From Isoalcanivorax pacificus W11-5 (GTDB lineage: Bacteria > Pseudomonadota > Gammaproteobacteria > Pseudomonadales > Alcanivoracaceae): a DNA stretch of 64,000 nucleotides. Each line of letters starts with the position of its first letter. Positions within the stretch are counted from its first letter, which is position 1. Below the pieces are notes generated by a model that saw nothing but the letters and a program-made list of their open reading frames with translations, did not search any database and was not told where the DNA came from. Both the position numbers and the translations under genes were made by a program. Below are positions 1 to 64,000 of the stretch, piece after piece. The DNA lies in assembly GCF_000299335.2 (NCBI RefSeq), contig NZ_CP004387.1:1302001-1366000 (forward strand), in the 5' to 3' direction.

Positions 1-1
1 C

Positions 2-574
2 TTCGCTTACCTGATGACGGTCAACCCGGTGGCCAGTGTGGCCGACCTGCAGCGCCAGAAAGTCTGGCTGCCGGCGAATGATTCCGGCTCGGCCATGGCG
101 GTGAAGGAATTTGATGTGTCGCCGGTGGTGCTGAATATCGGTGCGGTGCTCACCTCGTTGCAGACGGGCGTGATCGATGCCTTTGCCGCGCCGCCGGTGG
201 CGGCGCTGACGTTGCAGTGGTACACCCGTGTGGGCCATCTCACAGACATGCCGCTGCTGTACACCTACGGCGTGCTGGCGATCGGCAAGCAGCATCTGGC
301 GCGTATCTCCGACGAAGACCAGCAGGTATTGCGCGAGGTATTGACCACCGCCTTTGCCGAACTGGACCGCGCCGAGCGGCAGGGCAATCGCGAGGCCTTT
401 GCCGCCGTCAAGGCGCAGGGCCTGGAAGTGGTTACGCCGAATGCCGAACAACTGGCCGAGTGGCGTGCCCGGTCGCAGCGCGCCACCGAGCGGCTGGTGG
501 AAAACGGTGAAATCAGCCAGGGCATGCTGGACCGTCTGAACGGCCTGCTCAACGATTTCCGCGCCCAACAGTGA
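2..574 (+). CDS. dctP: TRAP transporter solute-binding protein DctP, C-terminal part
   Basis: Open from the left edge of the window, so the start lies outside; about 190 C-terminal residues are visible. In TRAP transporters this periplasmic protein captures an organic acid or related anion and hands it to the DctQM membrane pair. Visible are the late lobe (TYGVLAIGKQHL) and a helical C-terminus rich in Glu, Arg and Gln, as usual in the family. The next gene, dctQ, starts 7 bp after the stop and dctM overlaps dctQ, which makes the assignment firm. The ligand cannot be told from this fragment. No sign of decay. Confidence 0.9.
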   Translation, partial: FAYLMTVNPVASVADLQRQKVWLPANDSGSAMAVKEFDVSPVVLNIGAVLTSLQTGVIDAFAAPPVAALTLQWYTRVGHLTDMPLLYTYGVLAIGKQHLARISDEDQQVLREVLTTAFAELDRAERQGNREAFAAVKAQGLEVVTPNAEQLAEWRARSQRATERLVENGEISQGMLDRLNGLLNDFRAQQ

Positions 575-581
575 TGCCTGC

Positions 582-1070
582 ATGAACACCTTGCTGCGCT
601 GGCTGCACCGGCTTGAAGATGCGCTGATTGTGATCGTGCTGGTGGGCATGGTGTTGCTGGCGGTGACGCAGATCCTGCTGCGCAATCTCAACGGCACCAG
701 CCTGGTCTGGGTCGATCCGCTGTTGCAGAACGCGGTGCTCTGGATCGGCATGCTCGGTGCCATGATTGCTTCGCGCAACGACGAACATATCCGTATCGAT
801 ATCGCCTCGCACTATCTGTCGCCCTTGCTGCGCCGCGCCCTGTCGTTGCTGGTGGACCTGTTCACCTGTGCTGTGTGCGCGGTGGTGGCCTGGTTCAGCC
901 TGCACTCGGTGCGTGATGAGGCGTCACTGGGCATGAACGCCTTTTCCGGCATCCCGGCCTGGTGGTTGCAGATCATCATTCCGGTGGGCTTCACCCTGAT
1001 TGCACTGCGCTACGCGGTGCTGTTTGTGCTCAACATGGCCGGCCGCCGGCCGGGGCTGGCGGACGCATGA
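582..1070 (+). CDS. dctQ: TRAP transporter small permease subunit DctQ
   Basis: 162 residues, normal for DctQ. Four hydrophobic segments are visible (about residues 12-33, 45-65, 85-105, 127-150), with the WVDPLLQNAVLW region after the first helix typical of the family. The protein pairs with DctM in the inner membrane and docks the loaded binding protein. The start is the ATG 7 bp after the dctP stop, and the stop overlaps the dctM start as ATGA, indicating translational coupling. Confidence 0.9.
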   Translation: MNTLLRWLHRLEDALIVIVLVGMVLLAVTQILLRNLNGTSLVWVDPLLQNAVLWIGMLGAMIASRNDEHIRIDIASHYLSPLLRRALSLLVDLFTCAVCAVVAWFSLHSVRDEASLGMNAFSGIPAWWLQIIIPVGFTLIALRYAVLFVLNMAGRRPGLADA

Positions 1071-2356
1071 TCTGGCTGCTGATTCTGCTACTGGTGGTGA
1101 TGGCGCTGATTGGTGCGCCGCTGTTCGCCATCATGATCGCTGCGGCGGCGGTGGGGTATTACAGCCTCGACATCGACCTGTCGGTGCTGCACATCGATAT
1201 CTACCAGCTCAGTGATTCCGTGGTGCTGATGGCACTGCCACTGTTCACCTTTGCCGGCTTCCTGCTCAGCGAGGCGAAAACCGCTGACCGCATGCTGCGG
1301 CTGTCGCAGGCGGCGTTCGGCTGGATGCCGGGCGGCATGGCGTTCGTGGCGCTGATTGCCTGCGCCTTTTTCACCGCGCTGACCGGTGGCAGCGGCGTGA
1401 CCATCGTGGCGCTGGGCGGCCTGTTGCTGCCGGCACTGCTGAAAGGCCAGTACCCGGAGCGTTTCAGCACCGGGCTGGTGACCACCTCTGGCAGCCTCGG
1501 GCTGTTGCTGGTGCCGTCGGTGCCGCTGCTCATTTACGGCATCATTGCCCAGCAGATGTCGCAGCAACTGGACATGCCGTCGGTGGAGATCGTCGACCTG
1601 TACCTGGCCGGCATCGTGCCGGCGTTGTTGATGATCGGGCTGCTGTACGGCTATTGCCTGTGGGCCACCCGCAAGAATCCGATTCCGCGCCAGGCGTTTG
1701 CATGGCGTGAACTGCGCAACGCGGCCTGGGAAGCGCGCTGGGAACTGCCGCTGCCATTCGTGGTGCTGGGCGGTATTTTCTCCGGCTTCCTGGTGATCAG
1801 CGAGGCGGCGGCTATCACGGCGCTGTATGTGCTGATCGTGGAAGTGTTTGTGTACCGTGAGATCGGCCTGCGGCGCCTGCCGGGGTTGATGCGCGAATCG
1901 ATGGTCATGGTCGGCGGGATTCTGCTGATCCTGGCGGTGGCGATGTCGTTCACCGGCTATCTGGTCTATGCCGGCGTGCCCGAGAAGCTGTTCGCCTTTA
2001 TGCAGGAACACGTTTCCAGCAAGCTGATGTTCCTGATCCTGCTGAATATCGTGTTGCTGATTCTTGGCGCGCTGCTGGATATCTTTGCGGCACTGGTGAT
2101 CATGGTGCCGCTGTTGCTGCCGGTGGCGGTGGGCTACGGGATTGATCCGGTGCATCTGGGGATCATCTTCGTGGCCAATATGCAGATCGGCTATTTTACG
2201 CCGCCGGTGGGGATGAACCTGTTCATTGCCAGCTACCGTTTCCGCAAGTCCATTACGGAGCTGTATTCGGCCACGATACCCTTCATGTTCGTGTTGATCC
2301 TGGCGCTGTTGCTGATTACCTATGTGCCGCAGTTGAGTCTGTTTCTGGTGCGGTAA
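1067..2356 (+). CDS. dctM: TRAP transporter large permease subunit DctM
   Basis: 429 residues, almost wholly hydrophobic, about 12 membrane segments. DctM is the Na+-coupled transport channel of TRAP systems. The family pattern is clear: a conserved GGSGVTIVALGGLL stretch around residue 110 and a late NMQIGYFTPPVGMNLF segment. The reading frame is open 105 bp further upstream, but the ATG at 1067 is chosen because it overlaps the dctQ stop (ATGA) and is followed at once by the first membrane helix. Last gene of the TRAP operon; it converges with the acetyltransferase gene. Confidence 0.92.
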   Translation: MIWLLILLLVVMALIGAPLFAIMIAAAAVGYYSLDIDLSVLHIDIYQLSDSVVLMALPLFTFAGFLLSEAKTADRMLRLSQAAFGWMPGGMAFVALIACAFFTALTGGSGVTIVALGGLLLPALLKGQYPERFSTGLVTTSGSLGLLLVPSVPLLIYGIIAQQMSQQLDMPSVEIVDLYLAGIVPALLMIGLLYGYCLWATRKNPIPRQAFAWRELRNAAWEARWELPLPFVVLGGIFSGFLVISEAAAITALYVLIVEVFVYREIGLRRLPGLMRESMVMVGGILLILAVAMSFTGYLVYAGVPEKLFAFMQEHVSSKLMFLILLNIVLLILGALLDIFAALVIMVPLLLPVAVGYGIDPVHLGIIFVANMQIGYFTPPVGMNLFIASYRFRKSITELYSATIPFMFVLILALLLITYVPQLSLFLVR

Positions 2357-2397
2357 AAGTGATGCCGGGTTTGCGGGAGTGAGGTGATGCCTGAACG

Positions 2398-2424
2398 TGG
2401 CGGGAGGCGCTGTGTTGTTCCCGC
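2398..2424. terminator. candidate hairpin between convergent genes
   Basis: A 7-bp perfect stem (2398-2404 with 2418-2424) and a 13-nt loop lie between the stops of dctM and the acetyltransferase gene. There is no T-run, so terminator function is only suggested by position. Confidence 0.3.
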
Positions 2425-2433
2425 CCTTATCGA

Positions 2434-2997
2434 TCAGGTCCTGCGCAGAATTTTCGTCATGCTGAAACGCGGAATCGTCACACCGGCACGGGTGACGGTT
2501 TCCTCGGCTTCCATCTTGAACCCCATCTGCTCAAAAAAGCGCTTCGCCGCCAGGCTGGCATGCGTGTGCAGCACGTCCTGCCCGAGGATACGCGCTTCGT
2601 CTTCCAGATACTGGCAGAGCAGGGTGGCGACGCCGTAGCCGGCCAGGCCGGGTGCGACGTACATCATGTGCAGGGTATTTTCCGGATGCAGTTGGGCGAA
2701 GCCACCGGCACGGCCGTCGAGGTCGGCAACGATGGTGACGCCTTGTTCAAGGCCAGCGACGAACGCTGCCGCGTCGTCGGCGGCGGAGGCCCAGGCCTTG
2801 CGTTGCGCGGGGGAATAGAAGGCGGCGCCCTGGCCGTGAATGGCGGCGCGGAAAATGCGCGGCAACAGTTCGGCGTCGGCCGCTTCCATGGGCCGAATAA
2901 AAAACGGCCCGCCATCCATCACCGGCAGGCTGTCGTCAGTGTCCGGTGGTGTCTCCAGCCCGGGTCCGGTGCGCCGGCGGCGCAACCAGTCAAACAT
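2434..2997 (-). CDS. GNAT family N-acetyltransferase
   Basis: 187 residues. Residues 30-185 form a GNAT fold: FIRPMEAADAELLPRIFRAA at the start, then motif A (MMYVAPGLAGYGVATLLC) whose glycine-rich loop binds acetyl-CoA pyrophosphate, then HTHASLAAKRFFEQMGF, the usual motif B with its late Phe/Tyr. Substrate unknown. The first 25 residues, with an Arg cluster and an acidic stretch, are outside the domain. Single gene, transcribed toward dctM; 23 bp separate it from the small coiled-coil gene upstream, so the two may be co-transcribed. Confidence 0.85.
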   Translation of the reverse strand: MFDWLRRRRTGPGLETPPDTDDSLPVMDGGPFFIRPMEAADAELLPRIFRAAIHGQGAAFYSPAQRKAWASAADDAAAFVAGLEQGVTIVADLDGRAGGFAQLHPENTLHMMYVAPGLAGYGVATLLCQYLEDEARILGQDVLHTHASLAAKRFFEQMGFKMEAEETVTRAGVTIPRFSMTKILRRT

Positions 2998-3020
2998 GGG
3001 CCGGCTCCGTGGCGGGACGG

Positions 3021-3278
3021 TTATTCAGTGGGTTCATCCGCTGTCTCTCTCTGGCGGGCCAGTTCCTCGGCCAGCCGTTCCAGGTAGGCGTCCTGAAGCT
3101 TCAGCAGACGCTGTGTTTCGGCCAGTTGTGCCGCCAGGGCGTCGGTGCGCTCGGCCAGTTCCTGGCGTTCGCGTTGCGCGGCATCACGCTGTTCGGCAAG
3201 CAGTGCCTCGCTGTCGTCAGCGGCCAGGGCCGGGCCGGACAGGCTGGCAAACAACAACAATGTGACGGCGCGGCGCAT
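3021..3278 (-). CDS. small periplasmic coiled-coil protein
   Basis: 85 residues: an N-terminal signal peptide (MRRAVTLLLFASLSGPALAA, likely cleaved after Ala20) followed by an unbroken charged helix rich in Glu, Gln, Arg and Leu with heptad spacing (residues 25-78), so an exported coiled coil. The frame stays open for 155 codons upstream, but codons before this ATG give a low-complexity His/Arg-rich sequence, so the signal-peptide start is preferred. Function unknown; I do not recognise a family. Confidence 0.65.
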   Translation of the reverse strand: MRRAVTLLLFASLSGPALAADDSEALLAEQRDAAQRERQELAERTDALAAQLAETQRLLKLQDAYLERLAEELARQRETADEPTE

Positions 3279-3443
3279 GAGAACCCCCGGTCCTGTTCGC
3301 CTCTGGGATAGGTGCCCGGCGGTCGCAACGGTGCCGGGAGGGCGATGATAGCAGACTTGCGGCCCGTACTCTCTCGCCCCGCGTGCCCCGCCTGTCCGCC
3401 TCGTGGCATGATGCTCTACAGCCCCGCGGCGCAGGAGGGCGCC

Positions 3444-3845
3444 ATGAAACGTATTCCCTCGATCGGCACATTGATGACGCCGTTTCCCTGGCATCTGGAT
3501 ATTTCGGCCACCGTGCAGGCGGCCCGCGCGCTGATGCTGCGCCATGGTATCCATCACCTGCCAGTGACCGACCCCGACCATCATGTGCTGGGCCTGCTCA
3601 GTCTGGGCGCTATCCCCGACACGCCGGAGCCAGTGGCGGACTGGCTGATGCCGGTGCCAAGGCTGGACGTCCACACCCGCGCGGATGAGGTGCTGGAGAT
3701 GATGGCGGAGACGCACCAGTCGATCGTGGTGTTGTGTCACCACGACCGGCTGGCGGGGATCTTTACCTGGACGGATGCCTGCAATGCCTTTGCCGCCCGG
3801 CTGCGCGAACCCTTCCTGCCGTCAGGCGGCGATGACGCCGCCTGA
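3444..3845 (+). CDS. CBS domain-containing protein
   Basis: 133 residues, two consecutive CBS repeats and nothing else. Repeat 1, residues about 6-58 (TLMTPFPWHLDISATVQ ... HGIHHLPVTDPDHHVLGLLS), repeat 2, residues about 64-122 (WLMPVPRLDVHTRADEV ... HQSIVVLCHHDRLAGIFTWTD). Stand-alone CBS pairs usually bind adenine nucleotides and modulate a partner; which partner is unknown. The ATG at 3444 is chosen over earlier in-frame starts because GGAGG sits 5 bp upstream. The stop is 9 bp from the convergent acnA stop. Confidence 0.82.
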   Translation: MKRIPSIGTLMTPFPWHLDISATVQAARALMLRHGIHHLPVTDPDHHVLGLLSLGAIPDTPEPVADWLMPVPRLDVHTRADEVLEMMAETHQSIVVLCHHDRLAGIFTWTDACNAFAARLREPFLPSGGDDAA

Positions 3846-3854
3846 GCGCGGGCG

Positions 3855-6605
<2,751 letters not shown>

Positions 6606-6745
6606 GACATGCTCCCTTGTCGGCAATTCGGGGGGCCTTTCATACTACGCGCACGGGACAGAGACATGAATAGCGACCTGAGTCGACAGGTTATAGGCAG
6701 AATCAATCATCACAACCGTCCGTCGGCGTGCGGGTGCGGGGACCC

Positions 6746-8395
6746 ATGATGGAACATGTGTATTACCAGTTTGCGGTGGTGCTGTTCGCCGCCACGGTGC
6801 TCGGGGTGCTGGCGATCCGTCTGCGGCAACCGCTGATCATCGCCTTCATTCTGGTCGGGATCCTGATCGGGCCTGCCTCGCTGGATCTGGTGACGGCGCA
6901 TTCGGAGATCCGTCTGCTGGCGGAGATCGGCGTCACCGTGCTGTTGTTTGTGGTCGGGCTGAAGCTGGACATGAACCTGGTCCGGCACCTCGGGCCGGTG
7001 GCGCTGGCGACCGGTTTGGGGCAACTGCTTTTTACCATTGTTTTCGGTTTTCTGATTGGCCTGGCGCTGGGCATGGACTGGATCAAGGCGGTGTATGTGG
7101 CCGTGGCGCTGACGTTCTCCAGCACCATCATCATCGTCAAGCTGCTGTCGGACAAACGCGAGATCGATTCACTGCACGGCCGTATCGCCATGGGCTTTCT
7201 GATCGTGCAGGACATCGCCGTGGTGGTGGCAATGATGGTGGTCGGCAGCCTCAGTGCCGGCGGCGTGACCGACGCCGGCCAGACCGGCCTGCTGGTGCTG
7301 TCGATCATCGCGCGGCTGGCGGTGGCATTGTTGCTGGTGGTGCTGATGATGCGCTATGTCCTGCCGCGCCTGATGGAGGTGCTGGCGCGCTCACCGGAGC
7401 TGCTGCTGATCTTCGCCGTGGCCTGGGGCACGTCACTGGCGACACTGGGTGAGCTGGCCGGTTTCAGCAAGGAAGTGGGGGCGTTTCTGGCCGGCTTTTC
7501 GCTGGCCTCCACGCGCTACCGCGAGGCGGTCAATGCGCGGTTGAGCAGCGTGCGGGATTTCCTGCTGCTGTTCTTCTTCGTCAATCTTGGTGCGCAACTG
7601 GAATTCGCTGCGCTCGGCAACGAATTACTGCCAGCGGCGGTTTTTTCGCTGTTCGTGCTGGTCGGTAACCCGCTGATCGTGATGGTGATCATGGGAATGA
7701 TGGGCTACCGCCGCCGCACCGGTTTCCTGGCCGGGCTGACGGTGGCGCAGATCAGCGAGTTCTCGATCATCTTCGTCGCCATGGGTATCAGCCTCGGCCA
7801 CGTGGATGACAGCACGCTGGGGCTGATCACGCTGGTGGGTATCATCACCATTACCCTGTCCACCTATCTGATCCTTTACTCACACCCGCTGTTTGACTGG
7901 CTCTCGCCGTGGCTGCGGCCGTTCGAGCGCCGCAATCCGTTTCGTGAAAATACCACCGCGCCGATAGTGGCCAGCGGCGCGCCGGTGATCCTGTTTGGCC
8001 TTGGCCGTTATGGCAGCCGTCTGATGCAGCGTTTGCGCGAACAGGGTATCGAGGTGCTGGGGCTGGATTTTGATCCCGAGATCATTCGCCATATGCGCCG
8101 TGACGGCTATCAGGTGGCCTATGGTGATCTGGAAAGTGGCGACTTCATCGACCATCTCCCGCTGGAGCAGGTGCGCTGGGTGATCAGCACGGTGCCGGAG
8201 CTGGGCGCCAACCTGAATCTGGCTGGCGTGCTGCGGGCGCGCGGCTATGCCGGCGCGGTGGCGGCCACGCTCCATCATGAGCGCGACGCCGAGGCATTGA
8301 CGCGTGCCGGGGTCAGCCATGTGCTGCGCCCTTACCGCGATGCGGCGGACTATGCGGCGACGCTGGTCAGTGAACAATCGTACCCGGTTCAATGA
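6746..8395 (+). CDS. CPA2-type monovalent cation:proton antiporter with TrkA-N domain
   Basis: 549 residues. Residues 5-385 form about 12 membrane helices of the Na+/H+ exchanger fold (LLFVVGLKLDMNLVRHLG, then FSSTIIIVKLLSDKREIDS). Residues about 410-540 are a cytoplasmic TrkA-N Rossmann domain with the nucleotide loop FGLGRYGSRL. This arrangement matches KefB/YbaL-type K+/H+ antiporters gated by nucleotide or metabolite binding. Two adjacent ATGs (6746, 6749) are possible starts. No KefF/KefG-type partner is adjacent, so glutathione gating is not indicated. Confidence 0.88.
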   Translation: MMEHVYYQFAVVLFAATVLGVLAIRLRQPLIIAFILVGILIGPASLDLVTAHSEIRLLAEIGVTVLLFVVGLKLDMNLVRHLGPVALATGLGQLLFTIVFGFLIGLALGMDWIKAVYVAVALTFSSTIIIVKLLSDKREIDSLHGRIAMGFLIVQDIAVVVAMMVVGSLSAGGVTDAGQTGLLVLSIIARLAVALLLVVLMMRYVLPRLMEVLARSPELLLIFAVAWGTSLATLGELAGFSKEVGAFLAGFSLASTRYREAVNARLSSVRDFLLLFFFVNLGAQLEFAALGNELLPAAVFSLFVLVGNPLIVMVIMGMMGYRRRTGFLAGLTVAQISEFSIIFVAMGISLGHVDDSTLGLITLVGIITITLSTYLILYSHPLFDWLSPWLRPFERRNPFRENTTAPIVASGAPVILFGLGRYGSRLMQRLREQGIEVLGLDFDPEIIRHMRRDGYQVAYGDLESGDFIDHLPLEQVRWVISTVPELGANLNLAGVLRARGYAGAVAATLHHERDAEALTRAGVSHVLRPYRDAADYAATLVSEQSYPVQ

Positions 8396-8559
8396 CCGGA
8401 AAGTCGCTGGCGCCAGGGGGGGAATGTCATATCCGGTCACTGCCGGTGAGTGCGCAAAGCTGCTAATGTCCCTGACCGTTCGTGAAACATCCCCTTGATT
8501 ATCCAGGTTGCCGGGCGCGTTGGCCGCCCGACAAGACCCGCAGGAAAGAGGAAGTGTGC

Positions 8560-9537
8560 ATGGCTTTGCCTGAGTTGTTCAAAGGTCGTTTGTCGCTGCC
8601 GGTGATTGCCTCACCGATGTTTATTGTCTCCGGTCCGGAGCTGGTGATTGCCCAGTGCAAGGCCGGCATCGTCGGTTCGTTTCCGGCATTGAATGCGCGT
8701 CCGCAGTCGGTGCTGCGCGAGTGGATCCAGCGCATCAAGCGCGAGCTGGCTGAATACGCCGACGCCAATCCGGGCAAGCCGGTGGCGCCGTTTGCCGTGA
8801 ACCAGATCTGCCACGCCAGCAATGACCGCCTGATCGACGACATGAAAGTGTGCGTGGAAGAACAGGTGCCGATCATCATCACCAGCCTGCGCCCGCCGTC
8901 GGAGCTGGTGGAAGCGGCCCATTCCTACGGTGGCCTGGTATTCCACGATGTGATCAACCAGCGCCACGCGCGCAAGGCCGCCGAGCAGGGCGTGGATGGC
9001 CTGATTCTGGTCTCCGCCGGTGCGGGTGGCCATGCCGGCACGCAAAGCCCGTTCGCGCTGCTGCGCGAAGTGAAGCAATGGTTCAAGGGCACCGTGATCC
9101 TGTCCGGTGCGATCGGTGATGGCCATGCGATTGCGGGTGCCGTCGCGATGGGCGCGGACTTTGCCTACATGGGGACACGTTTCATTGCTACCGAAGAGGC
9201 TAATTCCGACGAGCGCTACAAGCGCCTGCTGATTGAAGGGACCGCCGAGGACGTGCTCTACAGCAACCTGTTCACCGGCGTGCATGGCAACTATCTCAAG
9301 CAGTCGGTGGTGGAAGCCGGTTACGATCCGAACGACCTTCCGGAATCCGATCCGTCGAAAATGAATTTCGGTTCCGGCGGCAACAGCGACAAGAAAGTCT
9401 GGAAGGATATTCTCGGTTCCGGGCAGGGCATCGGCGGTATCACCGATGCGCCGCCGGTGGCGGAACTGGTGGAGCGTCTGAAGGCGGAATTTGCCGACGC
9501 GCGCGGGCGTTTCATCGATTACACCGCCCCGTTCTGA
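8560..9537 (+). CDS. nitronate monooxygenase (2-nitropropane dioxygenase family)
   Basis: 325 residues, a single FMN-binding TIM barrel. The N-terminus LPVIASPMFIVSGPELVIAQ and the FMN/active-site segment LVSAGAGGHAGTQSPFALL are family hallmarks, as is GAIGDGHAIAGAVAMGADFA near residue 190. These enzymes oxidise alkyl nitronates; the related enoyl reductases share the fold, so the exact substrate is open. Start chosen at 8560 because AGAGGAAG precedes it; an upstream in-frame ATG (8482) would add 26 residues of poor quality. Monocistronic. Confidence 0.88.
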   Translation: MALPELFKGRLSLPVIASPMFIVSGPELVIAQCKAGIVGSFPALNARPQSVLREWIQRIKRELAEYADANPGKPVAPFAVNQICHASNDRLIDDMKVCVEEQVPIIITSLRPPSELVEAAHSYGGLVFHDVINQRHARKAAEQGVDGLILVSAGAGGHAGTQSPFALLREVKQWFKGTVILSGAIGDGHAIAGAVAMGADFAYMGTRFIATEEANSDERYKRLLIEGTAEDVLYSNLFTGVHGNYLKQSVVEAGYDPNDLPESDPSKMNFGSGGNSDKKVWKDILGSGQGIGGITDAPPVAELVERLKAEFADARGRFIDYTAPF

Positions 9538-9543
9538 CCTGAT

Positions 9544-9577
9544 CTGCGGGGCGGGTGCAGTGCAACCCGTCCCGCAG
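9544..9577. terminator. bidirectional hairpin between convergent genes
   Basis: A 13-bp stem (9544-9556 with 9565-9577, one G-T pair) with an 8-nt loop lies 7 bp after the nitronate monooxygenase stop and before the SMR gene stop. No T-run; function inferred from strength and position. Confidence 0.5.
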
Positions 9578-9584
9578 CCCTGCG

Positions 9585-9896
9585 CTACAGCGCTTTCAGG
9601 CCCAGCATGCCGAGCGCGATCAGGCCGATGCTGGCCCACTTGAGCGGCGAAATACTTTCCCCGAACAGCAGCATGCCGGCCAGCACCGACCCCAGCAGGC
9701 CAATACCGACCCACAACGGATAGGCGAGTGACAGCGGCAATTCGCGCATGGCCAGCGCCAGTAGCGCGACGCTGCCGGCCAGTGCAGCGCCGACACCGAA
9801 CCAGAGCAGCACCGGCGCATCCGCGCCGAGGCGTTTCAGGCCCACGGCCCAGACCACTTCAAGCAGACCCGCGACAGACAGGAGAATCCAGGACAT
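9585..9896 (-). CDS. gdx: SMR family guanidinium exporter (Gdx/SugE type)
   Basis: 103 residues, four hydrophobic helices. It starts MSWILLSVAGLLEVVWAVGLKRLG, with the membrane Glu in LLEVVWAVGLK that binds substrate and protons in small multidrug resistance proteins; WAVGLK is the Gdx/SugE subgroup signature. The C-terminus LLLFGESISPLKWASIGLIALG motif also fits. The upstream RNA (see the riboswitch entry) has the two ACGR hairpins of the guanidine-II class, which supports export of guanidinium rather than quaternary ammonium compounds. ATG at 9896 is preceded by GAGGAA 6 bp upstream. Single gene. Confidence 0.85.
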   Translation of the reverse strand: MSWILLSVAGLLEVVWAVGLKRLGADAPVLLWFGVGAALAGSVALLALAMRELPLSLAYPLWVGIGLLGSVLAGMLLFGESISPLKWASIGLIALGMLGLKAL

Positions 9897-9915
9897 GACA
9901 GCTTCCTCATCAAGC

Positions 9916-9965
9916 GGGGCCGTCCCCTGGAGCAATATGAAGCTGGCAGAGTCGTCTCTGCCAGC
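9916..9965 (-). promoter_or_regulatory. guanidine-II (mini-ykkC) riboswitch
   Basis: Read on the minus strand: hairpin 1 is GCTGGCAGAG-ACGA-CTCTGCCAGC (9965-9942), a 10-bp perfect stem with an ACGA loop; 14 nt later hairpin 2 is GGGG-ACGG-CCCC (9927-9916), a 4-bp stem with an ACGG loop. Two stems capped by ACGR loops, just upstream of an SMR gene, is the defining architecture of mini-ykkC RNAs, which bind guanidinium and raise expression. The Shine-Dalgarno (9908-9903) is 7 nt past hairpin 2, consistent with translational control. Confidence 0.85.
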
Positions 9966-9971
9966 CGGGTC

Positions 9972-9999
9972 AGGATAGTGTCCCCGCCCCCGAATTCAA
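9972..9999 (-). promoter_or_regulatory. candidate promoter of the guanidinium exporter
   Basis: Minus strand: TTGAAT (9999-9994), 16-bp spacer, TATCCT (9977-9972); each box matches 4 of 6 consensus bases. The start point would fall about at 9965, the first base of riboswitch hairpin 1. The -35 overlaps the loop of the upstream hairpin. Confidence 0.4.
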
Positions 10000-10007
10000 G
10001 GGCGGGG
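9982..10007 (-). terminator. hairpin after the aldehyde dehydrogenase gene
   Basis: 8-bp perfect GC stem (9982-9989 with 10000-10007), 10-nt loop, beginning 8 bp after the dehydrogenase stop. No T-run, so a weak or factor-assisted terminator. Confidence 0.45.
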
Positions 10008-10015
10008 AGGTTATT

Positions 10016-11443
10016 TTACGGTGTGCGGATGACCAGCAGACGTTCTTCGGTCATGTCGCGAATAGCCCAGCGAATCCCTTCACGACCCAGGCCGGAATCC
10101 TTCACACCGCCGTAGGGCATGTTGTCCACCCGCCAGGACGGCACATCGCCGATCACCACGCCGCCGACTTCCAGCACGTCCCAGGCTTTCTGGGCCTTGT
10201 ACAGATCGCGGGTAAAGATACCGGCCTGCAGGCCAAAGGTGCTCTGGTTGACTTTTTCCAGCACCGTGTCGAAATCCTCGAACGGTTCCAGCACGGCCAC
10301 CGGGCCAAAGGCTTCTTCCTCGACGATGTTGCAACCGGCGGGTACGTTTTCCAGCAGGGTCGGTTCAAGCATGGCGCCGTCGCGCTTGCCGCCGCAGAGC
10401 AGGGTGCCGCCACGCTCCACGCCTTCGTTGATCCAGTTCTCCAGGCGTTTGGCCTCACCTTCGGAGATCACCGGGCCGATAAAGGTGTCTTCGTCACGCG
10501 GGTCGCCCATGCGCAGCCCTTTGGTTTTTTCCACCAGTTTCTGTTTGAACTTGTCGTAGAGTGTGGTGTGCACATAGATGCGCTGTACGCCGATGCAGCT
10601 CTGGCCGGACTGATAGAAGGCACCGAACACGATGCGTGCCACGGCGTCTTCCAGGTCGGCGTCGCTGTCCACCACACAGGCGGCGTTGCCGCCGAGTTCC
10701 AGTACCACCGGTTTTTTGCCGGCGCGGGCTTTCAGATCCCAGCCAACCGCAGGTGAGCCGGTGAAGCTCAGCAGTTTCAGGCGCTCGTCCACGGTGAACA
10801 GGTCCGCGCCTTCGCGGTGGCATGGCAGGATCGAAAATGCCCCTTTCGGCAGGTCGGTTTCGGCCAGCACTTCGCCGATGATCAGTGCGCCAATCGGTGT
10901 GCGGCTGGCGGGTTTCAGCACGAACGGGCAGCCGGCGGCGATGGCCGGGGCGACCTTGTGCGCGGCCAGGTTCAGCGGGAAGTTAAACGGCGAAATGAAC
11001 GAGCAGGGGCCAATCGGTACGCGCTTGGTGAAGCCGCGATAGCCTTTGGCGCGCGCAGAGATTTCCAGATTCAGCACTTCGCCTTCGATGCGCACGGCTT
11101 CCTCGGCGGCGACACGGAACGTGTCGATCAGGCGGCTCACTTCTCCACGGGAATCCTTGATTGGCTTGCCGGCTTCAATGCACAGCGCCATGGCCAGTTC
11201 TTCGGCACGTTCCTGGAACCGCTTGACGCAGTGGTTCAGGATCGCCTGGCGCTCATAGGGGGCCAGTGCGGCCATTGCGCTGGTCGCGTCCACGGCGGCG
11301 GCGATGCCCTGGTCAATCGCCTTGGCATCGGCCATGGCGACATAGGTGGCGACCTCACCGGAATATTTATCGGTGACTTCCAGGTCCTTGTTCGCGTACA
11401 CCGCCTCGTTGGCGAGGTAGTAGGGATAGGCTTCCTTCAACAT
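10016..11443 (-). CDS. aldehyde dehydrogenase family protein
   Basis: 475 residues, full-length NAD(P)+-dependent aldehyde dehydrogenase. Cofactor segment GPCSFISPFNFPLNL, catalytic Glu in VVLELGGNAACVV and catalytic Cys in SGQSCIGVQRIYVH are all present, with EEAFGPVAVLEPF and the late PYGGVKDSGLGREG. The natural aldehyde is not evident. It lies 38 bp downstream of the acetolactate-synthase-like gene on the same strand, so the two very likely form an operon; a ThDP enzyme producing or consuming a keto acid next to an aldehyde oxidase suggests a joint catabolic step (inference). Confidence 0.88.
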   Translation of the reverse strand: MLKEAYPYYLANEAVYANKDLEVTDKYSGEVATYVAMADAKAIDQGIAAAVDATSAMAALAPYERQAILNHCVKRFQERAEELAMALCIEAGKPIKDSRGEVSRLIDTFRVAAEEAVRIEGEVLNLEISARAKGYRGFTKRVPIGPCSFISPFNFPLNLAAHKVAPAIAAGCPFVLKPASRTPIGALIIGEVLAETDLPKGAFSILPCHREGADLFTVDERLKLLSFTGSPAVGWDLKARAGKKPVVLELGGNAACVVDSDADLEDAVARIVFGAFYQSGQSCIGVQRIYVHTTLYDKFKQKLVEKTKGLRMGDPRDEDTFIGPVISEGEAKRLENWINEGVERGGTLLCGGKRDGAMLEPTLLENVPAGCNIVEEEAFGPVAVLEPFEDFDTVLEKVNQSTFGLQAGIFTRDLYKAQKAWDVLEVGGVVIGDVPSWRVDNMPYGGVKDSGLGREGIRWAIRDMTEERLLVIRTP

Positions 11444-11481
11444 ACTGCTCTCCTTCGGCTCTGCCGGGTGAGAAGGGGCGC

Positions 11482-13122
11482 TTACAGCGCCTGGCTCAGT
11501 TCGCGGATTTCGTTGTTGAGAATGCGGTCGTTGTCGCTGTAGTCCACCGGCACATCAATCAGGTGCACGCCGCCGGCGCTGTAGCATTCCTCGATCAGCC
11601 GGGCGAGGTCGGCGGTCTTTTCCACGCGGTGACCGCTGGCGCCGTAGGCGCGGGCATAGTCGACAAAATCCGGGTTGCCGAAATCCAGCCCGTAGTCGTC
11701 GAAGTTCATCTGCGCCTGCTTCCACTTGATCATGCCGTAGCCGTCATCGCGCAGCACCAGCACCACCAGGTCCAGGCCCAGCCGCACGGCGGTTTCCATC
11801 TCCTGCGAGTTCATCATGAAGCCGCCATCGCCACAGATCGCCATCACGCGGCGATCCGGGTACACCAGCTTGGCGGCCATCGCCGACGGCAGGCCGGCGC
11901 CCATGGTGGCCAGGGCGTTGTCCAGCAGCACGGTATTCGGCAGGTAGGCGGGGTAGTTGCGCGCAAACCAGATTTTGTACATGCCGTTGTCCAGCGCGAT
12001 GATGCCGTTTTCCGGCATCACCTTGCGGATATCGCGCACCAGCCGTTGTGGAATGATCGGGAAGGCATCGCTGTCGGCGCCTTCGGTGATGTGGGTTTTC
12101 AGGGCATCGCGGATGCGCTGGAACTCGGAGAAATCCCAGTGCGGTTGCGGCTCGATGCTTTCTTTCAACTGCCACAGGCTGTTGGCGATGTCGCCCACCA
12201 CTTCGATCTGCGGGAAGTACACCGGGTCCACCTGGGCGGAGTTGAAGTTGATGTGCACCACTTTCGGCCCGCCGGCCCGCATGAAGAACGGCGGCTTTTC
12301 GACCACGTCATGGCCGAGGTTGATGATCAGGTCGGCGGCGTGGATGGCGCGGTGCACGAAGTCGCCATCTGACAGCGCCGTATTGCCGATAAAGCGCGGG
12401 TCGGTCTCGTCGATCACCCCCTTGCCCATCTGCGTGGTGACCACGGGGATGCCGAGTTTGTCGACAAACTGGCGCAGCATCTTGCAGGTCAGCTTGCGGT
12501 TGGCGCCGGCGGCGACCAGCAGCAGCGGGCGCTTGGCCTGGCGGATGGCGTCGGCCGCAGCGCGCACGGCTTTTTCTTCCGCCGTCGGCCGGCGGCCAAA
12601 GCTGGGCAGCAGCACTGACATGTTGCTGTGCTCGCGGGCAATGTCCTCCGGCAATTCAAGGTGGGTGGCGCCGGGGCGCTCTTCCTGTGCCAGCCGGAAG
12701 GCTTCGCGAATGCGCGAGGGGACGCTGTCGCCGCTGACGATCTGTCGGGTGAACTTGGTCAGCGGACGCATCATGTCGACCACGTCGATGATCTGGAACT
12801 GACCCTGTTTGCTGCTCTTGATCGGTTTCTGGCCGGTGAGCATCACCATCGGCATGCCGCCCAGCTGCGCGTAGGCGGCGGCGGTGACGAAATTGGTGGC
12901 ACCCGGGCCGAGGGTGGAGAGGCACACCCCGGCGCGGCCGGTCAGACGGCCGTAGGTGGCGGCCATGAAACCGGCGGCCTGCTCGTGACGGGTCACGATC
13001 AGGCGGATGGAGGAATGCCGCAGTGATTCGAGCAAGTCGAGGTTTTCCTCACCGGGAATGGCGAACAGGTACTCGACACCTTCGGTTTCCAGTGCCTTGA
13101 CGAACAGGTCCGAGGCTTTCAT
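11482..13122 (-). CDS. acetolactate synthase large subunit-like ThDP enzyme
   Basis: 546 residues. The ThDP-enzyme three-domain plan is complete: N-terminal PYR domain with catalytic Glu in FAIPGEENLDLL and RHEQAAGFMAATYGRLTGR, central domain around residues 190-330, C-terminal PP domain with the ThDP/Mg motif GDGGFMMNSQEMETAVRL. Closest in style to catabolic acetolactate synthase (AlsS/IlvX type) rather than to biosynthetic IlvB/IlvI: no regulatory small subunit lies nearby. The partner is an aldehyde dehydrogenase in the same transcript. Reaction with pyruvate is likely but not proved by sequence. Confidence 0.8.
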   Translation of the reverse strand: MKASDLFVKALETEGVEYLFAIPGEENLDLLESLRHSSIRLIVTRHEQAAGFMAATYGRLTGRAGVCLSTLGPGATNFVTAAAYAQLGGMPMVMLTGQKPIKSSKQGQFQIIDVVDMMRPLTKFTRQIVSGDSVPSRIREAFRLAQEERPGATHLELPEDIAREHSNMSVLLPSFGRRPTAEEKAVRAAADAIRQAKRPLLLVAAGANRKLTCKMLRQFVDKLGIPVVTTQMGKGVIDETDPRFIGNTALSDGDFVHRAIHAADLIINLGHDVVEKPPFFMRAGGPKVVHINFNSAQVDPVYFPQIEVVGDIANSLWQLKESIEPQPHWDFSEFQRIRDALKTHITEGADSDAFPIIPQRLVRDIRKVMPENGIIALDNGMYKIWFARNYPAYLPNTVLLDNALATMGAGLPSAMAAKLVYPDRRVMAICGDGGFMMNSQEMETAVRLGLDLVVLVLRDDGYGMIKWKQAQMNFDDYGLDFGNPDFVDYARAYGASGHRVEKTADLARLIEECYSAGGVHLIDVPVDYSDNDRILNNEIRELSQAL

Positions 13123-13173
13123 GCAGGGGCTCCGGTGGCAGGAGGCGGCCGCTGGCGGGCCGCGTCTAAACTG

Positions 13174-13194
13174 GCCCCGCCGCTGAGGCGGGGC
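13174..13194. terminator. GC hairpin between mdtI and the synthase gene
   Basis: 8-bp perfect stem (13174-13181 with 13187-13194), 5-nt loop, downstream of the mdtI stop on the minus strand and 52 bp before the next start. No T-run. Confidence 0.35.
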
Positions 13195-13289
13195 GTGAAC
13201 AGGCCCTACACTATAGCGATACCGGGCCGGGTTGTAGCCCGGCCGGTGTCTATCAGAATGATCTGTTACATTGATGATTCACACGGACG

Positions 13290-13610
13290 TCAGCCGAACT
13301 TCAGCAAGCCCATGCCGAGACACAGGATCAGCAGACCCAGCCCGGCGCGCATGTCCAGCCGCTGGCCGAACAGCAGCGCGCCGGCGGCGGCCGTGGCCAG
13401 CACGCCGAAGCCACCCCACAGGGCATAGGCCACGGCCAGGTCCAGGTCGCGTACCGCCTGGGCCAGTGCGGTGAAGGCACCGAGCACACACAGGATCGAC
13501 ACTGCCGCGATGCCGTGACGCCGGAACCCGTTGGAGTACTTCAGCAGGATATTGGCAGCGACTTCCAGCACCACGGCCAGCAGCAGCCACAGCAGGGCGG
13601 GGCTGTTCAT
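13290..13610 (-). CDS. mdtI: spermidine export protein MdtI (SMR family)
   Basis: 106 residues, four helices. LAVVLEVAANILLKYSNGFR carries the essential membrane Glu, and DLAVAYALWGGFGVLATAAAG with the late LLFGQRLDMRAGLG is typical of MdtI. MdtI and MdtJ act as a hetero-oligomer exporting spermidine across the inner membrane. The start overlaps the mdtJ stop as ATGA (13607-13610). A longer in-frame extension upstream exists but lies over mdtJ in another frame and is not coding. Confidence 0.88.
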   Translation of the reverse strand: MNSPALLWLLLAVVLEVAANILLKYSNGFRRHGIAAVSILCVLGAFTALAQAVRDLDLAVAYALWGGFGVLATAAAGALLFGQRLDMRAGLGLLILCLGMGLLKFG

Positions 13611-13951
13611 GAGTGCACCTCCGCTGCCGGTTCGTGGGTGCCCGCTTTCAGCAGCGCTATGCCGCCCAGCAGCAGCCCGATACCGAGCAGTTGCAGGGCC
13701 GACAGGTATTCGGCAAACAGCAGCGCGCCGGCCACGGCAATCAGGCTCAGCCCAAGCGCTTCCCAGAGCGCATAGGCGACGCCGAGCGGAATACGTTCCA
13801 CGGCGCGGGCCAGGCAGTAGTAGGACAGGGCAATCAGGGGGTACATGGCCAGATAGCCCACCAGCGGCGCGTTGCCGCTGGCCAGTTTCATGGCGCTGGT
13901 TCCCAGCACCTCGGCGATGATCGCCGCCATCAGAAAACACCAGTAAATCAT
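13607..13951 (-). CDS. mdtJ: spermidine export protein MdtJ (SMR family)
   Basis: 114 residues, four helices: MIYWCFLMAAIIAEVLGTSAMK with the membrane Glu14, then ERIPLGVAYALWEALGLSLI, and an extended hydrophilic tail (GTHEPAAEVHS), all as in MdtJ. Obligate partner of MdtI, with which it is translationally coupled. First gene of the pair. The roughly 290 bp upstream hold no gene that I can support and no riboswitch I could recognise. Confidence 0.88.
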   Translation of the reverse strand: MIYWCFLMAAIIAEVLGTSAMKLASGNAPLVGYLAMYPLIALSYYCLARAVERIPLGVAYALWEALGLSLIAVAGALLFAEYLSALQLLGIGLLLGGIALLKAGTHEPAAEVHS

Positions 13952-14244
13952 GACAATACTCCACGGCGCCCAGAGCGGGCACAGAGCGTTCAGGTCGGAA
14001 CGGATCAGGAAAGGCGCGCAGGCGCGCGCGGGCCGTGGCCTAGAGACGGTGGCGCCAGCAGTGTTCGCTGGTCACGAAAGCGGGAGATTGCGTAACGGGT
14101 GTCATGATGGCGGGCAGTATAGCAGGCCGCAAAAAGATTTGCTGCCAGGCCCGCAGAGGCAGTGGGTCCGGCGGAGCCGTGGCGCCCGCCTGGACAGTAC
14201 CGCGTCGTCGATGTCGGCCGCGCGTCAGGTGGCGGCCGGGGAAA

Positions 14245-14445
14245 TCAGTGCCAGGTGCCGGTGGTGTTGTCGCAGCGCTCCAGGAATTCTTCGGCGCTCA
14301 GTTCCAGCACGGCGTCTTCGTCGAGTTGGGCCAGTACCTGTTCTTTCAGGTGGCCGACCACGCCGGTCATGACCGACAGGGTTTCTTCCACTTGCTCGAG
14401 CGTGGTGAGCAGGTCATCTGCATCCAGTTCCAGGTGATCACTCAT
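14245..14445 (-). CDS. small acidic protein of unknown function
   Basis: 66 residues, strongly acidic, predicted helical (SDHLELDADDLLTTLEQVEE, then LSAEEFLERCDNTTGTWH). AGGAG stands 7 bp before the ATG, a good ribosome binding site, and the codons keep the strong third-position GC of the neighbours, so it is likely expressed. One Cys near the C-terminus. I do not recognise a family. Between mdtJ and nrdB, both on the same strand but separated by large gaps, so probably its own transcript. Confidence 0.6.
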   Translation of the reverse strand: MSDHLELDADDLLTTLEQVEETLSVMTGVVGHLKEQVLAQLDEDAVLELSAEEFLERCDNTTGTWH

Positions 14446-14532
14446 GCGTGTGCTCCTGTAGTGGCTTGGTCACATGATGCCGGCGGTGATGCGTCTGCAG
14501 GGACAGTGCCGGCTCACTTACCCTGATACTAC

Positions 14533-14564
14533 AACAAGGGCGCCCGCAGGCGCCCTTGTTTTTT
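14533..14564. terminator. strong terminator downstream of nrdB
   Basis: 10-bp GC-rich stem (14535-14544 with 14549-14558) with a 4-nt CGCA loop, extended by two A-T pairs. T6 follows on the plus strand; on the minus strand, 80 nt after the nrdB stop, the tract is TTGTTGTAGT. Likely ends nrdAB transcripts and blocks reading in the other direction too. Confidence 0.75.
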
Positions 14565-14644
14565 CGCATGGCGATGTACGGTCACATCACACTGTCGAAT
14601 GGTGCCGTGGCGCAGTGTGTGGGGGACCGTCATCGTCATGGGTG

Positions 14645-15925
14645 TTACCAGCTCAGCGAGCCACCTGTCTGATACTCGATCACGCGCGTTTCGAAGAAAT
14701 TTTTCTCCTTGCGCAGGTCCATGATCTCGCTCATCCAGGGGAACGGGTTTTCGACGCCCTTGAACTGTTCCGGCAGGCCGAGCTGGGCCAGCCGGCGGTT
14801 GGCGATGAACTGGAGGTATTCCTCCATCATTTTCGCGTTCATACCGAGCACGCCGCGCGGCATGGTGTCGCGCGCGTACTGGATTTCCAGTTCGGTGCCT
14901 TCCAGGATCATCTGCGTGGCCTTGTCGCGCATCTGCGCGTCCCACAGGTGCGGGTTCTCGATCTTGATCTGGTTGATCACGTCGACGCCGAAGTTCACGT
15001 GCATGGACTCGTCGCGCAGGATGTACTGGAACTGTTCGGCGACGCCGGTCATCTTGTTGCGGCGGCCCATGGACAGGATCTGGGTGAAGCCGCAGTAGAA
15101 GAAGATGCCTTCGAGCACGCAGTAGAACGCGATCAGGTTTTCCAGCAGGGCCTTGTCGGTTTCCACGGTGCCGGTCTTGAATTCCGGATCAGACATTTCG
15201 CGGGTGTACTGGATGCCCCACTGGGCTTTCTTGGCCACCGCCGGCAGCTCACGGTACATGTTGAAGATTTCACCTTCGTCCATGCCCAGCGACTCGATGC
15301 AGTACTGGTAGGCGTGGGTGTGGATCGCTTCTTCAAATGACTGCCGCAGGATGTACTGGCGGCACTCCGGGTTGGTGATCAGCCGGTACACGGCCAGCAC
15401 CAGGTTGTTCGCCACCAGCGAGTCGGCGGTGGAGAAGAAGCCCAGCGAACGCTTGACGATGCGACGCTCGTCGTCGGTCAGGCCTTCCGGGTTTTTCCAC
15501 AGCGCCACGTCCGCAGACATGTTCACTTCCTGCGGCATCCAGTGGTTGGAGCAGCCGTCGAGGTATTTCTGCCAGGCCCAGTCGTACTTGAACGGCACCA
15601 GCTGGTTCAGGTCGGCGCGGCAGTTGATCATGCGCTTGTCGTCCACCTGCACACGGCCGGCGGCGCCTTCCAGTTCGGCCACGCCTTCACTGACGTCCAT
15701 CTTTTCCAGCGAGGCGCGGGCACGGGCTACGGCGTCGGAGACGGGGGCGTCGTCGCTTCCTCGTCCGGCTCCTGTGGGCGCAGCAGCAGGTTCTGCTCGC
15801 GCTGCCGGTGCCGCAGCAGGCGCAGACGGCGCAGCCGCTGCAGGTGCAGGTTCCTGTGCCGGGGGCGGCGCAGGCTGACGGGCGACCGGCTTCTCTTCGG
15901 CATGGAAATCGTCCCAGTTCAGCAT
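14645..15925 (-). CDS. nrdB: class Ia ribonucleotide reductase beta subunit NrdB
   Basis: 426 residues. Houses the diiron-tyrosyl radical cofactor: iron ligands in [13 protein letters not shown] and [10 protein letters not shown]. The first 15 residues ([17 protein letters not shown]) are joined to the catalytic domain (from about residue 75) by an Ala/Pro-rich low-complexity linker, longer than E. coli NrdB but like Pseudomonas-type NrdB. The start at 15925 has AAGGAG 7 bp upstream; a weaker in-frame start lies 10 codons earlier. Downstream of nrdA with a 125-bp gap, same strand. Confidence 0.95.
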
Positions 15926-16050
15926 CAAAAATCTCCTTTCACTTATCTCTCGCAAAGCATTCTGACAGGCTTCGCGTACTTAAAATTCGAGGCTGCGAGC
16001 CAAAAAGCGCGTGGCCCGCAGCTCGCAATCGGGTCGCCACCGGCGACCCT

Positions 16051-18948
<2,898 letters not shown>

Positions 18949-19037
18949 GATGACTCGCTCTCCATTATGTGTTGTGCCCGGAGGCTTCTAATACGTTGTG
19001 ATGGTGCTGAATATCGGGTGGTTCACTTCAATTCGTG

Positions 19038-19126
19038 CGCCGGCCTTGGCCGGCGTATCAACGGGGCGGCCGGTGGCCGACGCGTGTCACGCGTACCGCC
19101 CCCACGCGCGGTACGCGTGGGGGCGG
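19038..19126 (-). promoter_or_regulatory. three stacked hairpins in the nrdA leader
   Basis: Stem A: 19038-19045 with 19048-19055 (CGCCGGCC/GGCCGGCG). Stem B: 19080-19086 with 19088-19094 (ACGCGTG/CACGCGT). Stem C: 19096-19108 with 19114-19126, a 13-bp perfect stem (CCGCCCCCACGCG) with a 5-nt loop. They lie 90-180 nt upstream of the nrdA start. No T-run on either strand. Their role is unknown; a folded leader or a set of protein sites are both possible. Confidence 0.5.
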
Positions 19127-19280
19127 GTGGCGGTATTCGGGGTGGCTGCCGCGTCAACAGGACGCGATGCAGACCGGATCGTCACGGCGCAAGACCGGAG
19201 GACGAGACCCTCTGCCGCCACCGGGAGGCACGTCTGTGCGCCGGCGGGGGGAGAGTGGCGGTGTGTCTGGTGGCTGCTCA

Positions 19281-19296
19281 ACACAATATGTAGTGT
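19281..19296. promoter_or_regulatory. NrdR-like box 1
   Basis: ACACAATATGTAGTGT, a near-palindrome matching the NrdR box consensus (acaCwAtATaTwGtgt) except one centre base. NrdR is the nucleotide-sensing repressor of ribonucleotide reductase genes. Confidence 0.65.
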
Positions 19297-19404
19297 CATG
19301 TGTCTGCCTGCGCATCCCTGGCTGCGGGCGGCCTGCCATATTGATTTGCCTGGGCTGGCCGGGCCTCGCAGAAACATTCTTGTGCGTCGCCCCGGGCGGT
19401 CGAA

Positions 19405-19420
19405 ACCCAACATATTGGGT
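19405..19420. promoter_or_regulatory. NrdR-like box (degenerate)
   Basis: ACCCAACATATTGGGT matches 13 of 16 positions of the NrdR consensus and sits in a larger near-palindrome, 19403-19422. It could instead be the operator of another regulator. Confidence 0.35.
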
Positions 19421-19479
19421 TTGCGGTTGCCGTGAGGTACAAGTTATAGCGGTTTGATGTTGGTTGCAAGCCCGTGCTT

Positions 19480-19488
19480 GTGGATAAC
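19480..19488 (-). promoter_or_regulatory. DnaA box
   Basis: TGTGGATAA on the plus strand is the exact complement of the consensus DnaA box TTATCCACA. DnaA regulates nrdAB in E. coli; the position in the nrdA upstream region fits the same link. Confidence 0.6.
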
Positions 19489-19549
19489 CTTGTGGGAAAA
19501 ATGTGGGCGACAGGTGAGTTATCGAGACTGCATGGCAGTTCTCACATAA

Positions 19550-19565
19550 ACACAATATATTGTGT
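19550..19565. promoter_or_regulatory. NrdR box, perfect palindrome
   Basis: ACACAATATATTGTGT is a perfect 16-bp palindrome matching the NrdR consensus at every defined position. It is 602 bp upstream of nrdA and 230 bp upstream of rstA. Confidence 0.7.
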
Positions 19566-19794
19566 CCAGCCTCGGGTTGGAGTGTTACCCCGGCAGGGTG
19601 CGTCAGATGCCGTTATGTGGCCCGCTGCGGATGAAAGCGGTAACACTGTTGCCCGGGCTGTATCGGATGCGTATAACTTGTGTTATCCCGGCTTCCGGTG
19701 GCCGGAAGATGGATAAAAACATCGTTTCCATGGCAGGCACCGGACCCTCGGGGGATGCACTGGTCAGGAACGATAACAACAGGAACGGCACGGA

Positions 19795-20517
19795 ATGAGC
19801 TCAGTGCAGGATAACCCTCCGCGTATTTTGATTGTCGAAGACGACGAACGCCTGGCGACCCTGACACGCGAATACCTGGAAAGTAACGGTATGGACGTGA
19901 CGGTGGTCAATGACGGCGAGGAAGCCGTGCGGCGCATTCGCGCTGACCAACCGGATCTGGTGGTGCTCGATCTGATGCTGCCTGGGGCCGATGGTCTCAC
20001 GGTGTGCCGCGAGGTCAGGCCGGCCTTCCGCAACCCGATTCTCATGCTGACCGCGCGCACCGACGACATGGATCAGGTGCTGGGCCTGGAAATGGGCGCT
20101 GACGATTATGTCGCCAAACCGGTCAAGCCCCGTGTGCTGTTGGCCCGCATCCGCGCGCTGCTGCGCCGGGTGGAAACCGAACACGAGCGCGACCAGCCGC
20201 AGATGCGGCTGGAGTTCGGCAATCTGGTGATCGACAACTCGGCCCGTGAAGTGGTGCTCGAGGGCAAGTCGGTGGACCTCACCAGCGCCGAATACGACCT
20301 GCTCTGGCTGCTGGCCTCCAATGCCGGCAATGTGCTCTCCCGCGAGACCATCTTCGAGAAACTGCGCGGCATCCAGTACGACGGCCAGGACCGCTCCATT
20401 GATGTGCGCATCTCCCGCATCCGGCCCAAGGTCGGCGATGATCCGGACAACCCGCGCCGGATCAAGACAGTGCGTTCCAAGGGCTACCTGTTCGTCAAGG
20501 AAGTGGGGCCGGTCTGA
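19795..20517 (+). CDS. rstA: OmpR-family response regulator RstA
   Basis: 240 residues. Receiver domain 10-125 with acidic pair (VEDDE), phospho-acceptor Asp in LVVLDLMLPGADG and switch Lys in DDYVAKPVKP; OmpR-type winged helix 140-236. The C-terminal run YDGQDRSIDVRISRIRP followed by TVRSKGYLFVKE is highly characteristic of RstA. Partner of the kinase encoded 64 bp downstream. In enterics RstAB answers to Mg2+/acid stress; the signal here is unknown. Divergent from nrdA across an 846-bp region. Confidence 0.88.
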   Translation: MSSVQDNPPRILIVEDDERLATLTREYLESNGMDVTVVNDGEEAVRRIRADQPDLVVLDLMLPGADGLTVCREVRPAFRNPILMLTARTDDMDQVLGLEMGADDYVAKPVKPRVLLARIRALLRRVETEHERDQPQMRLEFGNLVIDNSAREVVLEGKSVDLTSAEYDLLWLLASNAGNVLSRETIFEKLRGIQYDGQDRSIDVRISRIRPKVGDDPDNPRRIKTVRSKGYLFVKEVGPV

Positions 20518-20581
20518 GCCGGACGCACCTGAATGGCCAGGCCCGGTCACCGCACCGGGCCCGCATTGACGGGGTCAGGCC

Positions 20582-22219
20582 GTGAACAGCATTTTCCTGC
20601 GTATCTATGCCGGCATGGTGCTGGCCGTGTTGCTGGTCGGCGCGTTCGCCTACGGCATGGTGCAGCTTATCAATGGCTATCGCTCGGACCTGTACCGGGA
20701 AAAGATGGCGCATGGCACCTTCTATCTCATGGCGCGCGGCCTGCAGCGCCAGGACACCCCCGAAGAGCGTGAGGCACGGCGGCAACTGCTGAGCCGGTTG
20801 ATGGGCGCGGAGATCGAGCTGCGCGACGAGCCCTCGCTGGGGCTGTCCTATCGCGAGCAACTGGAGCTTGGCGAGGGCCTGGTGGTCATGCGGCTGACCG
20901 AGCCGGAGTCGTTCGCCGACCTCATGTATCAGTTGCCTGGCGAAGACACCTACATCTTTACCCGCATGGAGAAAGTCTCCGAGCAACAGGCACGGGCCAC
21001 GGCGCTGTTGCTGCTGGACGAACTGGCGCAATACCCGCTGGCGGAATGGGACGCCGAGTTCACCCGCTTGCAGGGCAAGTTCGGCTACCAGCTGACCCGC
21101 ATGCCACAGAGCGCACTGACGCTGGATGCCGAACAGCGCCAGCGGCTGGCGCGGCGCGAAGTGGTGCTGGCGCTGGACGAAAGCACCAGCCGCAGCCGCT
21201 CGGCAGTGATGGTCTATGCGCCCATCGGCAACACCGGCGAAGTGCTGGTGCTCGGCCCGCTGGCGTTGTTCGACTGGATGCCGATCGAGATGTCGGTGAT
21301 GGTCGGCCTGCTGGGCCTGTGTGCGATGGGGTTTGTCACCTATTTCCTGGTGCGGCCGCTGCAGACGCGGTTGCGCAAGCTGGACGGCGCGGTACGCCAG
21401 CTCGGCAGCGGCAACCTGGATGCGCGGGCCGACGTGCGCGGGCAGGACGCCATCGGCCAGTTGGGCGCTACCTTCAATGGCATGACCGAACATATTCGCC
21501 GGCTGATCGAATCCCAGCGCGAGATGACCCGCGCGGTATCGCACGAACTGCGCACGCCGGTGGCGCGGCTGCGTTTCGGGCTGGAGATGCTGGCCGACTG
21601 TGATGACAGCGAGGAACGGCGCGTCAAACTGGATGAGCTTGACCGCGATATTGAACAACTGGATCGCCTGATCGATGAAATCCTGACCTTTGCACGGCTG
21701 GAAGAAGGCACGCCGACCATCGAGCTCAAGCAGGTGGATATCGAGCCGCTGTTCGAGCAGATATGCCGCGAGATCGAGCCGATCAGCGGCACGCTGACGG
21801 TGCGCGATGCCACCGACTGGCAGCGCTTTACGCCAGCGCAACGCTGTGCCGAAGGTGAGGAACGCTACCTGCACCGCATCCTGCAGAACCTGGTCACCAA
21901 CGCGCTGCGTTATGCCAAGAGCGAGATCGTGCTGCGCTATCACATTCAGGGCAGCATGGCGGTCATGGAAGTGGCCGACGACGGCCCGGGCATACCGTTC
22001 TCCGAGCGCGAGCGTATCTTCAAGCCGTTTGCCCGGCTGGATAAAAGCCGCCACCGCGCCAGCGGCGGTTACGGGCTGGGGCTGTCGATTGTGCAGCGTA
22101 TCGTCGAGTGGCATGGTGGGCGCATTGAAGTCACCGACAGCGCCGCCGGCGGTGCGCTGTTCCGGGTGATCTGGCCGCGCGAGCAGCGCAGCGGCCTGCA
22201 CGTTCTCAGCGGTCTGTAA
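20582..22219 (+). CDS. rstB: sensor histidine kinase RstB
   Basis: 545 residues. Membrane helices at about 5-28 and 235-258 enclose a periplasmic sensor of about 200 residues; then HAMP ([17 protein letters not shown]), HisKA with His321 in [17 protein letters not shown], and HATPase_c with N box [12 protein letters not shown]1 box [12 protein letters not shown] and G2 box [18 protein letters not shown]. Architecture and length fit RstB, though the periplasmic part is larger than in E. coli. Autophosphorylates and passes phosphate to RstA. Confidence 0.85.
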
Positions 22220-22293
22220 CGCGTAAAAAACAACAACGGCGCCCCGTCAGGGCGCACGGCACCGCTGTGTGCCAGAAATCAAGGGAGTGCAAC

Positions 22294-23781
22294 ATGAAGG
22301 GTTATCTGCTGGCCATCGACCAGGGCACCACCAGCTCGCGCACCATCGTGTTCGATGCCGCCGGCACCATTCTCGGCCAGGCGCAGAAGGAATTTGCCCA
22401 GCATTATCCGAACGACGGCTGGGTCGAACACGATGCGCGGGAAATCTGGACTGACTGCCTGGCGCTGTGCCGCAAGGCGCTGGCCAATGCACACATTGAT
22501 GCGTCGGAACTGGCCGCCATCGGTATCACCAACCAGCGCGAAACCACGGTGCTGTGGGACCGTGCCAGCGGTACGCCGCTGGCGCCGGCCATTGTCTGGC
22601 AGGATCGCCGTACCGCCGCGCTGTGTGAACAACTGCGCGAACAGGGCCATGAGGCGCTGGTGCAGGAACGCACCGGGCTGCTGCTCGATCCGTATTTTTC
22701 CGCCACCAAGCTGGCCTGGCTGCTGGACAACGTGGACGGTGCGCGCGAGCGGGCCGAGCGCGGTGAACTGGCGTTTGGCACCATCGACAGCTGGCTGCTG
22801 TGGCAACTCACCGGCGGGCGTGTCCATGCCACCGATGCCACCAATGCGTCGCGCACGATGCTGTTCAATATCCACACGCAGCGCTGGGATGACGCCCTGC
22901 TGGCACTGTTCCGCATCCCCGCAGCGCTGTTGCCGGACGTGCGTGACAGCGCCGCCGATTTCGGCCAGACCGATGCCGGCCTGTTCGGCACCCCGGTGCC
23001 GGTGGCCGGCATCGCCGGTGATCAGCAGGCTGCGCTGGTGGGGCAGGCCTGCTTTACACCGGGCATGGTGAAGAGCACCTACGGGACGGGCTGTTTCATG
23101 GTGCTCAACACTGGCGAGGAAGCCGTCACCTCGCATAACCGTTTGCTGACCACGGTGGGGTATCGCCTTGGCGGCAAGACCACCTATGCACTGGAAGGCT
23201 CGATCTTTGTGGCCGGCGCGGCGATCCAGTGGCTGCGGGATGGCCTGCGGCTGATCAGCCACGCCAGCGAGACGGAAGCATTGGCGCGCAGCGTCGGCAG
23301 CGCCAAGGGCGTGTATATGGTGCCGGCTTTCACCGGCCTGGGGGCGCCCTGGTGGGACCCGCATGCGCGCGGCGCGTTGCTGGGCCTGACCCGCGACACC
23401 GGGATTGCCGAGGTGGTCACCGCCGGGCTGGAAGCGGTCTGTTACCAGACGCTCGACCTGCTGGAAGCCATGGTTGCCGATGGCGCCGGCCGGCCCACTG
23501 CATTGCGCGTCGACGGCGGCATGGTGGTGAACAACTGGCTCGCGCAGAGTCTGGCGGACATTCTCGGTGTGCGGGTGGACCGCCCGGTGATCACTGAAAC
23601 CACGGCCCTGGGCGCGGCCTATCTGGCGGGCCTGCAGGTGGGGGTATTCTCGTCACTGGACGAGATCGGCCAGCACTGGCAGTGCGACCGGGATTTTGCC
23701 CCGCGCCTGAACGAGCAGGACCGCCGTGAACGCCATGCCGGCTGGCGCGATGCGGTCGCCAAGGTCTGCCGGCGCGTCTGA
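22294..23781 (+). CDS. glpK: glycerol kinase
   Basis: 495 residues, standard GlpK length. FGGY-family signatures: [15 protein letters not shown] phosphate loop at residues 6-20, [40 protein letters not shown], and [16 protein letters not shown] near the second ATP site. Phosphorylates glycerol to sn-glycerol 3-phosphate. Start at 22294 follows GGGAG by 8 bp. glpF, glpD and glpR are not adjacent, so this is an isolated copy; it starts 74 bp after rstB but a separate promoter is likely. Confidence 0.95.
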
Positions 23782-24187
23782 GCCGCAGGGCTGTCAGGCC
23801 CTGTCCCGGCCTCGAAAACGCGGCGGAACGCGCCGCGCTTCCCTCCCTCTGAGCCTCGGCGACATTTCCACCTTCAAGGGTAGGTTTTGTCGTCGGCTTT
23901 CCCCGTCCTCTGCCCCGCTTCCGGGGCATTTCTGGCAAGTCCTCACCCGACGAGTGGTATCAAAATGCCATATTTTGGATGAGTGGTAGCCAACTGGCGA
24001 CAAAGTGTTGTGATGTAAGTCACATCAACTAATACTATTTGCCTAAGAGATATCAGAAAGCTAGTACCAGAGGCTGGTGCTCGAAGGGGGTTGGCCAGCG
24101 GCCAACCGACAGGCTGCCGGAGGGCCGCAGGAGGCGGGTCGGGGCGCCGGAACGGGTGCGACGCACCCCGGATGCAGGCGGACAACA
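23782..24187. other. intergenic region with structured leader of the first GGDEF gene
   Basis: 406 bp. It carries a CRP-like palindrome (24009-24024), possible -10 sequences in AACTAATACTATTT just after it, and then about 130 nt that can fold into several hairpins (for example 24089-24096 with 24100-24107, GGTTGGCC/GGCCAACC). I searched for c-di-GMP-I riboswitch signatures and did not find them. No gene is supportable here. Confidence 0.7.
24009..24024. promoter_or_regulatory. CRP/Vfr-like binding site
   Basis: TGTGA-TGTAAG-TCACA: both half-sites of the CRP consensus are perfect with the canonical 6-bp spacer. About 165 bp upstream of the first GGDEF gene, immediately before a plausible -10. 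Confidence 0.6.
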
Positions 24188-25333
24188 ATGCAGGGATGGT
24201 TTATTACCGGGGGAGCAGATCCCGATCAGGCGCGTACCGTGCGCCGGGTGTTGTTCGCCATGGTCGCGGGTGGCCTGGCGCATACGCTGGTCTGCTGGAT
24301 CGCGGCGCAACTGGACTTCTTTCGTGGTGGCTCGGATGTCTTCACCCGGCTGTTCCTGGTGATCTGGGGCGGCCATATCGGTTTCATCCTGTTTACCCTG
24401 CTTGGCTTTAACCGCCTGTGCCGTGACCCCTCGTTGACCTTGCCGGTGATCTGGTGGTCGACACTGGTGTTGCTGGTGTCCGCCTATTACACCGACCAGG
24501 TGCGGCTGTGTGTGATGCTGTTGTTCTTTGCCATCCTGCAGACCGGCGTGTTCCGCAGCCGGCGGCGTGATCTGGCCTGGGTCGGCGCCTTCGGCGTGCT
24601 GGCCTATCTGGTGATCATCGCGCTGGTGGCGCACTGGCACCCGGAGGCGGTGGACGTCACCGCCGAGCTGATCCAGTGGGCGGCCTTCCTGATGATGACA
24701 CTGGCAGTAGTCAGCCTGGCCGGCGAGATCGGCATGATCCGCAACAAGCTGGCGCAGCGGAACCGCGATCTCGGCGAAATCGTCGACCGTATCCAGCGGC
24801 TGGCAGTACGCGATGAACTGACCGGCCTGTACAACCGTCGCTACGCCATGGAACGCCTGACCAAGATTCGTGAAATGGCGGGCCGGGGCGCCTTCGGCGT
24901 GGTGGTGGCCTACGCTGATCTGGACCATTTCAAGCAGATCAATGACACCTATGGTCACGGTTTCGGTGACGAGGTGTTGCGGCTGTTCGCCCGGCGTGCC
25001 GGGGAATTGCTCAGCGGGCGCGATTTCTGTGCCCGTTTCGGCGGCGAGGAGTTCCTGATTGTGCTGGTGAAGACCGATCTGGAGCAGGCACGGAATGTGC
25101 TTGAACAATTGCGCCGCAACCTGGCGGCCGAGCGCTTCGACGACGCGCCTGCGCTCAGGGTCACAGTGTCGCAGGGGCTGGCCGACTACACTGCCGGCGA
25201 AACGCTGGAAGACTGGCTGGCGCGCGCGGACGATGCGCTGTACCGCGCCAAGAGCCAGGGGCGCAATCGTACCGTGGTTGCCCACCGCGGCCGTCTCGAC
25301 GGCACCGGCGACGCACTGCCGGTGCCGGAATAA
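24188..25333 (+). CDS. membrane-bound GGDEF protein, probable diguanylate cyclase
   Basis: 381 residues. Residues about 15-200 hold five or six membrane helices without a recognised sensor family; residues 215-370 are a GGDEF domain. The active-site motif is GGEEF at 285-289 (a functional variant), with DLDHFKQINDTYGH for Mg/GTP. The inhibitory I-site RxxD, expected nine residues before it, reads SGRD (276-279), so the Arg is missing and product inhibition may be lost. ATG at 24188 directly follows the structured leader. A paralogue follows 76 bp downstream. Confidence 0.85.
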   Translation: MQGWFITGGADPDQARTVRRVLFAMVAGGLAHTLVCWIAAQLDFFRGGSDVFTRLFLVIWGGHIGFILFTLLGFNRLCRDPSLTLPVIWWSTLVLLVSAYYTDQVRLCVMLLFFAILQTGVFRSRRRDLAWVGAFGVLAYLVIIALVAHWHPEAVDVTAELIQWAAFLMMTLAVVSLAGEIGMIRNKLAQRNRDLGEIVDRIQRLAVRDELTGLYNRRYAMERLTKIREMAGRGAFGVVVAYADLDHFKQINDTYGHGFGDEVLRLFARRAGELLSGRDFCARFGGEEFLIVLVKTDLEQARNVLEQLRRNLAAERFDDAPALRVTVSQGLADYTAGETLEDWLARADDALYRAKSQGRNRTVVAHRGRLDGTGDALPVPE

Positions 25334-25409
25334 TCTTTGGATGCGTCTGCGGACGTATCCAGTGTGCTTGCGGCGTCTGCCGCGCACAGTGTCAGGGTAA
25401 GGGGGGGAC

Positions 25410-26540
25410 ATGATTCGTGAGCTGGAGCAGGCCGATGCCCTGTCGCTGGATGACCAGCGGCTGGCGCGCCGCCATGCGCGCACCGCGCTGGCGATCAGCG
25501 GCCTGCACACCATGATCTGCCTGTTTTATTTCCAGGGCGGCTACATGGTCGCCAATGGGCCGACCCTGGCCATGCTGCTCGGCGGTATCTGGGCCGGCAA
25601 CCTGTTGCTGACGCTGCTGGTATTTTCCGGTCGTTTCCGTCGGCGCCGTGACCCGAGCCTGTCGCTGCCCTGGAACCTGTGGCTGACCACCTCGATGATG
25701 ACCAGCGCCTACTTCATGGACGAGTTCCGGATCAGTATTGCGATGCTGTTCTTCGCCGCCATGCTGCTGGCCTCGTTCCGGCAGTCGCTGCCGGGGCTGT
25801 TGATCATGTCGATTGGCGCGGTCAGCGGTTATCTGCTGGTACTGGTGCTGGTCTGGCACAACCGCAGCGTGCAGATGAACCTGACGCTGGAAATGTTGCA
25901 GTGGCTGATCTTCTGCATGGCATCGGTGAGTTTTGTCATCACGGGTGTCGGCATCAATGCGCTGCGCACCAACCTGACGGCAAAAAACCGCCAGTTGGGC
26001 GATGCTTTGATGAAAGTGCGCGAGATGGCGATCCGTGATGAACTCACGGGGCTGTTCAACCGCCGCCACATCATGGAAGTGCTGACGCAACAGCAGGCGC
26101 TGGCGGAATCCGGTGAATACCGGTTTGCGGTCTGTTTCGTCGACCTGGATCATTTCAAGCGCATCAACGATCGCTTTGGCCATGCCGCCGGTGATGAGGT
26201 ACTGCGCCGTTTCGCCGAGATCGCGCGCGCATCGTTGCGCGAGGCGGATTACACCGGGCGGCTCGGTGGCGAGGAATTCGTGCTGGTGCTGACGCAGAGT
26301 GATCTGGACGGTGCCGCGCAGGTGGCCGAGCGGTTGCGCGTGGCGCTGGCGGGCGAGGATTTCAGCGCACTGGACCCGGCGCTGTCGGCGTCGGTGTCGA
26401 TCGGCATTGCGGCGTATCGGGTCGGTGAAGAATTGAATGAAACGCTGGCACGGGCGGATCGCTGCCTGTATCAGGCCAAGACCCGTGGTCGTGACCAGGT
26501 GATCACTGAAGAGGCGCTGCCGCTGGCGGTGCCGGCCTAG
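25410..26540 (+). CDS. membrane-bound GGDEF protein, probable diguanylate cyclase (paralogue)
   Basis: 376 residues with the same plan as its upstream neighbour: membrane region about 28-200, GGDEF domain 215-370. Shared phrases include RDELTGL(F/Y)NRR and DLDHFK(R/Q)IND, and the membrane parts resemble each other (DPSLSLPWNLW against DPSLTLPVIWW), so this is a tandem duplication. Active motif GGEEF at 286-290; here the I-site READ (277-280) is intact. A purine-rich GGGGGGG stretch precedes the ATG. Probably co-transcribed with the first copy. Confidence 0.85.
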   Translation: MIRELEQADALSLDDQRLARRHARTALAISGLHTMICLFYFQGGYMVANGPTLAMLLGGIWAGNLLLTLLVFSGRFRRRRDPSLSLPWNLWLTTSMMTSAYFMDEFRISIAMLFFAAMLLASFRQSLPGLLIMSIGAVSGYLLVLVLVWHNRSVQMNLTLEMLQWLIFCMASVSFVITGVGINALRTNLTAKNRQLGDALMKVREMAIRDELTGLFNRRHIMEVLTQQQALAESGEYRFAVCFVDLDHFKRINDRFGHAAGDEVLRRFAEIARASLREADYTGRLGGEEFVLVLTQSDLDGAAQVAERLRVALAGEDFSALDPALSASVSIGIAAYRVGEELNETLARADRCLYQAKTRGRDQVITEEALPLAVPA

Positions 26541-26572
26541 ACCCTGTTCATACTAAATCCAATAGCCCGCGA

Positions 26573-26908
26573 TTATGAGCGGAGCTCGTGTTCAATCGCC
26601 GTCGCAACGAACTGGTTCAGGCTTTGACCCCGTGCCTGCGCCGCATCGGCGGCGAATTCATGCAACTCGGAAGGCAGCCTGACCTGGAATTTCCCGGAGT
26701 ACGATTTGTTGGGCTGGACGCCACGCTTTGTGCACTCATCAAGAAAGACTTTCAGGGAAATTTCACCTTCTTTGCGCAGGGCAGCAACGCTGTCCGCATA
26801 GAAATCAGCCCCGCCGTTCAGCCCGGTGAACTCGCCACGGAACATCTCGATGTCCGGGTCAAATTGAATGACTGCCCGGTAGCCATTGATGATCATGATG
26901 TTGTTCAT
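26573..26908 (-). CDS. hicB: HicB family antitoxin
   Basis: 111 residues. N-terminal partial RNase H-like HicB fold (NGYRAVIQFDPDIEMFRGEF, then ADSVAALRKEGEISLKVFLDEC) and a C-terminal ribbon-helix-helix DNA-binding segment (GKFQVRLPSELHEFAADAA). Neutralises HicA and represses the operon. The start overlaps the hicA stop as ATGA (26905-26908), giving toxin-then-antitoxin order, the usual one for hicAB. Confidence 0.88.
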   Translation of the reverse strand: MNNIMIINGYRAVIQFDPDIEMFRGEFTGLNGGADFYADSVAALRKEGEISLKVFLDECTKRGVQPNKSYSGKFQVRLPSELHEFAADAAQARGQSLNQFVATAIEHELRS

Positions 26909-27159
26909 GGCATGACTCCGTTATCTTCCAGCCACTTGCGAATGCTGGCCACTGCGCCCTTGTCAGTATCCGGCGAAGGATGGGGGCGGTGGAACACGCG
27001 AATTTCGCCGAACAGAAAGATGGCGACACGAGACCCTTCACGCTCCTCAATCTCGGCGCCCAGCGCCTGGAAGAGTGCCTCTATGTCTTTCCACGGCACG
27101 CTGCCGGGCGTGGGGCGGCTGAAGAGGCTGGCAAGTGTCCGGCCGTGTTTGCGTTTCAT
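26905..27159 (-). CDS. hicA: HicA family toxin
   Basis: 84 residues. Double-stranded RNA-binding-like HicA fold; an mRNA interferase that cuts mRNA when free. The segment GSVPWKDIEALFQALGAEIEE corresponds to the first helix, followed by GSRVAIFLFGEIRVFHRPH, where the catalytic His of the family sits (HRPHPS). Slightly longer N-terminus than minimal HicA. Codon use is less GC-biased than its neighbours, compatible with acquisition. Direct repeats just upstream are a candidate operator. Confidence 0.85.
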   Translation of the reverse strand: MKRKHGRTLASLFSRPTPGSVPWKDIEALFQALGAEIEEREGSRVAIFLFGEIRVFHRPHPSPDTDKGAVASIRKWLEDNGVMP

Positions 27160-27166
27160 GTCAGAA

Positions 27167-27188
27167 TGGTACTGCTATGTGGTACTGC
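27167..27188. promoter_or_regulatory. direct repeats upstream of hicAB
   Basis: TGGTACTGC occurs twice, 27167-27175 and 27180-27188, 13 bp start to start, beginning 8 bp before the hicA start codon. Position and spacing suit a HicB operator over the promoter; inference only. Confidence 0.4.
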
Positions 27189-27286
27189 ATTCAATGCTCA
27201 ACGGAGCGCCCGCACAGGGAGCAGGATAAGCGTGCCACGGGCTGTCAGGGCGCGACATCCATGCCAGAGGGAAAGGCCGGCGCGCT

Positions 27287-28342
27287 TTAGTTGCCAAACA
27301 GCACCAGATGCTTGGCAGCGATATCCACCTTGAGCAATGCGCCAACGTCCACATCCACATGGCTGCCGGTCAGGCAGCTCAACTGTTCGCCATTGTCCAT
27401 TTCCAGCCGGTAGAGAATGTTCGGCCCGGTGAATACCCGGTGCTGGACACGTGTGGCGAGCGCGCCCTGTTCGGCCGGCACCACGTCTTCGGGACGCAAC
27501 AGGACATCCACCTGGCTGCCGGCGGGGCGTGTCAGTGGCCGGTGGCTGTGCAGCCGGCCGGCGGCGGTGCTGACGTGGTTGTCGTCGTCGACGATGCCGC
27601 GCAAAAAGGCCCCGGCGCCAGCGAATTCCGCCACGAAGCGGGTCGCTGGCGCATGGTAGATGTTGTAGGGGCTATCCCATTGCATCAGTTCACCCGCGCG
27701 CAGGATGCCGACGTGGGTGGCAATGGCGAAGGCCTCTTCCTGATCGTGGGTGACGATCACGGCGGTGGTGCCTTCGTGCAACAGGATGGCGCGCAGCTCC
27801 TGGTTGAGCTGGCGGCGCAGGTCGAGGTCCAGGCTGGCAAAAGGTTCGTCGAGCAGGATCAGCGGCGGGCGTGGGGCCAGGGCCCGCGCCAGCGCGACGC
27901 GCTGTTGCTGGCCGCCGGACAGTTCGTGCGGGTAGCGCCCGCCCATGCCTTGCAGGCGCACCATGGCCAGGCATTCATCGACCCGTCGCTGACGTTCGGC
28001 GGCACTGACGCGGCGCAGGGCAAAGCCGACATTTTCGGCCACGGACAAATGCGGAAACAGGGCGTGATCCTGGAACACCATGCCCAGGCCGCGCTGCTCC
28101 GGCGGCAGCGTAAATCCGGCGCTGGAAGCGCGCTGGCCATTGATGCGAATGTCGCCGCCGGTGAGTGGTTCCAGACCGGCGATGGCGCGCAGGGTAGTGG
28201 TCTTGCCGCAGCCGCTGGGGCCGAGCAGGCAGGCAATCTGGCCGCGTTCCAGGGTAAAGCTGACGTCGCGCACGACCTCGTGCTCGTCGTAGCGGCAATG
28301 GATGCGGTCAAGCTGCAGCGGTTGGGAAAGAGGCTGGGGCAT
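27287..28342 (-). CDS. FbpC-like ABC transporter ATP-binding protein
   Basis: 351 residues. ATPase domain 8-240 with Walker A GPSGCGKTTTLRAI, Q-loop FQDHALFPHLSV, signature LSGGQQQRVALARAL, Walker B LILLDEPFASLD and His switch VIVTHDQEEA. A TOBE-type regulatory domain follows (residues about 275-350, VDVLLRPEDVVPAEQG). Resembles Fe3+ and other CUT2-like importer ATPases (FbpC/PotA). No permease or binding-protein gene is adjacent; it sits 55 bp downstream of argF on the same strand. Substrate therefore uncertain. Confidence 0.82.
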   Translation of the reverse strand: MPQPLSQPLQLDRIHCRYDEHEVVRDVSFTLERGQIACLLGPSGCGKTTTLRAIAGLEPLTGGDIRINGQRASSAGFTLPPEQRGLGMVFQDHALFPHLSVAENVGFALRRVSAAERQRRVDECLAMVRLQGMGGRYPHELSGGQQQRVALARALAPRPPLILLDEPFASLDLDLRRQLNQELRAILLHEGTTAVIVTHDQEEAFAIATHVGILRAGELMQWDSPYNIYHAPATRFVAEFAGAGAFLRGIVDDDNHVSTAAGRLHSHRPLTRPAGSQVDVLLRPEDVVPAEQGALATRVQHRVFTGPNILYRLEMDNGEQLSCLTGSHVDVDVGALLKVDIAAKHLVLFGN

Positions 28343-28397
28343 CGTGCTGGCTCGTCAACGGTGACGGGCCAGCACTATAGCAGAAATCCGCACCGTC

Positions 28398-29312
28398 TCA
28401 GCCGGTGGGGCCGATCAGCAGGAATTCCAGCAGCGCCTTCTGGGCATGCAGGCGATTTTCCGCCTCGTCCCAGACCACGGCGCGCGGGTCGTCGAGCATA
28501 TCCAGGCTGACCTCCTCGCCCCGGTGCGCTGGCAGGCAGTGCATGAACAGCGCCTGCTTGTCCGCGCGGTCCATCAGCGCCGGGCTGACCTGGTACTGAC
28601 TGAACGCCTGCACGCGCTGTGCCTGTTCCTCTTCCTGGCCCATCGAAGCCCAGACATCGGTGACCACCAGATGCGCGCCCTCGACGGCGGCCTGCACGTC
28701 ACGTTCGATGCGCACGCGGTCGCTGTTTTCGGTGACCAGGTCGGCGCGGGGATCAAACCCTTCCGGGCTGCTGATCACCAGTTCGAAGTCGAACTGGCGC
28801 GCGGCGTTGATGTAGGAGTTGCACATGTTGTTGCCGTCACCGACCCACACCACGCGCTTGCCCTGGATGCTGCCGCGATGTTCCACATAGGTCTGGATAT
28901 CGGCCAGCAACTGGCATGGATGAAAATCATCGGTCAGCGCGTTGATCACCGGCACCGACGAATGTGCGGCGAAGGTTTCCACCGTGCTGTGGGCGAAGGT
29001 GCGGATCATCACCGCATCGACCATGCGCGACATGACGCGTGCGGAATCCTCGATCGGTTCGCCCCGGCCCAGCTGGGTATCACGTGGCGACAGGAAAATG
29101 GAGCTGCCGCCGAACTGGGTCATCGCCACTTCAAACGAGACGCGCGTGCGCGTGGACGCCTTTTCGAAAATCATGCCCAGTGTGCGGCCGCGCAGCACTT
29201 CGTGGCGCTGGCCATTCCTGAGCATGGTTTTCAGCTCGATGGCGCGCTGGATCAGGTAGCCGAGTTCGTCGCGGCTGAGGTCGCGCAAGGTGAGAAAATG
29301 GCGCACGCTCAT
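28398..29312 (-). CDS. argF: ornithine carbamoyltransferase
   Basis: 304 residues. Makes citrulline from ornithine and carbamoyl phosphate. Carbamoyl phosphate loop [16 protein letters not shown], ornithine-binding [14 protein letters not shown] and the middle [17 protein letters not shown] are all family signatures. An upstream in-frame extension of 57 codons is open but lies over argD; the ATG at 29312 overlaps the argD stop (ATGA), so argD-argF are translationally coupled. Anabolic role inferred from pairing with argD. Confidence 0.95.
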
Positions 29313-30496
29313 GCGGCCTCCTGCTGGCGGGCAAACTCCCGCACGGCGGCGACAACGCGTGTCACCAGCGTGTTGATTTCCTGTTCGCTGATCACCAGCG
29401 GCGGCAGCAGGCGGACCACGCTGCCGGCGGTGACGTTCACCAGCACGCCCTGGGTGCGGGCCAGCTGTACGATCTCCGGGCAATCGCGATCCAGTTGAAT
29501 GCCGACCATCAGGCCCTTGCCACGCACTTCAGTGACCATCGGCAGGTCGGCGAGCGCGTCGCGCAGGCCCTGGCACAGCAGTTCGCCCTTGCGTTTGACC
29601 GTCGGCATGACCTGTTCGGACAGGGTTTCCACCACGGTCAGCGCGGTGGCGCAGCCGAGCGGGTTACCGCCGTAGGTGCTGCCGTGGCTGCCGGGGCTGA
29701 GCACGTCGGCGGCGCGGCCGGCGGCCAGGCAGGCACCGATCGGGAAGCCGTTACCGAGGCCCTTGGCGGTGGTCAGTACATCGGGCACCACACCGGCACC
29801 GACGCAGAAGAAATAGTCGCCGGTCCGCGCGTTGCCGCTCTGTACTTCGTCCAGCATCAGCAGCCACTCGTGTTCGTCGCAGAGCGCGCGCAGGCCGGGC
29901 AGGTAATCGTCCGCCGGCACGCGCACGCCACCTTCGCCCTGGATCGGCTCTACCAGCACGGCGACGATGTTGTCGTGCTGGCTGGCCAGTGCACGGATGG
30001 CGTCGAGATCGTTCCACGGCGCACGCACGAAGCCGTCCACCAGCGGTTCAAAACCGGCCTGGGCCTTTTTGTTGGCGGTGGCGGTCAGGGTGGCCAGCGT
30101 GCGGCCGTGGAAGGCGTTTTCCAGCACCACGATGGTCGGCAGGCTGACGCCGCGCCGGTTACCGTACAGCCGCGCCAGCTTGATCGCGGCTTCGTTGGCC
30201 TCGGCACCGGAGTTGCAGAAAAAGGCTTTCTGCATGCCGCTGATCTGACACAACACGGCAGCCAGGCGCTCCTGGGCATCAATGTGGTACAGGTTCGAGG
30301 TGTGCATCAGTGTGCCGGCCTGACGCGCCAGGGTTCGCGTGACTTCCGGATGGCAATGGCCAAGGTTGCAGACGCCAATGCCGGAAATGGCATCCAGGTA
30401 GGCGTTGGCATCGGTGTCAAACAGCCACACGCCTTCACCCCGGGTGAAGGTCAGTGGTTGCCGCGCGTAGGTGGGCATCAGGTAGTTGTTGGTCAT
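29309..30496 (-). CDS. argD: acetylornithine/succinyl-diaminopimelate aminotransferase
   Basis: 395 residues, class III PLP aminotransferase. PLP lysine in [15 protein letters not shown], phosphate-binding [15 protein letters not shown], and [16 protein letters not shown] near the cofactor Asp. Catalyses the transamination step of arginine synthesis. The start [15 protein letters not shown] is the conserved one; a longer open frame upstream runs through the promoter and terminator-like hairpin and is not coding. First gene of argD-argF. Confidence 0.93.
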
Positions 30497-30585
30497 CCTC
30501 GGGCCTTTCCTGCCTGTGTCAGGCATCTGCGAACCGGCGTTGCCGGGTGCGGGTGGCCGGTGCGCAGGGCATCGGCCGCCGAAAC

Positions 30586-30609
30586 AAAAAACGGCAGCCA
30601 GGGCTGCCG
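30586..30609 (-). terminator. terminator-like hairpin in the argD leader
   Basis: On the minus strand an 8-bp perfect stem (30609-30602 with 30599-30592, loop CT) is followed by T6 (30591-30586). It would end transcripts about 90 nt before argD. It begins within about 10 nt of the predicted transcription start, so attenuation, or a protective 5' hairpin, is possible. Confidence 0.65.
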
Positions 30610-30619
30610 CAAGCGCTCG

Positions 30620-30648
30620 ATAATAGCGGTCCCGGCAGAAGGGTGCAA
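30620..30648 (-). promoter_or_regulatory. promoter of argD-argF
   Basis: Minus strand: TTGCAC (30648-30643), 17-bp spacer, TATTAT (30625-30620). Four and five of six consensus bases with ideal spacing. The start point falls about at 30613, just before the terminator-like hairpin. Confidence 0.6.
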
Positions 30649-30736
30649 TTATGCGCAGGCCTTCGCGCAGGGCATGTGTGCGTGCCCAGCATGACGTGAC
30701 CATGTGTACACCGAGTGACTGATCAGGAGACGTTTC

Positions 30737-32287
30737 ATGGACGCGGTGCAACTGAGCATTTTCGCCAATCGCCTGTCCGGTATCTGTGAAGAGATGGGGG
30801 CCTTGCTGCGCCGCTGTGCGTTTTCACCGAACATCAAGGACCGGCTGGATTTCTCCTGTGCCATTTTTGATGCCGACGGCGAGCTGTGTGCGCAGGCCGC
30901 GCATATTCCGGTGCACCTGGGCAGCATGGCCTATGCCATGCGCGATCTGGTGTCTGGCCGGGACTGGCAGCCGGGGGCGTTGCTGGTGGTCAATGATCCC
31001 TACCTGGGCGGCACGCATTTGCCGGACGTCACGGTGGTGGCGCCCGTATTCGGCCTCGGGGAGCGCCCGTTGGCGTTTGCCGTGACGCGCGCGCACCACG
31101 CCAATATCGGCGCCACCGCGCCGGGTTCCATGCCGGTGTCGCGACATCTGGAAGAAGAGGGCGAAGTGATTGCGCCGCAGTGGTTGCGACGTGACGGCGC
31201 CTGGCAGCAGGCGCTGGTGCAGCGGCTGGCCGGCGGCGCCATGGACCCGGAACACTCCCCGCGCTTTGGTGATTTCGTTGCGCAGGCCAGCGCCTGCGAG
31301 GCAGGGGCCGGCTGGCTGGCGACGCTGGTCAGCGAACGGGGCGAGCACTGGATTCAGGATGGGGTGGCTGCCCTCAATGCCTACGGCGAGCGGCTGGCCG
31401 GGCAGATGATCGCGGCCATTCCCGACGGCTGCTACCACTTCGCCGATGTGCTGGATGACGATGGCCAGGGCACGGTGGATATTCCCGTGGTGGTGACGGT
31501 CACCATCGCCGGAGCGCGCGCGCAGGTGGATTTCACCGGTACGGCACCGCAGGTGCCGGGCAATATCAACTGTCCGCTGTCGGTCGCGGCGGCGGCGGTC
31601 TATTACTGTTTCCGCTGCCTGCTGCCGCCAGCGGTGCCCGCCTGCGCCGGGCTGTTCCGGCCGGTCAGCCTGAGCGCGCCGGAGGGTTCGCTGGTCAATG
31701 CCCGGCGCCCGGCGGCGGTGGCGGCCGGTAATGTGGAAACCAGTTCACGCATTGTCGATGCCGTACTGGGCGCGCTGTCGCAGGCCATGCCCGAGCGTAT
31801 CCCGGCGGCCAGCCAGGGCAGCATGAACAACCTCGCCATGGGGCAGGGGGCGCAGCCCGGCCAGCCCGGCTGGGACTATTACGAAACCATGGGCGGCGGC
31901 ATGGGTGCCTCGGCACAGGCGGATGGCCTCAGCGCGGTGCAGACGCACATGACCAATACCCTGAACACACCGATCGAGAGTCTGGAGCGGCATTATCCGT
32001 TGCGCGTGTGGCGCTACGCCCTGCGCCGGGGCAGCGGTGGCGCGGGTGCGCAGACGGGTGGCGACGGGCTGGTGCGCGAGCTGGAATTCCTGGCGCCGGC
32101 GCAGGTGACGTTACTGACAGAGCGCCGTCGTCATGCGCCCTGGGGCTTGGCGGGTGGGCAGCCGGGGGCGCTCGGGGAGAACCAGCTCAACGGCGAGCCG
32201 TTGCCGGGCAAGGTGAGTTTCCAGGCGATGCCGGGGGACCGATTACGGGTCGCGTCTGCCGGGGGTGGCGGCTTTGGTCGGTCGTGA
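30737..32287 (+). CDS. hydantoinase B / 5-oxoprolinase family protein
   Basis: 516 residues, matching stand-alone HyuB subunits. Opening RLSGICEEMGALLRRCAFSPNIKDRLDFSCAIFD and later HIPVHLGSMAYAM, NDPYLGGTHLPDVTVVAPVF and NTLNTPIESLERHYPLRVW are family hallmarks. HyuB normally acts with HyuA in ATP-dependent ring opening of hydantoin or 5-oxoproline, but no hyuA is adjacent. Divergent from argD. An orphan subunit or a gene whose partner lies elsewhere. Confidence 0.85.
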   Translation: MDAVQLSIFANRLSGICEEMGALLRRCAFSPNIKDRLDFSCAIFDADGELCAQAAHIPVHLGSMAYAMRDLVSGRDWQPGALLVVNDPYLGGTHLPDVTVVAPVFGLGERPLAFAVTRAHHANIGATAPGSMPVSRHLEEEGEVIAPQWLRRDGAWQQALVQRLAGGAMDPEHSPRFGDFVAQASACEAGAGWLATLVSERGEHWIQDGVAALNAYGERLAGQMIAAIPDGCYHFADVLDDDGQGTVDIPVVVTVTIAGARAQVDFTGTAPQVPGNINCPLSVAAAAVYYCFRCLLPPAVPACAGLFRPVSLSAPEGSLVNARRPAAVAAGNVETSSRIVDAVLGALSQAMPERIPAASQGSMNNLAMGQGAQPGQPGWDYYETMGGGMGASAQADGLSAVQTHMTNTLNTPIESLERHYPLRVWRYALRRGSGGAGAQTGGDGLVRELEFLAPAQVTLLTERRRHAPWGLAGGQPGALGENQLNGEPLPGKVSFQAMPGDRLRVASAGGGGFGRS

Positions 32288-32354
32288 ATGTGGTTCAAAT
32301 ATCGACATAACGAGATTTTGGACCGCCTGATCAAATAATCATGCGTTTCATAGA

Positions 32355-32371
32355 GAGAATCGTTTTCATTC
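32355..32371. promoter_or_regulatory. Fur-like box upstream of the TonB receptor
   Basis: GAGAATCGTTTTCATTC; a 19-bp window starting at 32355 matches 12 of 19 Fur consensus positions by hand alignment. It is 73 bp before the receptor start. Confidence 0.5.
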
Positions 32372-32443
32372 ACGTCACAAGTTTCTACACTCCTGCGCGT
32401 CACAGGACGTTCATATAACGACATCTCTGCAGGAGCGACATCC

Positions 32444-34657
32444 ATGCGTATCCGTCACCTCGCGGCGGCCTCCGGGCTGGCTGTGTTGGGCTTGTCTGAA
32501 TTTGCCAGCGCCACCTCCACCGACCCCTCCCGCCAGCCAGCGCGGCTGGACCGGGTCGAGATCGTCGAAGACCCGAATGATCCCCGCAAAATGTCCGGCT
32601 CGGTGTATGTCGTGAGTGAGGAAGACCTGGAAAAGTTCGAGCACACGGATATTCACCGCATCCTGCGTGATGTGCCCGGGGTTTATTTCCAGGAGGAAGA
32701 TGGCCTGGGCCTGCGGCCGAACATCGGCATTCGCGGCTCCGGCAGCGGTCGTAACGAAAAGATCTCGGTGATGGAGGACGGCATCCTGGTGGCGCCGGCG
32801 CCTTATGCCGCCCCGGCGGCGTATTATTTCCCCACCGCCGGGCGCATGCGCGGCGTGGAAGTGCTGAAAGGGCCGGAGACGCTTCTGTACGGACCGTTCA
32901 CCGTTGGCGGTGCATTGAACCTGCTGTCCACGTCGATCCCCGAGCAGGCCAGCGGCATGCTCAATGCGGAAGTGGGCGCCTTCGGCACGCAGAAACTGCA
33001 TGGCCATTACGGTGCGACAGAAGGGCAGTGGGGCCTGTTGCTGGAGACCTATCAGAAGCAGGTTGATGGCTTTCAGGACATCGACCGCTCCGACCGCGGT
33101 ACCGGCTATGACACACAGGACTATGTCGCCAAGCTGCGCTGGCGCAGTGCCGCCGACGCGGCGTTTGCCCAGCAGGTGGATATCAAGGCGCAGTATTCGG
33201 ATGAGTATTCCGACCAGTCCTATATCGGGCTCACGGAGGCGGATTTCCGGCGCGACAGTACCCGCCGCTATGGTCTGACGGAACGGGACCGGATGGAAAA
33301 CCGCCACAAGGGCTTTTCATTGCGGCACCAGATTGCGTTCGGGTTGGATACCGTGCTGGCCAGCACGGTGTACCGCAACGAGACCGCCCGTAACTGGTAC
33401 AAGGTCGATCGCATTAACGGCCAGAGCATCAGCGCCTTCCTGAACAGCGCCAACAATGGTAATGCGGCGGCGCAGGCGGCGCTGGACGGCAGTGCGGATG
33501 TGGCGGGTATCCAGATCAAGGCCAACGACCGCAGCTATACTGCCCAGGGCGTGCAGTTCGAACTGAGCCAGGCGCTGTTCACCGGCGAGGTGCGCCATGA
33601 TGTAGTCACCGGTGTGCGCTGGCACCAGGACGAAGTGGACCGTTTCCAGCCGGTGGATGTGTTCGACCAGATCAATGGCAGCCTCGTTTACCAGAGCAGC
33701 ATTGCGCCCACCGGCAGCAATAATGCGCTGGAGGATGCCAATGCGTTTTCCGCCTGGCTGATGGACCACATCACCCTGGGCGACCTGCGCCTGACGACGG
33801 CGCTGCGCTATGAGGACATCAATACCCGTCTGCGCCAGTATGGCGATCCAGGCCGCACCGTGATCAGCACCCGTCGCAGCAATAACGTGAACAAGCTGAC
33901 CGCCGGCCTGGGCGCTACCTACGCGCTGGATGAAGTCTGGACGTTGCTGGCCGGTGTGCATCAGGGTTTTGCACCCGCCGGTGCCGGTGCTGACCGTGGC
34001 AACGAAGGTGAGGAAAGCCTCAACTATGAGTTGGGCGCGCGCTTCCGCGACGGCAGCCGTGGCATGGACGCGATCCTGTTCTACAGTGATTACCGGAATG
34101 CCGTGCAGAACTGTTCCGTCGCGGTCCCCTGTGCAGGCGGTGCCACCACCGGCAGTACTCAGCAGGGCGAGGCGGATGTATATGGCCTGGAACTGGCGCT
34201 GACTGCCGATCTGTACAGTCAGGGGGCCTACAGGGTACCGGGTCGGCTGGCCTACACCTACACCCGCAACAAGATCACCAAGAGCTCGGATGACGGCTCG
34301 GTGCTGTACGGTGACAACCTGTCGTACCTGCCAGAGCATGTTGCTTCCGCCACGGTGGGCCTGGAGCACAGTGCGGGCTGGAAGGCCTACGCCAGCCTGA
34401 GCTACGTCAGCAGTATGTGCATCGATAACCAGTGTGACCGTGAATACGGCATCGTCCGGCCGAGCAACCGCCTGTTTGAGACCGACAGCTACGTCACGGT
34501 GGACCTGGCTGCCGCCTACCCGCTGACCCCGGCCGCCGAGGTCTATGTGAAGGTGGATAATGTGTTCGACGAGGAGAAGATCGTCGCCCGCAGCCCGGCC
34601 GGGGCACGGGTGAACATGCCGCGCTACGTGGGCGCGGGCGTGCGGCTGAGCTTCTGA
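32444..34657 (+). CDS. TonB-dependent outer membrane receptor (FecA-like)
   Basis: 737 residues. Signal peptide to about residue 23, plug domain about 45-150 (VPGVYFQEEDGLGLRPNIGIR split by a short gap, VEVLKGPETLLYGPFTVGGALN), then a 22-strand barrel ending in a terminal aromatic (VRLSF). Plug style is close to FecA-type iron(III)-chelate receptors. No N-terminal signalling domain, so no sigma-factor regulation of FecI type expected. A Fur-like box upstream supports iron-starvation induction. Which chelate is carried is unknown. Confidence 0.9.
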   Translation: MRIRHLAAASGLAVLGLSEFASATSTDPSRQPARLDRVEIVEDPNDPRKMSGSVYVVSEEDLEKFEHTDIHRILRDVPGVYFQEEDGLGLRPNIGIRGSGSGRNEKISVMEDGILVAPAPYAAPAAYYFPTAGRMRGVEVLKGPETLLYGPFTVGGALNLLSTSIPEQASGMLNAEVGAFGTQKLHGHYGATEGQWGLLLETYQKQVDGFQDIDRSDRGTGYDTQDYVAKLRWRSAADAAFAQQVDIKAQYSDEYSDQSYIGLTEADFRRDSTRRYGLTERDRMENRHKGFSLRHQIAFGLDTVLASTVYRNETARNWYKVDRINGQSISAFLNSANNGNAAAQAALDGSADVAGIQIKANDRSYTAQGVQFELSQALFTGEVRHDVVTGVRWHQDEVDRFQPVDVFDQINGSLVYQSSIAPTGSNNALEDANAFSAWLMDHITLGDLRLTTALRYEDINTRLRQYGDPGRTVISTRRSNNVNKLTAGLGATYALDEVWTLLAGVHQGFAPAGAGADRGNEGEESLNYELGARFRDGSRGMDAILFYSDYRNAVQNCSVAVPCAGGATTGSTQQGEADVYGLELALTADLYSQGAYRVPGRLAYTYTRNKITKSSDDGSVLYGDNLSYLPEHVASATVGLEHSAGWKAYASLSYVSSMCIDNQCDREYGIVRPSNRLFETDSYVTVDLAAAYPLTPAAEVYVKVDNVFDEEKIVARSPAGARVNMPRYVGAGVRLSF

Positions 34658-34754
34658 GGCGGCGCGGCGCCTGTCGGACAGTCCGATAGAGAGTTTTCGG
34701 TACTGTTGGTAGACTAGGCGCCCCTGTCCGACACCGTTTTAGGGTAAAGAGCAT

Positions 34755-35075
34755 ATGGACGACGTAATGGAAGTGATCCGCGAGCAGATCGAGAAGAACC
34801 CGGTGATCCTGTACATGAAGGGCTCGCCGCAGTTCCCGCAGTGCGGTTTCTCGGCGCGCGCGGTGGAAGTGATGACCGCGATCGGCAAGCCATTTGCCTA
34901 TGTGAACATTCTCGAAGCCCCGGAGATTCGCGCCAATTTGCCGAAGTACGGCAACTGGCCGACCTTCCCGCAGTTGTGGGTGAAGGGCGAGCTGATCGGC
35001 GGCAGCGACATCATCCTGGAAATGCACCGCAGCGGTGAGCTGGGGCCGATGGTGGAAGACGCCACCGCAGCCTGA
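34755..35075 (+). CDS. grxD: monothiol glutaredoxin, Grx4 family
   Basis: 106 residues, typical single-domain Grx4. The CGFS active site sits in SPQFPQCGFSARAVE, with the glutathione-binding TFPQLWVKGELIGGSDI. Binds a [2Fe-2S] cluster with glutathione and BolA partners and takes part in Fe-S delivery and iron sensing. Own transcript, ended by a strong terminator right after the stop. Confidence 0.96.
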   Translation: MDDVMEVIREQIEKNPVILYMKGSPQFPQCGFSARAVEVMTAIGKPFAYVNILEAPEIRANLPKYGNWPTFPQLWVKGELIGGSDIILEMHRSGELGPMVEDATAA

Positions 35076-35090
35076 CATCGCAGCAAGCAG

Positions 35091-35118
35091 AAAAAACCCG
35101 GCATGGCCGGGTTTTTTT
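35091..35118. terminator. bidirectional terminator between grxD and the MMPL gene
   Basis: 6-bp CCCGGC/GCCGGG stem with a 3-nt loop, flanked by A6 (35091-35096) and T7 (35112-35118), so active in both directions between convergent genes. Confidence 0.85.
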
Positions 35119-35124
35119 GTGCCG

Positions 35125-37671
35125 TCAGACGGGCGGAATTTTCGGTTTCACCGTCACCAGCATGGCCGGCAGCAGCGTCAGGTTCGCCAGCAGCGCCACC
35201 AGCATGGCCAGGCTGGTGAGTGCCCCGAAATAGACCGTCGGATTGAAGTTTGACACCACCAGGATCGAGAAACCGGCAATGATGGTCAGCGAGGTGTAGT
35301 AGATCGCTGTGCCGATGGAGCCGTGGCAGCGGCGCATGGTGGCCAGGTAGTCCTGGTCTTTCGGGAATTCCTCGCGGAAACGGTGGATGTAGTGGATCGA
35401 GTCGTCCACGGCGATGCCGATGGTGATGGCGGCGATGGTGATGGTCATGATGTCCAGCGGCAGACCGATCCAGCCCATCAGGCCGAGGATGAACGCCGCG
35501 CTGAACAGGTTCGGCAGCATGGCGATCAGCGAAATGCCTGGTGAGCGGAACAGCACCAGGAACATCACGAAAATCGCCAGAAACACGAAACCAAGCGTCT
35601 TGATCTGCGAGTCGAACAGGCTTTGCAGCATGTTGTTGTAGAGCACCATGGCACCGGTCAGTTTGACCTGCTCTGGCGCCAGATCGAAGTTCTGCTGCAG
35701 GTCGTGCTGGATTTTCTGCAGCAGGTCGTTGCGGTTCAGGTTCTTGTCGGAATCGATCACCCGTACGCTGATGCGCACCTGATTGCCGTCTTCGGACAGA
35801 TACGGCCGCACCAGTTGCCCGCGCAGGTCTTCCGGCACGAAACTGGCCAGCAGCATCAGGTCCACGTAACTGAGCGGACCATTGTTGATCATCTTCGCCA
35901 CTTCGTAGGTCGAGGCGATGGACAGCACCTTGCCGGTTTCCGGCAGCGATTCCAGGTAGTGCTGGATCTCCAGCAACTGCTCCAGCCGTTGCGGGGTGTA
36001 CCAGTAGGCGTTTTCCAGCGGGTCGGCCTGTTGTGTTGCGGCAAACGGATCGGCGAAGGGATCGTCGCCAAAGTCGTCAGAGCCCTCGTCACCAAAGCCC
36101 CCCGCGAACGGATCGGCAAACGGATCATCTTCCAGTACACGCGGCTGATGGCCGGCGGGGGCATCAATGACGATGTCCAGCGGCGTGGTGCCGCCCAGGT
36201 TGCGGTCGATCTCGACCATGCCCTGATAGATTTCGGTGTCTTTCTGGAAGTAATCGATGAAGCGGTTTTCCACCGTCAGGCGGCTGGTGCCGATCAGCGA
36301 TACGATCACCACCAGGGCGCAGCCGACCAGCAGCTTGATGCCGTGGCCACGATTGAAATCGGAAATGCGCAAGGTGGCGCGGCGAGTGAAATCGCGCAGT
36401 GTCTGCGGCGGCTGTTTTGGCAGCAGTGCCAGGACCGCCGGGAACAGCACCAGGCACAGTACCAGTGCCAGGCCGATGCCGATGGTCATCATCCAGCCGA
36501 AGTCGATCACCGGGCGGATGCCGCTGAACACCAGCGAGGCGAACGCGACCATGGTCGTCAGGCTGGTGTAGATCACCGGGCGCAGCATGTGGCCCATGGT
36601 GTCGCGCACCAGGGCCGGCTGGTCGGCGTCCGGCTGTTCGGCCTGAAGTTCCCGGTAGCGCACGATCAGGTGGATGGTCATGGACATGGTGATGATCAGC
36701 AGCAGCGAGACGAAGTTCGAGCTGATCACGGTCACTTTCCAGTCCATCAGGCCGAGCCAGCCGGAAACCCACAGCACGGTCAGGCCACAACAGAGCATCG
36801 GCAGGGCGATCCAGCGCAGGCGGCGGAAGATCACCAGCAGTGCCAGGATCAGGAACAGCGTGACGCCGATGCCGAACACTTCCAGGTCACTGCGTACGAA
36901 ACCGACGGCGTCCGAGGCAATCATTGGCGCACCGCCGAGAAACAGCTGCGCGCTGTCGCGGTGCTGATCCATGATGGCGCGGATGGTGGCAATCTCTGCG
37001 GCGCTTTCGGCCTGGCGTTTGGCTGAATAGTCGCTGAATTCGCGGTTGGCGCGGGCCAGTTGCTGCGCACCGGCGTTGTCCAGTTCCCCGGCCCGTTCCT
37101 GATCGCGGAGCGCATTGCGGCGATTGAGCAACTCATAATAGGTTGCGTCACGTTCGAAATTGATCAGCAGCGCGGTGGTGTCGCCATCGCGGTTGACCAG
37201 CAGATCCCGGTACAGCGGGCTGCCGCCGGTAAATTCCTCTTTCGCCAGTGACAGATTCGCGTCTTCGTCGCGCAGCGTGCTGTAGCCGTTGGCCAGGTCG
37301 CTGAAGCGCACCTGCGGGCTGAACAGCAGCGGCACGTCGAGCATGGAATACACCGACGCCACCCGGGGCAGTTCGGCCAGGCGGCCTTGCAGCGTGGCGA
37401 GATCAGACAGGGCCTCGCGGCTGAACAGGGCGCTCTGTGTCGGTTCATAGGTGATGATCAGAAATTCACTGCCGCCGTAGCGCTTCGACACTTCGCGGTA
37501 GAATTCCAGCGCCTTGTCATTTTCCAGGATCAGCGAGTCGGCGGAGGCATCCAGCCGGAAGTGGCGGCTTTCCCAGGCGGCGTAACCGGACACCAGCAGC
37601 GCCAGGAGCACCCAGATGACGGGGTGTTGCAGAACCAGGCGCTGGTACAGCGCAAACAGGGTTTTGGTCAC
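35125..37671 (-). CDS. RND superfamily (MMPL-type) membrane transporter
   Basis: 848 residues. Membrane helix near residues 18-36, a large periplasmic loop, a five- or six-helix block (about 245-410), a second loop and a second helix block (about 705-840), i.e. the duplicated MMPL/RND plan. Related to hopanoid or lipid exporters and to patched-like proteins; the substrate is not known. Oddity: residues about 512-548 carry a repeated acidic motif (DPFADPFA, FGDEGSDDFGDD, DPFADPFA) in the second loop. No periplasmic adaptor is adjacent. Confidence 0.85.
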   Translation of the reverse strand: MTKTLFALYQRLVLQHPVIWVLLALLVSGYAAWESRHFRLDASADSLILENDKALEFYREVSKRYGGSEFLIITYEPTQSALFSREALSDLATLQGRLAELPRVASVYSMLDVPLLFSPQVRFSDLANGYSTLRDEDANLSLAKEEFTGGSPLYRDLLVNRDGDTTALLINFERDATYYELLNRRNALRDQERAGELDNAGAQQLARANREFSDYSAKRQAESAAEIATIRAIMDQHRDSAQLFLGGAPMIASDAVGFVRSDLEVFGIGVTLFLILALLVIFRRLRWIALPMLCCGLTVLWVSGWLGLMDWKVTVISSNFVSLLLIITMSMTIHLIVRYRELQAEQPDADQPALVRDTMGHMLRPVIYTSLTTMVAFASLVFSGIRPVIDFGWMMTIGIGLALVLCLVLFPAVLALLPKQPPQTLRDFTRRATLRISDFNRGHGIKLLVGCALVVIVSLIGTSRLTVENRFIDYFQKDTEIYQGMVEIDRNLGGTTPLDIVIDAPAGHQPRVLEDDPFADPFAGGFGDEGSDDFGDDPFADPFAATQQADPLENAYWYTPQRLEQLLEIQHYLESLPETGKVLSIASTYEVAKMINNGPLSYVDLMLLASFVPEDLRGQLVRPYLSEDGNQVRISVRVIDSDKNLNRNDLLQKIQHDLQQNFDLAPEQVKLTGAMVLYNNMLQSLFDSQIKTLGFVFLAIFVMFLVLFRSPGISLIAMLPNLFSAAFILGLMGWIGLPLDIMTITIAAITIGIAVDDSIHYIHRFREEFPKDQDYLATMRRCHGSIGTAIYYTSLTIIAGFSILVVSNFNPTVYFGALTSLAMLVALLANLTLLPAMLVTVKPKIPPV

Positions 37672-37730
37672 GGGCTAATCCTTACTCGCTGGTGGGGCGG
37701 GGCCGGTGGCAAGGCCACCGGGTACAGACC

Positions 37731-38162
37731 TCAGAACATGGCTGCCAGTTCACGCGCGAAGCGTTCATTGAACGCGCGCAGGCGACGTGTCACCGGCAGC
37801 GTCAGCAGGCTGATCACACCTTCGGACCATTCTTCATGGTGAATGCGGCAACTGCCGCCTTCCACCGGGGTGAAGGTAAAGCGGTGCAGCATGCGGGCCA
37901 TGGGCAGGTTCACACCCCAGGTGATGCGATGGTCCGGTTCGAATTCCAGAATCGGCACGATCAGGGGGGCTGCCGGCAGGCCCGGCAGTTTCGGTGCGAA
38001 CATCAGCAGCGCGCCACGGCGCCAGTCGCCGTTGAGCAGGCGTGCATTGGCGATCACGCTGGACCAGTCGGCCCAGTCCTGCACGTTGCAGAAGAAACGG
38101 AACGCCTGGGCGGGCGGTACGGCGGCCTCGGTGACCATGTCGGCGTAGTAGCGTTTGAACAT
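37731..38162 (-). CDS. SRPBCC family protein
   Basis: 143 residues, a START/Bet v1-like fold for hydrophobic ligands: it opens with FKRYYADMVTEAAVPPAQAFRFF and continues NVQDWADWSSVIANARLLNG, typical of the family. Start chosen at 38162, where AGGA lies 6 bp upstream, over an ATG two codons earlier. It lies 59 bp upstream of the MMPL gene on the same strand, so likely in one transcript; a lipid-binding protein plus an MMPL transporter would fit lipid handling (inference). Confidence 0.75.
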   Translation of the reverse strand: MFKRYYADMVTEAAVPPAQAFRFFCNVQDWADWSSVIANARLLNGDWRRGALLMFAPKLPGLPAAPLIVPILEFEPDHRITWGVNLPMARMLHRFTFTPVEGGSCRIHHEEWSEGVISLLTLPVTRRLRAFNERFARELAAMF

Positions 38163-38337
38163 AAACATTCCTGTGCGTGTTATTTCCTGATGGCCTGCTC
38201 CCCGTCAGGGGTGACCAAGAGTACCGAACCCGTCGTGATGCGGCCAGCAATGGCAGGGCGGGGCTGTTGACCCGTCGGCACCGCTGTCATAGCGTCAGCG
38301 GCGAAGGGTTCTGCCCGGACCAGGAGCGCACTGCCGC

Positions 38338-39351
38338 ATGTGGAGCAATCTGTTACCGGCCTCGGTCTTGCCGGGCCTGCTCGAACTGGCCATGAAAGGC
38401 CGCCTGAACATCCAGGCGATGTTCGAGCGGGTCGGCATCGACCCCGACAGCGTTGGCCGGCGTGACCAGTACATCAGCCTGGCACAGCTGGATGCCTTGC
38501 TGAGTGAAGCCTTTACGGCGGTGGAGCACGAGCCTTTTTTCGGGCTGCGTGTGGGCCGTGACAATCACTACGGCAACCTGGACCTGCTCGGCAACCTGAT
38601 GGCCACTGCCAATACCCTGGGCGAAGCACTGGAGTTGCTGCTGCACTACAAGAACCTGATGGTGCCCTATATGCAGCTCTCACTGGGTGAGGCCAATGGC
38701 GGCGTGCGGCTGGCGGGCAGTTCTGACGGCAGCCTGAATTTCACCCGTCTGCGCGCCCACAACGAGGCGGTGGTGGCGACCATGGTGGCGATCGGTCGCT
38801 CGCTGACGGGTGACCGGCTGGGGCTGCTGGCGGTGGAGTTCTGCCACAGCGCGCCACCGGATACCGCGCCCTACGATGATTATTTTGCGGTGCCGCAGCG
38901 TTTCGACCAGCCGGAAAATGCCATCCTTGTGCGTCCCGAGACACTGAGCCTGCCGCTGGCCGGGGCCTATCCCGACTATCACCAGCGGCTGCGGCGTCAG
39001 GCTGACCGTCTGCTGGCGAGCCTGAGCCGGGCCCAGGGCATGGCCATGCAGGTGCGCAATGTGCTGGGGCAGCGGCTGGGCGGTGAGGACACGGCCATCG
39101 CTGACGTGGCGGCGGCACTGAACCTCAGCGCGCGCACCCTGCAGCGGCGGCTGCGCCAGGAAAACGTCAGCTTCGCCGGCCTGCGTGATGCAGTGCGGCA
39201 TGACTACGCCCGCAAGGCGCTGCTGGCAGACGGCTGCGACATGGAGCAACTGGCGGCGGACCTGGGCTTCTCGGACATCGCCAATTTCTACCACGCGTTC
39301 AAGCGCTGGGAAGGCTGCGCGCCGGGTGAATACCGGCGCCGGCATCGCTGA
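38338..39351 (+). CDS. AraC family transcriptional regulator (long form)
   Basis: 337 residues. N-terminal Arabinose_bd-type ligand domain (PGLLELAMKGRLNIQAMF to about residue 205) as in OruR/ArgR-type activators, C-terminal double helix-turn-helix (DVAAALNLSARTLQRRLRQ, then DLGFSDIANFYHAFKRWEG). Effector unknown; regulators of this type often control amino-acid or fatty-acid catabolism. Divergent from the SRPBCC gene and followed by a second AraC gene. Confidence 0.85.
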   Translation: MWSNLLPASVLPGLLELAMKGRLNIQAMFERVGIDPDSVGRRDQYISLAQLDALLSEAFTAVEHEPFFGLRVGRDNHYGNLDLLGNLMATANTLGEALELLLHYKNLMVPYMQLSLGEANGGVRLAGSSDGSLNFTRLRAHNEAVVATMVAIGRSLTGDRLGLLAVEFCHSAPPDTAPYDDYFAVPQRFDQPENAILVRPETLSLPLAGAYPDYHQRLRRQADRLLASLSRAQGMAMQVRNVLGQRLGGEDTAIADVAAALNLSARTLQRRLRQENVSFAGLRDAVRHDYARKALLADGCDMEQLAADLGFSDIANFYHAFKRWEGCAPGEYRRRHR

Positions 39352-39425
39352 TCACACGTCGACAGTTCCGTGAGGGCCGGTTAATCTGCCCGGCCGACCT
39401 GATGCTGACCGGAGACTGCCACGCC

Positions 39426-40223
39426 ATGGCCGAAGCCACCCCGTCTGCCGCACGACGCGGCTGCCTGTACGTGCATGGCGGCCACGCGTTGATGGTGGGT
39501 TGTGCGGTGGACAACCAGCCGCATGCGCACTACAACGCGTCGATCCTGGTGGCCACCGGCAAACCGTTTCTGTTTCGTCATGATGATGCGCCCTGGCAGG
39601 AAAGTAACGGCCTGTGCGTGGCGCCCTGCGTGCCGCAACAGTTGCGTACCCAGGACGACGGTGTGCTGATCATGCAGGTGGACCCGGATGGCCGTGCCTA
39701 CCGGGGCTTCGGCGGACGTTTTGCCGGCCGGCCGGTGGTGCCGCTCAGCGACGGCGAGCGGCTCGGCATTCTCGCCGGCGTGCCGGAAGACGGCTGGAGC
39801 GGCGTCGAGGCGATGCGGTTTTTCATGCATGTGATGCAGGTGCTCGGGCGTTTGCCGCTGCCGCCGCTGGTGCGCGACCGGCGCGTGGAACGGGTGCGGC
39901 GCCTGCTCGTTGCACGGCTGGAACAGCCGCCGCCGGTGCAGGCACTGGCGGCGTCGGTGGCGCTGTCGGTGTCACGGCTGCAGCATCTGTTCAAGCAGGA
40001 ACTGGGTCTGCCGCTGAGCCACTATCTGCTGTGGCGGCGCGTCCGTGACACGGTGCAGCGGGTGCAGGCCGGTATCTCCCTCACGGAAGCGGCACTGCAT
40101 GCCGGGTTTGCCGATTCGGCGCATTTCAGCCGGACTTTCCGCCGCATGTTCGGCCTGCCGCCGTCGTCGCTGCTGAAAGACAGCAGCACCGTTCAAGTCG
40201 AAATATTGCCGGATGATCGATGA
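39426..40223 (+). CDS. AraC family transcriptional regulator (cupin type)
   Basis: 265 residues. N-terminal beta-rich cupin-like domain (GCLYVHGGHALMVGCAVD to about 115), C-terminal HTH_18 (VALSVSRLQHLFKQELGLP, then HAGFADSAHFSRTFRRMFG). Two in-frame ATGs: 39426 is preferred because GGAGA lies 10 bp upstream; 39402 has no ribosome site. Different ligand domain from its neighbour, so not a recent duplicate. Followed by a strong terminator. Confidence 0.8.
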   Translation: MAEATPSAARRGCLYVHGGHALMVGCAVDNQPHAHYNASILVATGKPFLFRHDDAPWQESNGLCVAPCVPQQLRTQDDGVLIMQVDPDGRAYRGFGGRFAGRPVVPLSDGERLGILAGVPEDGWSGVEAMRFFMHVMQVLGRLPLPPLVRDRRVERVRRLLVARLEQPPPVQALAASVALSVSRLQHLFKQELGLPLSHYLLWRRVRDTVQRVQAGISLTEAALHAGFADSAHFSRTFRRMFGLPPSSLLKDSSTVQVEILPDDR

Positions 40224-40277
40224 TGTCCCGCATTCACCGCCAGTGCGGTGAATGCGAGAGTTTTGCCATGCTGAAGT

Positions 40278-40308
40278 GGGGATATTCCTTTGGAATATCC
40301 CCTTTTTT
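40278..40308 (+). terminator. terminator after the AraC gene
   Basis: 11-bp perfect stem (40278-40288 with 40292-40302), TTT loop, then T6. Begins 55 nt after the AraC stop. Confidence 0.88.
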
Positions 40309-40330
40309 GTGGCCCCACCACGAAAGGGTG

Positions 40331-40607
40331 CCCGTAGGGTGGGTAGAGCCAAAGGCGAAACCCACCATGTCCATGCAACGCACCACTCGCACAAAACCAT
40401 CGAAACTACCCACCTCCCAAGCCAAGAAATTTCGGCGATTCCGCGAGAGCGATTAATAGGTATTTTGATGATTTCACGGGAGTGGTTGACGGGCGATTTC
40501 GATGATTTTTTAAGGAGTGGATAGCGGGTGATTTCGATGATTTTGCGGGAGTGATTGACGGGCATGGACCCGGTGGGTTTCGCCTTTGGCTCTACCCACC
40601 CTACGGG
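40331..40607. repeat. 277-bp inverted-repeat element with internal tandem units
   Basis: Arms 40331-40376 and 40562-40607 are inverted copies of 46 bp with two mismatches; the outer 36 bp are identical (GTAGGGTGGGTAGAGCC then AAAGGCGAAACCCACC). Inside lie four degenerate direct repeats of 33-35 bp: 40429-40461, 40462-40494, 40495-40529, 40530-40563. The interior is visibly richer in A and T than its surroundings. GTAGGGTGGGT arms are a known dispersed intergenic repeat type; the whole looks like a MITE- or REP-like element. No transposase. Confidence 0.75.
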
Positions 40608-40620
40608 ACATTGATTGTGA

Positions 40621-42426
40621 TTACAGATGGGCGGAGGTGGTTTTCAGGGTGGTGTCGTCCAGTGATTTCAGCAGCGCGGCGCTGTGCCGGATGATCGGCA
40701 GCTCATGCCGGAAGAAGAACTCGCAGGCCAGTATTTTCCCTTCAAGGAAGTCCGCGTCCGTGTCGCTGGCGCGGGGATGTTTCTCCGACGCCACCTGTGC
40801 CTGCTTCAGCCACATCCAGCCGACGCAGAGGTGGCCGATCAGCGTGAGGTAATGGCTGGCATTGGCCAGGCCCAGGCGCACCTCGCCACGGGCCAGTGTC
40901 TGGCCGAGCAGGGCGGTGGTGTCGCCGGCCAGGCGCAGGTAGTCCTGCATCTCGACCGCCAGCGGCTGCAGGCGCGGGTTATCGCGCAGCATGTCCAGCG
41001 TCGCGGTGATGCGTTGCGCCAGCAGTGCCAGCGCGGCGCCGCCCTGCATCATTGCCTTGCGGCCGAGCAGGTCCATGGCCTGGATGCCGTTGGTGCCTTC
41101 GTGGATCGGGTTGAGGCGATTGTCGCGGTAGAACTGCTCCACCGGGTATTCGCGCGTGTAGCCGTAGCCGCCGAGAATCTGGATCGCCTGTTCGTTGGCG
41201 CGCAGGCACCACTCCGACGGCCAGGCTTTGATGATGGGCGTCAGGAAGTCCAATAGCAGGGTGGCGTCCTGCCGGATTTTTTCCTCGGGGGCGTGGGCTT
41301 TTTCGTCCACCAGGCGGGCGCCGTAGAGTGCCAGCGCCTGGGCGCCCTCGGTCCAGGTTTTCTGTTGCAGCAACATGCGGCGGATATCGGCGTGTTCGAT
41401 CAGCGGCACGGGCGGCGCGTCCGGGTTTTTCTGGTCCGGGTGGCGGCCCTGGGTGCGTTCGCGCGCGTATTGCAGTGAATGAAGGTAGCCGGCGTAACCG
41501 AGCATGGTGGCGCCCAGCCCGACGCCGATGCGGGCCTCGTTCATCATATGGAACATGTTGGCCAGCCCTTCGTTCTCGCGCCCGACCAGATAGCCGGTGC
41601 AGCGGCCCTGCTCGCCGAATTTCAGGAAGGTGTTCACGGTGCCGCGATAACCCATCTTGTGATTCACGCCGGCCAGTTGCACATCGTTGCGCTCGCCGAG
41701 GCTGCCGTCGTCGTGCACGTGGAATTTCGGCACCAGGAACAGGCTGATGCCGCGCACGCCGGCGGGTGCGTCCGGCAGCCGTGCCAGCACCAGATGAATG
41801 ATGTTCTCGCCCAGGTCATGCTCGCCGCCGCTGATCCACATCTTGGCGCCTTCGAGCAGGTAGTGGCCCTCGGGTTGCCTGACTGCGCGGGTGCGCAGGT
41901 CGCCCAGCGAGGAGCCGGCCTGTGGTTCGCTCAGGCACATGGTGCCGTAGAAGCGGCCTGCGATGATGGGGTCGCGGTACAGGCGTTGCTGTTCCGCCGT
42001 GCCGTGGGCGCTGAGCAGGTTGGCCACGCCCTTGGCCAATAGCGGGTAGGCAAAGGTGGACACGTTGGCGGCAGAGAAGGAGGCGCTGGCGGCGCTGTCG
42101 ATCAGGAAGGGCAGTTGCATGCCGCCCTGGTCGCTGTCGGCCATGGCGCTCATGAAGCCGGCCTTGACGTAGGCATCCAGGGCCTGTTTCACCTCGGGGA
42201 TCAGTATCACCCGGCCGTCTTCAAAGCGCGGCTCGTTCAGGTCGGCCTTGCGGTTGTGCGGCAGGAAGGTATCCACCGCCAGATCGTGGGCCAGGTCGAG
42301 CACGGCATTGAAGGTGTCGCGGCTGTGTTCGCTGAAGCGTGGCCAGTGGGCCAGGTCGTCGGCCTGGAGCACGTCGTAGAGCAGGAATTGCAGATGGCGG
42401 CGGTGCATGATCGGGCTGTCTGACAT
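40621..42426 (-). CDS. acyl-CoA dehydrogenase, ~600-residue family
   Basis: 601 residues. Extra N-terminal segment (HRRHLQFLLYDVLQADDL, AcylCoA_DH_N type), the catalytic fold with FAD signatures TMCLSEPQAGSSLGDLRTRA and EGAKMWISGGEHDL, and ILGGYGYTREYPVEQFYRD, then an extra C-terminal helical domain. First step of fatty acid beta-oxidation, or a related longer substrate. Start at 42426 follows AGAGG by 8 bp. Its transcript ends near the repeat element; monocistronic. Confidence 0.9.
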   Translation of the reverse strand: MSDSPIMHRRHLQFLLYDVLQADDLAHWPRFSEHSRDTFNAVLDLAHDLAVDTFLPHNRKADLNEPRFEDGRVILIPEVKQALDAYVKAGFMSAMADSDQGGMQLPFLIDSAASASFSAANVSTFAYPLLAKGVANLLSAHGTAEQQRLYRDPIIAGRFYGTMCLSEPQAGSSLGDLRTRAVRQPEGHYLLEGAKMWISGGEHDLGENIIHLVLARLPDAPAGVRGISLFLVPKFHVHDDGSLGERNDVQLAGVNHKMGYRGTVNTFLKFGEQGRCTGYLVGRENEGLANMFHMMNEARIGVGLGATMLGYAGYLHSLQYARERTQGRHPDQKNPDAPPVPLIEHADIRRMLLQQKTWTEGAQALALYGARLVDEKAHAPEEKIRQDATLLLDFLTPIIKAWPSEWCLRANEQAIQILGGYGYTREYPVEQFYRDNRLNPIHEGTNGIQAMDLLGRKAMMQGGAALALLAQRITATLDMLRDNPRLQPLAVEMQDYLRLAGDTTALLGQTLARGEVRLGLANASHYLTLIGHLCVGWMWLKQAQVASEKHPRASDTDADFLEGKILACEFFFRHELPIIRHSAALLKSLDDTTLKTTSAHL

Positions 42427-42570
42427 CACTTTGCCTCTTCTTGTCATCGGGCTTGTGAGGGGGGTGTGCGGGCTTGAGATCGGGTCTGAGTGTAGCGCAG
42501 TGTCCGGGAGGGAAAATTATTTTTTCAGTGCGGTGAACTTATTCGCAAAGGGGGCGGTCATAATTTTCAG

Positions 42571-42683
42571 TAACCCGGCGGCCGTCTCCTCCGACGGGTT
42601 ATGCCGAACATGGCTGATTCTGTGATTGGGTTTGTTTGAGTGATCCTCCCCTTAGAGCGCCGTCTTGTGACGGCGCTTTTTTT
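42571..42683 (+). ncRNA. candidate small RNA with its own terminator
   Basis: A perfect terminator (42657-42664 with 42669-42676, loop TTGT, then T7) points to the plus strand, where no protein gene exists. A -10-like CATAAT at 42559-42564 would start transcription about at 42571, exactly at a hairpin TAACCCG/CGGGTTA (42571-42577 with 42595-42601) whose loop is C/U-rich (CCGTCTCCT). A single-stranded stretch with GATCCTCCCC (an anti-Shine-Dalgarno-like seed) precedes the terminator. The -35 is poor. No known sRNA family recognised. Confidence 0.45.
42657..42683 (+). terminator. orphan plus-strand terminator
   Basis: 8-bp perfect stem GCGCCGTC/GACGGCGC, 4-nt loop, T7. On the minus strand the hairpin is followed by TCTAAGG, so it serves the plus strand, ending the sRNA candidate. 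Confidence 0.85.
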
Positions 42684-42776
42684 ATGTGCGCGAGGGGTGT
42701 TTCTGGCAGATATGCCTTGCTGTGTGCGTTATGTCATGAGCTGTTTTTCTGATGGCTTTTTGATGCCTCCCGGAAA

Positions 42777-44189
42777 TCAATACAGGTCGCGACGATATCG
42801 TCCTGCACTGATCAGTGCGTCCACTTCGTCATCGCCGAGCATGGCACGAAGCGTCTGGTCCACGTCGTGGCCCATGCCGGTGAGGCTGCCGCAGACCAGT
42901 ATTGTGGCGCCACGCGCCAGCCAGGTGCGCAACGTGCCTGCGGAGGCGGCCAGCACGTCCTGTACGTAGCGGTGTTGTCCTTTGTCGCGCGAGAACACCC
43001 GGTCCAGCCGTTGCAGATGGCCGCGCGCCAGCCAGCCATCCAGTTCGGCCTGATGGAAGCTGTCGAACGTCTGCGTCCGTTCGCCGAACAGCAGCCAGTT
43101 GTCGTGCCGGCCCTGCTGCGCCCGTTCGCGCAGGTGCGCGCGCAGGCCAGCCAGCCCGGTGCCGGCGCCGATCAGGATCAGGGGCGTGTCGCTGCCATGA
43201 AAGGCGGGGTTGCGACGGATGCGCACCGGTATTGCATCCTGTTCGCTGGCCCCGACCGTGAGCCAGCCGGAGCCGGGACCGAAGCGGCCGTCCTGATGCT
43301 GTACCTGCCGGACCAGCAAATCGATGCCGCCATCGCCGGGCACGGAGGCGATGGAATACTCCCGCGTCAGCGCCGGCTGGCCTGGCAGGGCGATCTCGAC
43401 GATGTCGCCGGCCTGCCAGTGCAGTGGCTGGGCCGGTTTCAGACGCAGGTGAAACGCGGGGGCGCCGGGGCCGCCAGGGTTGAGCTGGTACCGCTCCGCC
43501 AGATGCGCGGTGGTCCAGGGTACGGTCTCGGCATGGCGCGCCTCGGCGGCACCCAGATGGCGCAGTTGCGCCTGCCAGGCGTCCAGCGTGTCGCGGTCGC
43601 CGTCATCGGCACTGAGCCGGTCGAACAGCGGTACAGCGCCCTGTTGTTGCAGCCAGTCATCAAGCTGGTGGCCAAAGCCGCAGAAATGCGCGTAGCTGCG
43701 GTCACCCAGGGCCAGTACGCCGCAGTGCAGGTGGCCGAGATCCTGTGCCGTGGCCAGCACGCGGCGCGCGAACAGCGCCGCGTTATCCGGCGGGTCGCCT
43801 TCGCCGTAGGTGCTGGCGATGAACAGGGCGCGCGCTGAGGCCTGCAGCCGGGCGGCATCGACCTGATTCAGCGGCAGCACCTCGACCGCGACGCCGCCTT
43901 CGGCCAGTTGTGTGGCGGCTTGCCAGGCGAGCTGTTCGGCGGTGCCGGTCTGGCTGGCGTAGGCGATCAGTGTGGCCGGTCCCTCTTGTTGCCGGCCGAG
44001 CAATTGCCGTAGCCGGCGCTGCGCCTGCCGGGGCTGCCAGAGCAGCCAGTAGCCGCAGGCGGCCAGATACAGCAGCACGACCAGGGTGGCGCTGATCGCC
44101 GGGGTGCGCAGCCAGGGGCTGTCACCGAAGGCGATGACGGTGAGCAGCAGGGCGGCAGCGCAAAGCCAGGTGAGCGGGTGACGGAACAT
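42777..44189 (-). CDS. membrane-anchored diflavin reductase (sulfite reductase flavoprotein-like)
   Basis: 470 residues. Two N-terminal membrane helices (about 5-22, 32-50), then a flavodoxin domain (IAYASQTGTAEQLA FMN loop; STYGEGDPPDNAALF), then a compact FAD/NADP domain (REYSIASVPGD for FAD, GAGTGLAGLRAHLRER for NADPH pyrophosphate), ending RYRRDLY. It would carry electrons from cytosolic NADPH to the membrane. Last gene of a four-gene operon with DUF4198, DUF2271 and a PepSY protein, behind a Fur-like box, which suggests a role in iron reduction (inference). Confidence 0.85.
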   Translation of the reverse strand: MFRHPLTWLCAAALLLTVIAFGDSPWLRTPAISATLVVLLYLAACGYWLLWQPRQAQRRLRQLLGRQQEGPATLIAYASQTGTAEQLAWQAATQLAEGGVAVEVLPLNQVDAARLQASARALFIASTYGEGDPPDNAALFARRVLATAQDLGHLHCGVLALGDRSYAHFCGFGHQLDDWLQQQGAVPLFDRLSADDGDRDTLDAWQAQLRHLGAAEARHAETVPWTTAHLAERYQLNPGGPGAPAFHLRLKPAQPLHWQAGDIVEIALPGQPALTREYSIASVPGDGGIDLLVRQVQHQDGRFGPGSGWLTVGASEQDAIPVRIRRNPAFHGSDTPLILIGAGTGLAGLRAHLRERAQQGRHDNWLLFGERTQTFDSFHQAELDGWLARGHLQRLDRVFSRDKGQHRYVQDVLAASAGTLRTWLARGATILVCGSLTGMGHDVDQTLRAMLGDDEVDALISAGRYRRDLY

Positions 44190-44235
44190 CGGTCAGCCAG
44201 GTTGTTGCGGGCCGGCGTGGCCGGCCCGCGGCGGG

Positions 44236-45057
44236 TTACTGGGGCAGGACTTCGAAAGTGCCGGTGTAGCTGGCGCGGCGGCTGGCGTTCGGGATCGACG
44301 ATTTGTCATCCTGCAGTTCGGCGCTCAGCCAGTACATGCCGGCCGCCGGCCAGGTCAGGCTGAAGCGGCCCTGCTTGTCGGTGGTGGCGGTCATGTCGTC
44401 CTGCTGGTTGCGGTAGCGCATGCCGCCAGGGATGACTTCCACTGCCGCACCCACCGCCGGCTGGCCGTCGAGCAGCAACTGGAAGGTGGCTTCTTCACCG
44501 GCAAACAGATCGTTCGGGTGGGTGACAGGCACCAGCTCCAGGCCCTTGCCGGTGGGTGTGAACACTTCCAGGGTCGGCGCGCCGGCGGTCACGTAGGTTT
44601 CCAGGCGGCGGGCGCTCTCGATGACGCGCACGTTGTCGGCACCGGCCGGGATGGCATCCTTCAGGCCCTCGGCGTTGCCACGCCAGCGTTTGCGCTCGCC
44701 GTTTTCTTCCCACAGGGCGATCACGACGCTGCCGGCGGAGGTCACCTTGTAGGTGCCACGCTGGGTCAGGTTCAGATCAAAGGTGCTGCGGTATTTACCC
44801 GAGTGGGCGTTCTGGATCTCTGCGGCACTGCCGTCCGGGGCGGTCACCACCAGATTGTTCAGCGACATGGCGTGGTAATCCGGGTGGAAGATGTCGTTGG
44901 AAATGGCGGCGTCGAAGGTGACCCAGGCGTTGTCGCTGGAGAGTGCGGTGGCGGCCGGCAAGATCCAGGCGCGGTGGGCCTGGGCGGTGAGCGGCAGGGC
45001 CAGGCTGGCCAGTGTCAGGGCCACGGGCAACAGGCGGGTGGCAACAGGCTGCTTCAT
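44236..45057 (-). CDS. DUF4198 periplasmic protein
   Basis: 273 residues. Signal peptide 1-27 (MKQPVATRLLPVALTLASL, cleaved after TAQA), so the mature protein starts HRAWILPAATAL; an N-terminal His with the following Trp is typical of DUF4198, a family related to periplasmic metal-uptake components such as NikM-like proteins. The rest is two beta-sandwich segments; the second (LLLDGQPAVGAAVEVIPGG) looks like a carboxypeptidase-regulatory-type domain. Function in iron or other metal handling is inferred from the operon. 46 bp upstream of the flavoreductase. Confidence 0.8.
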   Translation of the reverse strand: MKQPVATRLLPVALTLASLALPLTAQAHRAWILPAATALSSDNAWVTFDAAISNDIFHPDYHAMSLNNLVVTAPDGSAAEIQNAHSGKYRSTFDLNLTQRGTYKVTSAGSVVIALWEENGERKRWRGNAEGLKDAIPAGADNVRVIESARRLETYVTAGAPTLEVFTPTGKGLELVPVTHPNDLFAGEEATFQLLLDGQPAVGAAVEVIPGGMRYRNQQDDMTATTDKQGRFSLTWPAAGMYWLSAELQDDKSSIPNASRRASYTGTFEVLPQ

Positions 45058-45073
45058 GAATGGTCTCCGATGA

Positions 45074-45580
45074 TCAGGGGGTGATGTCGAGGCGTATGCC
45101 GCCCAGTTCGGTGTCGCCGGTCACGCCTTCGCTGAAGGCGCCGGTCGCCGGCCAGGTAAAGGGAATGCTCAGCACTTCGCGGCCGCCGACTTCGCGTGCG
45201 GCTTCCACCAGCAGGGTGTAGTGGCCTGGTGGCAGGTCGCCCAGCGGCGCCTGGCCGCTCTGGAAACTGACGGTGTGGGTGCCCACGGCACGGGTGGCAC
45301 CGGACACGCCGTCCACCGGCATCGACAGGCCACGGCCGTCGCGCCGCCACCACTGGCGCATGTCCTTGAGCCATTTTTCGCCTTCGCTGTCACGCAGCTT
45401 GACGTCGTACCAGACGGCCAGGGTGGTCGGCGTGCCCTGTTCCGGCTCGATCCAGATGGCCACATAAGGGCGGTGATACTCGGCCACGTTCAGGCGCGGA
45501 ATATCCACGCTGACGGACAGTTCGGCGGCACCGGCGGAAGCGGTGGCCAGCAGCAGGGCAGCGGAAACAAGCGTGCGCAT
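45074..45580 (-). CDS. DUF2271 periplasmic protein
   Basis: 168 residues. Signal peptide about 1-19 (MRTLVSAALLLATASAGA), then the DUF2271 fold with its tryptophan-rich EKWLKDMRQWWRRDGR segment and PYVAIWIEPEQGTP strand. Function unknown in general; the family co-occurs with PepSY membrane proteins and flavoreductases. ATG at 45580 is chosen because GAGGG lies 5 bp upstream; four further codons upstream would need a GTG. 16 bp before the DUF4198 gene. Confidence 0.82.
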   Translation of the reverse strand: MRTLVSAALLLATASAGAAELSVSVDIPRLNVAEYHRPYVAIWIEPEQGTPTTLAVWYDVKLRDSEGEKWLKDMRQWWRRDGRGLSMPVDGVSGATRAVGTHTVSFQSGQAPLGDLPPGHYTLLVEAAREVGGREVLSIPFTWPATGAFSEGVTGDTELGGIRLDITP

Positions 45581-45588
45581 CGTATCCC

Positions 45589-46212
45589 TCACGAATGAAT
45601 AAACAGAATGATCAGCAGCAGCGGCGCGACCAGGCCCAGGCCCACCAGCGGCCAGGTGGCCGGGCGCTGCCGTCCGTGCAGGTGCAACAGAAACAGCCCG
45701 GTGAGGCAGAACACCAGGCAGGCCACGGCGAAGATGTCGATAAACCAGGCCCAGGCGGTGCCGGTGTTGCGGCCCTTGTGCAGGTCGTTGAGCCAGGCGA
45801 TCCAGCCCCGGTCGGTGTGTTCATAGAGCAGCTCGCCACTGGCCAGATCAATGCTCAGCCAGGCGTCGCCACCGGGGCGCGGCAGCGCCAGGTAGATATC
45901 CCTGTCGCTCCACTCTGCTGGCCGGTGGCCGGGGTCAACGCCGATTTGCTGTATCAGGAAATCGCGCAGTACCGGCGGCAGTGGGGCGTCCGGGCTGTCC
46001 GGCATGGACAGGCTGGCGAGCAGCGATTCGGGCAGCACGATGTCGTGTTCGGTAATGTCCGGCCGGGCTTCGATCTGTGCGGCGTGGTTCAGGGTGATGC
46101 CGGTGAAGGCAAACAGCAGCATGCCGATCAGGCACAGCGCGGAGCTGATCCAGTGCCAGCGGTGCAGATGGCGCAGCCAGAAGCTGCGTTGTCCGGCGGT
46201 GGTGTCAGTCAC
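45589..46212 (-). CDS. PepSY-associated membrane protein
   Basis: 207 residues. Opens RSFWLRHLHRWHWISSALCL, a histidine-rich stretch leading into the first helix (about 25-45), then a periplasmic PepSY-like domain (about 50-150) and two helices (about 152-175, 182-205). Such proteins are found with iron-siderophore receptors and reductases and may bind haem through membrane-edge histidines. The start is uncertain: GTG at 46212 is favoured, a TTG lies eight codons upstream, and no good ATG exists. First gene of the operon. Confidence 0.78.
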   Translation of the reverse strand: MTDTTAGQRSFWLRHLHRWHWISSALCLIGMLLFAFTGITLNHAAQIEARPDITEHDIVLPESLLASLSMPDSPDAPLPPVLRDFLIQQIGVDPGHRPAEWSDRDIYLALPRPGGDAWLSIDLASGELLYEHTDRGWIAWLNDLHKGRNTGTAWAWFIDIFAVACLVFCLTGLFLLHLHGRQRPATWPLVGLGLVAPLLLIILFIHS

Positions 46213-46262
46213 GGTGTGGCGGTTTCCCCGGTGCAAAGGTGTGTCGGCGGCGATACTTCAAT

Positions 46263-46281
46263 GCAAATGAGAATGGATTTC
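46263..46281. promoter_or_regulatory. Fur-like box upstream of the reductase operon
   Basis: GCAAATGAGAATGGATTTC matches 12 of 19 Fur consensus positions by hand alignment; it is 50 bp upstream of the PepSY gene start and would overlap its promoter. Confidence 0.55.
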
Positions 46282-46410
46282 AAGTGCCGGGAGGCACTTT
46301 CGTTTTTTTTGCATGATTCCGGCAACCCGGCAAATGAAGGCGGGGCCTTCGTTTGCCGGGTTCGTGCGGGGAAGCGGCGGGGAGTGTAAATAATGTAAGG
46401 CCGGGAGCGG

Positions 46411-46890
46411 TCAGCGACGCTGCACCACCACGGTGTTGGCCATCTTGTCGTGCCAGCCCTGCTTGCGCTTGTCGAAGGCGACCCAGATAAAGCCCAGGCC
46501 CAGCGGTATCGCCGAGAGGATATAGCCGAGGTAACGCAGCACATAGCGACCGGTGCTGGCAGGCTGCCCGGAGTCGGCATCGACGACGCGGGCGCGGAAC
46601 ATCAGTTTGCCCGGCGTGCTCTGGATGCGCCGCCACAGGACGATGATGATCACAGCCGGCAGCACCCAGCTGATCAGGGCATCGGCGGGGCCGGCGACCA
46701 CGCTCTGCTGCTCCAGGTAGCTGAAGCCGTAGATCAGCAACAGCAGCGGCCAGGTGACCAGCATTAACAGAAGATTGTCGACGATGGAGGCGGCCAGGCG
46801 AGGCCAGAAGCCGAGATAGTGCGGGCCGTCGGCGGCACTGTGGCTGTTTTCCAGCGGGGTGCCGGGGGCGGCATAGGGGTTACTGGTCAT
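46411..46890 (-). CDS. RDD family membrane protein
   Basis: 159 residues. N-terminal 30 hydrophilic residues (MTSNPYAAPGTPLENSHSA), then an RDD domain with three helices (WPRLAASIVDNLLLMLVTW opens with the Arg-Asp pattern that names the family). Start at MTSNPYAAPG, 30 codons inside the open frame, is the usual one. RDD proteins have varied or unknown functions, in some cases linked to Na+ or Li+ transport. Upstream of the reductase operon on the same strand with a 198-bp gap, so probably separate. Confidence 0.82.
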   Translation of the reverse strand: MTSNPYAAPGTPLENSHSAADGPHYLGFWPRLAASIVDNLLLMLVTWPLLLLIYGFSYLEQQSVVAGPADALISWVLPAVIIIVLWRRIQSTPGKLMFRARVVDADSGQPASTGRYVLRYLGYILSAIPLGLGFIWVAFDKRKQGWHDKMANTVVVQRR

Positions 46891-47015
46891 GCTGCGTCCT
46901 TGGTCAGAGGTGGGCGAAGGGCGTTTTACTATAGCGGCGTGAGGGGAAGGCGGCGACGTTGTCACCCTGTGGTGTACCATGCGGGGATGCCGATATGGAC
47001 ATCAGAGGATGCGGT

Positions 47016-48047
47016 ATGTCGCAAGTGAGTGCCGCGCTGGCCGTCTACCGGGCCGGCGCTGACAATCTGCTGGAAAAAGTCACGGCCTATGCGGCCGAAC
47101 AACACATCACCCTGACCAGCATTGAGCTGGATCTCTTTCTCAAGGACCCCGCAGCGCATCTTGCCGACAGCCGCCACGTGGTGGCGGTGGTGAATGATGC
47201 CGACCTGTCGCGGGTCATTCATGACGCACGGCTGCACGACTTTTCTGTCGGCATGGTGCCCCTGCATCAGTCGTCAGTGACTTACCGGCTGTTTGAACTG
47301 CCGCGCAAGTTACCGGAGACACTGGCGCTGGCCTTTGACAGTGAGAGCAGCGCGGTGGATGTGGCGCTGTGCAATGACGAAGTGGTGCTGGGCATGGTGA
47401 TGCTCGGTGACACGCCGTTTCTGGATCAGCGCAGCAAGGGCTATGTCAGCACCCAGCCGACCTGGCGCAGCCGGGCCTGGTATCTGATCCGTTCGTTTTT
47501 TGTCAGCGTTGCCCACCTGTTCGGCATTCGCCCGTTCCCGGTCACCCTGACCACCGGCAAGGACGTGGAGATCAGGACGGCGATCACCGGCATGGTGCTG
47601 GTGGAGAACGACGCCCAAAGTGCGGCAGCGCGGCTGGTCAATGCCAGCACCTCGTCCCAGGACGGAAAGGTATCGGCGGTACTGATTGCGCCGACGTCGG
47701 TGACCGAATACCTGGCGTTTCTGTTTATCGGCATGCTGCAACGCCGCCGCCAGGGCAAAAAGCTGCCCGGCGCCGTGAGTTTCATCAAGAGTGACCGGCT
47801 GACGCTGCAGGCCGGCCGTTCACTGACCTATTTTGTCGACGGCCGTCGCCGTGAGGCGGATACCCCTGGCGGTGCTGGTCGAGCCGCGCGCGGTGCGCAT
47901 CAATTGCAGCGCGGCGTTCCATGCACGGCAGGAAGCCGGCAGCGAAAAAAAGGACACCATGCGCACCGAGAACCTGCCGCAGAACGAGGCGCGGGTGGAA
48001 ATGATCCAGAAGCACCTGCCGTTTTTCACGCGGGCCGTGGAGGATGA
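47016..48047 (+). CDS. N-terminal part of a frameshifted DUF389 protein
   Basis: From ATG 47016 (AGAGG 7 bp upstream) the frame encodes about 284 good residues: a beta-rich domain resembling the C-terminal part of YegS-type lipid kinases (low confidence), ending SLTYFVDGRRREADTP. After the CCCC tract at 47863-47866 it turns into Arg/Gly-rich junk until the stop at 48047, while the plus-one frame continues sensibly (LAVLVEPRAVRINCSAAF) into DUF389. Removing one C joins them into one 645-residue protein. I regard this and the next entry as a single gene broken by one base. Confidence 0.7.
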   Translation: MSQVSAALAVYRAGADNLLEKVTAYAAEQHITLTSIELDLFLKDPAAHLADSRHVVAVVNDADLSRVIHDARLHDFSVGMVPLHQSSVTYRLFELPRKLPETLALAFDSESSAVDVALCNDEVVLGMVMLGDTPFLDQRSKGYVSTQPTWRSRAWYLIRSFFVSVAHLFGIRPFPVTLTTGKDVEIRTAITGMVLVENDAQSAAARLVNASTSSQDGKVSAVLIAPTSVTEYLAFLFIGMLQRRRQGKKLPGAVSFIKSDRLTLQAGRSLTYFVDGRRREADTPGGAGRAARGAHQLQRGVPCTAGSRQRKKGHHAHREPAAERGAGGNDPEAPAVFHAGRGG

Positions 48048-48954
48048 TTTCAAGGATCTGTTCCTGCTGCTGCGCGACAATGCCCGCATCCGCAATGATT
48101 TCGTCACGCTGATGATTCTCTCCAGTGTGGTGGCGGTGCTCGGGCTGTTTCTCGACAGTGCCGCCGTGATCATCGGCGCGATGGTGCTGGCGCCCTTGAT
48201 GGCGCCGATCATTTCGCTGTCCATGGGGGCGCTGCGCAACGACTCGGCGCTGCTGAAGGATTCTGCGGTATCGATTGCCGTCGGCATGGGGCTGGCGCTG
48301 TTGGCGTCGGCCCTGGTGACGCTGATCATTCCGCTGGAAAAGATCACGCCGGAGATCAACGGGCGGCTGCAACCGTCATTGCTGGACCTCGGTGTCGCGG
48401 TGGGCTCGGGCATTGCCGGTGCTTACGCACACGCCCGCGAGAATGTGATGAAAAGCCTGCCCGGGGTGGCGATCGCCGTGGCCCTGGTGCCGCCATTGTG
48501 CGTGGCCGGCATCGGTGTCGGCTGGCTGGACTGGCATGTGATCAGCGGCGCAATGCTGTTGTTCCTCACCAACCTGGTTGGCATCACGCTGGCCGGGGTG
48601 GTGACCTTCATGGTGCTGGGCTATGCACCGATCAAGCGTGCCACCCGGGGCCTGGGCTGGACCATGTTGCTGCTGGTGCTGATCTCGATTCCTCTCGGTA
48701 TTTCCTTCAACAACATCAAGCATCACTGGCAGATCGAGAATCAGCTGCTGAGCGGCCAGTATGTGGTGCACGGCAAGCTCCTGCGCCTGAGCAACATTAC
48801 GGTGACGCTGCGCCAGCCGGACCTGCTGATCCGCGCTGACGCGGCCAGTGCCAGCCGGCTGGAGCCGGACGACGTGCGGGCATTGAAAGAGCAGTTGACG
48901 CAGGAGTTTGGCCGTCCGGTGTCGCTGGAGATCGCCTACCGGCTGGCGTTGTGA
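47959..48954 (+). CDS. DUF389 membrane domain protein (second part of the split gene)
   Basis: 331 residues from ATG 47959, which has AAAGGA 4 bp upstream and could be translated by itself; the frame is open back to 47833. Residues 45-260 are the DUF389 membrane domain with the conserved LFLDSAAVIIGAMVLAPLMAPI and MKSLPGVAIAVALVPPLCVAGIG. Function of DUF389 is unknown. The C-terminal 70 residues are a soluble domain. Belongs with the preceding entry; if the shift is real, only this half would be made intact, unless translation slips at the CCCC. Confidence 0.75.
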   Translation: MRTENLPQNEARVEMIQKHLPFFTRAVEDDFKDLFLLLRDNARIRNDFVTLMILSSVVAVLGLFLDSAAVIIGAMVLAPLMAPIISLSMGALRNDSALLKDSAVSIAVGMGLALLASALVTLIIPLEKITPEINGRLQPSLLDLGVAVGSGIAGAYAHARENVMKSLPGVAIAVALVPPLCVAGIGVGWLDWHVISGAMLLFLTNLVGITLAGVVTFMVLGYAPIKRATRGLGWTMLLLVLISIPLGISFNNIKHHWQIENQLLSGQYVVHGKLLRLSNITVTLRQPDLLIRADAASASRLEPDDVRALKEQLTQEFGRPVSLEIAYRLAL

Positions 48955-48968
48955 AAAGGGTTGCCGGT

Positions 48969-48999
48969 GCGGCGGGAAGCGCGCAGCGCATCCCGCCGC
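48969..48999. terminator. hairpin between DUF389 gene and mnhG
   Basis: 9-bp perfect stem GCGGCGGGA/TCCCGCCGC (48969-48977 with 48991-48999), inner GCGC/GCGC pairing. Between convergent genes; no T-run. Confidence 0.5.
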
Positions 49000-49003
49000 T
49001 GCA

Positions 49004-49375
49004 TCAATGCTCGTCTTCCGGCGGCGAGGCCAGCGTATGCGTTTCTTCGTTGTAGCGTCCCTTCAGCTCATCCTTGACCATGTGTTCCCACAGCGGCACG
49101 CCGACGAAATACCCGGCGCGGCCGATGGCGTGTGCTGCCACCGGCGCCGTCAGGATGATGAACAGCACGATCGCCATCACCCGCGTGGTGACGCCGCTGT
49201 CGAGAAAATGAATGGCCACGCCGACCATGATCAGGCCGATGCCGAGCGCACCGGCCTTGGTGGTGGCGTGCATGCGCATCAGCAGGTCCGGCATGCGCAA
49301 CGCGCCGAGGCCGGCCAGCAACATGAAGAAGCAGCCGCTGAGCACGAACACGCTGGCGAGCAGGCTGTTAATCAT
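49004..49375 (-). CDS. mnhG: Mrp/Mnh antiporter subunit G
   Basis: 123 residues, three helices (VFVLSGCFFMLLAGLGALRMP, then DLLMRMHATTKAGALG, the MrpG signature). Last gene of the seven-gene Mrp operon. Start at 49375 overlaps the mnhF stop by 8 bp; an upstream in-frame start would run through mnhF. C-terminal hydrophilic tail of about 35 residues is longer than in many MrpG. Confidence 0.92.
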   Translation of the reverse strand: MINSLLASVFVLSGCFFMLLAGLGALRMPDLLMRMHATTKAGALGIGLIMVGVAIHFLDSGVTTRVMAIVLFIILTAPVAAHAIGRAGYFVGVPLWEHMVKDELKGRYNEETHTLASPPEDEH

Positions 49376-49640
49376 CGCGGTGTCCTCCGCGTTCCAGGTA
49401 GCGGGCAAAGCCGACCGCCGCCAGGAAGGCGGTCAGCGCCAGCACCATGGCCACGTCAAGAAACGCGGTCTGGTCGCTGGTCAGCGCATAGACGCCGATA
49501 AAGCCCACGGTGAGTGAGGCCATCAGTTCCAGCGCCACGACCCGGTCCGGCAGCGACGGGCCGCGTACCAGGCGGATAAAGGCAAGGATCAGTGTCGCGC
49601 TGAGCATCACGTAGCTGATCCAGATGACGAAGGCGGGCAT
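49368..49640 (-). CDS. mnhF: Mrp/Mnh antiporter subunit F
   Basis: 90 residues, three helices. The segment RLVRGPSLPDRVVALELMAS is the MrpF signature. Small structural subunit of the multicomponent Na+/H+ antiporter. 14 bp after mnhE, overlaps mnhG. Confidence 0.93.
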   Translation of the reverse strand: MPAFVIWISYVMLSATLILAFIRLVRGPSLPDRVVALELMASLTVGFIGVYALTSDQTAFLDVAMVLALTAFLAAVGFARYLERGGHRDD

Positions 49641-49654
49641 GGGCGTGGCTCCGG

Positions 49655-50124
49655 TCAGCGCAGAATGTCCAGCACCCGGGCTTCCAGCGCCTTGATGCTG
49701 GCGTGCACGGCCTGTTCGTCGTCCAGGTACATCACGTGCAGGTACAGCACGCTGCGGTCGCTGGAGACGTCCAGGCTGAGGGTGCCGGGAGTGAGTGAAA
49801 TCAGGTTGGCGAGAATGGTGATCTCGCCATCGGTACGGGCTTCCAGTTTGACCGCGATCACGGCCGGGCGCATGTAGTGCGTCGGGGTCAGCACGTCGTA
49901 GGCCACGCGCAGGTTCGACATCACCAGCTCGCGCACGAAGAAGCCGATAAAGCGGATCACCTTCGGCACTTTGCTCGCGTAGTGGGTGAAATGTTTCACG
50001 TCGCGCATGGCGAACGCCAGGATCACGTAGCCGAGCACAAAACCGATGACCAGATTGGCGCTGCTGAATTCGCCGGTAATGCCGACCCAGATCAGCGCCA
50101 GGACAATGTTCCAGGTCAGGGCGT

Positions 50125-50128
<4 letters not shown>
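49655..50128 (-). CDS. mnhE: Mrp/Mnh antiporter subunit E
   Basis: 157 residues. Two N-terminal helices, then the soluble MrpE domain ending in [20 protein letters not shown], the family signature. Start overlaps the mnhD stop (ATGA at 50125). Confidence 0.93.
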
Positions 50129-51635
<1,507 letters not shown>

Positions 51636-51639
<4 letters not shown>

Positions 51640-51983
51640 GTATCGGTATCCTTCATCTGGTTCATGTCATCGGCCTGCACCACTTCGTAGGCGCGGCGGA
51701 TCAGCACCACGGCAAACGCCAGGACGCCGAAGCCGATCACGATGGCGGTCAGGATCAGTGCCTGCGCCAGTGGGTCGGCGACTACGCCGGCCGGCACTGT
51801 TGCACCGTGTGGCACCAGCGGCGGTGCGCCACGGGTCATGCCGGCGCTGGTGAACAGCAGCAGGTTGGCGGCGTTGGAGAGCAGCACCAGGCCAATCACC
51901 AGTTTCACGATCGAGCGGCGCAGGATCATGTAGATGGCGGTGGCATAGAGCACACCGACGACAAACGCCATCAGGGTTTCCAT
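51636..51983 (-). CDS. mnhC: Mrp/Mnh antiporter subunit C
   Basis: 115 residues, three helices, NuoK-like; the conserved [20 protein letters not shown] is at residues about 24-43. Start directly abuts the mnhB stop. Confidence 0.93.
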
Positions 51984-52405
51984 CAGTGTTCCTCCGCCAG
52001 GTTGAGCACGATGGTCAGCACCGAACCGACCACCACCATGTACACGCCGACATCGAAAAACAGCGGTGTGCCGAGCTTCAGGGTGCCGAGCAGCGGCAGT
52101 GTCAGTTCAAACCAGATCGAGGTGAAGAACGGCTCGCCCAGGAAAACCGATGGCACGGCGGACAGCACGCCGAGGGTCAGCCCCCAGCCGATCAGGTCAC
52201 GCGGTGCGGCCAGCAGAATGCGCCGCGCGGCGGCGGTGTCCACCGCGAACAGATGCAATGACACCGCAGACGCCGCCACCAGCCCGGCAATGAAACCGCC
52301 GCCGGGTTCGTTGTGGCCGCGCAACAGCAGGAACAGTGAAAACAGCAGCAGCAGCGGCAGGATGAACTGCCCCGCCGTGCGCAGGATCAGCGATTGCATG
52401 TTCAT
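51983..52405 (-). CDS. mnhB: Mrp/Mnh antiporter subunit B
   Basis: 140 residues, four helices. The [22 protein letters not shown] segment (residues about 30-50, broken here only by length) is the MrpB hallmark. Separate from MnhA, so the operon is the seven-gene (group 1) type. Confidence 0.93.
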
Positions 52406-54705
52406 GCATGGTCCTCCGCGCGCAGTTTGATCATGGCAAACACACCGATGGCGGCCAGCGCCAGCACGGCGATTTCACCGAGGGTATCCAGCGCCCGGAA
52501 ATCCACCAGGATCACATTGACGATGTTGCGGCCGAAGCCGTCAGAGACACTGTGCTCGATGAAATAACTGGAAATGCTGTGGTAGTAGCGGGTGGCGGTG
52601 ACGGCCAGCAGCAGCACGGTGAAGGTGCCGCCGACGATCAGGCCGACCAGGGCATCGAACAGCCGCACCGGCCTTGACGACAGCCTCAGGAAACCGGGCA
52701 GGCGGAACAGCACCAGCACCAGCAGGATCACCGTCAGCGTTTCCACCAGCACCTGGGTGATGCCCAGGTCCGGCGCGCTGAACAGCACGTAGGTGAGCGC
52801 GACGGTAAAACCGATCGTACCGAGTGCGGCGACGGCGCCGAGCCGTTCGCTGGTCAGCGCCGCCGCGATGGCCGCAGCGGCGAGTGTGCCGGCGATGACG
52901 AATTCATGCGGGGCGATACCGCTGAGCGTGAGATGGAAGGTGAAACTGTCGTGATTGAGGCTGGCTGCCGTCCACACCAGTGCTGTCATCGTCATCAGCG
53001 TGGTGATCAGGTAATAGCGCAGGTAGCCGTTCTGCAGCACGCGTGTCTGCCAGGCGGAGAAGCGCACCAGGCCATCCATCATCAGCGCATAGAGCCGTTC
53101 CGGGCCGACGCGCAGCGCCAGGGTTTCCGTCGCCTGTGTCAGTCGCCGCCAGGTGGCCCAGCGGGCGAACAGCAACGCGCCCAGCGCCAGCGCGCCCAGG
53201 CTCATCAGCAGCGGGGTGTTGACGCCGTGCCAGAGCGCCATGCCCGGCGTCACCGCGTGGCCGGCGCTGGCGCTGGCCGCGGCGGCCAGCAGGGTGGCTT
53301 CCGGCCAGTCCGGGAACAGACCGAACATCAGGCTCAGCAACGCCAGCACCACCGGCCCGGCAAGCAATGCCGCAGGCGCCTGGCGGAACGGCTTTTGTGT
53401 CGGCAGCGGCGTGCCGAACCAGGGGCGCACACCGATCACCAGCGCGGCGGTGACGCCGAGGGTGGCCGCCAGGAACGCGAACAGGGTCAGCACCTTCGCC
53501 AGCAGCGGCGCGTGCAGTACGGATTCGAGCATCATCTCCTTGGCGATAAACCCGAACAGGGGTAACACGCCGGCCAGCGACAGCGCTGCCAGGATGGCGG
53601 TCAGGGTGGTAATCGGCATCTGCCGCGCCATGCCGCGCACCGCGAGAAAATCCTTGCTGCCGGTGCTGTAGTCGAGCACGCCGGCGATCATGAACAGTGC
53701 GCCCTTGTACAGCGAGTGCGCGACCAGAAAGGCGATCATTGCCGCCAGGGCCTTATCGGTGCCGATGCCGATCAGCATGGTCAGCGTGCCCAGCGCCATC
53801 ACGGTGGAATAGGCCAGCAGCCGCTTGATGCCGGTGGAGCGCGAGGCCAGGTAGATGCCCAGCAGCATGGTGACGGCGCCGGTGAGCCCCAGCAGCACCA
53901 GCCACAGGTTGTTGCCGCCTAGCGCCGGTTGCAGCCGTGCGAGCAGGTACACGCCGGCTTTCACCATGGTGGCCGAGTGCAGGTAGGCAGACACCGGGGT
54001 CGGCGCGGCCATCGCATTCGGCAACCAGAAATGGAACGGAAACTGCGCCGACTTGGTGAAGGCACCGGCAAGAATCAACAGCAGCATCGGCACGAACAGC
54101 GGGTGCGCCTGCAATACCTCACGCTGGTCGAGCACTTCAGACAGCTCGAAGCTGCCGCCGGCGAGCCCGAGCATGATCAGCCCGGTCATCAGCGCCAGCC
54201 CGCCACCGACGGTGACGAACAGGCCCTGCAACGCTGAAGCGCGGGCTTTGGCATCTTCGTGGTTGAAGCCGATCAGCAGGTAGGAAGTAATGCTGGTCAG
54301 TTCCCAGAACACGAACAGGCTGATCAGGTTGTCCGAGAGCACCAGCCCGAGCATGGCGGCCATAAAGCACAGCAGCAGCACCATCAGGCGCGGCAGGTCG
54401 CGGTGGCCGCCGAGATAACGCCCGGCGAACAGGACGATGAAGGTGCCGATGCCGCTGATCAGCAATGCAAACAGCAGGGACAGGCCGTCGACCAGGAAGC
54501 TGAGATGGATCGACAGGCCGGGAATCCAGGCGTGGCTCACCCGCAGGCTGCCGCCGGCGCTGATCTGCGGCAGCAACTGGACGAACCAGATGAACAGGCC
54601 GGCCGGCAGCAGAGCCAGCAGCGGCGCGGCGAAGCGCGGCGTCAGCCGATACAGGGCCGGCGCCAGCGCGGCAATCAGGAAACCTGACAGAACAGCAAGC
54701 AGCAT
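52402..54705 (-). CDS. mnhA: Mrp/Mnh antiporter subunit A
   Basis: 767 residues, about 20 helices. NuoL-like N-terminal part with [20 protein letters not shown] and [20 protein letters not shown], then a C-terminal DUF4040/MrpB-N-like part ([20 protein letters not shown]) and a last helix. First gene of the antiporter that exchanges Na+ (or Li+/K+) for H+ and supports salt and pH tolerance. Start: ATG 54705 preferred; GTG 54747 would add 14 polar residues. Confidence 0.93.
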
Positions 54706-54973
54706 AGGATCCAGTTCCGGGGCGCTGCCAGTCGGTGCGGGGATCACCCGGGGCGCCGGCGCGCCTGATTCATGCAGTGACAGTCATTGTTTGAACGGCT
54801 GACCTGGCAAAAAAGTGAAGCGCCAGAACCGGCCTGATGACAACGTGATCTGTGTCACCAGTGGACGGATGCTACCCGTGTTCAGCGCGGCTTGGCAAAT
54901 CATCACCTGACCACTACCTATATATAAGTACTAGAAAATATTGATGTTTTTCTGGGCGCGGAGGGAGGGCCGG

Positions 54974-56301
54974 CTACAGGCGGCCGGCGCGACGCAGGCT
55001 CAGGTAGAGACGGTTGAGACGGCCGGGAAGCGTTTGCGGTGTGCCGTCGGTCACCATCACGCCCGCGTGGCGCAGGCGCGCATAGAGCGCCTGGCGCTCC
55101 TGCTGGAAGTGGGCGTCGGCGGCGATGCGCAGGGCCTGGTCCACATCGCTGACGTCGGCGCGGGCCAGCGCCTGCTGGTCTGGCAGCTGCATGTCGCCGA
55201 TCAGGATACGGCTGCGGCCGCGCAGCAGGCGAATGGCGTGCAGCAGGTCGTCGCTGTCGTCCGGTTGCAGGCGCGTGATCAGCACCACCAGTGCCTGCCG
55301 CCGCCAGCGCAGCAGCAGGTCGCCGGCGGCACTGCTGTAGTCGCTGGTCAGCTCGCCGGGGTGCAGCGGGTAGACCTGATTCAGCAGCAGGTGCAGGCCG
55401 CTGCGGTTGCGCAACGGCGGTACCCACAAGGGCTGCTGGCCGGAAAACAGCATCAGGCCGGGGCGGTCGCCCTGGTCGAGGGCGCTGGAGGCCAGCAACA
55501 GCGATGCATCCAGCGCGTGATCAAACACCGTGCGGGGGCCGACGGCGGTGGCCAGGCGCTGGCCGCCGTCGAGCAGCAGGATCAGATGGCGGTTCTGTTC
55601 GTCGCGGTATTCACGGCTGATCAGGCTGCCGCGGCGGGCGGTGGCACGCCAGTCGACCTGCCGCAGGGTGTCGCCCGGCCGGTAGTCGCGCAGTTGGTGA
55701 AACTCCTGTCCGTCGCCGGCGCTGCGCCGCAGGTGGCGGCCCTGCTGGCGTTGTGTCTGTGGCGTATCCGCAAGACCCTCGCCTTGCAGCCAGGAGAAAT
55801 CCGGATACACCGGGATGGCGCTGGCGGCGGGCAGGTCGTGACGCAGTTGCCACAGACCCAGCGGGCTGGGGCACCACAGCCGGATGGCACCAAAGTGGGC
55901 CACGCCCCGGCGTGCCGGGCGGTAGGGATAGTCCACCAGGGTGTCTTCTTCCGTGGCCGGCGCCAGACTCAACGGCAGCCCGGTGTGGGCGTCGTCGCCG
56001 GGATGCTGGTCGGCCAGCAGGCTGCCCGCCGGCAGGGTCACCGAGCGGACCCTGACCCGCACGGTGCCGGGCAGGCCGGCGGCGAAGGCGGCGGGCAACT
56101 GGCGCTCGGCCTGAGGCGCGGGGCGGCGCCGGGCAAGGATCAGGTCCAGCAGTGCCAGGGTGCCGAGCAATGCCCCGGCACCGAGCCACAGCCACCACAG
56201 CAGGCGCGGTAGCTGGCTGCTGAAAAGTGGCGAAAACGCCATCAGCAATGCCAGCCCGCTCCACAGGGCCACGGCCGTCTGCAGGCGCCGGGTGGGGATC
56301 A

Positions 56302-56305
<4 letters not shown>
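54974..56305 (-). CDS. DUF58 domain-containing protein
   Basis: 443 residues. Two N-terminal helices (about 10-55), then a soluble domain with the DUF58 core DYRPGDTLRQVDWRATARR and SLISREYRDEQNRHLILLL around residues 205-245, leading into a von Willebrand A-like fold. DUF58 proteins pair with MoxR AAA+ ATPases; the function of the pair is not settled (assembly or activation of protein complexes). Start overlaps the moxR stop (ATGA). Last gene of a nine-gene co-directional run. Confidence 0.87.
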
Positions 56306-57281
<976 letters not shown>

Positions 57282-57285
<4 letters not shown>

Positions 57286-58703
57286 AGGCTTCTCCTGAGT
57301 TGTTGCAGGGTGCCGACCTGTTGCAGCAGGTCGTCGGCATCTTGTGGTGTGGTGTCCAGGGCGCGGCGGATGTCACTGGCCGGCAGGCCGGAGAGCCGGG
57401 CGGCCACGGTGATCTGCCGGTCTGTTCCGGCACCCCGTGCTTCCGGGTGCCGCGCCAGCCGCGTGCGTACCTGTTCGCGCAGGCCGGCCAGCAGGGCGTC
57501 CGGCTCGCCGTGCCGCCACATCAGGCGGCCGCTGGCGAGCAGGTGGTCGAGAAAATCGCCAGGGGGGACGCTGTTGTCATCGAGCAATGCCCCCCGGCGT
57601 GGCAGTTGCCGCCAGACCAGCAGCGTCACCAGCACCAGCAGCGCGATCAGCAGGGGCGCGGCATGGCGCCACAGCCAGGCCGGCAGTCGGTCGGCGTCGA
57701 CACCGCGCACGAACCAGACGGCGCGGTGATCCTGGGCGAAATGCGTCAGCAGCCAGGCATGATCCAGATAATGCAGTTGCGTGTTGTGCCAGGGGCCGAG
57801 ATCGGACAGGGCCAGCACACGGCCCTCGCCGAGGCTGATCTGGATGATCTGGGTGCCGATGTCGCTGTCGGCGTTGCCACTGAAATAGGGAGCGAAGCGG
57901 TCGGTCACCGCCAGCAGCTTCTTGTCTTTCATCGTCTCGGGCACGGCGGTGGCGCCCGGCTGTTTGGGGTGGGTGGGGCCGTCCAGCCATTCGACACTCT
58001 TGCGTGGCGTGTCGGTGTGGTTTGCTTCGCCGTACTGGGGGGCGTACAGGGCATCGTGCCAGAGGGTGGCGTGCACATCGAAGGCGGCGAAGCGGGGACG
58101 GTCGTCGTCCTCCACATAGACCCGGGTGTCATGCACCGGCTGCGGGTTGTCGCACAGGCTGCGCAGGCAGTCTTCTTCCAGCTGGGTGCCTTCGGCGGCC
58201 AGGCACAGCCGGCTGAACAGGTCACCGGCATTGTCGAGCATGTCGGCAAAGGGCTGGTCGTCGTCGGCGTGCAGCGTCTGTTCGTTGATGCGGGCGGTGA
58301 CACCGAGTGGGTAGAGCAGTGGGTCCCGCCGCAGCCAGCGGGCGTCGTCAATCGCGTGTTCGGCTTGGACGTCGTTCAGGGTCGGCGCCACGGCGATCAG
58401 GACGCCGCCGGCTTCGACCCATTCATACAGGGCGCGGACGCGCGCCGGGTTCAGGCCGGCGCGGCGCTCGTCCAGCACCAGCAGCACATCGGTGGGCGGC
58501 AGCGGGAACAGCGATGGGCTGCCGGTCAGGTGGCGTACCTCAAGGCCTCGGGCTTCGAGCAAACGTCCGGCGGCCAGCAGCGGGTTGCGGCGTGCCTCGG
58601 CGGCGGGCGGCTCGTGTACCACGAATTCGCGCCGTTCGCAGCGGCTCAGGCCCAGCGCCGTTGCGCCGACCAGCAGCAGGATGATCACCACGCGCCAGAT
58701 CAT
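57282..58703 (-). CDS. DUF4350 domain-containing membrane protein
   Basis: 473 residues. N-terminal helix (MIWRVVIILLLVGATALGL), a glutamine-amidotransferase-like DUF4350 region (VRHLTGSPSLFPLPPTDVLL, EWVEAGGVLIAVAPTLND), and a second helix near residue 350-370, with a C-terminal soluble tail. Function unknown; the family occurs beside MoxR and DUF58 genes. Start overlaps the DUF4129 stop. Confidence 0.8.
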
Positions 58704-60175
58704 GCCGTGCTCTCCGTGGCGAGGCTGGCGCGCCAGTCGTCCAGCAACTGGCTGACCTGTTCGGGGGCAGCCGGGCGGTGGCCCCAGGCCAGCGCCACCC
58801 AGACCGGTGTCAGCCGCCCCAGAAACCCGGTCAGCGGATCAGACGGCTGGCGCTGCTGAAGCTGGCGCAGCACTTCGCCCTCGGTGGCGCCAAGGGCAAT
58901 GCGCAGGCCGTGGCGCTGGTGCAGTTCGGACAGGGTGATCCGGTACAGCAGGCTCAGCGCCAGGCGGATATCGCCGGCGGCCAGTGCGGCGCGGATCGCC
59001 TGCTCCGGGTCGTCCGGCAGGCTGTCGCGGGCAATCGACATGCCGCGCACCGTGGGGGCAGTGCGGCGCGGCGCCGGGTCGGTCACGGGCAGGCCCAGGC
59101 GATGCCGCTGGCTCCACAGTAACCAGCACAGCACCGCAATCAGGGCGCCCCAGGCGATAATCCGCAGCAGGTCATTGAGCCAGCCCAGGGACAGGTCGTT
59201 GCGGGGGCGTTCGTTGCCGTCGAAATCCTGATCGAGCAGCCAGCGGATGGCGCGGTCGAGCAGGTCGTTGCGGTATTCGTCGCGCTGGCGCCAGCCTTGC
59301 TCCAGCCGCATTGACATGAAGTCGTCGTCGGCAATGATTTCGATGGCCTGCTCGCGGGCCGGGGCAGCAGTATCGGCTTGCGCCGGGGGAGGCGCGAAGG
59401 CTGGCAGCAGCAGGGCGGCCAGCAGCAGGGCGGTGACGCCGGGGCGGCGCTGCGCGCCAATGCGGCGCAGGCCCGGTTCCAGATCCCAGCCTTCCAGCCA
59501 GGTGCGCTTGTTCAGGTAGAGCGCGAAACCGCAGCAGACGTACAAGGGTTCCATCAGCACCATGGCCAGATACCAGCACACCAGCAGCGCGCGGCCATAT
59601 TGCCCGATGTGATCCGCCAGCCAGTATTGCAGGTCCAGATGGACCTCCCAGGGCACCAGCACCCAGGCCAGCATCATCAGGCTGATCATCAACCCCTGCT
59701 CCAGATGCAGCACCAGCAACGTCAGCGTGCCGCTGTGGCTGGTGGGCGGCAGTTGCAGGGCGCGCAGGCGTGTACGGATCTGTTTGCGGTCGCCTTTTTC
59801 GAGCTGGAACACCGGCGCGAAATAACTCCGCGACGGGCTCAGCCGGCGCCAGGTGAGCTGGTCGAACAGGTAGGACAGGCCGTAACGGGGAAACTGCCGC
59901 AGCAGCGTCAGGACCGGGGTGTGTTCGCCGAACAGGGCACGCGCGCAGTACTCCAGCAGGGGCCGTTCCCACAGTGGCTTGAGCCACCAGAACAGCAACG
60001 GTGCCAACAGGCTTTCCGGCCCGGCCCAGGCCCACAGCAATGCCGCCACGGGCAGTGTCGTGAGCAGCCAGATCAGCGTCAGTGGCCGCCACCACTGACG
60101 GTACAGGCGCGTACCCAGGTCAATCGCCTGCCAGGGGGGGCGCGGCGCGATACGCGCCTGGTGGCCGTTGCTCAC
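58700..60175 (-). CDS. DUF4129 domain-containing membrane protein
   Basis: 491 residues. Three or four N-terminal helices (about 28-60, 155-240), a long periplasmic stretch, one helix near 350 and a C-terminal DUF4129 domain (DIRLALSLLYRITLSELHQ, then AWGHRPAAPEQVSQLLDDW). DUF4129 is linked to transglutaminase-like or MoxR operons. Starts with GTG at 60175, overlapping the SpoIIM-like stop (GTGA). Confidence 0.8.
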   Translation of the reverse strand: MSNGHQARIAPRPPWQAIDLGTRLYRQWWRPLTLIWLLTTLPVAALLWAWAGPESLLAPLLFWWLKPLWERPLLEYCARALFGEHTPVLTLLRQFPRYGLSYLFDQLTWRRLSPSRSYFAPVFQLEKGDRKQIRTRLRALQLPPTSHSGTLTLLVLHLEQGLMISLMMLAWVLVPWEVHLDLQYWLADHIGQYGRALLVCWYLAMVLMEPLYVCCGFALYLNKRTWLEGWDLEPGLRRIGAQRRPGVTALLLAALLLPAFAPPPAQADTAAPAREQAIEIIADDDFMSMRLEQGWRQRDEYRNDLLDRAIRWLLDQDFDGNERPRNDLSLGWLNDLLRIIAWGALIAVLCWLLWSQRHRLGLPVTDPAPRRTAPTVRGMSIARDSLPDDPEQAIRAALAAGDIRLALSLLYRITLSELHQRHGLRIALGATEGEVLRQLQQRQPSDPLTGFLGRLTPVWVALAWGHRPAAPEQVSQLLDDWRASLATESTA

Positions 60176-61149
60176 AGCGGCGCCCTGCGCCGGCCACCGG
60201 CGAACAGGTACAGCGCCACCAGCGCCCAGCTCAGGCCGCCGACGGTGTACTTCACAGCGGCGGGCAGATCACGGGGGGACCAGAACGCCTCGATAAACGC
60301 TGCCAGTAACAGCATGAAGAACACGCCATACATGACCGGTACGGTGGCGCGTGCGGCGTGGCGTAGTGCAGCCAGCCGGGACACCGGGCCCGGGGCAAGC
60401 ACGGCCACGCCGAGTTTCAGCCCGGCGCCGCCGGCCAGCACGATGGCGGTCAGCTCCGGTGCGCCGTGGGCGACGACAAAGGTGAAGAAGTTGTCGCTGG
60501 CGCCAATGTGCACGATGTGCCCGGCGGCGGCGCCGAAAAAGCCGCCGTTGAACACCATCACAAACAGCGCGCCGATGCCGAACGCCAGACCGCCGGCAAA
60601 GGTACGGAAAGCGATGCCGATGTTGTTGTAGATGTAGTAGCCGAACATGGTGAGGTCATCGCCGCTGTCGCGGCCATCACTGAGCGTGCTGTCACCGTAC
60701 ATGTCCTCCAGCGACAGCGTCATGCTCTCGCCGAGCACGCTGTAGGCCATGTCCGGCTGCATCGCCACCAGTATCCAGGCGAACGCCAGTGACAATACAA
60801 AGGCCAGCGCGCTGGCCAGGTGCCAGCGCCACTGCGCACGCACCGCCTGCGGGAAACCTTCGCGCACGAAGTACAGCAGCCGGGGCAGCAGCGGCGGGCG
60901 GTACTGGTAGAGCTGGCGGTGGCCGCGCAGCACCAGCGCGTTCAGTTGTTCCACCAGGTCCAGGCTGTAGCCGCGCTGGCGCGCCAGCGCCAGGTGATGG
61001 CACAGGCGGCGGTAGGCGGCGGGAAATTCGGCGGCGCTCAGCGCCGGTGGCGTGGTGTGGCGCTCGCCCGGTTTCTCCAGCCGCGAGAGCGTCTGTTCGA
61101 TATGTTGCCAGAGGCCGGCGTAGCGGGCCTCGAACTGTTGCTGGCGCAT
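60172..61149 (-). CDS. stage II sporulation protein M-like membrane protein
   Basis: 325 residues. N-terminal soluble helices (RQQQFEARYAGLWQHIEQT) then about six membrane helices including FGYYIYNNIGIAFRTFAGGL and VVAHGAPELTAIVLAGGAGL, the SpoIIM superfamily signature. The host is not a spore former; in Gram-negatives this family occurs in RDD-MoxR-DUF58 operons with unknown role. Start overlaps the RDD stop by one base. Confidence 0.85.
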   Translation of the reverse strand: MRQQQFEARYAGLWQHIEQTLSRLEKPGERHTTPPALSAAEFPAAYRRLCHHLALARQRGYSLDLVEQLNALVLRGHRQLYQYRPPLLPRLLYFVREGFPQAVRAQWRWHLASALAFVLSLAFAWILVAMQPDMAYSVLGESMTLSLEDMYGDSTLSDGRDSGDDLTMFGYYIYNNIGIAFRTFAGGLAFGIGALFVMVFNGGFFGAAAGHIVHIGASDNFFTFVVAHGAPELTAIVLAGGAGLKLGVAVLAPGPVSRLAALRHAARATVPVMYGVFFMLLLAAFIEAFWSPRDLPAAVKYTVGGLSWALVALYLFAGGRRRAPL

Positions 61150-61823
61150 CAGCCGCCTCCCTGCACATGCAGCGCCATGCGCCGCAGCCGCTCTTCAGCG
61201 TCCTCCGGTGCCAGCTCCGGGAACGCCAGCCGCGCCAGCTCGCCGCGCCGTGCCGGCGAGAGGCCGGGGCTGCGTTCGAGGAAGGTCAGCAATAACTGGC
61301 GGTCCTGGATGCTGGTGGTCCAGTCGGGGGGAAGGGTCTGGTGGTGCTGGGTGGCACTGCGCGCCGGCACGCTGCGGCTGTAGACCACCAGGGTGCCGGC
61401 GGCCAGATCACCAAGACGGCGGAAGCGGCTGTCCAGCAGCATGGTGATGAAACCGGTCAGGTACAGCAGCGGAAACTGGTCGGCGGTGCGCAGCAGATTG
61501 CGCACCAGGCTGGCGCTGAAATCCACCGGCGTACCGTCCTCGCGCACCACCGCCATGCCGAAGGATTTCTTGCCCGGCGTCTGGCCCTGGCGCATCACTT
61601 CGAACCATACCGGGTAGAACCATTCCAGCAGGAAAATCAGGATCAGCATCAGCCCGTTGCCGAGCCCGCCGAGCAGGCCGAACAGCACTGCGGCAATGAT
61701 GTAGACGACGATGCGGATGGCGAGATCGGTGAAATAGGCCAGGGCGCGGGGCACCGGGCCGGCCAGGTCCAGCGTCAGCGGCACCCCCTCCGGGGTGGTG
61801 ATGTGATGCTGGTCGTCGATCAT
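61149..61823 (-). CDS. RDD family membrane protein
   Basis: 224 residues. RDD domain about 15-165 (RALAYFTDLAIRIVVYII opens the first helix; GQTPGKKSFGMAVVREDG lies between helices) and a soluble C-terminal helical tail. Upstream neighbour DUF2069 ends 10 bp before the start; overlaps the SpoIIM-like gene. Part of the MoxR run. Confidence 0.88.
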   Translation of the reverse strand: MIDDQHHITTPEGVPLTLDLAGPVPRALAYFTDLAIRIVVYIIAAVLFGLLGGLGNGLMLILIFLLEWFYPVWFEVMRQGQTPGKKSFGMAVVREDGTPVDFSASLVRNLLRTADQFPLLYLTGFITMLLDSRFRRLGDLAAGTLVVYSRSVPARSATQHHQTLPPDWTTSIQDRQLLLTFLERSPGLSPARRGELARLAFPELAPEDAEERLRRMALHVQGGG

Positions 61824-61833
61824 CCGTACCGGC

Positions 61834-63174
<1,341 letters not shown>

Positions 63175-63293
63175 AGTCTGATCGTGTGTTCCGGTATGGG
63201 ACGGGATATTCTAGTCGACACGCTTGCGCCATGTCGCGGCTGAATCCGTCGACCGGCAGTCAGACCGCACTCCGATGGCAGGGATGGACACAC

Positions 63294-64000
63294 ATGAATG
63301 GTATGGATTCAACAACCTGGCATATCGTCCGGCAGCATGCGCGACACGCTGGCGGTACCGTGCGCGATTTCGTGTTGCTGCTCACACGCCAGTTCAAAGA
63401 GGACGGGTGCCGCGAAAGTGCGGCGGCACTCACCTACACCACGCTGTTCGCCATTGTGCCGGTGATGACGGTGACCTACGCCGTGCTCGCCATGGTGCCC
63501 GCACTGAAGGAACGTGGCGGTACGTTCCAGAACTGGTTGCTGGAGTATTTCGTGCCGTCGGCCGGCACCCAGGTACAGGACTATCTCAGCGAATTTTCCC
63601 GCCAGACCACCAACCTGACGCTGATCGGCGGCGTGGTGCTGATCATTACCGCCGTGCTGCTGCTGCGCACCATCGAGCAGACCATGAACCGGATCTGGAA
63701 AGTGGCGGTGCCGCGCAAGGGGCTGGTGAGCCTGATGATGTATTGGGCGGTGCTGACACTCGGGCCGCTGCTGCTGGGCGCCGGGCTGGGCATCAGCTCG
63801 TATCTGGCGTCGGTGTCGCTGGTGACCGACACGGTGGCGTTTTTTGGCGGTGCAAGGCTGTGGCTGTCGCTGTTGCCGGTGCTGTTCACGACCGGGCTGC
63901 TGACGTTGCTGTACGTCGTGGTGCCGAACTGTCACGTGCCGATCCGCCAGGGGCTGATCGGTGGTTTCGTGGCGGCGGTGATGTTCGAGCTGGCAAAGAG
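63294..64000 (+). CDS. YihY/virulence factor BrkB family membrane protein, N-terminal part
   Basis: Open to the right edge; about 235 residues seen, six membrane helices expected. Begins MNGMDSTTWHIVRQHARHAG, then GCRESAAALTYTTLFAIVPVMTV-like first helix region, LLLRTIEQTMNRIWKVAVPRKG, and TGLLTLLYVVVPNCHVPIRQ, all YihY hallmarks. Function uncertain (once labelled ribonuclease BN in error). Divergent from arsC. No stop in the window. Confidence 0.9.
   Translation, partial: MNGMDSTTWHIVRQHARHAGGTVRDFVLLLTRQFKEDGCRESAAALTYTTLFAIVPVMTVTYAVLAMVPALKERGGTFQNWLLEYFVPSAGTQVQDYLSEFSRQTTNLTLIGGVVLIITAVLLLRTIEQTMNRIWKVAVPRKGLVSLMMYWAVLTLGPLLLGAGLGISSYLASVSLVTDTVAFFGGARLWLSLLPVLFTTGLLTLLYVVVPNCHVPIRQGLIGGFVAAVMFELAK

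Follow-up and report, generated by a model that had tools for sequence, protein, structure and literature searches.

A guanidine-II riboswitch element directly ahead of a Gdx-like SMR exporter gene in Isoalcanivorax pacificus W11-5

The stretch of DNA analysed here, hereafter the window, covers 64,000 nucleotides of the chromosome of Isoalcanivorax pacificus W11-5 (NZ_CP004387.1, positions 1,302,001 to 1,366,000). On its minus strand, the gene of a 103-residue SMR exporter (9585..9896, with the ATG at 9896) is preceded by a Shine-Dalgarno-like sequence, GAGGA (9904..9908), and by a two-hairpin leader (9916..9966). The first hairpin, P1 (9941..9966, as delimited by sequence, fold and register count), is formed by GGCUGGCAGAG-ACGA-CUCUGCCAGCU, with 10 Watson-Crick pairs, one G-U pair and an ACGA loop at 9955-9952; the second, P2 (9916..9927), reads GGGG-ACGG-CCCC, that is, four G-C pairs, a pairing also found in relatives, closed by an ACGG loop at 9923-9920. 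Both hairpins and their loops had been noticed in an earlier sequence-only reading of the locus, which also placed the second hairpin 7 nt ahead of the Shine-Dalgarno sequence; the sequence at 9966-9916 agrees on all these points. The spacing of 14 nt given there between the hairpins is obtained if the innermost linker-side pair of P1 is left out, and is otherwise 13 nt, which is the length of the linker (9928..9940).

The same reading had taken the pair of ACGR-loop hairpins for a guanidine-II (mini-ykkC) aptamer and had proposed a covariance-model scan as the check. The Rfam model of the class, RF01068, matched the leader at 9963-9915, scoring 38.5 bits where 32 is the cut-off and giving an E-value of 0.00039 over the 64 kb searched, with all 48 model positions covered, and a search of the whole genome returned the element with an E-value of 6.1e-6. 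It is the sole Rfam match at gathering score within the window; two weak plus-strand matches, to tfoR (16.7 of 70 bits) and nhaA-I (15.9 of 37 bits), were dismissed as chance. The window has a single pair of ACGR-loop stems when each stem must have 4 or more pairs, one of the two 6 or more, at a spacing of 5-45 nt; in 100 random sequences that match its dinucleotide composition, such pairs number 0.05 on average and 2 at most. The element shares with the RF01068 class the two ACGR hairpins, the short linker and the placement directly ahead of an SMR ribosome binding site, and differs from it within normal variation only. The assignment as a guanidine-II aptamer is thus supported by the model match, and also by the gene context in the family (see below).

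Upstream of the element lies a weak promoter candidate (9972..9999, minus strand), formed by TTGAAT (9999-9994) and TATCCT (9977-9972) with a spacer of 16 nt, from which transcription would begin at or near the 5' end of hairpin 1. A start on the first base of hairpin 1 was part of the sequence-only reading, and neither hexamer differs in the nearest relative, Alcanivorax sp. S71-1-4. Against this, only 8 of their 12 bases agree with the consensus, and a promoter scan around the element neither listed this pair nor found anything else; because of these two points the candidate is graded as weak. A scan for terminators across 9850-10100 found no terminator-like site. Between the upstream aldehyde dehydrogenase gene and the riboswitch there is also a GC hairpin, CCCCGCCC/GGGCGGGG (9982-10007), conserved in the nearest relative, with the candidate -35 hexamer in its loop.

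The exporter matches PF00893 with 73.4 bits (cut-off 23.7), and its best NCBIfam model is SugE (NF008512), at 82 bits, under the equivalog cut-off of 126. On seven other proteins the SugE model scored above the cut-off in three cases (134.4-138.7) and below it in four (88.3-123.2); the exporter of the near relative reached 88.3 and the remaining six proteins 115.7 to 138.7, the window protein being the lowest of all. Because the SugE cut-off is strict, yet the window protein scores lowest, we label it Gdx-like. It retains Gly10, Glu13, Trp16, Ser42, Tyr59 and Trp62, as well as the GIG motif in TM3; of these, Glu13, Trp16, Ser42 and Trp62 are described as the substrate site, Tyr59 as a switch and GIG as a hinge (PMC7695847, PMC9574504). 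In a sequence search of the PDB at E 0.001, only two Gdx-Clo sequences were matched. An AF2 model, made from an alignment of 13 sequences (pLDDT 94.4), had its best fold match in Gdx-Clo A60T (8vxu_B, TM 0.92), and the top three matches were all Gdx-Clo chains; the other two of these three, with TM of 0.80 and 0.78, were no better than ten EmrE chains (0.64-0.82). The protein is 89% identical to the exporter of Alcanivorax sp. S71-1-4, the nearest named relative; to the closest matches from genus g3 of the family, its identity is 43-48%.

Fold and substrate-site residues are thus held in common with Gdx-Clo and SugE. The window exporter differs from them, besides falling under the NCBIfam SugE cut-off, in having Ser56, Leu57 and Pro60 in place of Gly, Thr and Ala. 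The segment round Tyr59 is SLAYPLW, against GTAYAxW in most SMRs, and was found in two of the 31 SMRs of an alignment drawn up without loci L025-L027 and L029, both of the window's genus. At the codon level, among 369 genomes drawn from the class, only that of the window had the pattern AYP-L/F-W, the draw excluding the second genome of the genus with the segment. The model suggests, so far as fold and retained residues go, that the exporter works like Gdx, though with position 60 naturally altered. That the generic SMR call could be turned into a guanidinium exporter, as previously claimed, finds support as a likely assignment in the Gdx residues and the family context; it is likely and short of proof because the SugE score is under the cut-off and because of the odd residues at positions 56, 57 and 60. 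A gene that would be annotated as a generic "multidrug" SMR is in this way given a likely function, and its diverged product is a naturally occurring case on which the influence of position 60 on SMR specificity can be tested. At 13326-13945 the minus strand of the window has two more SMR matches, next to each other; the upstream one has MdtJ as its best model (99.6 bits, below the cut-off of 122), and the two are perhaps a polyamine-type pair.

The genome (4,168,427 bases, one contig) has five SMR matches in all. A genome-wide search for guanidine classes I and II revealed two guanidine-II elements above cut-off and one guanidine-I element, hence at least three guanidine riboswitches in one genome. 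The second guanidine-II element (L003 10725-10768) is flanked by a uaap2-type gene and the gene of a putative carboxylase of 1201 residues, and the guanidine-I element (L003 13923-14025, 92.7 bits), about 3.2 kb upstream of it, heads the same-strand gene run. From this context we infer guanidine, and not urea, as the substrate of the carboxylase; one residue is reported to distinguish guanidine from urea carboxylases (PMC12186494). An operon headed by guanidine-I, with an internal guanidine-II element and a carboxylase gene, is described for Vreelandella boliviensis (PMC12508155) and for enterobacteria (PMC12186494), and the same plan is found here elsewhere on the chromosome; unlike those operons, the window itself holds a separate exporter copy. 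The two-riboswitch carboxylase operon was dropped as a novelty, being already reported in the same two papers.

Within the window's family, which is mostly marine, 38 of 46 genomes have guanidine-II matches with an E-value of 0.001 or lower (36 above cut-off), including five of the seven genomes of the window's genus, for a total of 58 matches. With the neighbouring genes identified by tblastn with the proteins of the window genome, 20 of the 58 elements lie directly ahead of an SMR gene and 38 directly ahead of a carboxylase gene. Because all 58 precede genes of these two kinds, guanidine is supported as the ligand. Homologues of uaap2/uaap1 lie upstream of the element in all 38 carboxylase loci, and by a count made by eye a guanidine-I element is present on the same strand, roughly 3 to 4.5 kb upstream, in 37 of them; in the other (G005) guanidine-I is on another contig. 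All 46 distinct aptamers have standard pairs at positions 1-3 of P1 and 1-4 of P2, P1 varying among G-C, A-U and G-U, and the four inner pairs of P2 are standard in each of the 19 distinct SMR-linked aptamers; the outer pairs of P1 often fail, pair 4 in 4 and pair 6 in 9 of these 19. Apart from the family search, RF01068 matched at gathering score in five of 16 loci of exporter relatives, the near relative included, where the 16 comprise three (L025, L026, L029) that are not Gdx-like by reading. In Alcanivorax dieselolei and A. xenomutans a SugE-like gene is described downstream of a guanidine-II RNA (PMC9788540), that is, the same class of RNA ahead of the same kind of gene in related bacteria. 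According to that paper the RNA was detected in these two species only, whereas here it occurs in 38 of the 46 family genomes, so the family count widens the earlier statement. The element in the window is an ordinary representative of an established riboswitch class, and its placement ahead of a Gdx-like exporter gene is an arrangement already reported.

A search with the window protein returned 50 matches in 35 of the 46 family genomes. The 24 best, at 51 bits or more (a line chosen after seeing the table, the next match being at 49.9), include all 20 aptamer-linked genes, and four (L083, L084, L085 and L086) have no listed guanidine-II match at E 0.001. The leaders of L085 and L086 keep both hairpins and carry an extra hairpin in the linker, and that of L084 has ACGC as its second loop. 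L083 (G030:C12:92800-93600) shows a gap of 30 columns where relatives have P1 and the linker, with TATAAT directly before a single P2; found by gene position, it is a candidate single-hairpin guanidine-II element. Such elements are regarded as unlikely, and as beyond accurate searching (PMC9481103). Five of the 26 weaker matches were read (L087, L101-L104): no ACGR hairpin pair was seen in the leaders of L087, L102 and L104; L103 is only part of a gene and has no start of its own; and the leader of L101, from the window's genus, is of a variant kind (see below).

According to the literature, RNAs of the guanidine-II class switch translation on and bind guanidinium cooperatively at two sites in a pair of kissing loops (PMC12186494, PMC9094411, PMC9481103). 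The minimum-energy fold of the window leader alone keeps hairpin 1 and lacks hairpin 2, and we read this as the probable ligand-free state; in this predicted free fold P2 gives way to an alternative pairing, in which its 5' arm and loop are bound by GCUGUC, ahead of the AUG, and by codons 2-4. When P1 and P2 were forced, the predicted cost of opening the ribosome site fell from 13.4 to 8.6 kcal/mol, a difference that was equally large with 13 of 100 shuffled downstream regions for the window and with 2 of 100 for the relative L013. Over the 20 SMR-linked leaders the mean gain in opening energy was 3.3 kcal/mol, against 1.5 for shuffles, with negative values in L033 and L073, and the mean probability of P2 in the free fold was 0.17, with values of 0.99 in L033 and 0.96 in L067. 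Single-base accessibility did not separate the free from the forced folds of the 20 leaders, the means being 0.56 and 0.56 for the Shine-Dalgarno sequence and 0.61 and 0.64 for the start codon; opening energies separated them weakly. As modelled, these results fit a translational switch, without proving it.

We consider it highly probable that the guanidine-II riboswitch acts in cis on the Gdx-type SMR exporter gene and raises its translation with guanidinium. The genome itself shows the aptamer, where it lies and the order of the genes; ligand binding, a translational switch and guanidinium transport are suggested by the class, the context and the folding models. As guanidinium accumulates, two ions would bind the ACGA and ACGG loops, and the bound P1 and P2 would dock as a kissing pair. 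Formation of P2 would, according to the folding models, withdraw its strand from alternative pairing with the Shine-Dalgarno and start region; translation of the exporter would then rise and, by analogy with characterized members, guanidinium would be pumped out in exchange for protons.

That the hairpin pair is a chance look-alike is scarcely credible: the P2 stem has only four pairs, as such a look-alike might, but the whole-genome E-value of 6.1e-6, the chance mean of 0.05 per window and the conservation of both place and pairing in the family speak against it. The element may instead be a true guanidine-II RNA placed before a pump whose substrate has shifted to substituted guanidines or other cations, besides or instead of guanidinium. 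Pro60, Ser56 and Leu57 flank the tyrosine switch; SLAYPLW is restricted to the window's genus among the 31 aligned SMRs, and the AYP-L/F-W codon pattern to the window's own genome among the 369 of the class. Position 60 also matters elsewhere: the Gdx-Clo variant A60T is the subject of 8vxu, whose truncated title reads "in complex with cetyltrimetyl". However, Glu13, Trp16, Ser42, Tyr59, Trp62 and GIG are all kept, in both genomes with SLAYPLW the carboxylase gene, too, has retained a guanidine-II element ahead of it, and one guanidine-II RNA is reported to bind guanidine and methylguanidine alike (PMC12508155), so we regard such a shift as improbable. Because of this dual binding, the RNA alone does not settle the substrate of the pump.

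Alternatively, the main level of control could be transcription or the stability of the RNA, and not the start of translation. The folding contrast in the window is equalled by 13 of 100 shuffles, and transcript peaks are reported to accumulate over four Alcanivorax riboswitches, with 3'-end processing sites in two (PMC9788540). Against this stand the lack of any terminator-like site in 9850-10100, the position of P2 just 7 nt from the Shine-Dalgarno-like sequence and the description of the class as translational (PMC12186494, PMC9094411), and we think this mode of regulation unlikely to be the main one.

Two gdx leaders of alphaproteobacterial relatives, at L021 (2431-2484) and L028 (2431-2482, recorded merely as a Proteobacteria bacterium), give no RF01068 match and depart from the canonical element in having an enlarged first loop; they share GAGGC(C/A)ACGTCCTC - linker - AAGTCCGGG(A/G)CGGCCCGG. 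The exact pattern was found in six of 398 genomes of the phylum, and its reversed control in none. A variant model, built from eight leaders, six of which had been chosen by the exact pattern, matched in 30 of 299 genomes of one order and, with strict filters, in seven of 385 genomes of one class, the matches including three (order) and one (class) of the model-building sequences. From L021 (Methylobacterium), we infer the variant-bearing class to be Alphaproteobacteria. All 30 matches in the order lie directly ahead of a gdx-type SMR gene, as do five of the seven in the class; the other two lie before a PACE-type-like gene (L098) and before a broken gdx-like remnant (L100). At L098 (1501-1552) there is an ACGA/ACGG hairpin pair with an ordinary ACGA first loop before the putative PACE-type transporter gene. 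Variant leaders were recorded at L021, L028, L088-L097, L099, L101 and L105-L133, L101 being from the window's genus; the variant set has 40 leaders, 36 of them distinct, and excludes L098 and L100.

Of the 36 distinct leaders, 30 have CCACGU as their first loop, and the other six have CCACGA (2), CCACGC, CAACGU, CAACGA or AACGA. Among the first eight examples, six of them chosen by the exact pattern, there were no pair changes at all. Later examples, in which the second hairpin was located by a fixed pattern, brought a few changes that keep pairing, each seen once: in P1, G-C to A-U at pair 1 (L096, with the stem then mismatched), A-U to G-C and A-U to G-U at pair 3, and G-C to G-U at pair 4; in P2, G-C to A-U at pair 3 (L101). 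P1 is broken at pair 3 in three and at pair 4 in seven of the 36. A scan with RF01068 up to E 1 matched none of the 28 variant loci covered, L096, L097 and L099 being among those outside the scan. A search covering part of the literature found no paper on such a variant leader; if a riboswitch, it would extend the guanidine-II class.

The exporters that follow the 36 variant leaders have Thr at position 60 in 25 cases, Val in four, Ala in three, Met in two, and Pro and Ser in one each, as compared with Ala in 18 and Pro in two of 20 canonical exporters of the family, a contrast that is confounded by descent. It has exceptions: L016, an RF01068 match, has Met60, and L017, with widely spaced ACGA/ACGG hairpins, has Val60. 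It is conceivable, if rather doubtful, that guanidine-II aptamers and their exporters diverge together in ligand, the window pump with Pro60 taking a guanidine derivative or another cation, and the alphaproteobacterial variant with its CCACGU loop, mostly accompanied by Thr, Val or Met60, binding one ligand instead of two, or a different ligand. Pro at position 60 is also seen outside the window's family, in the gdx-type exporter of L115.
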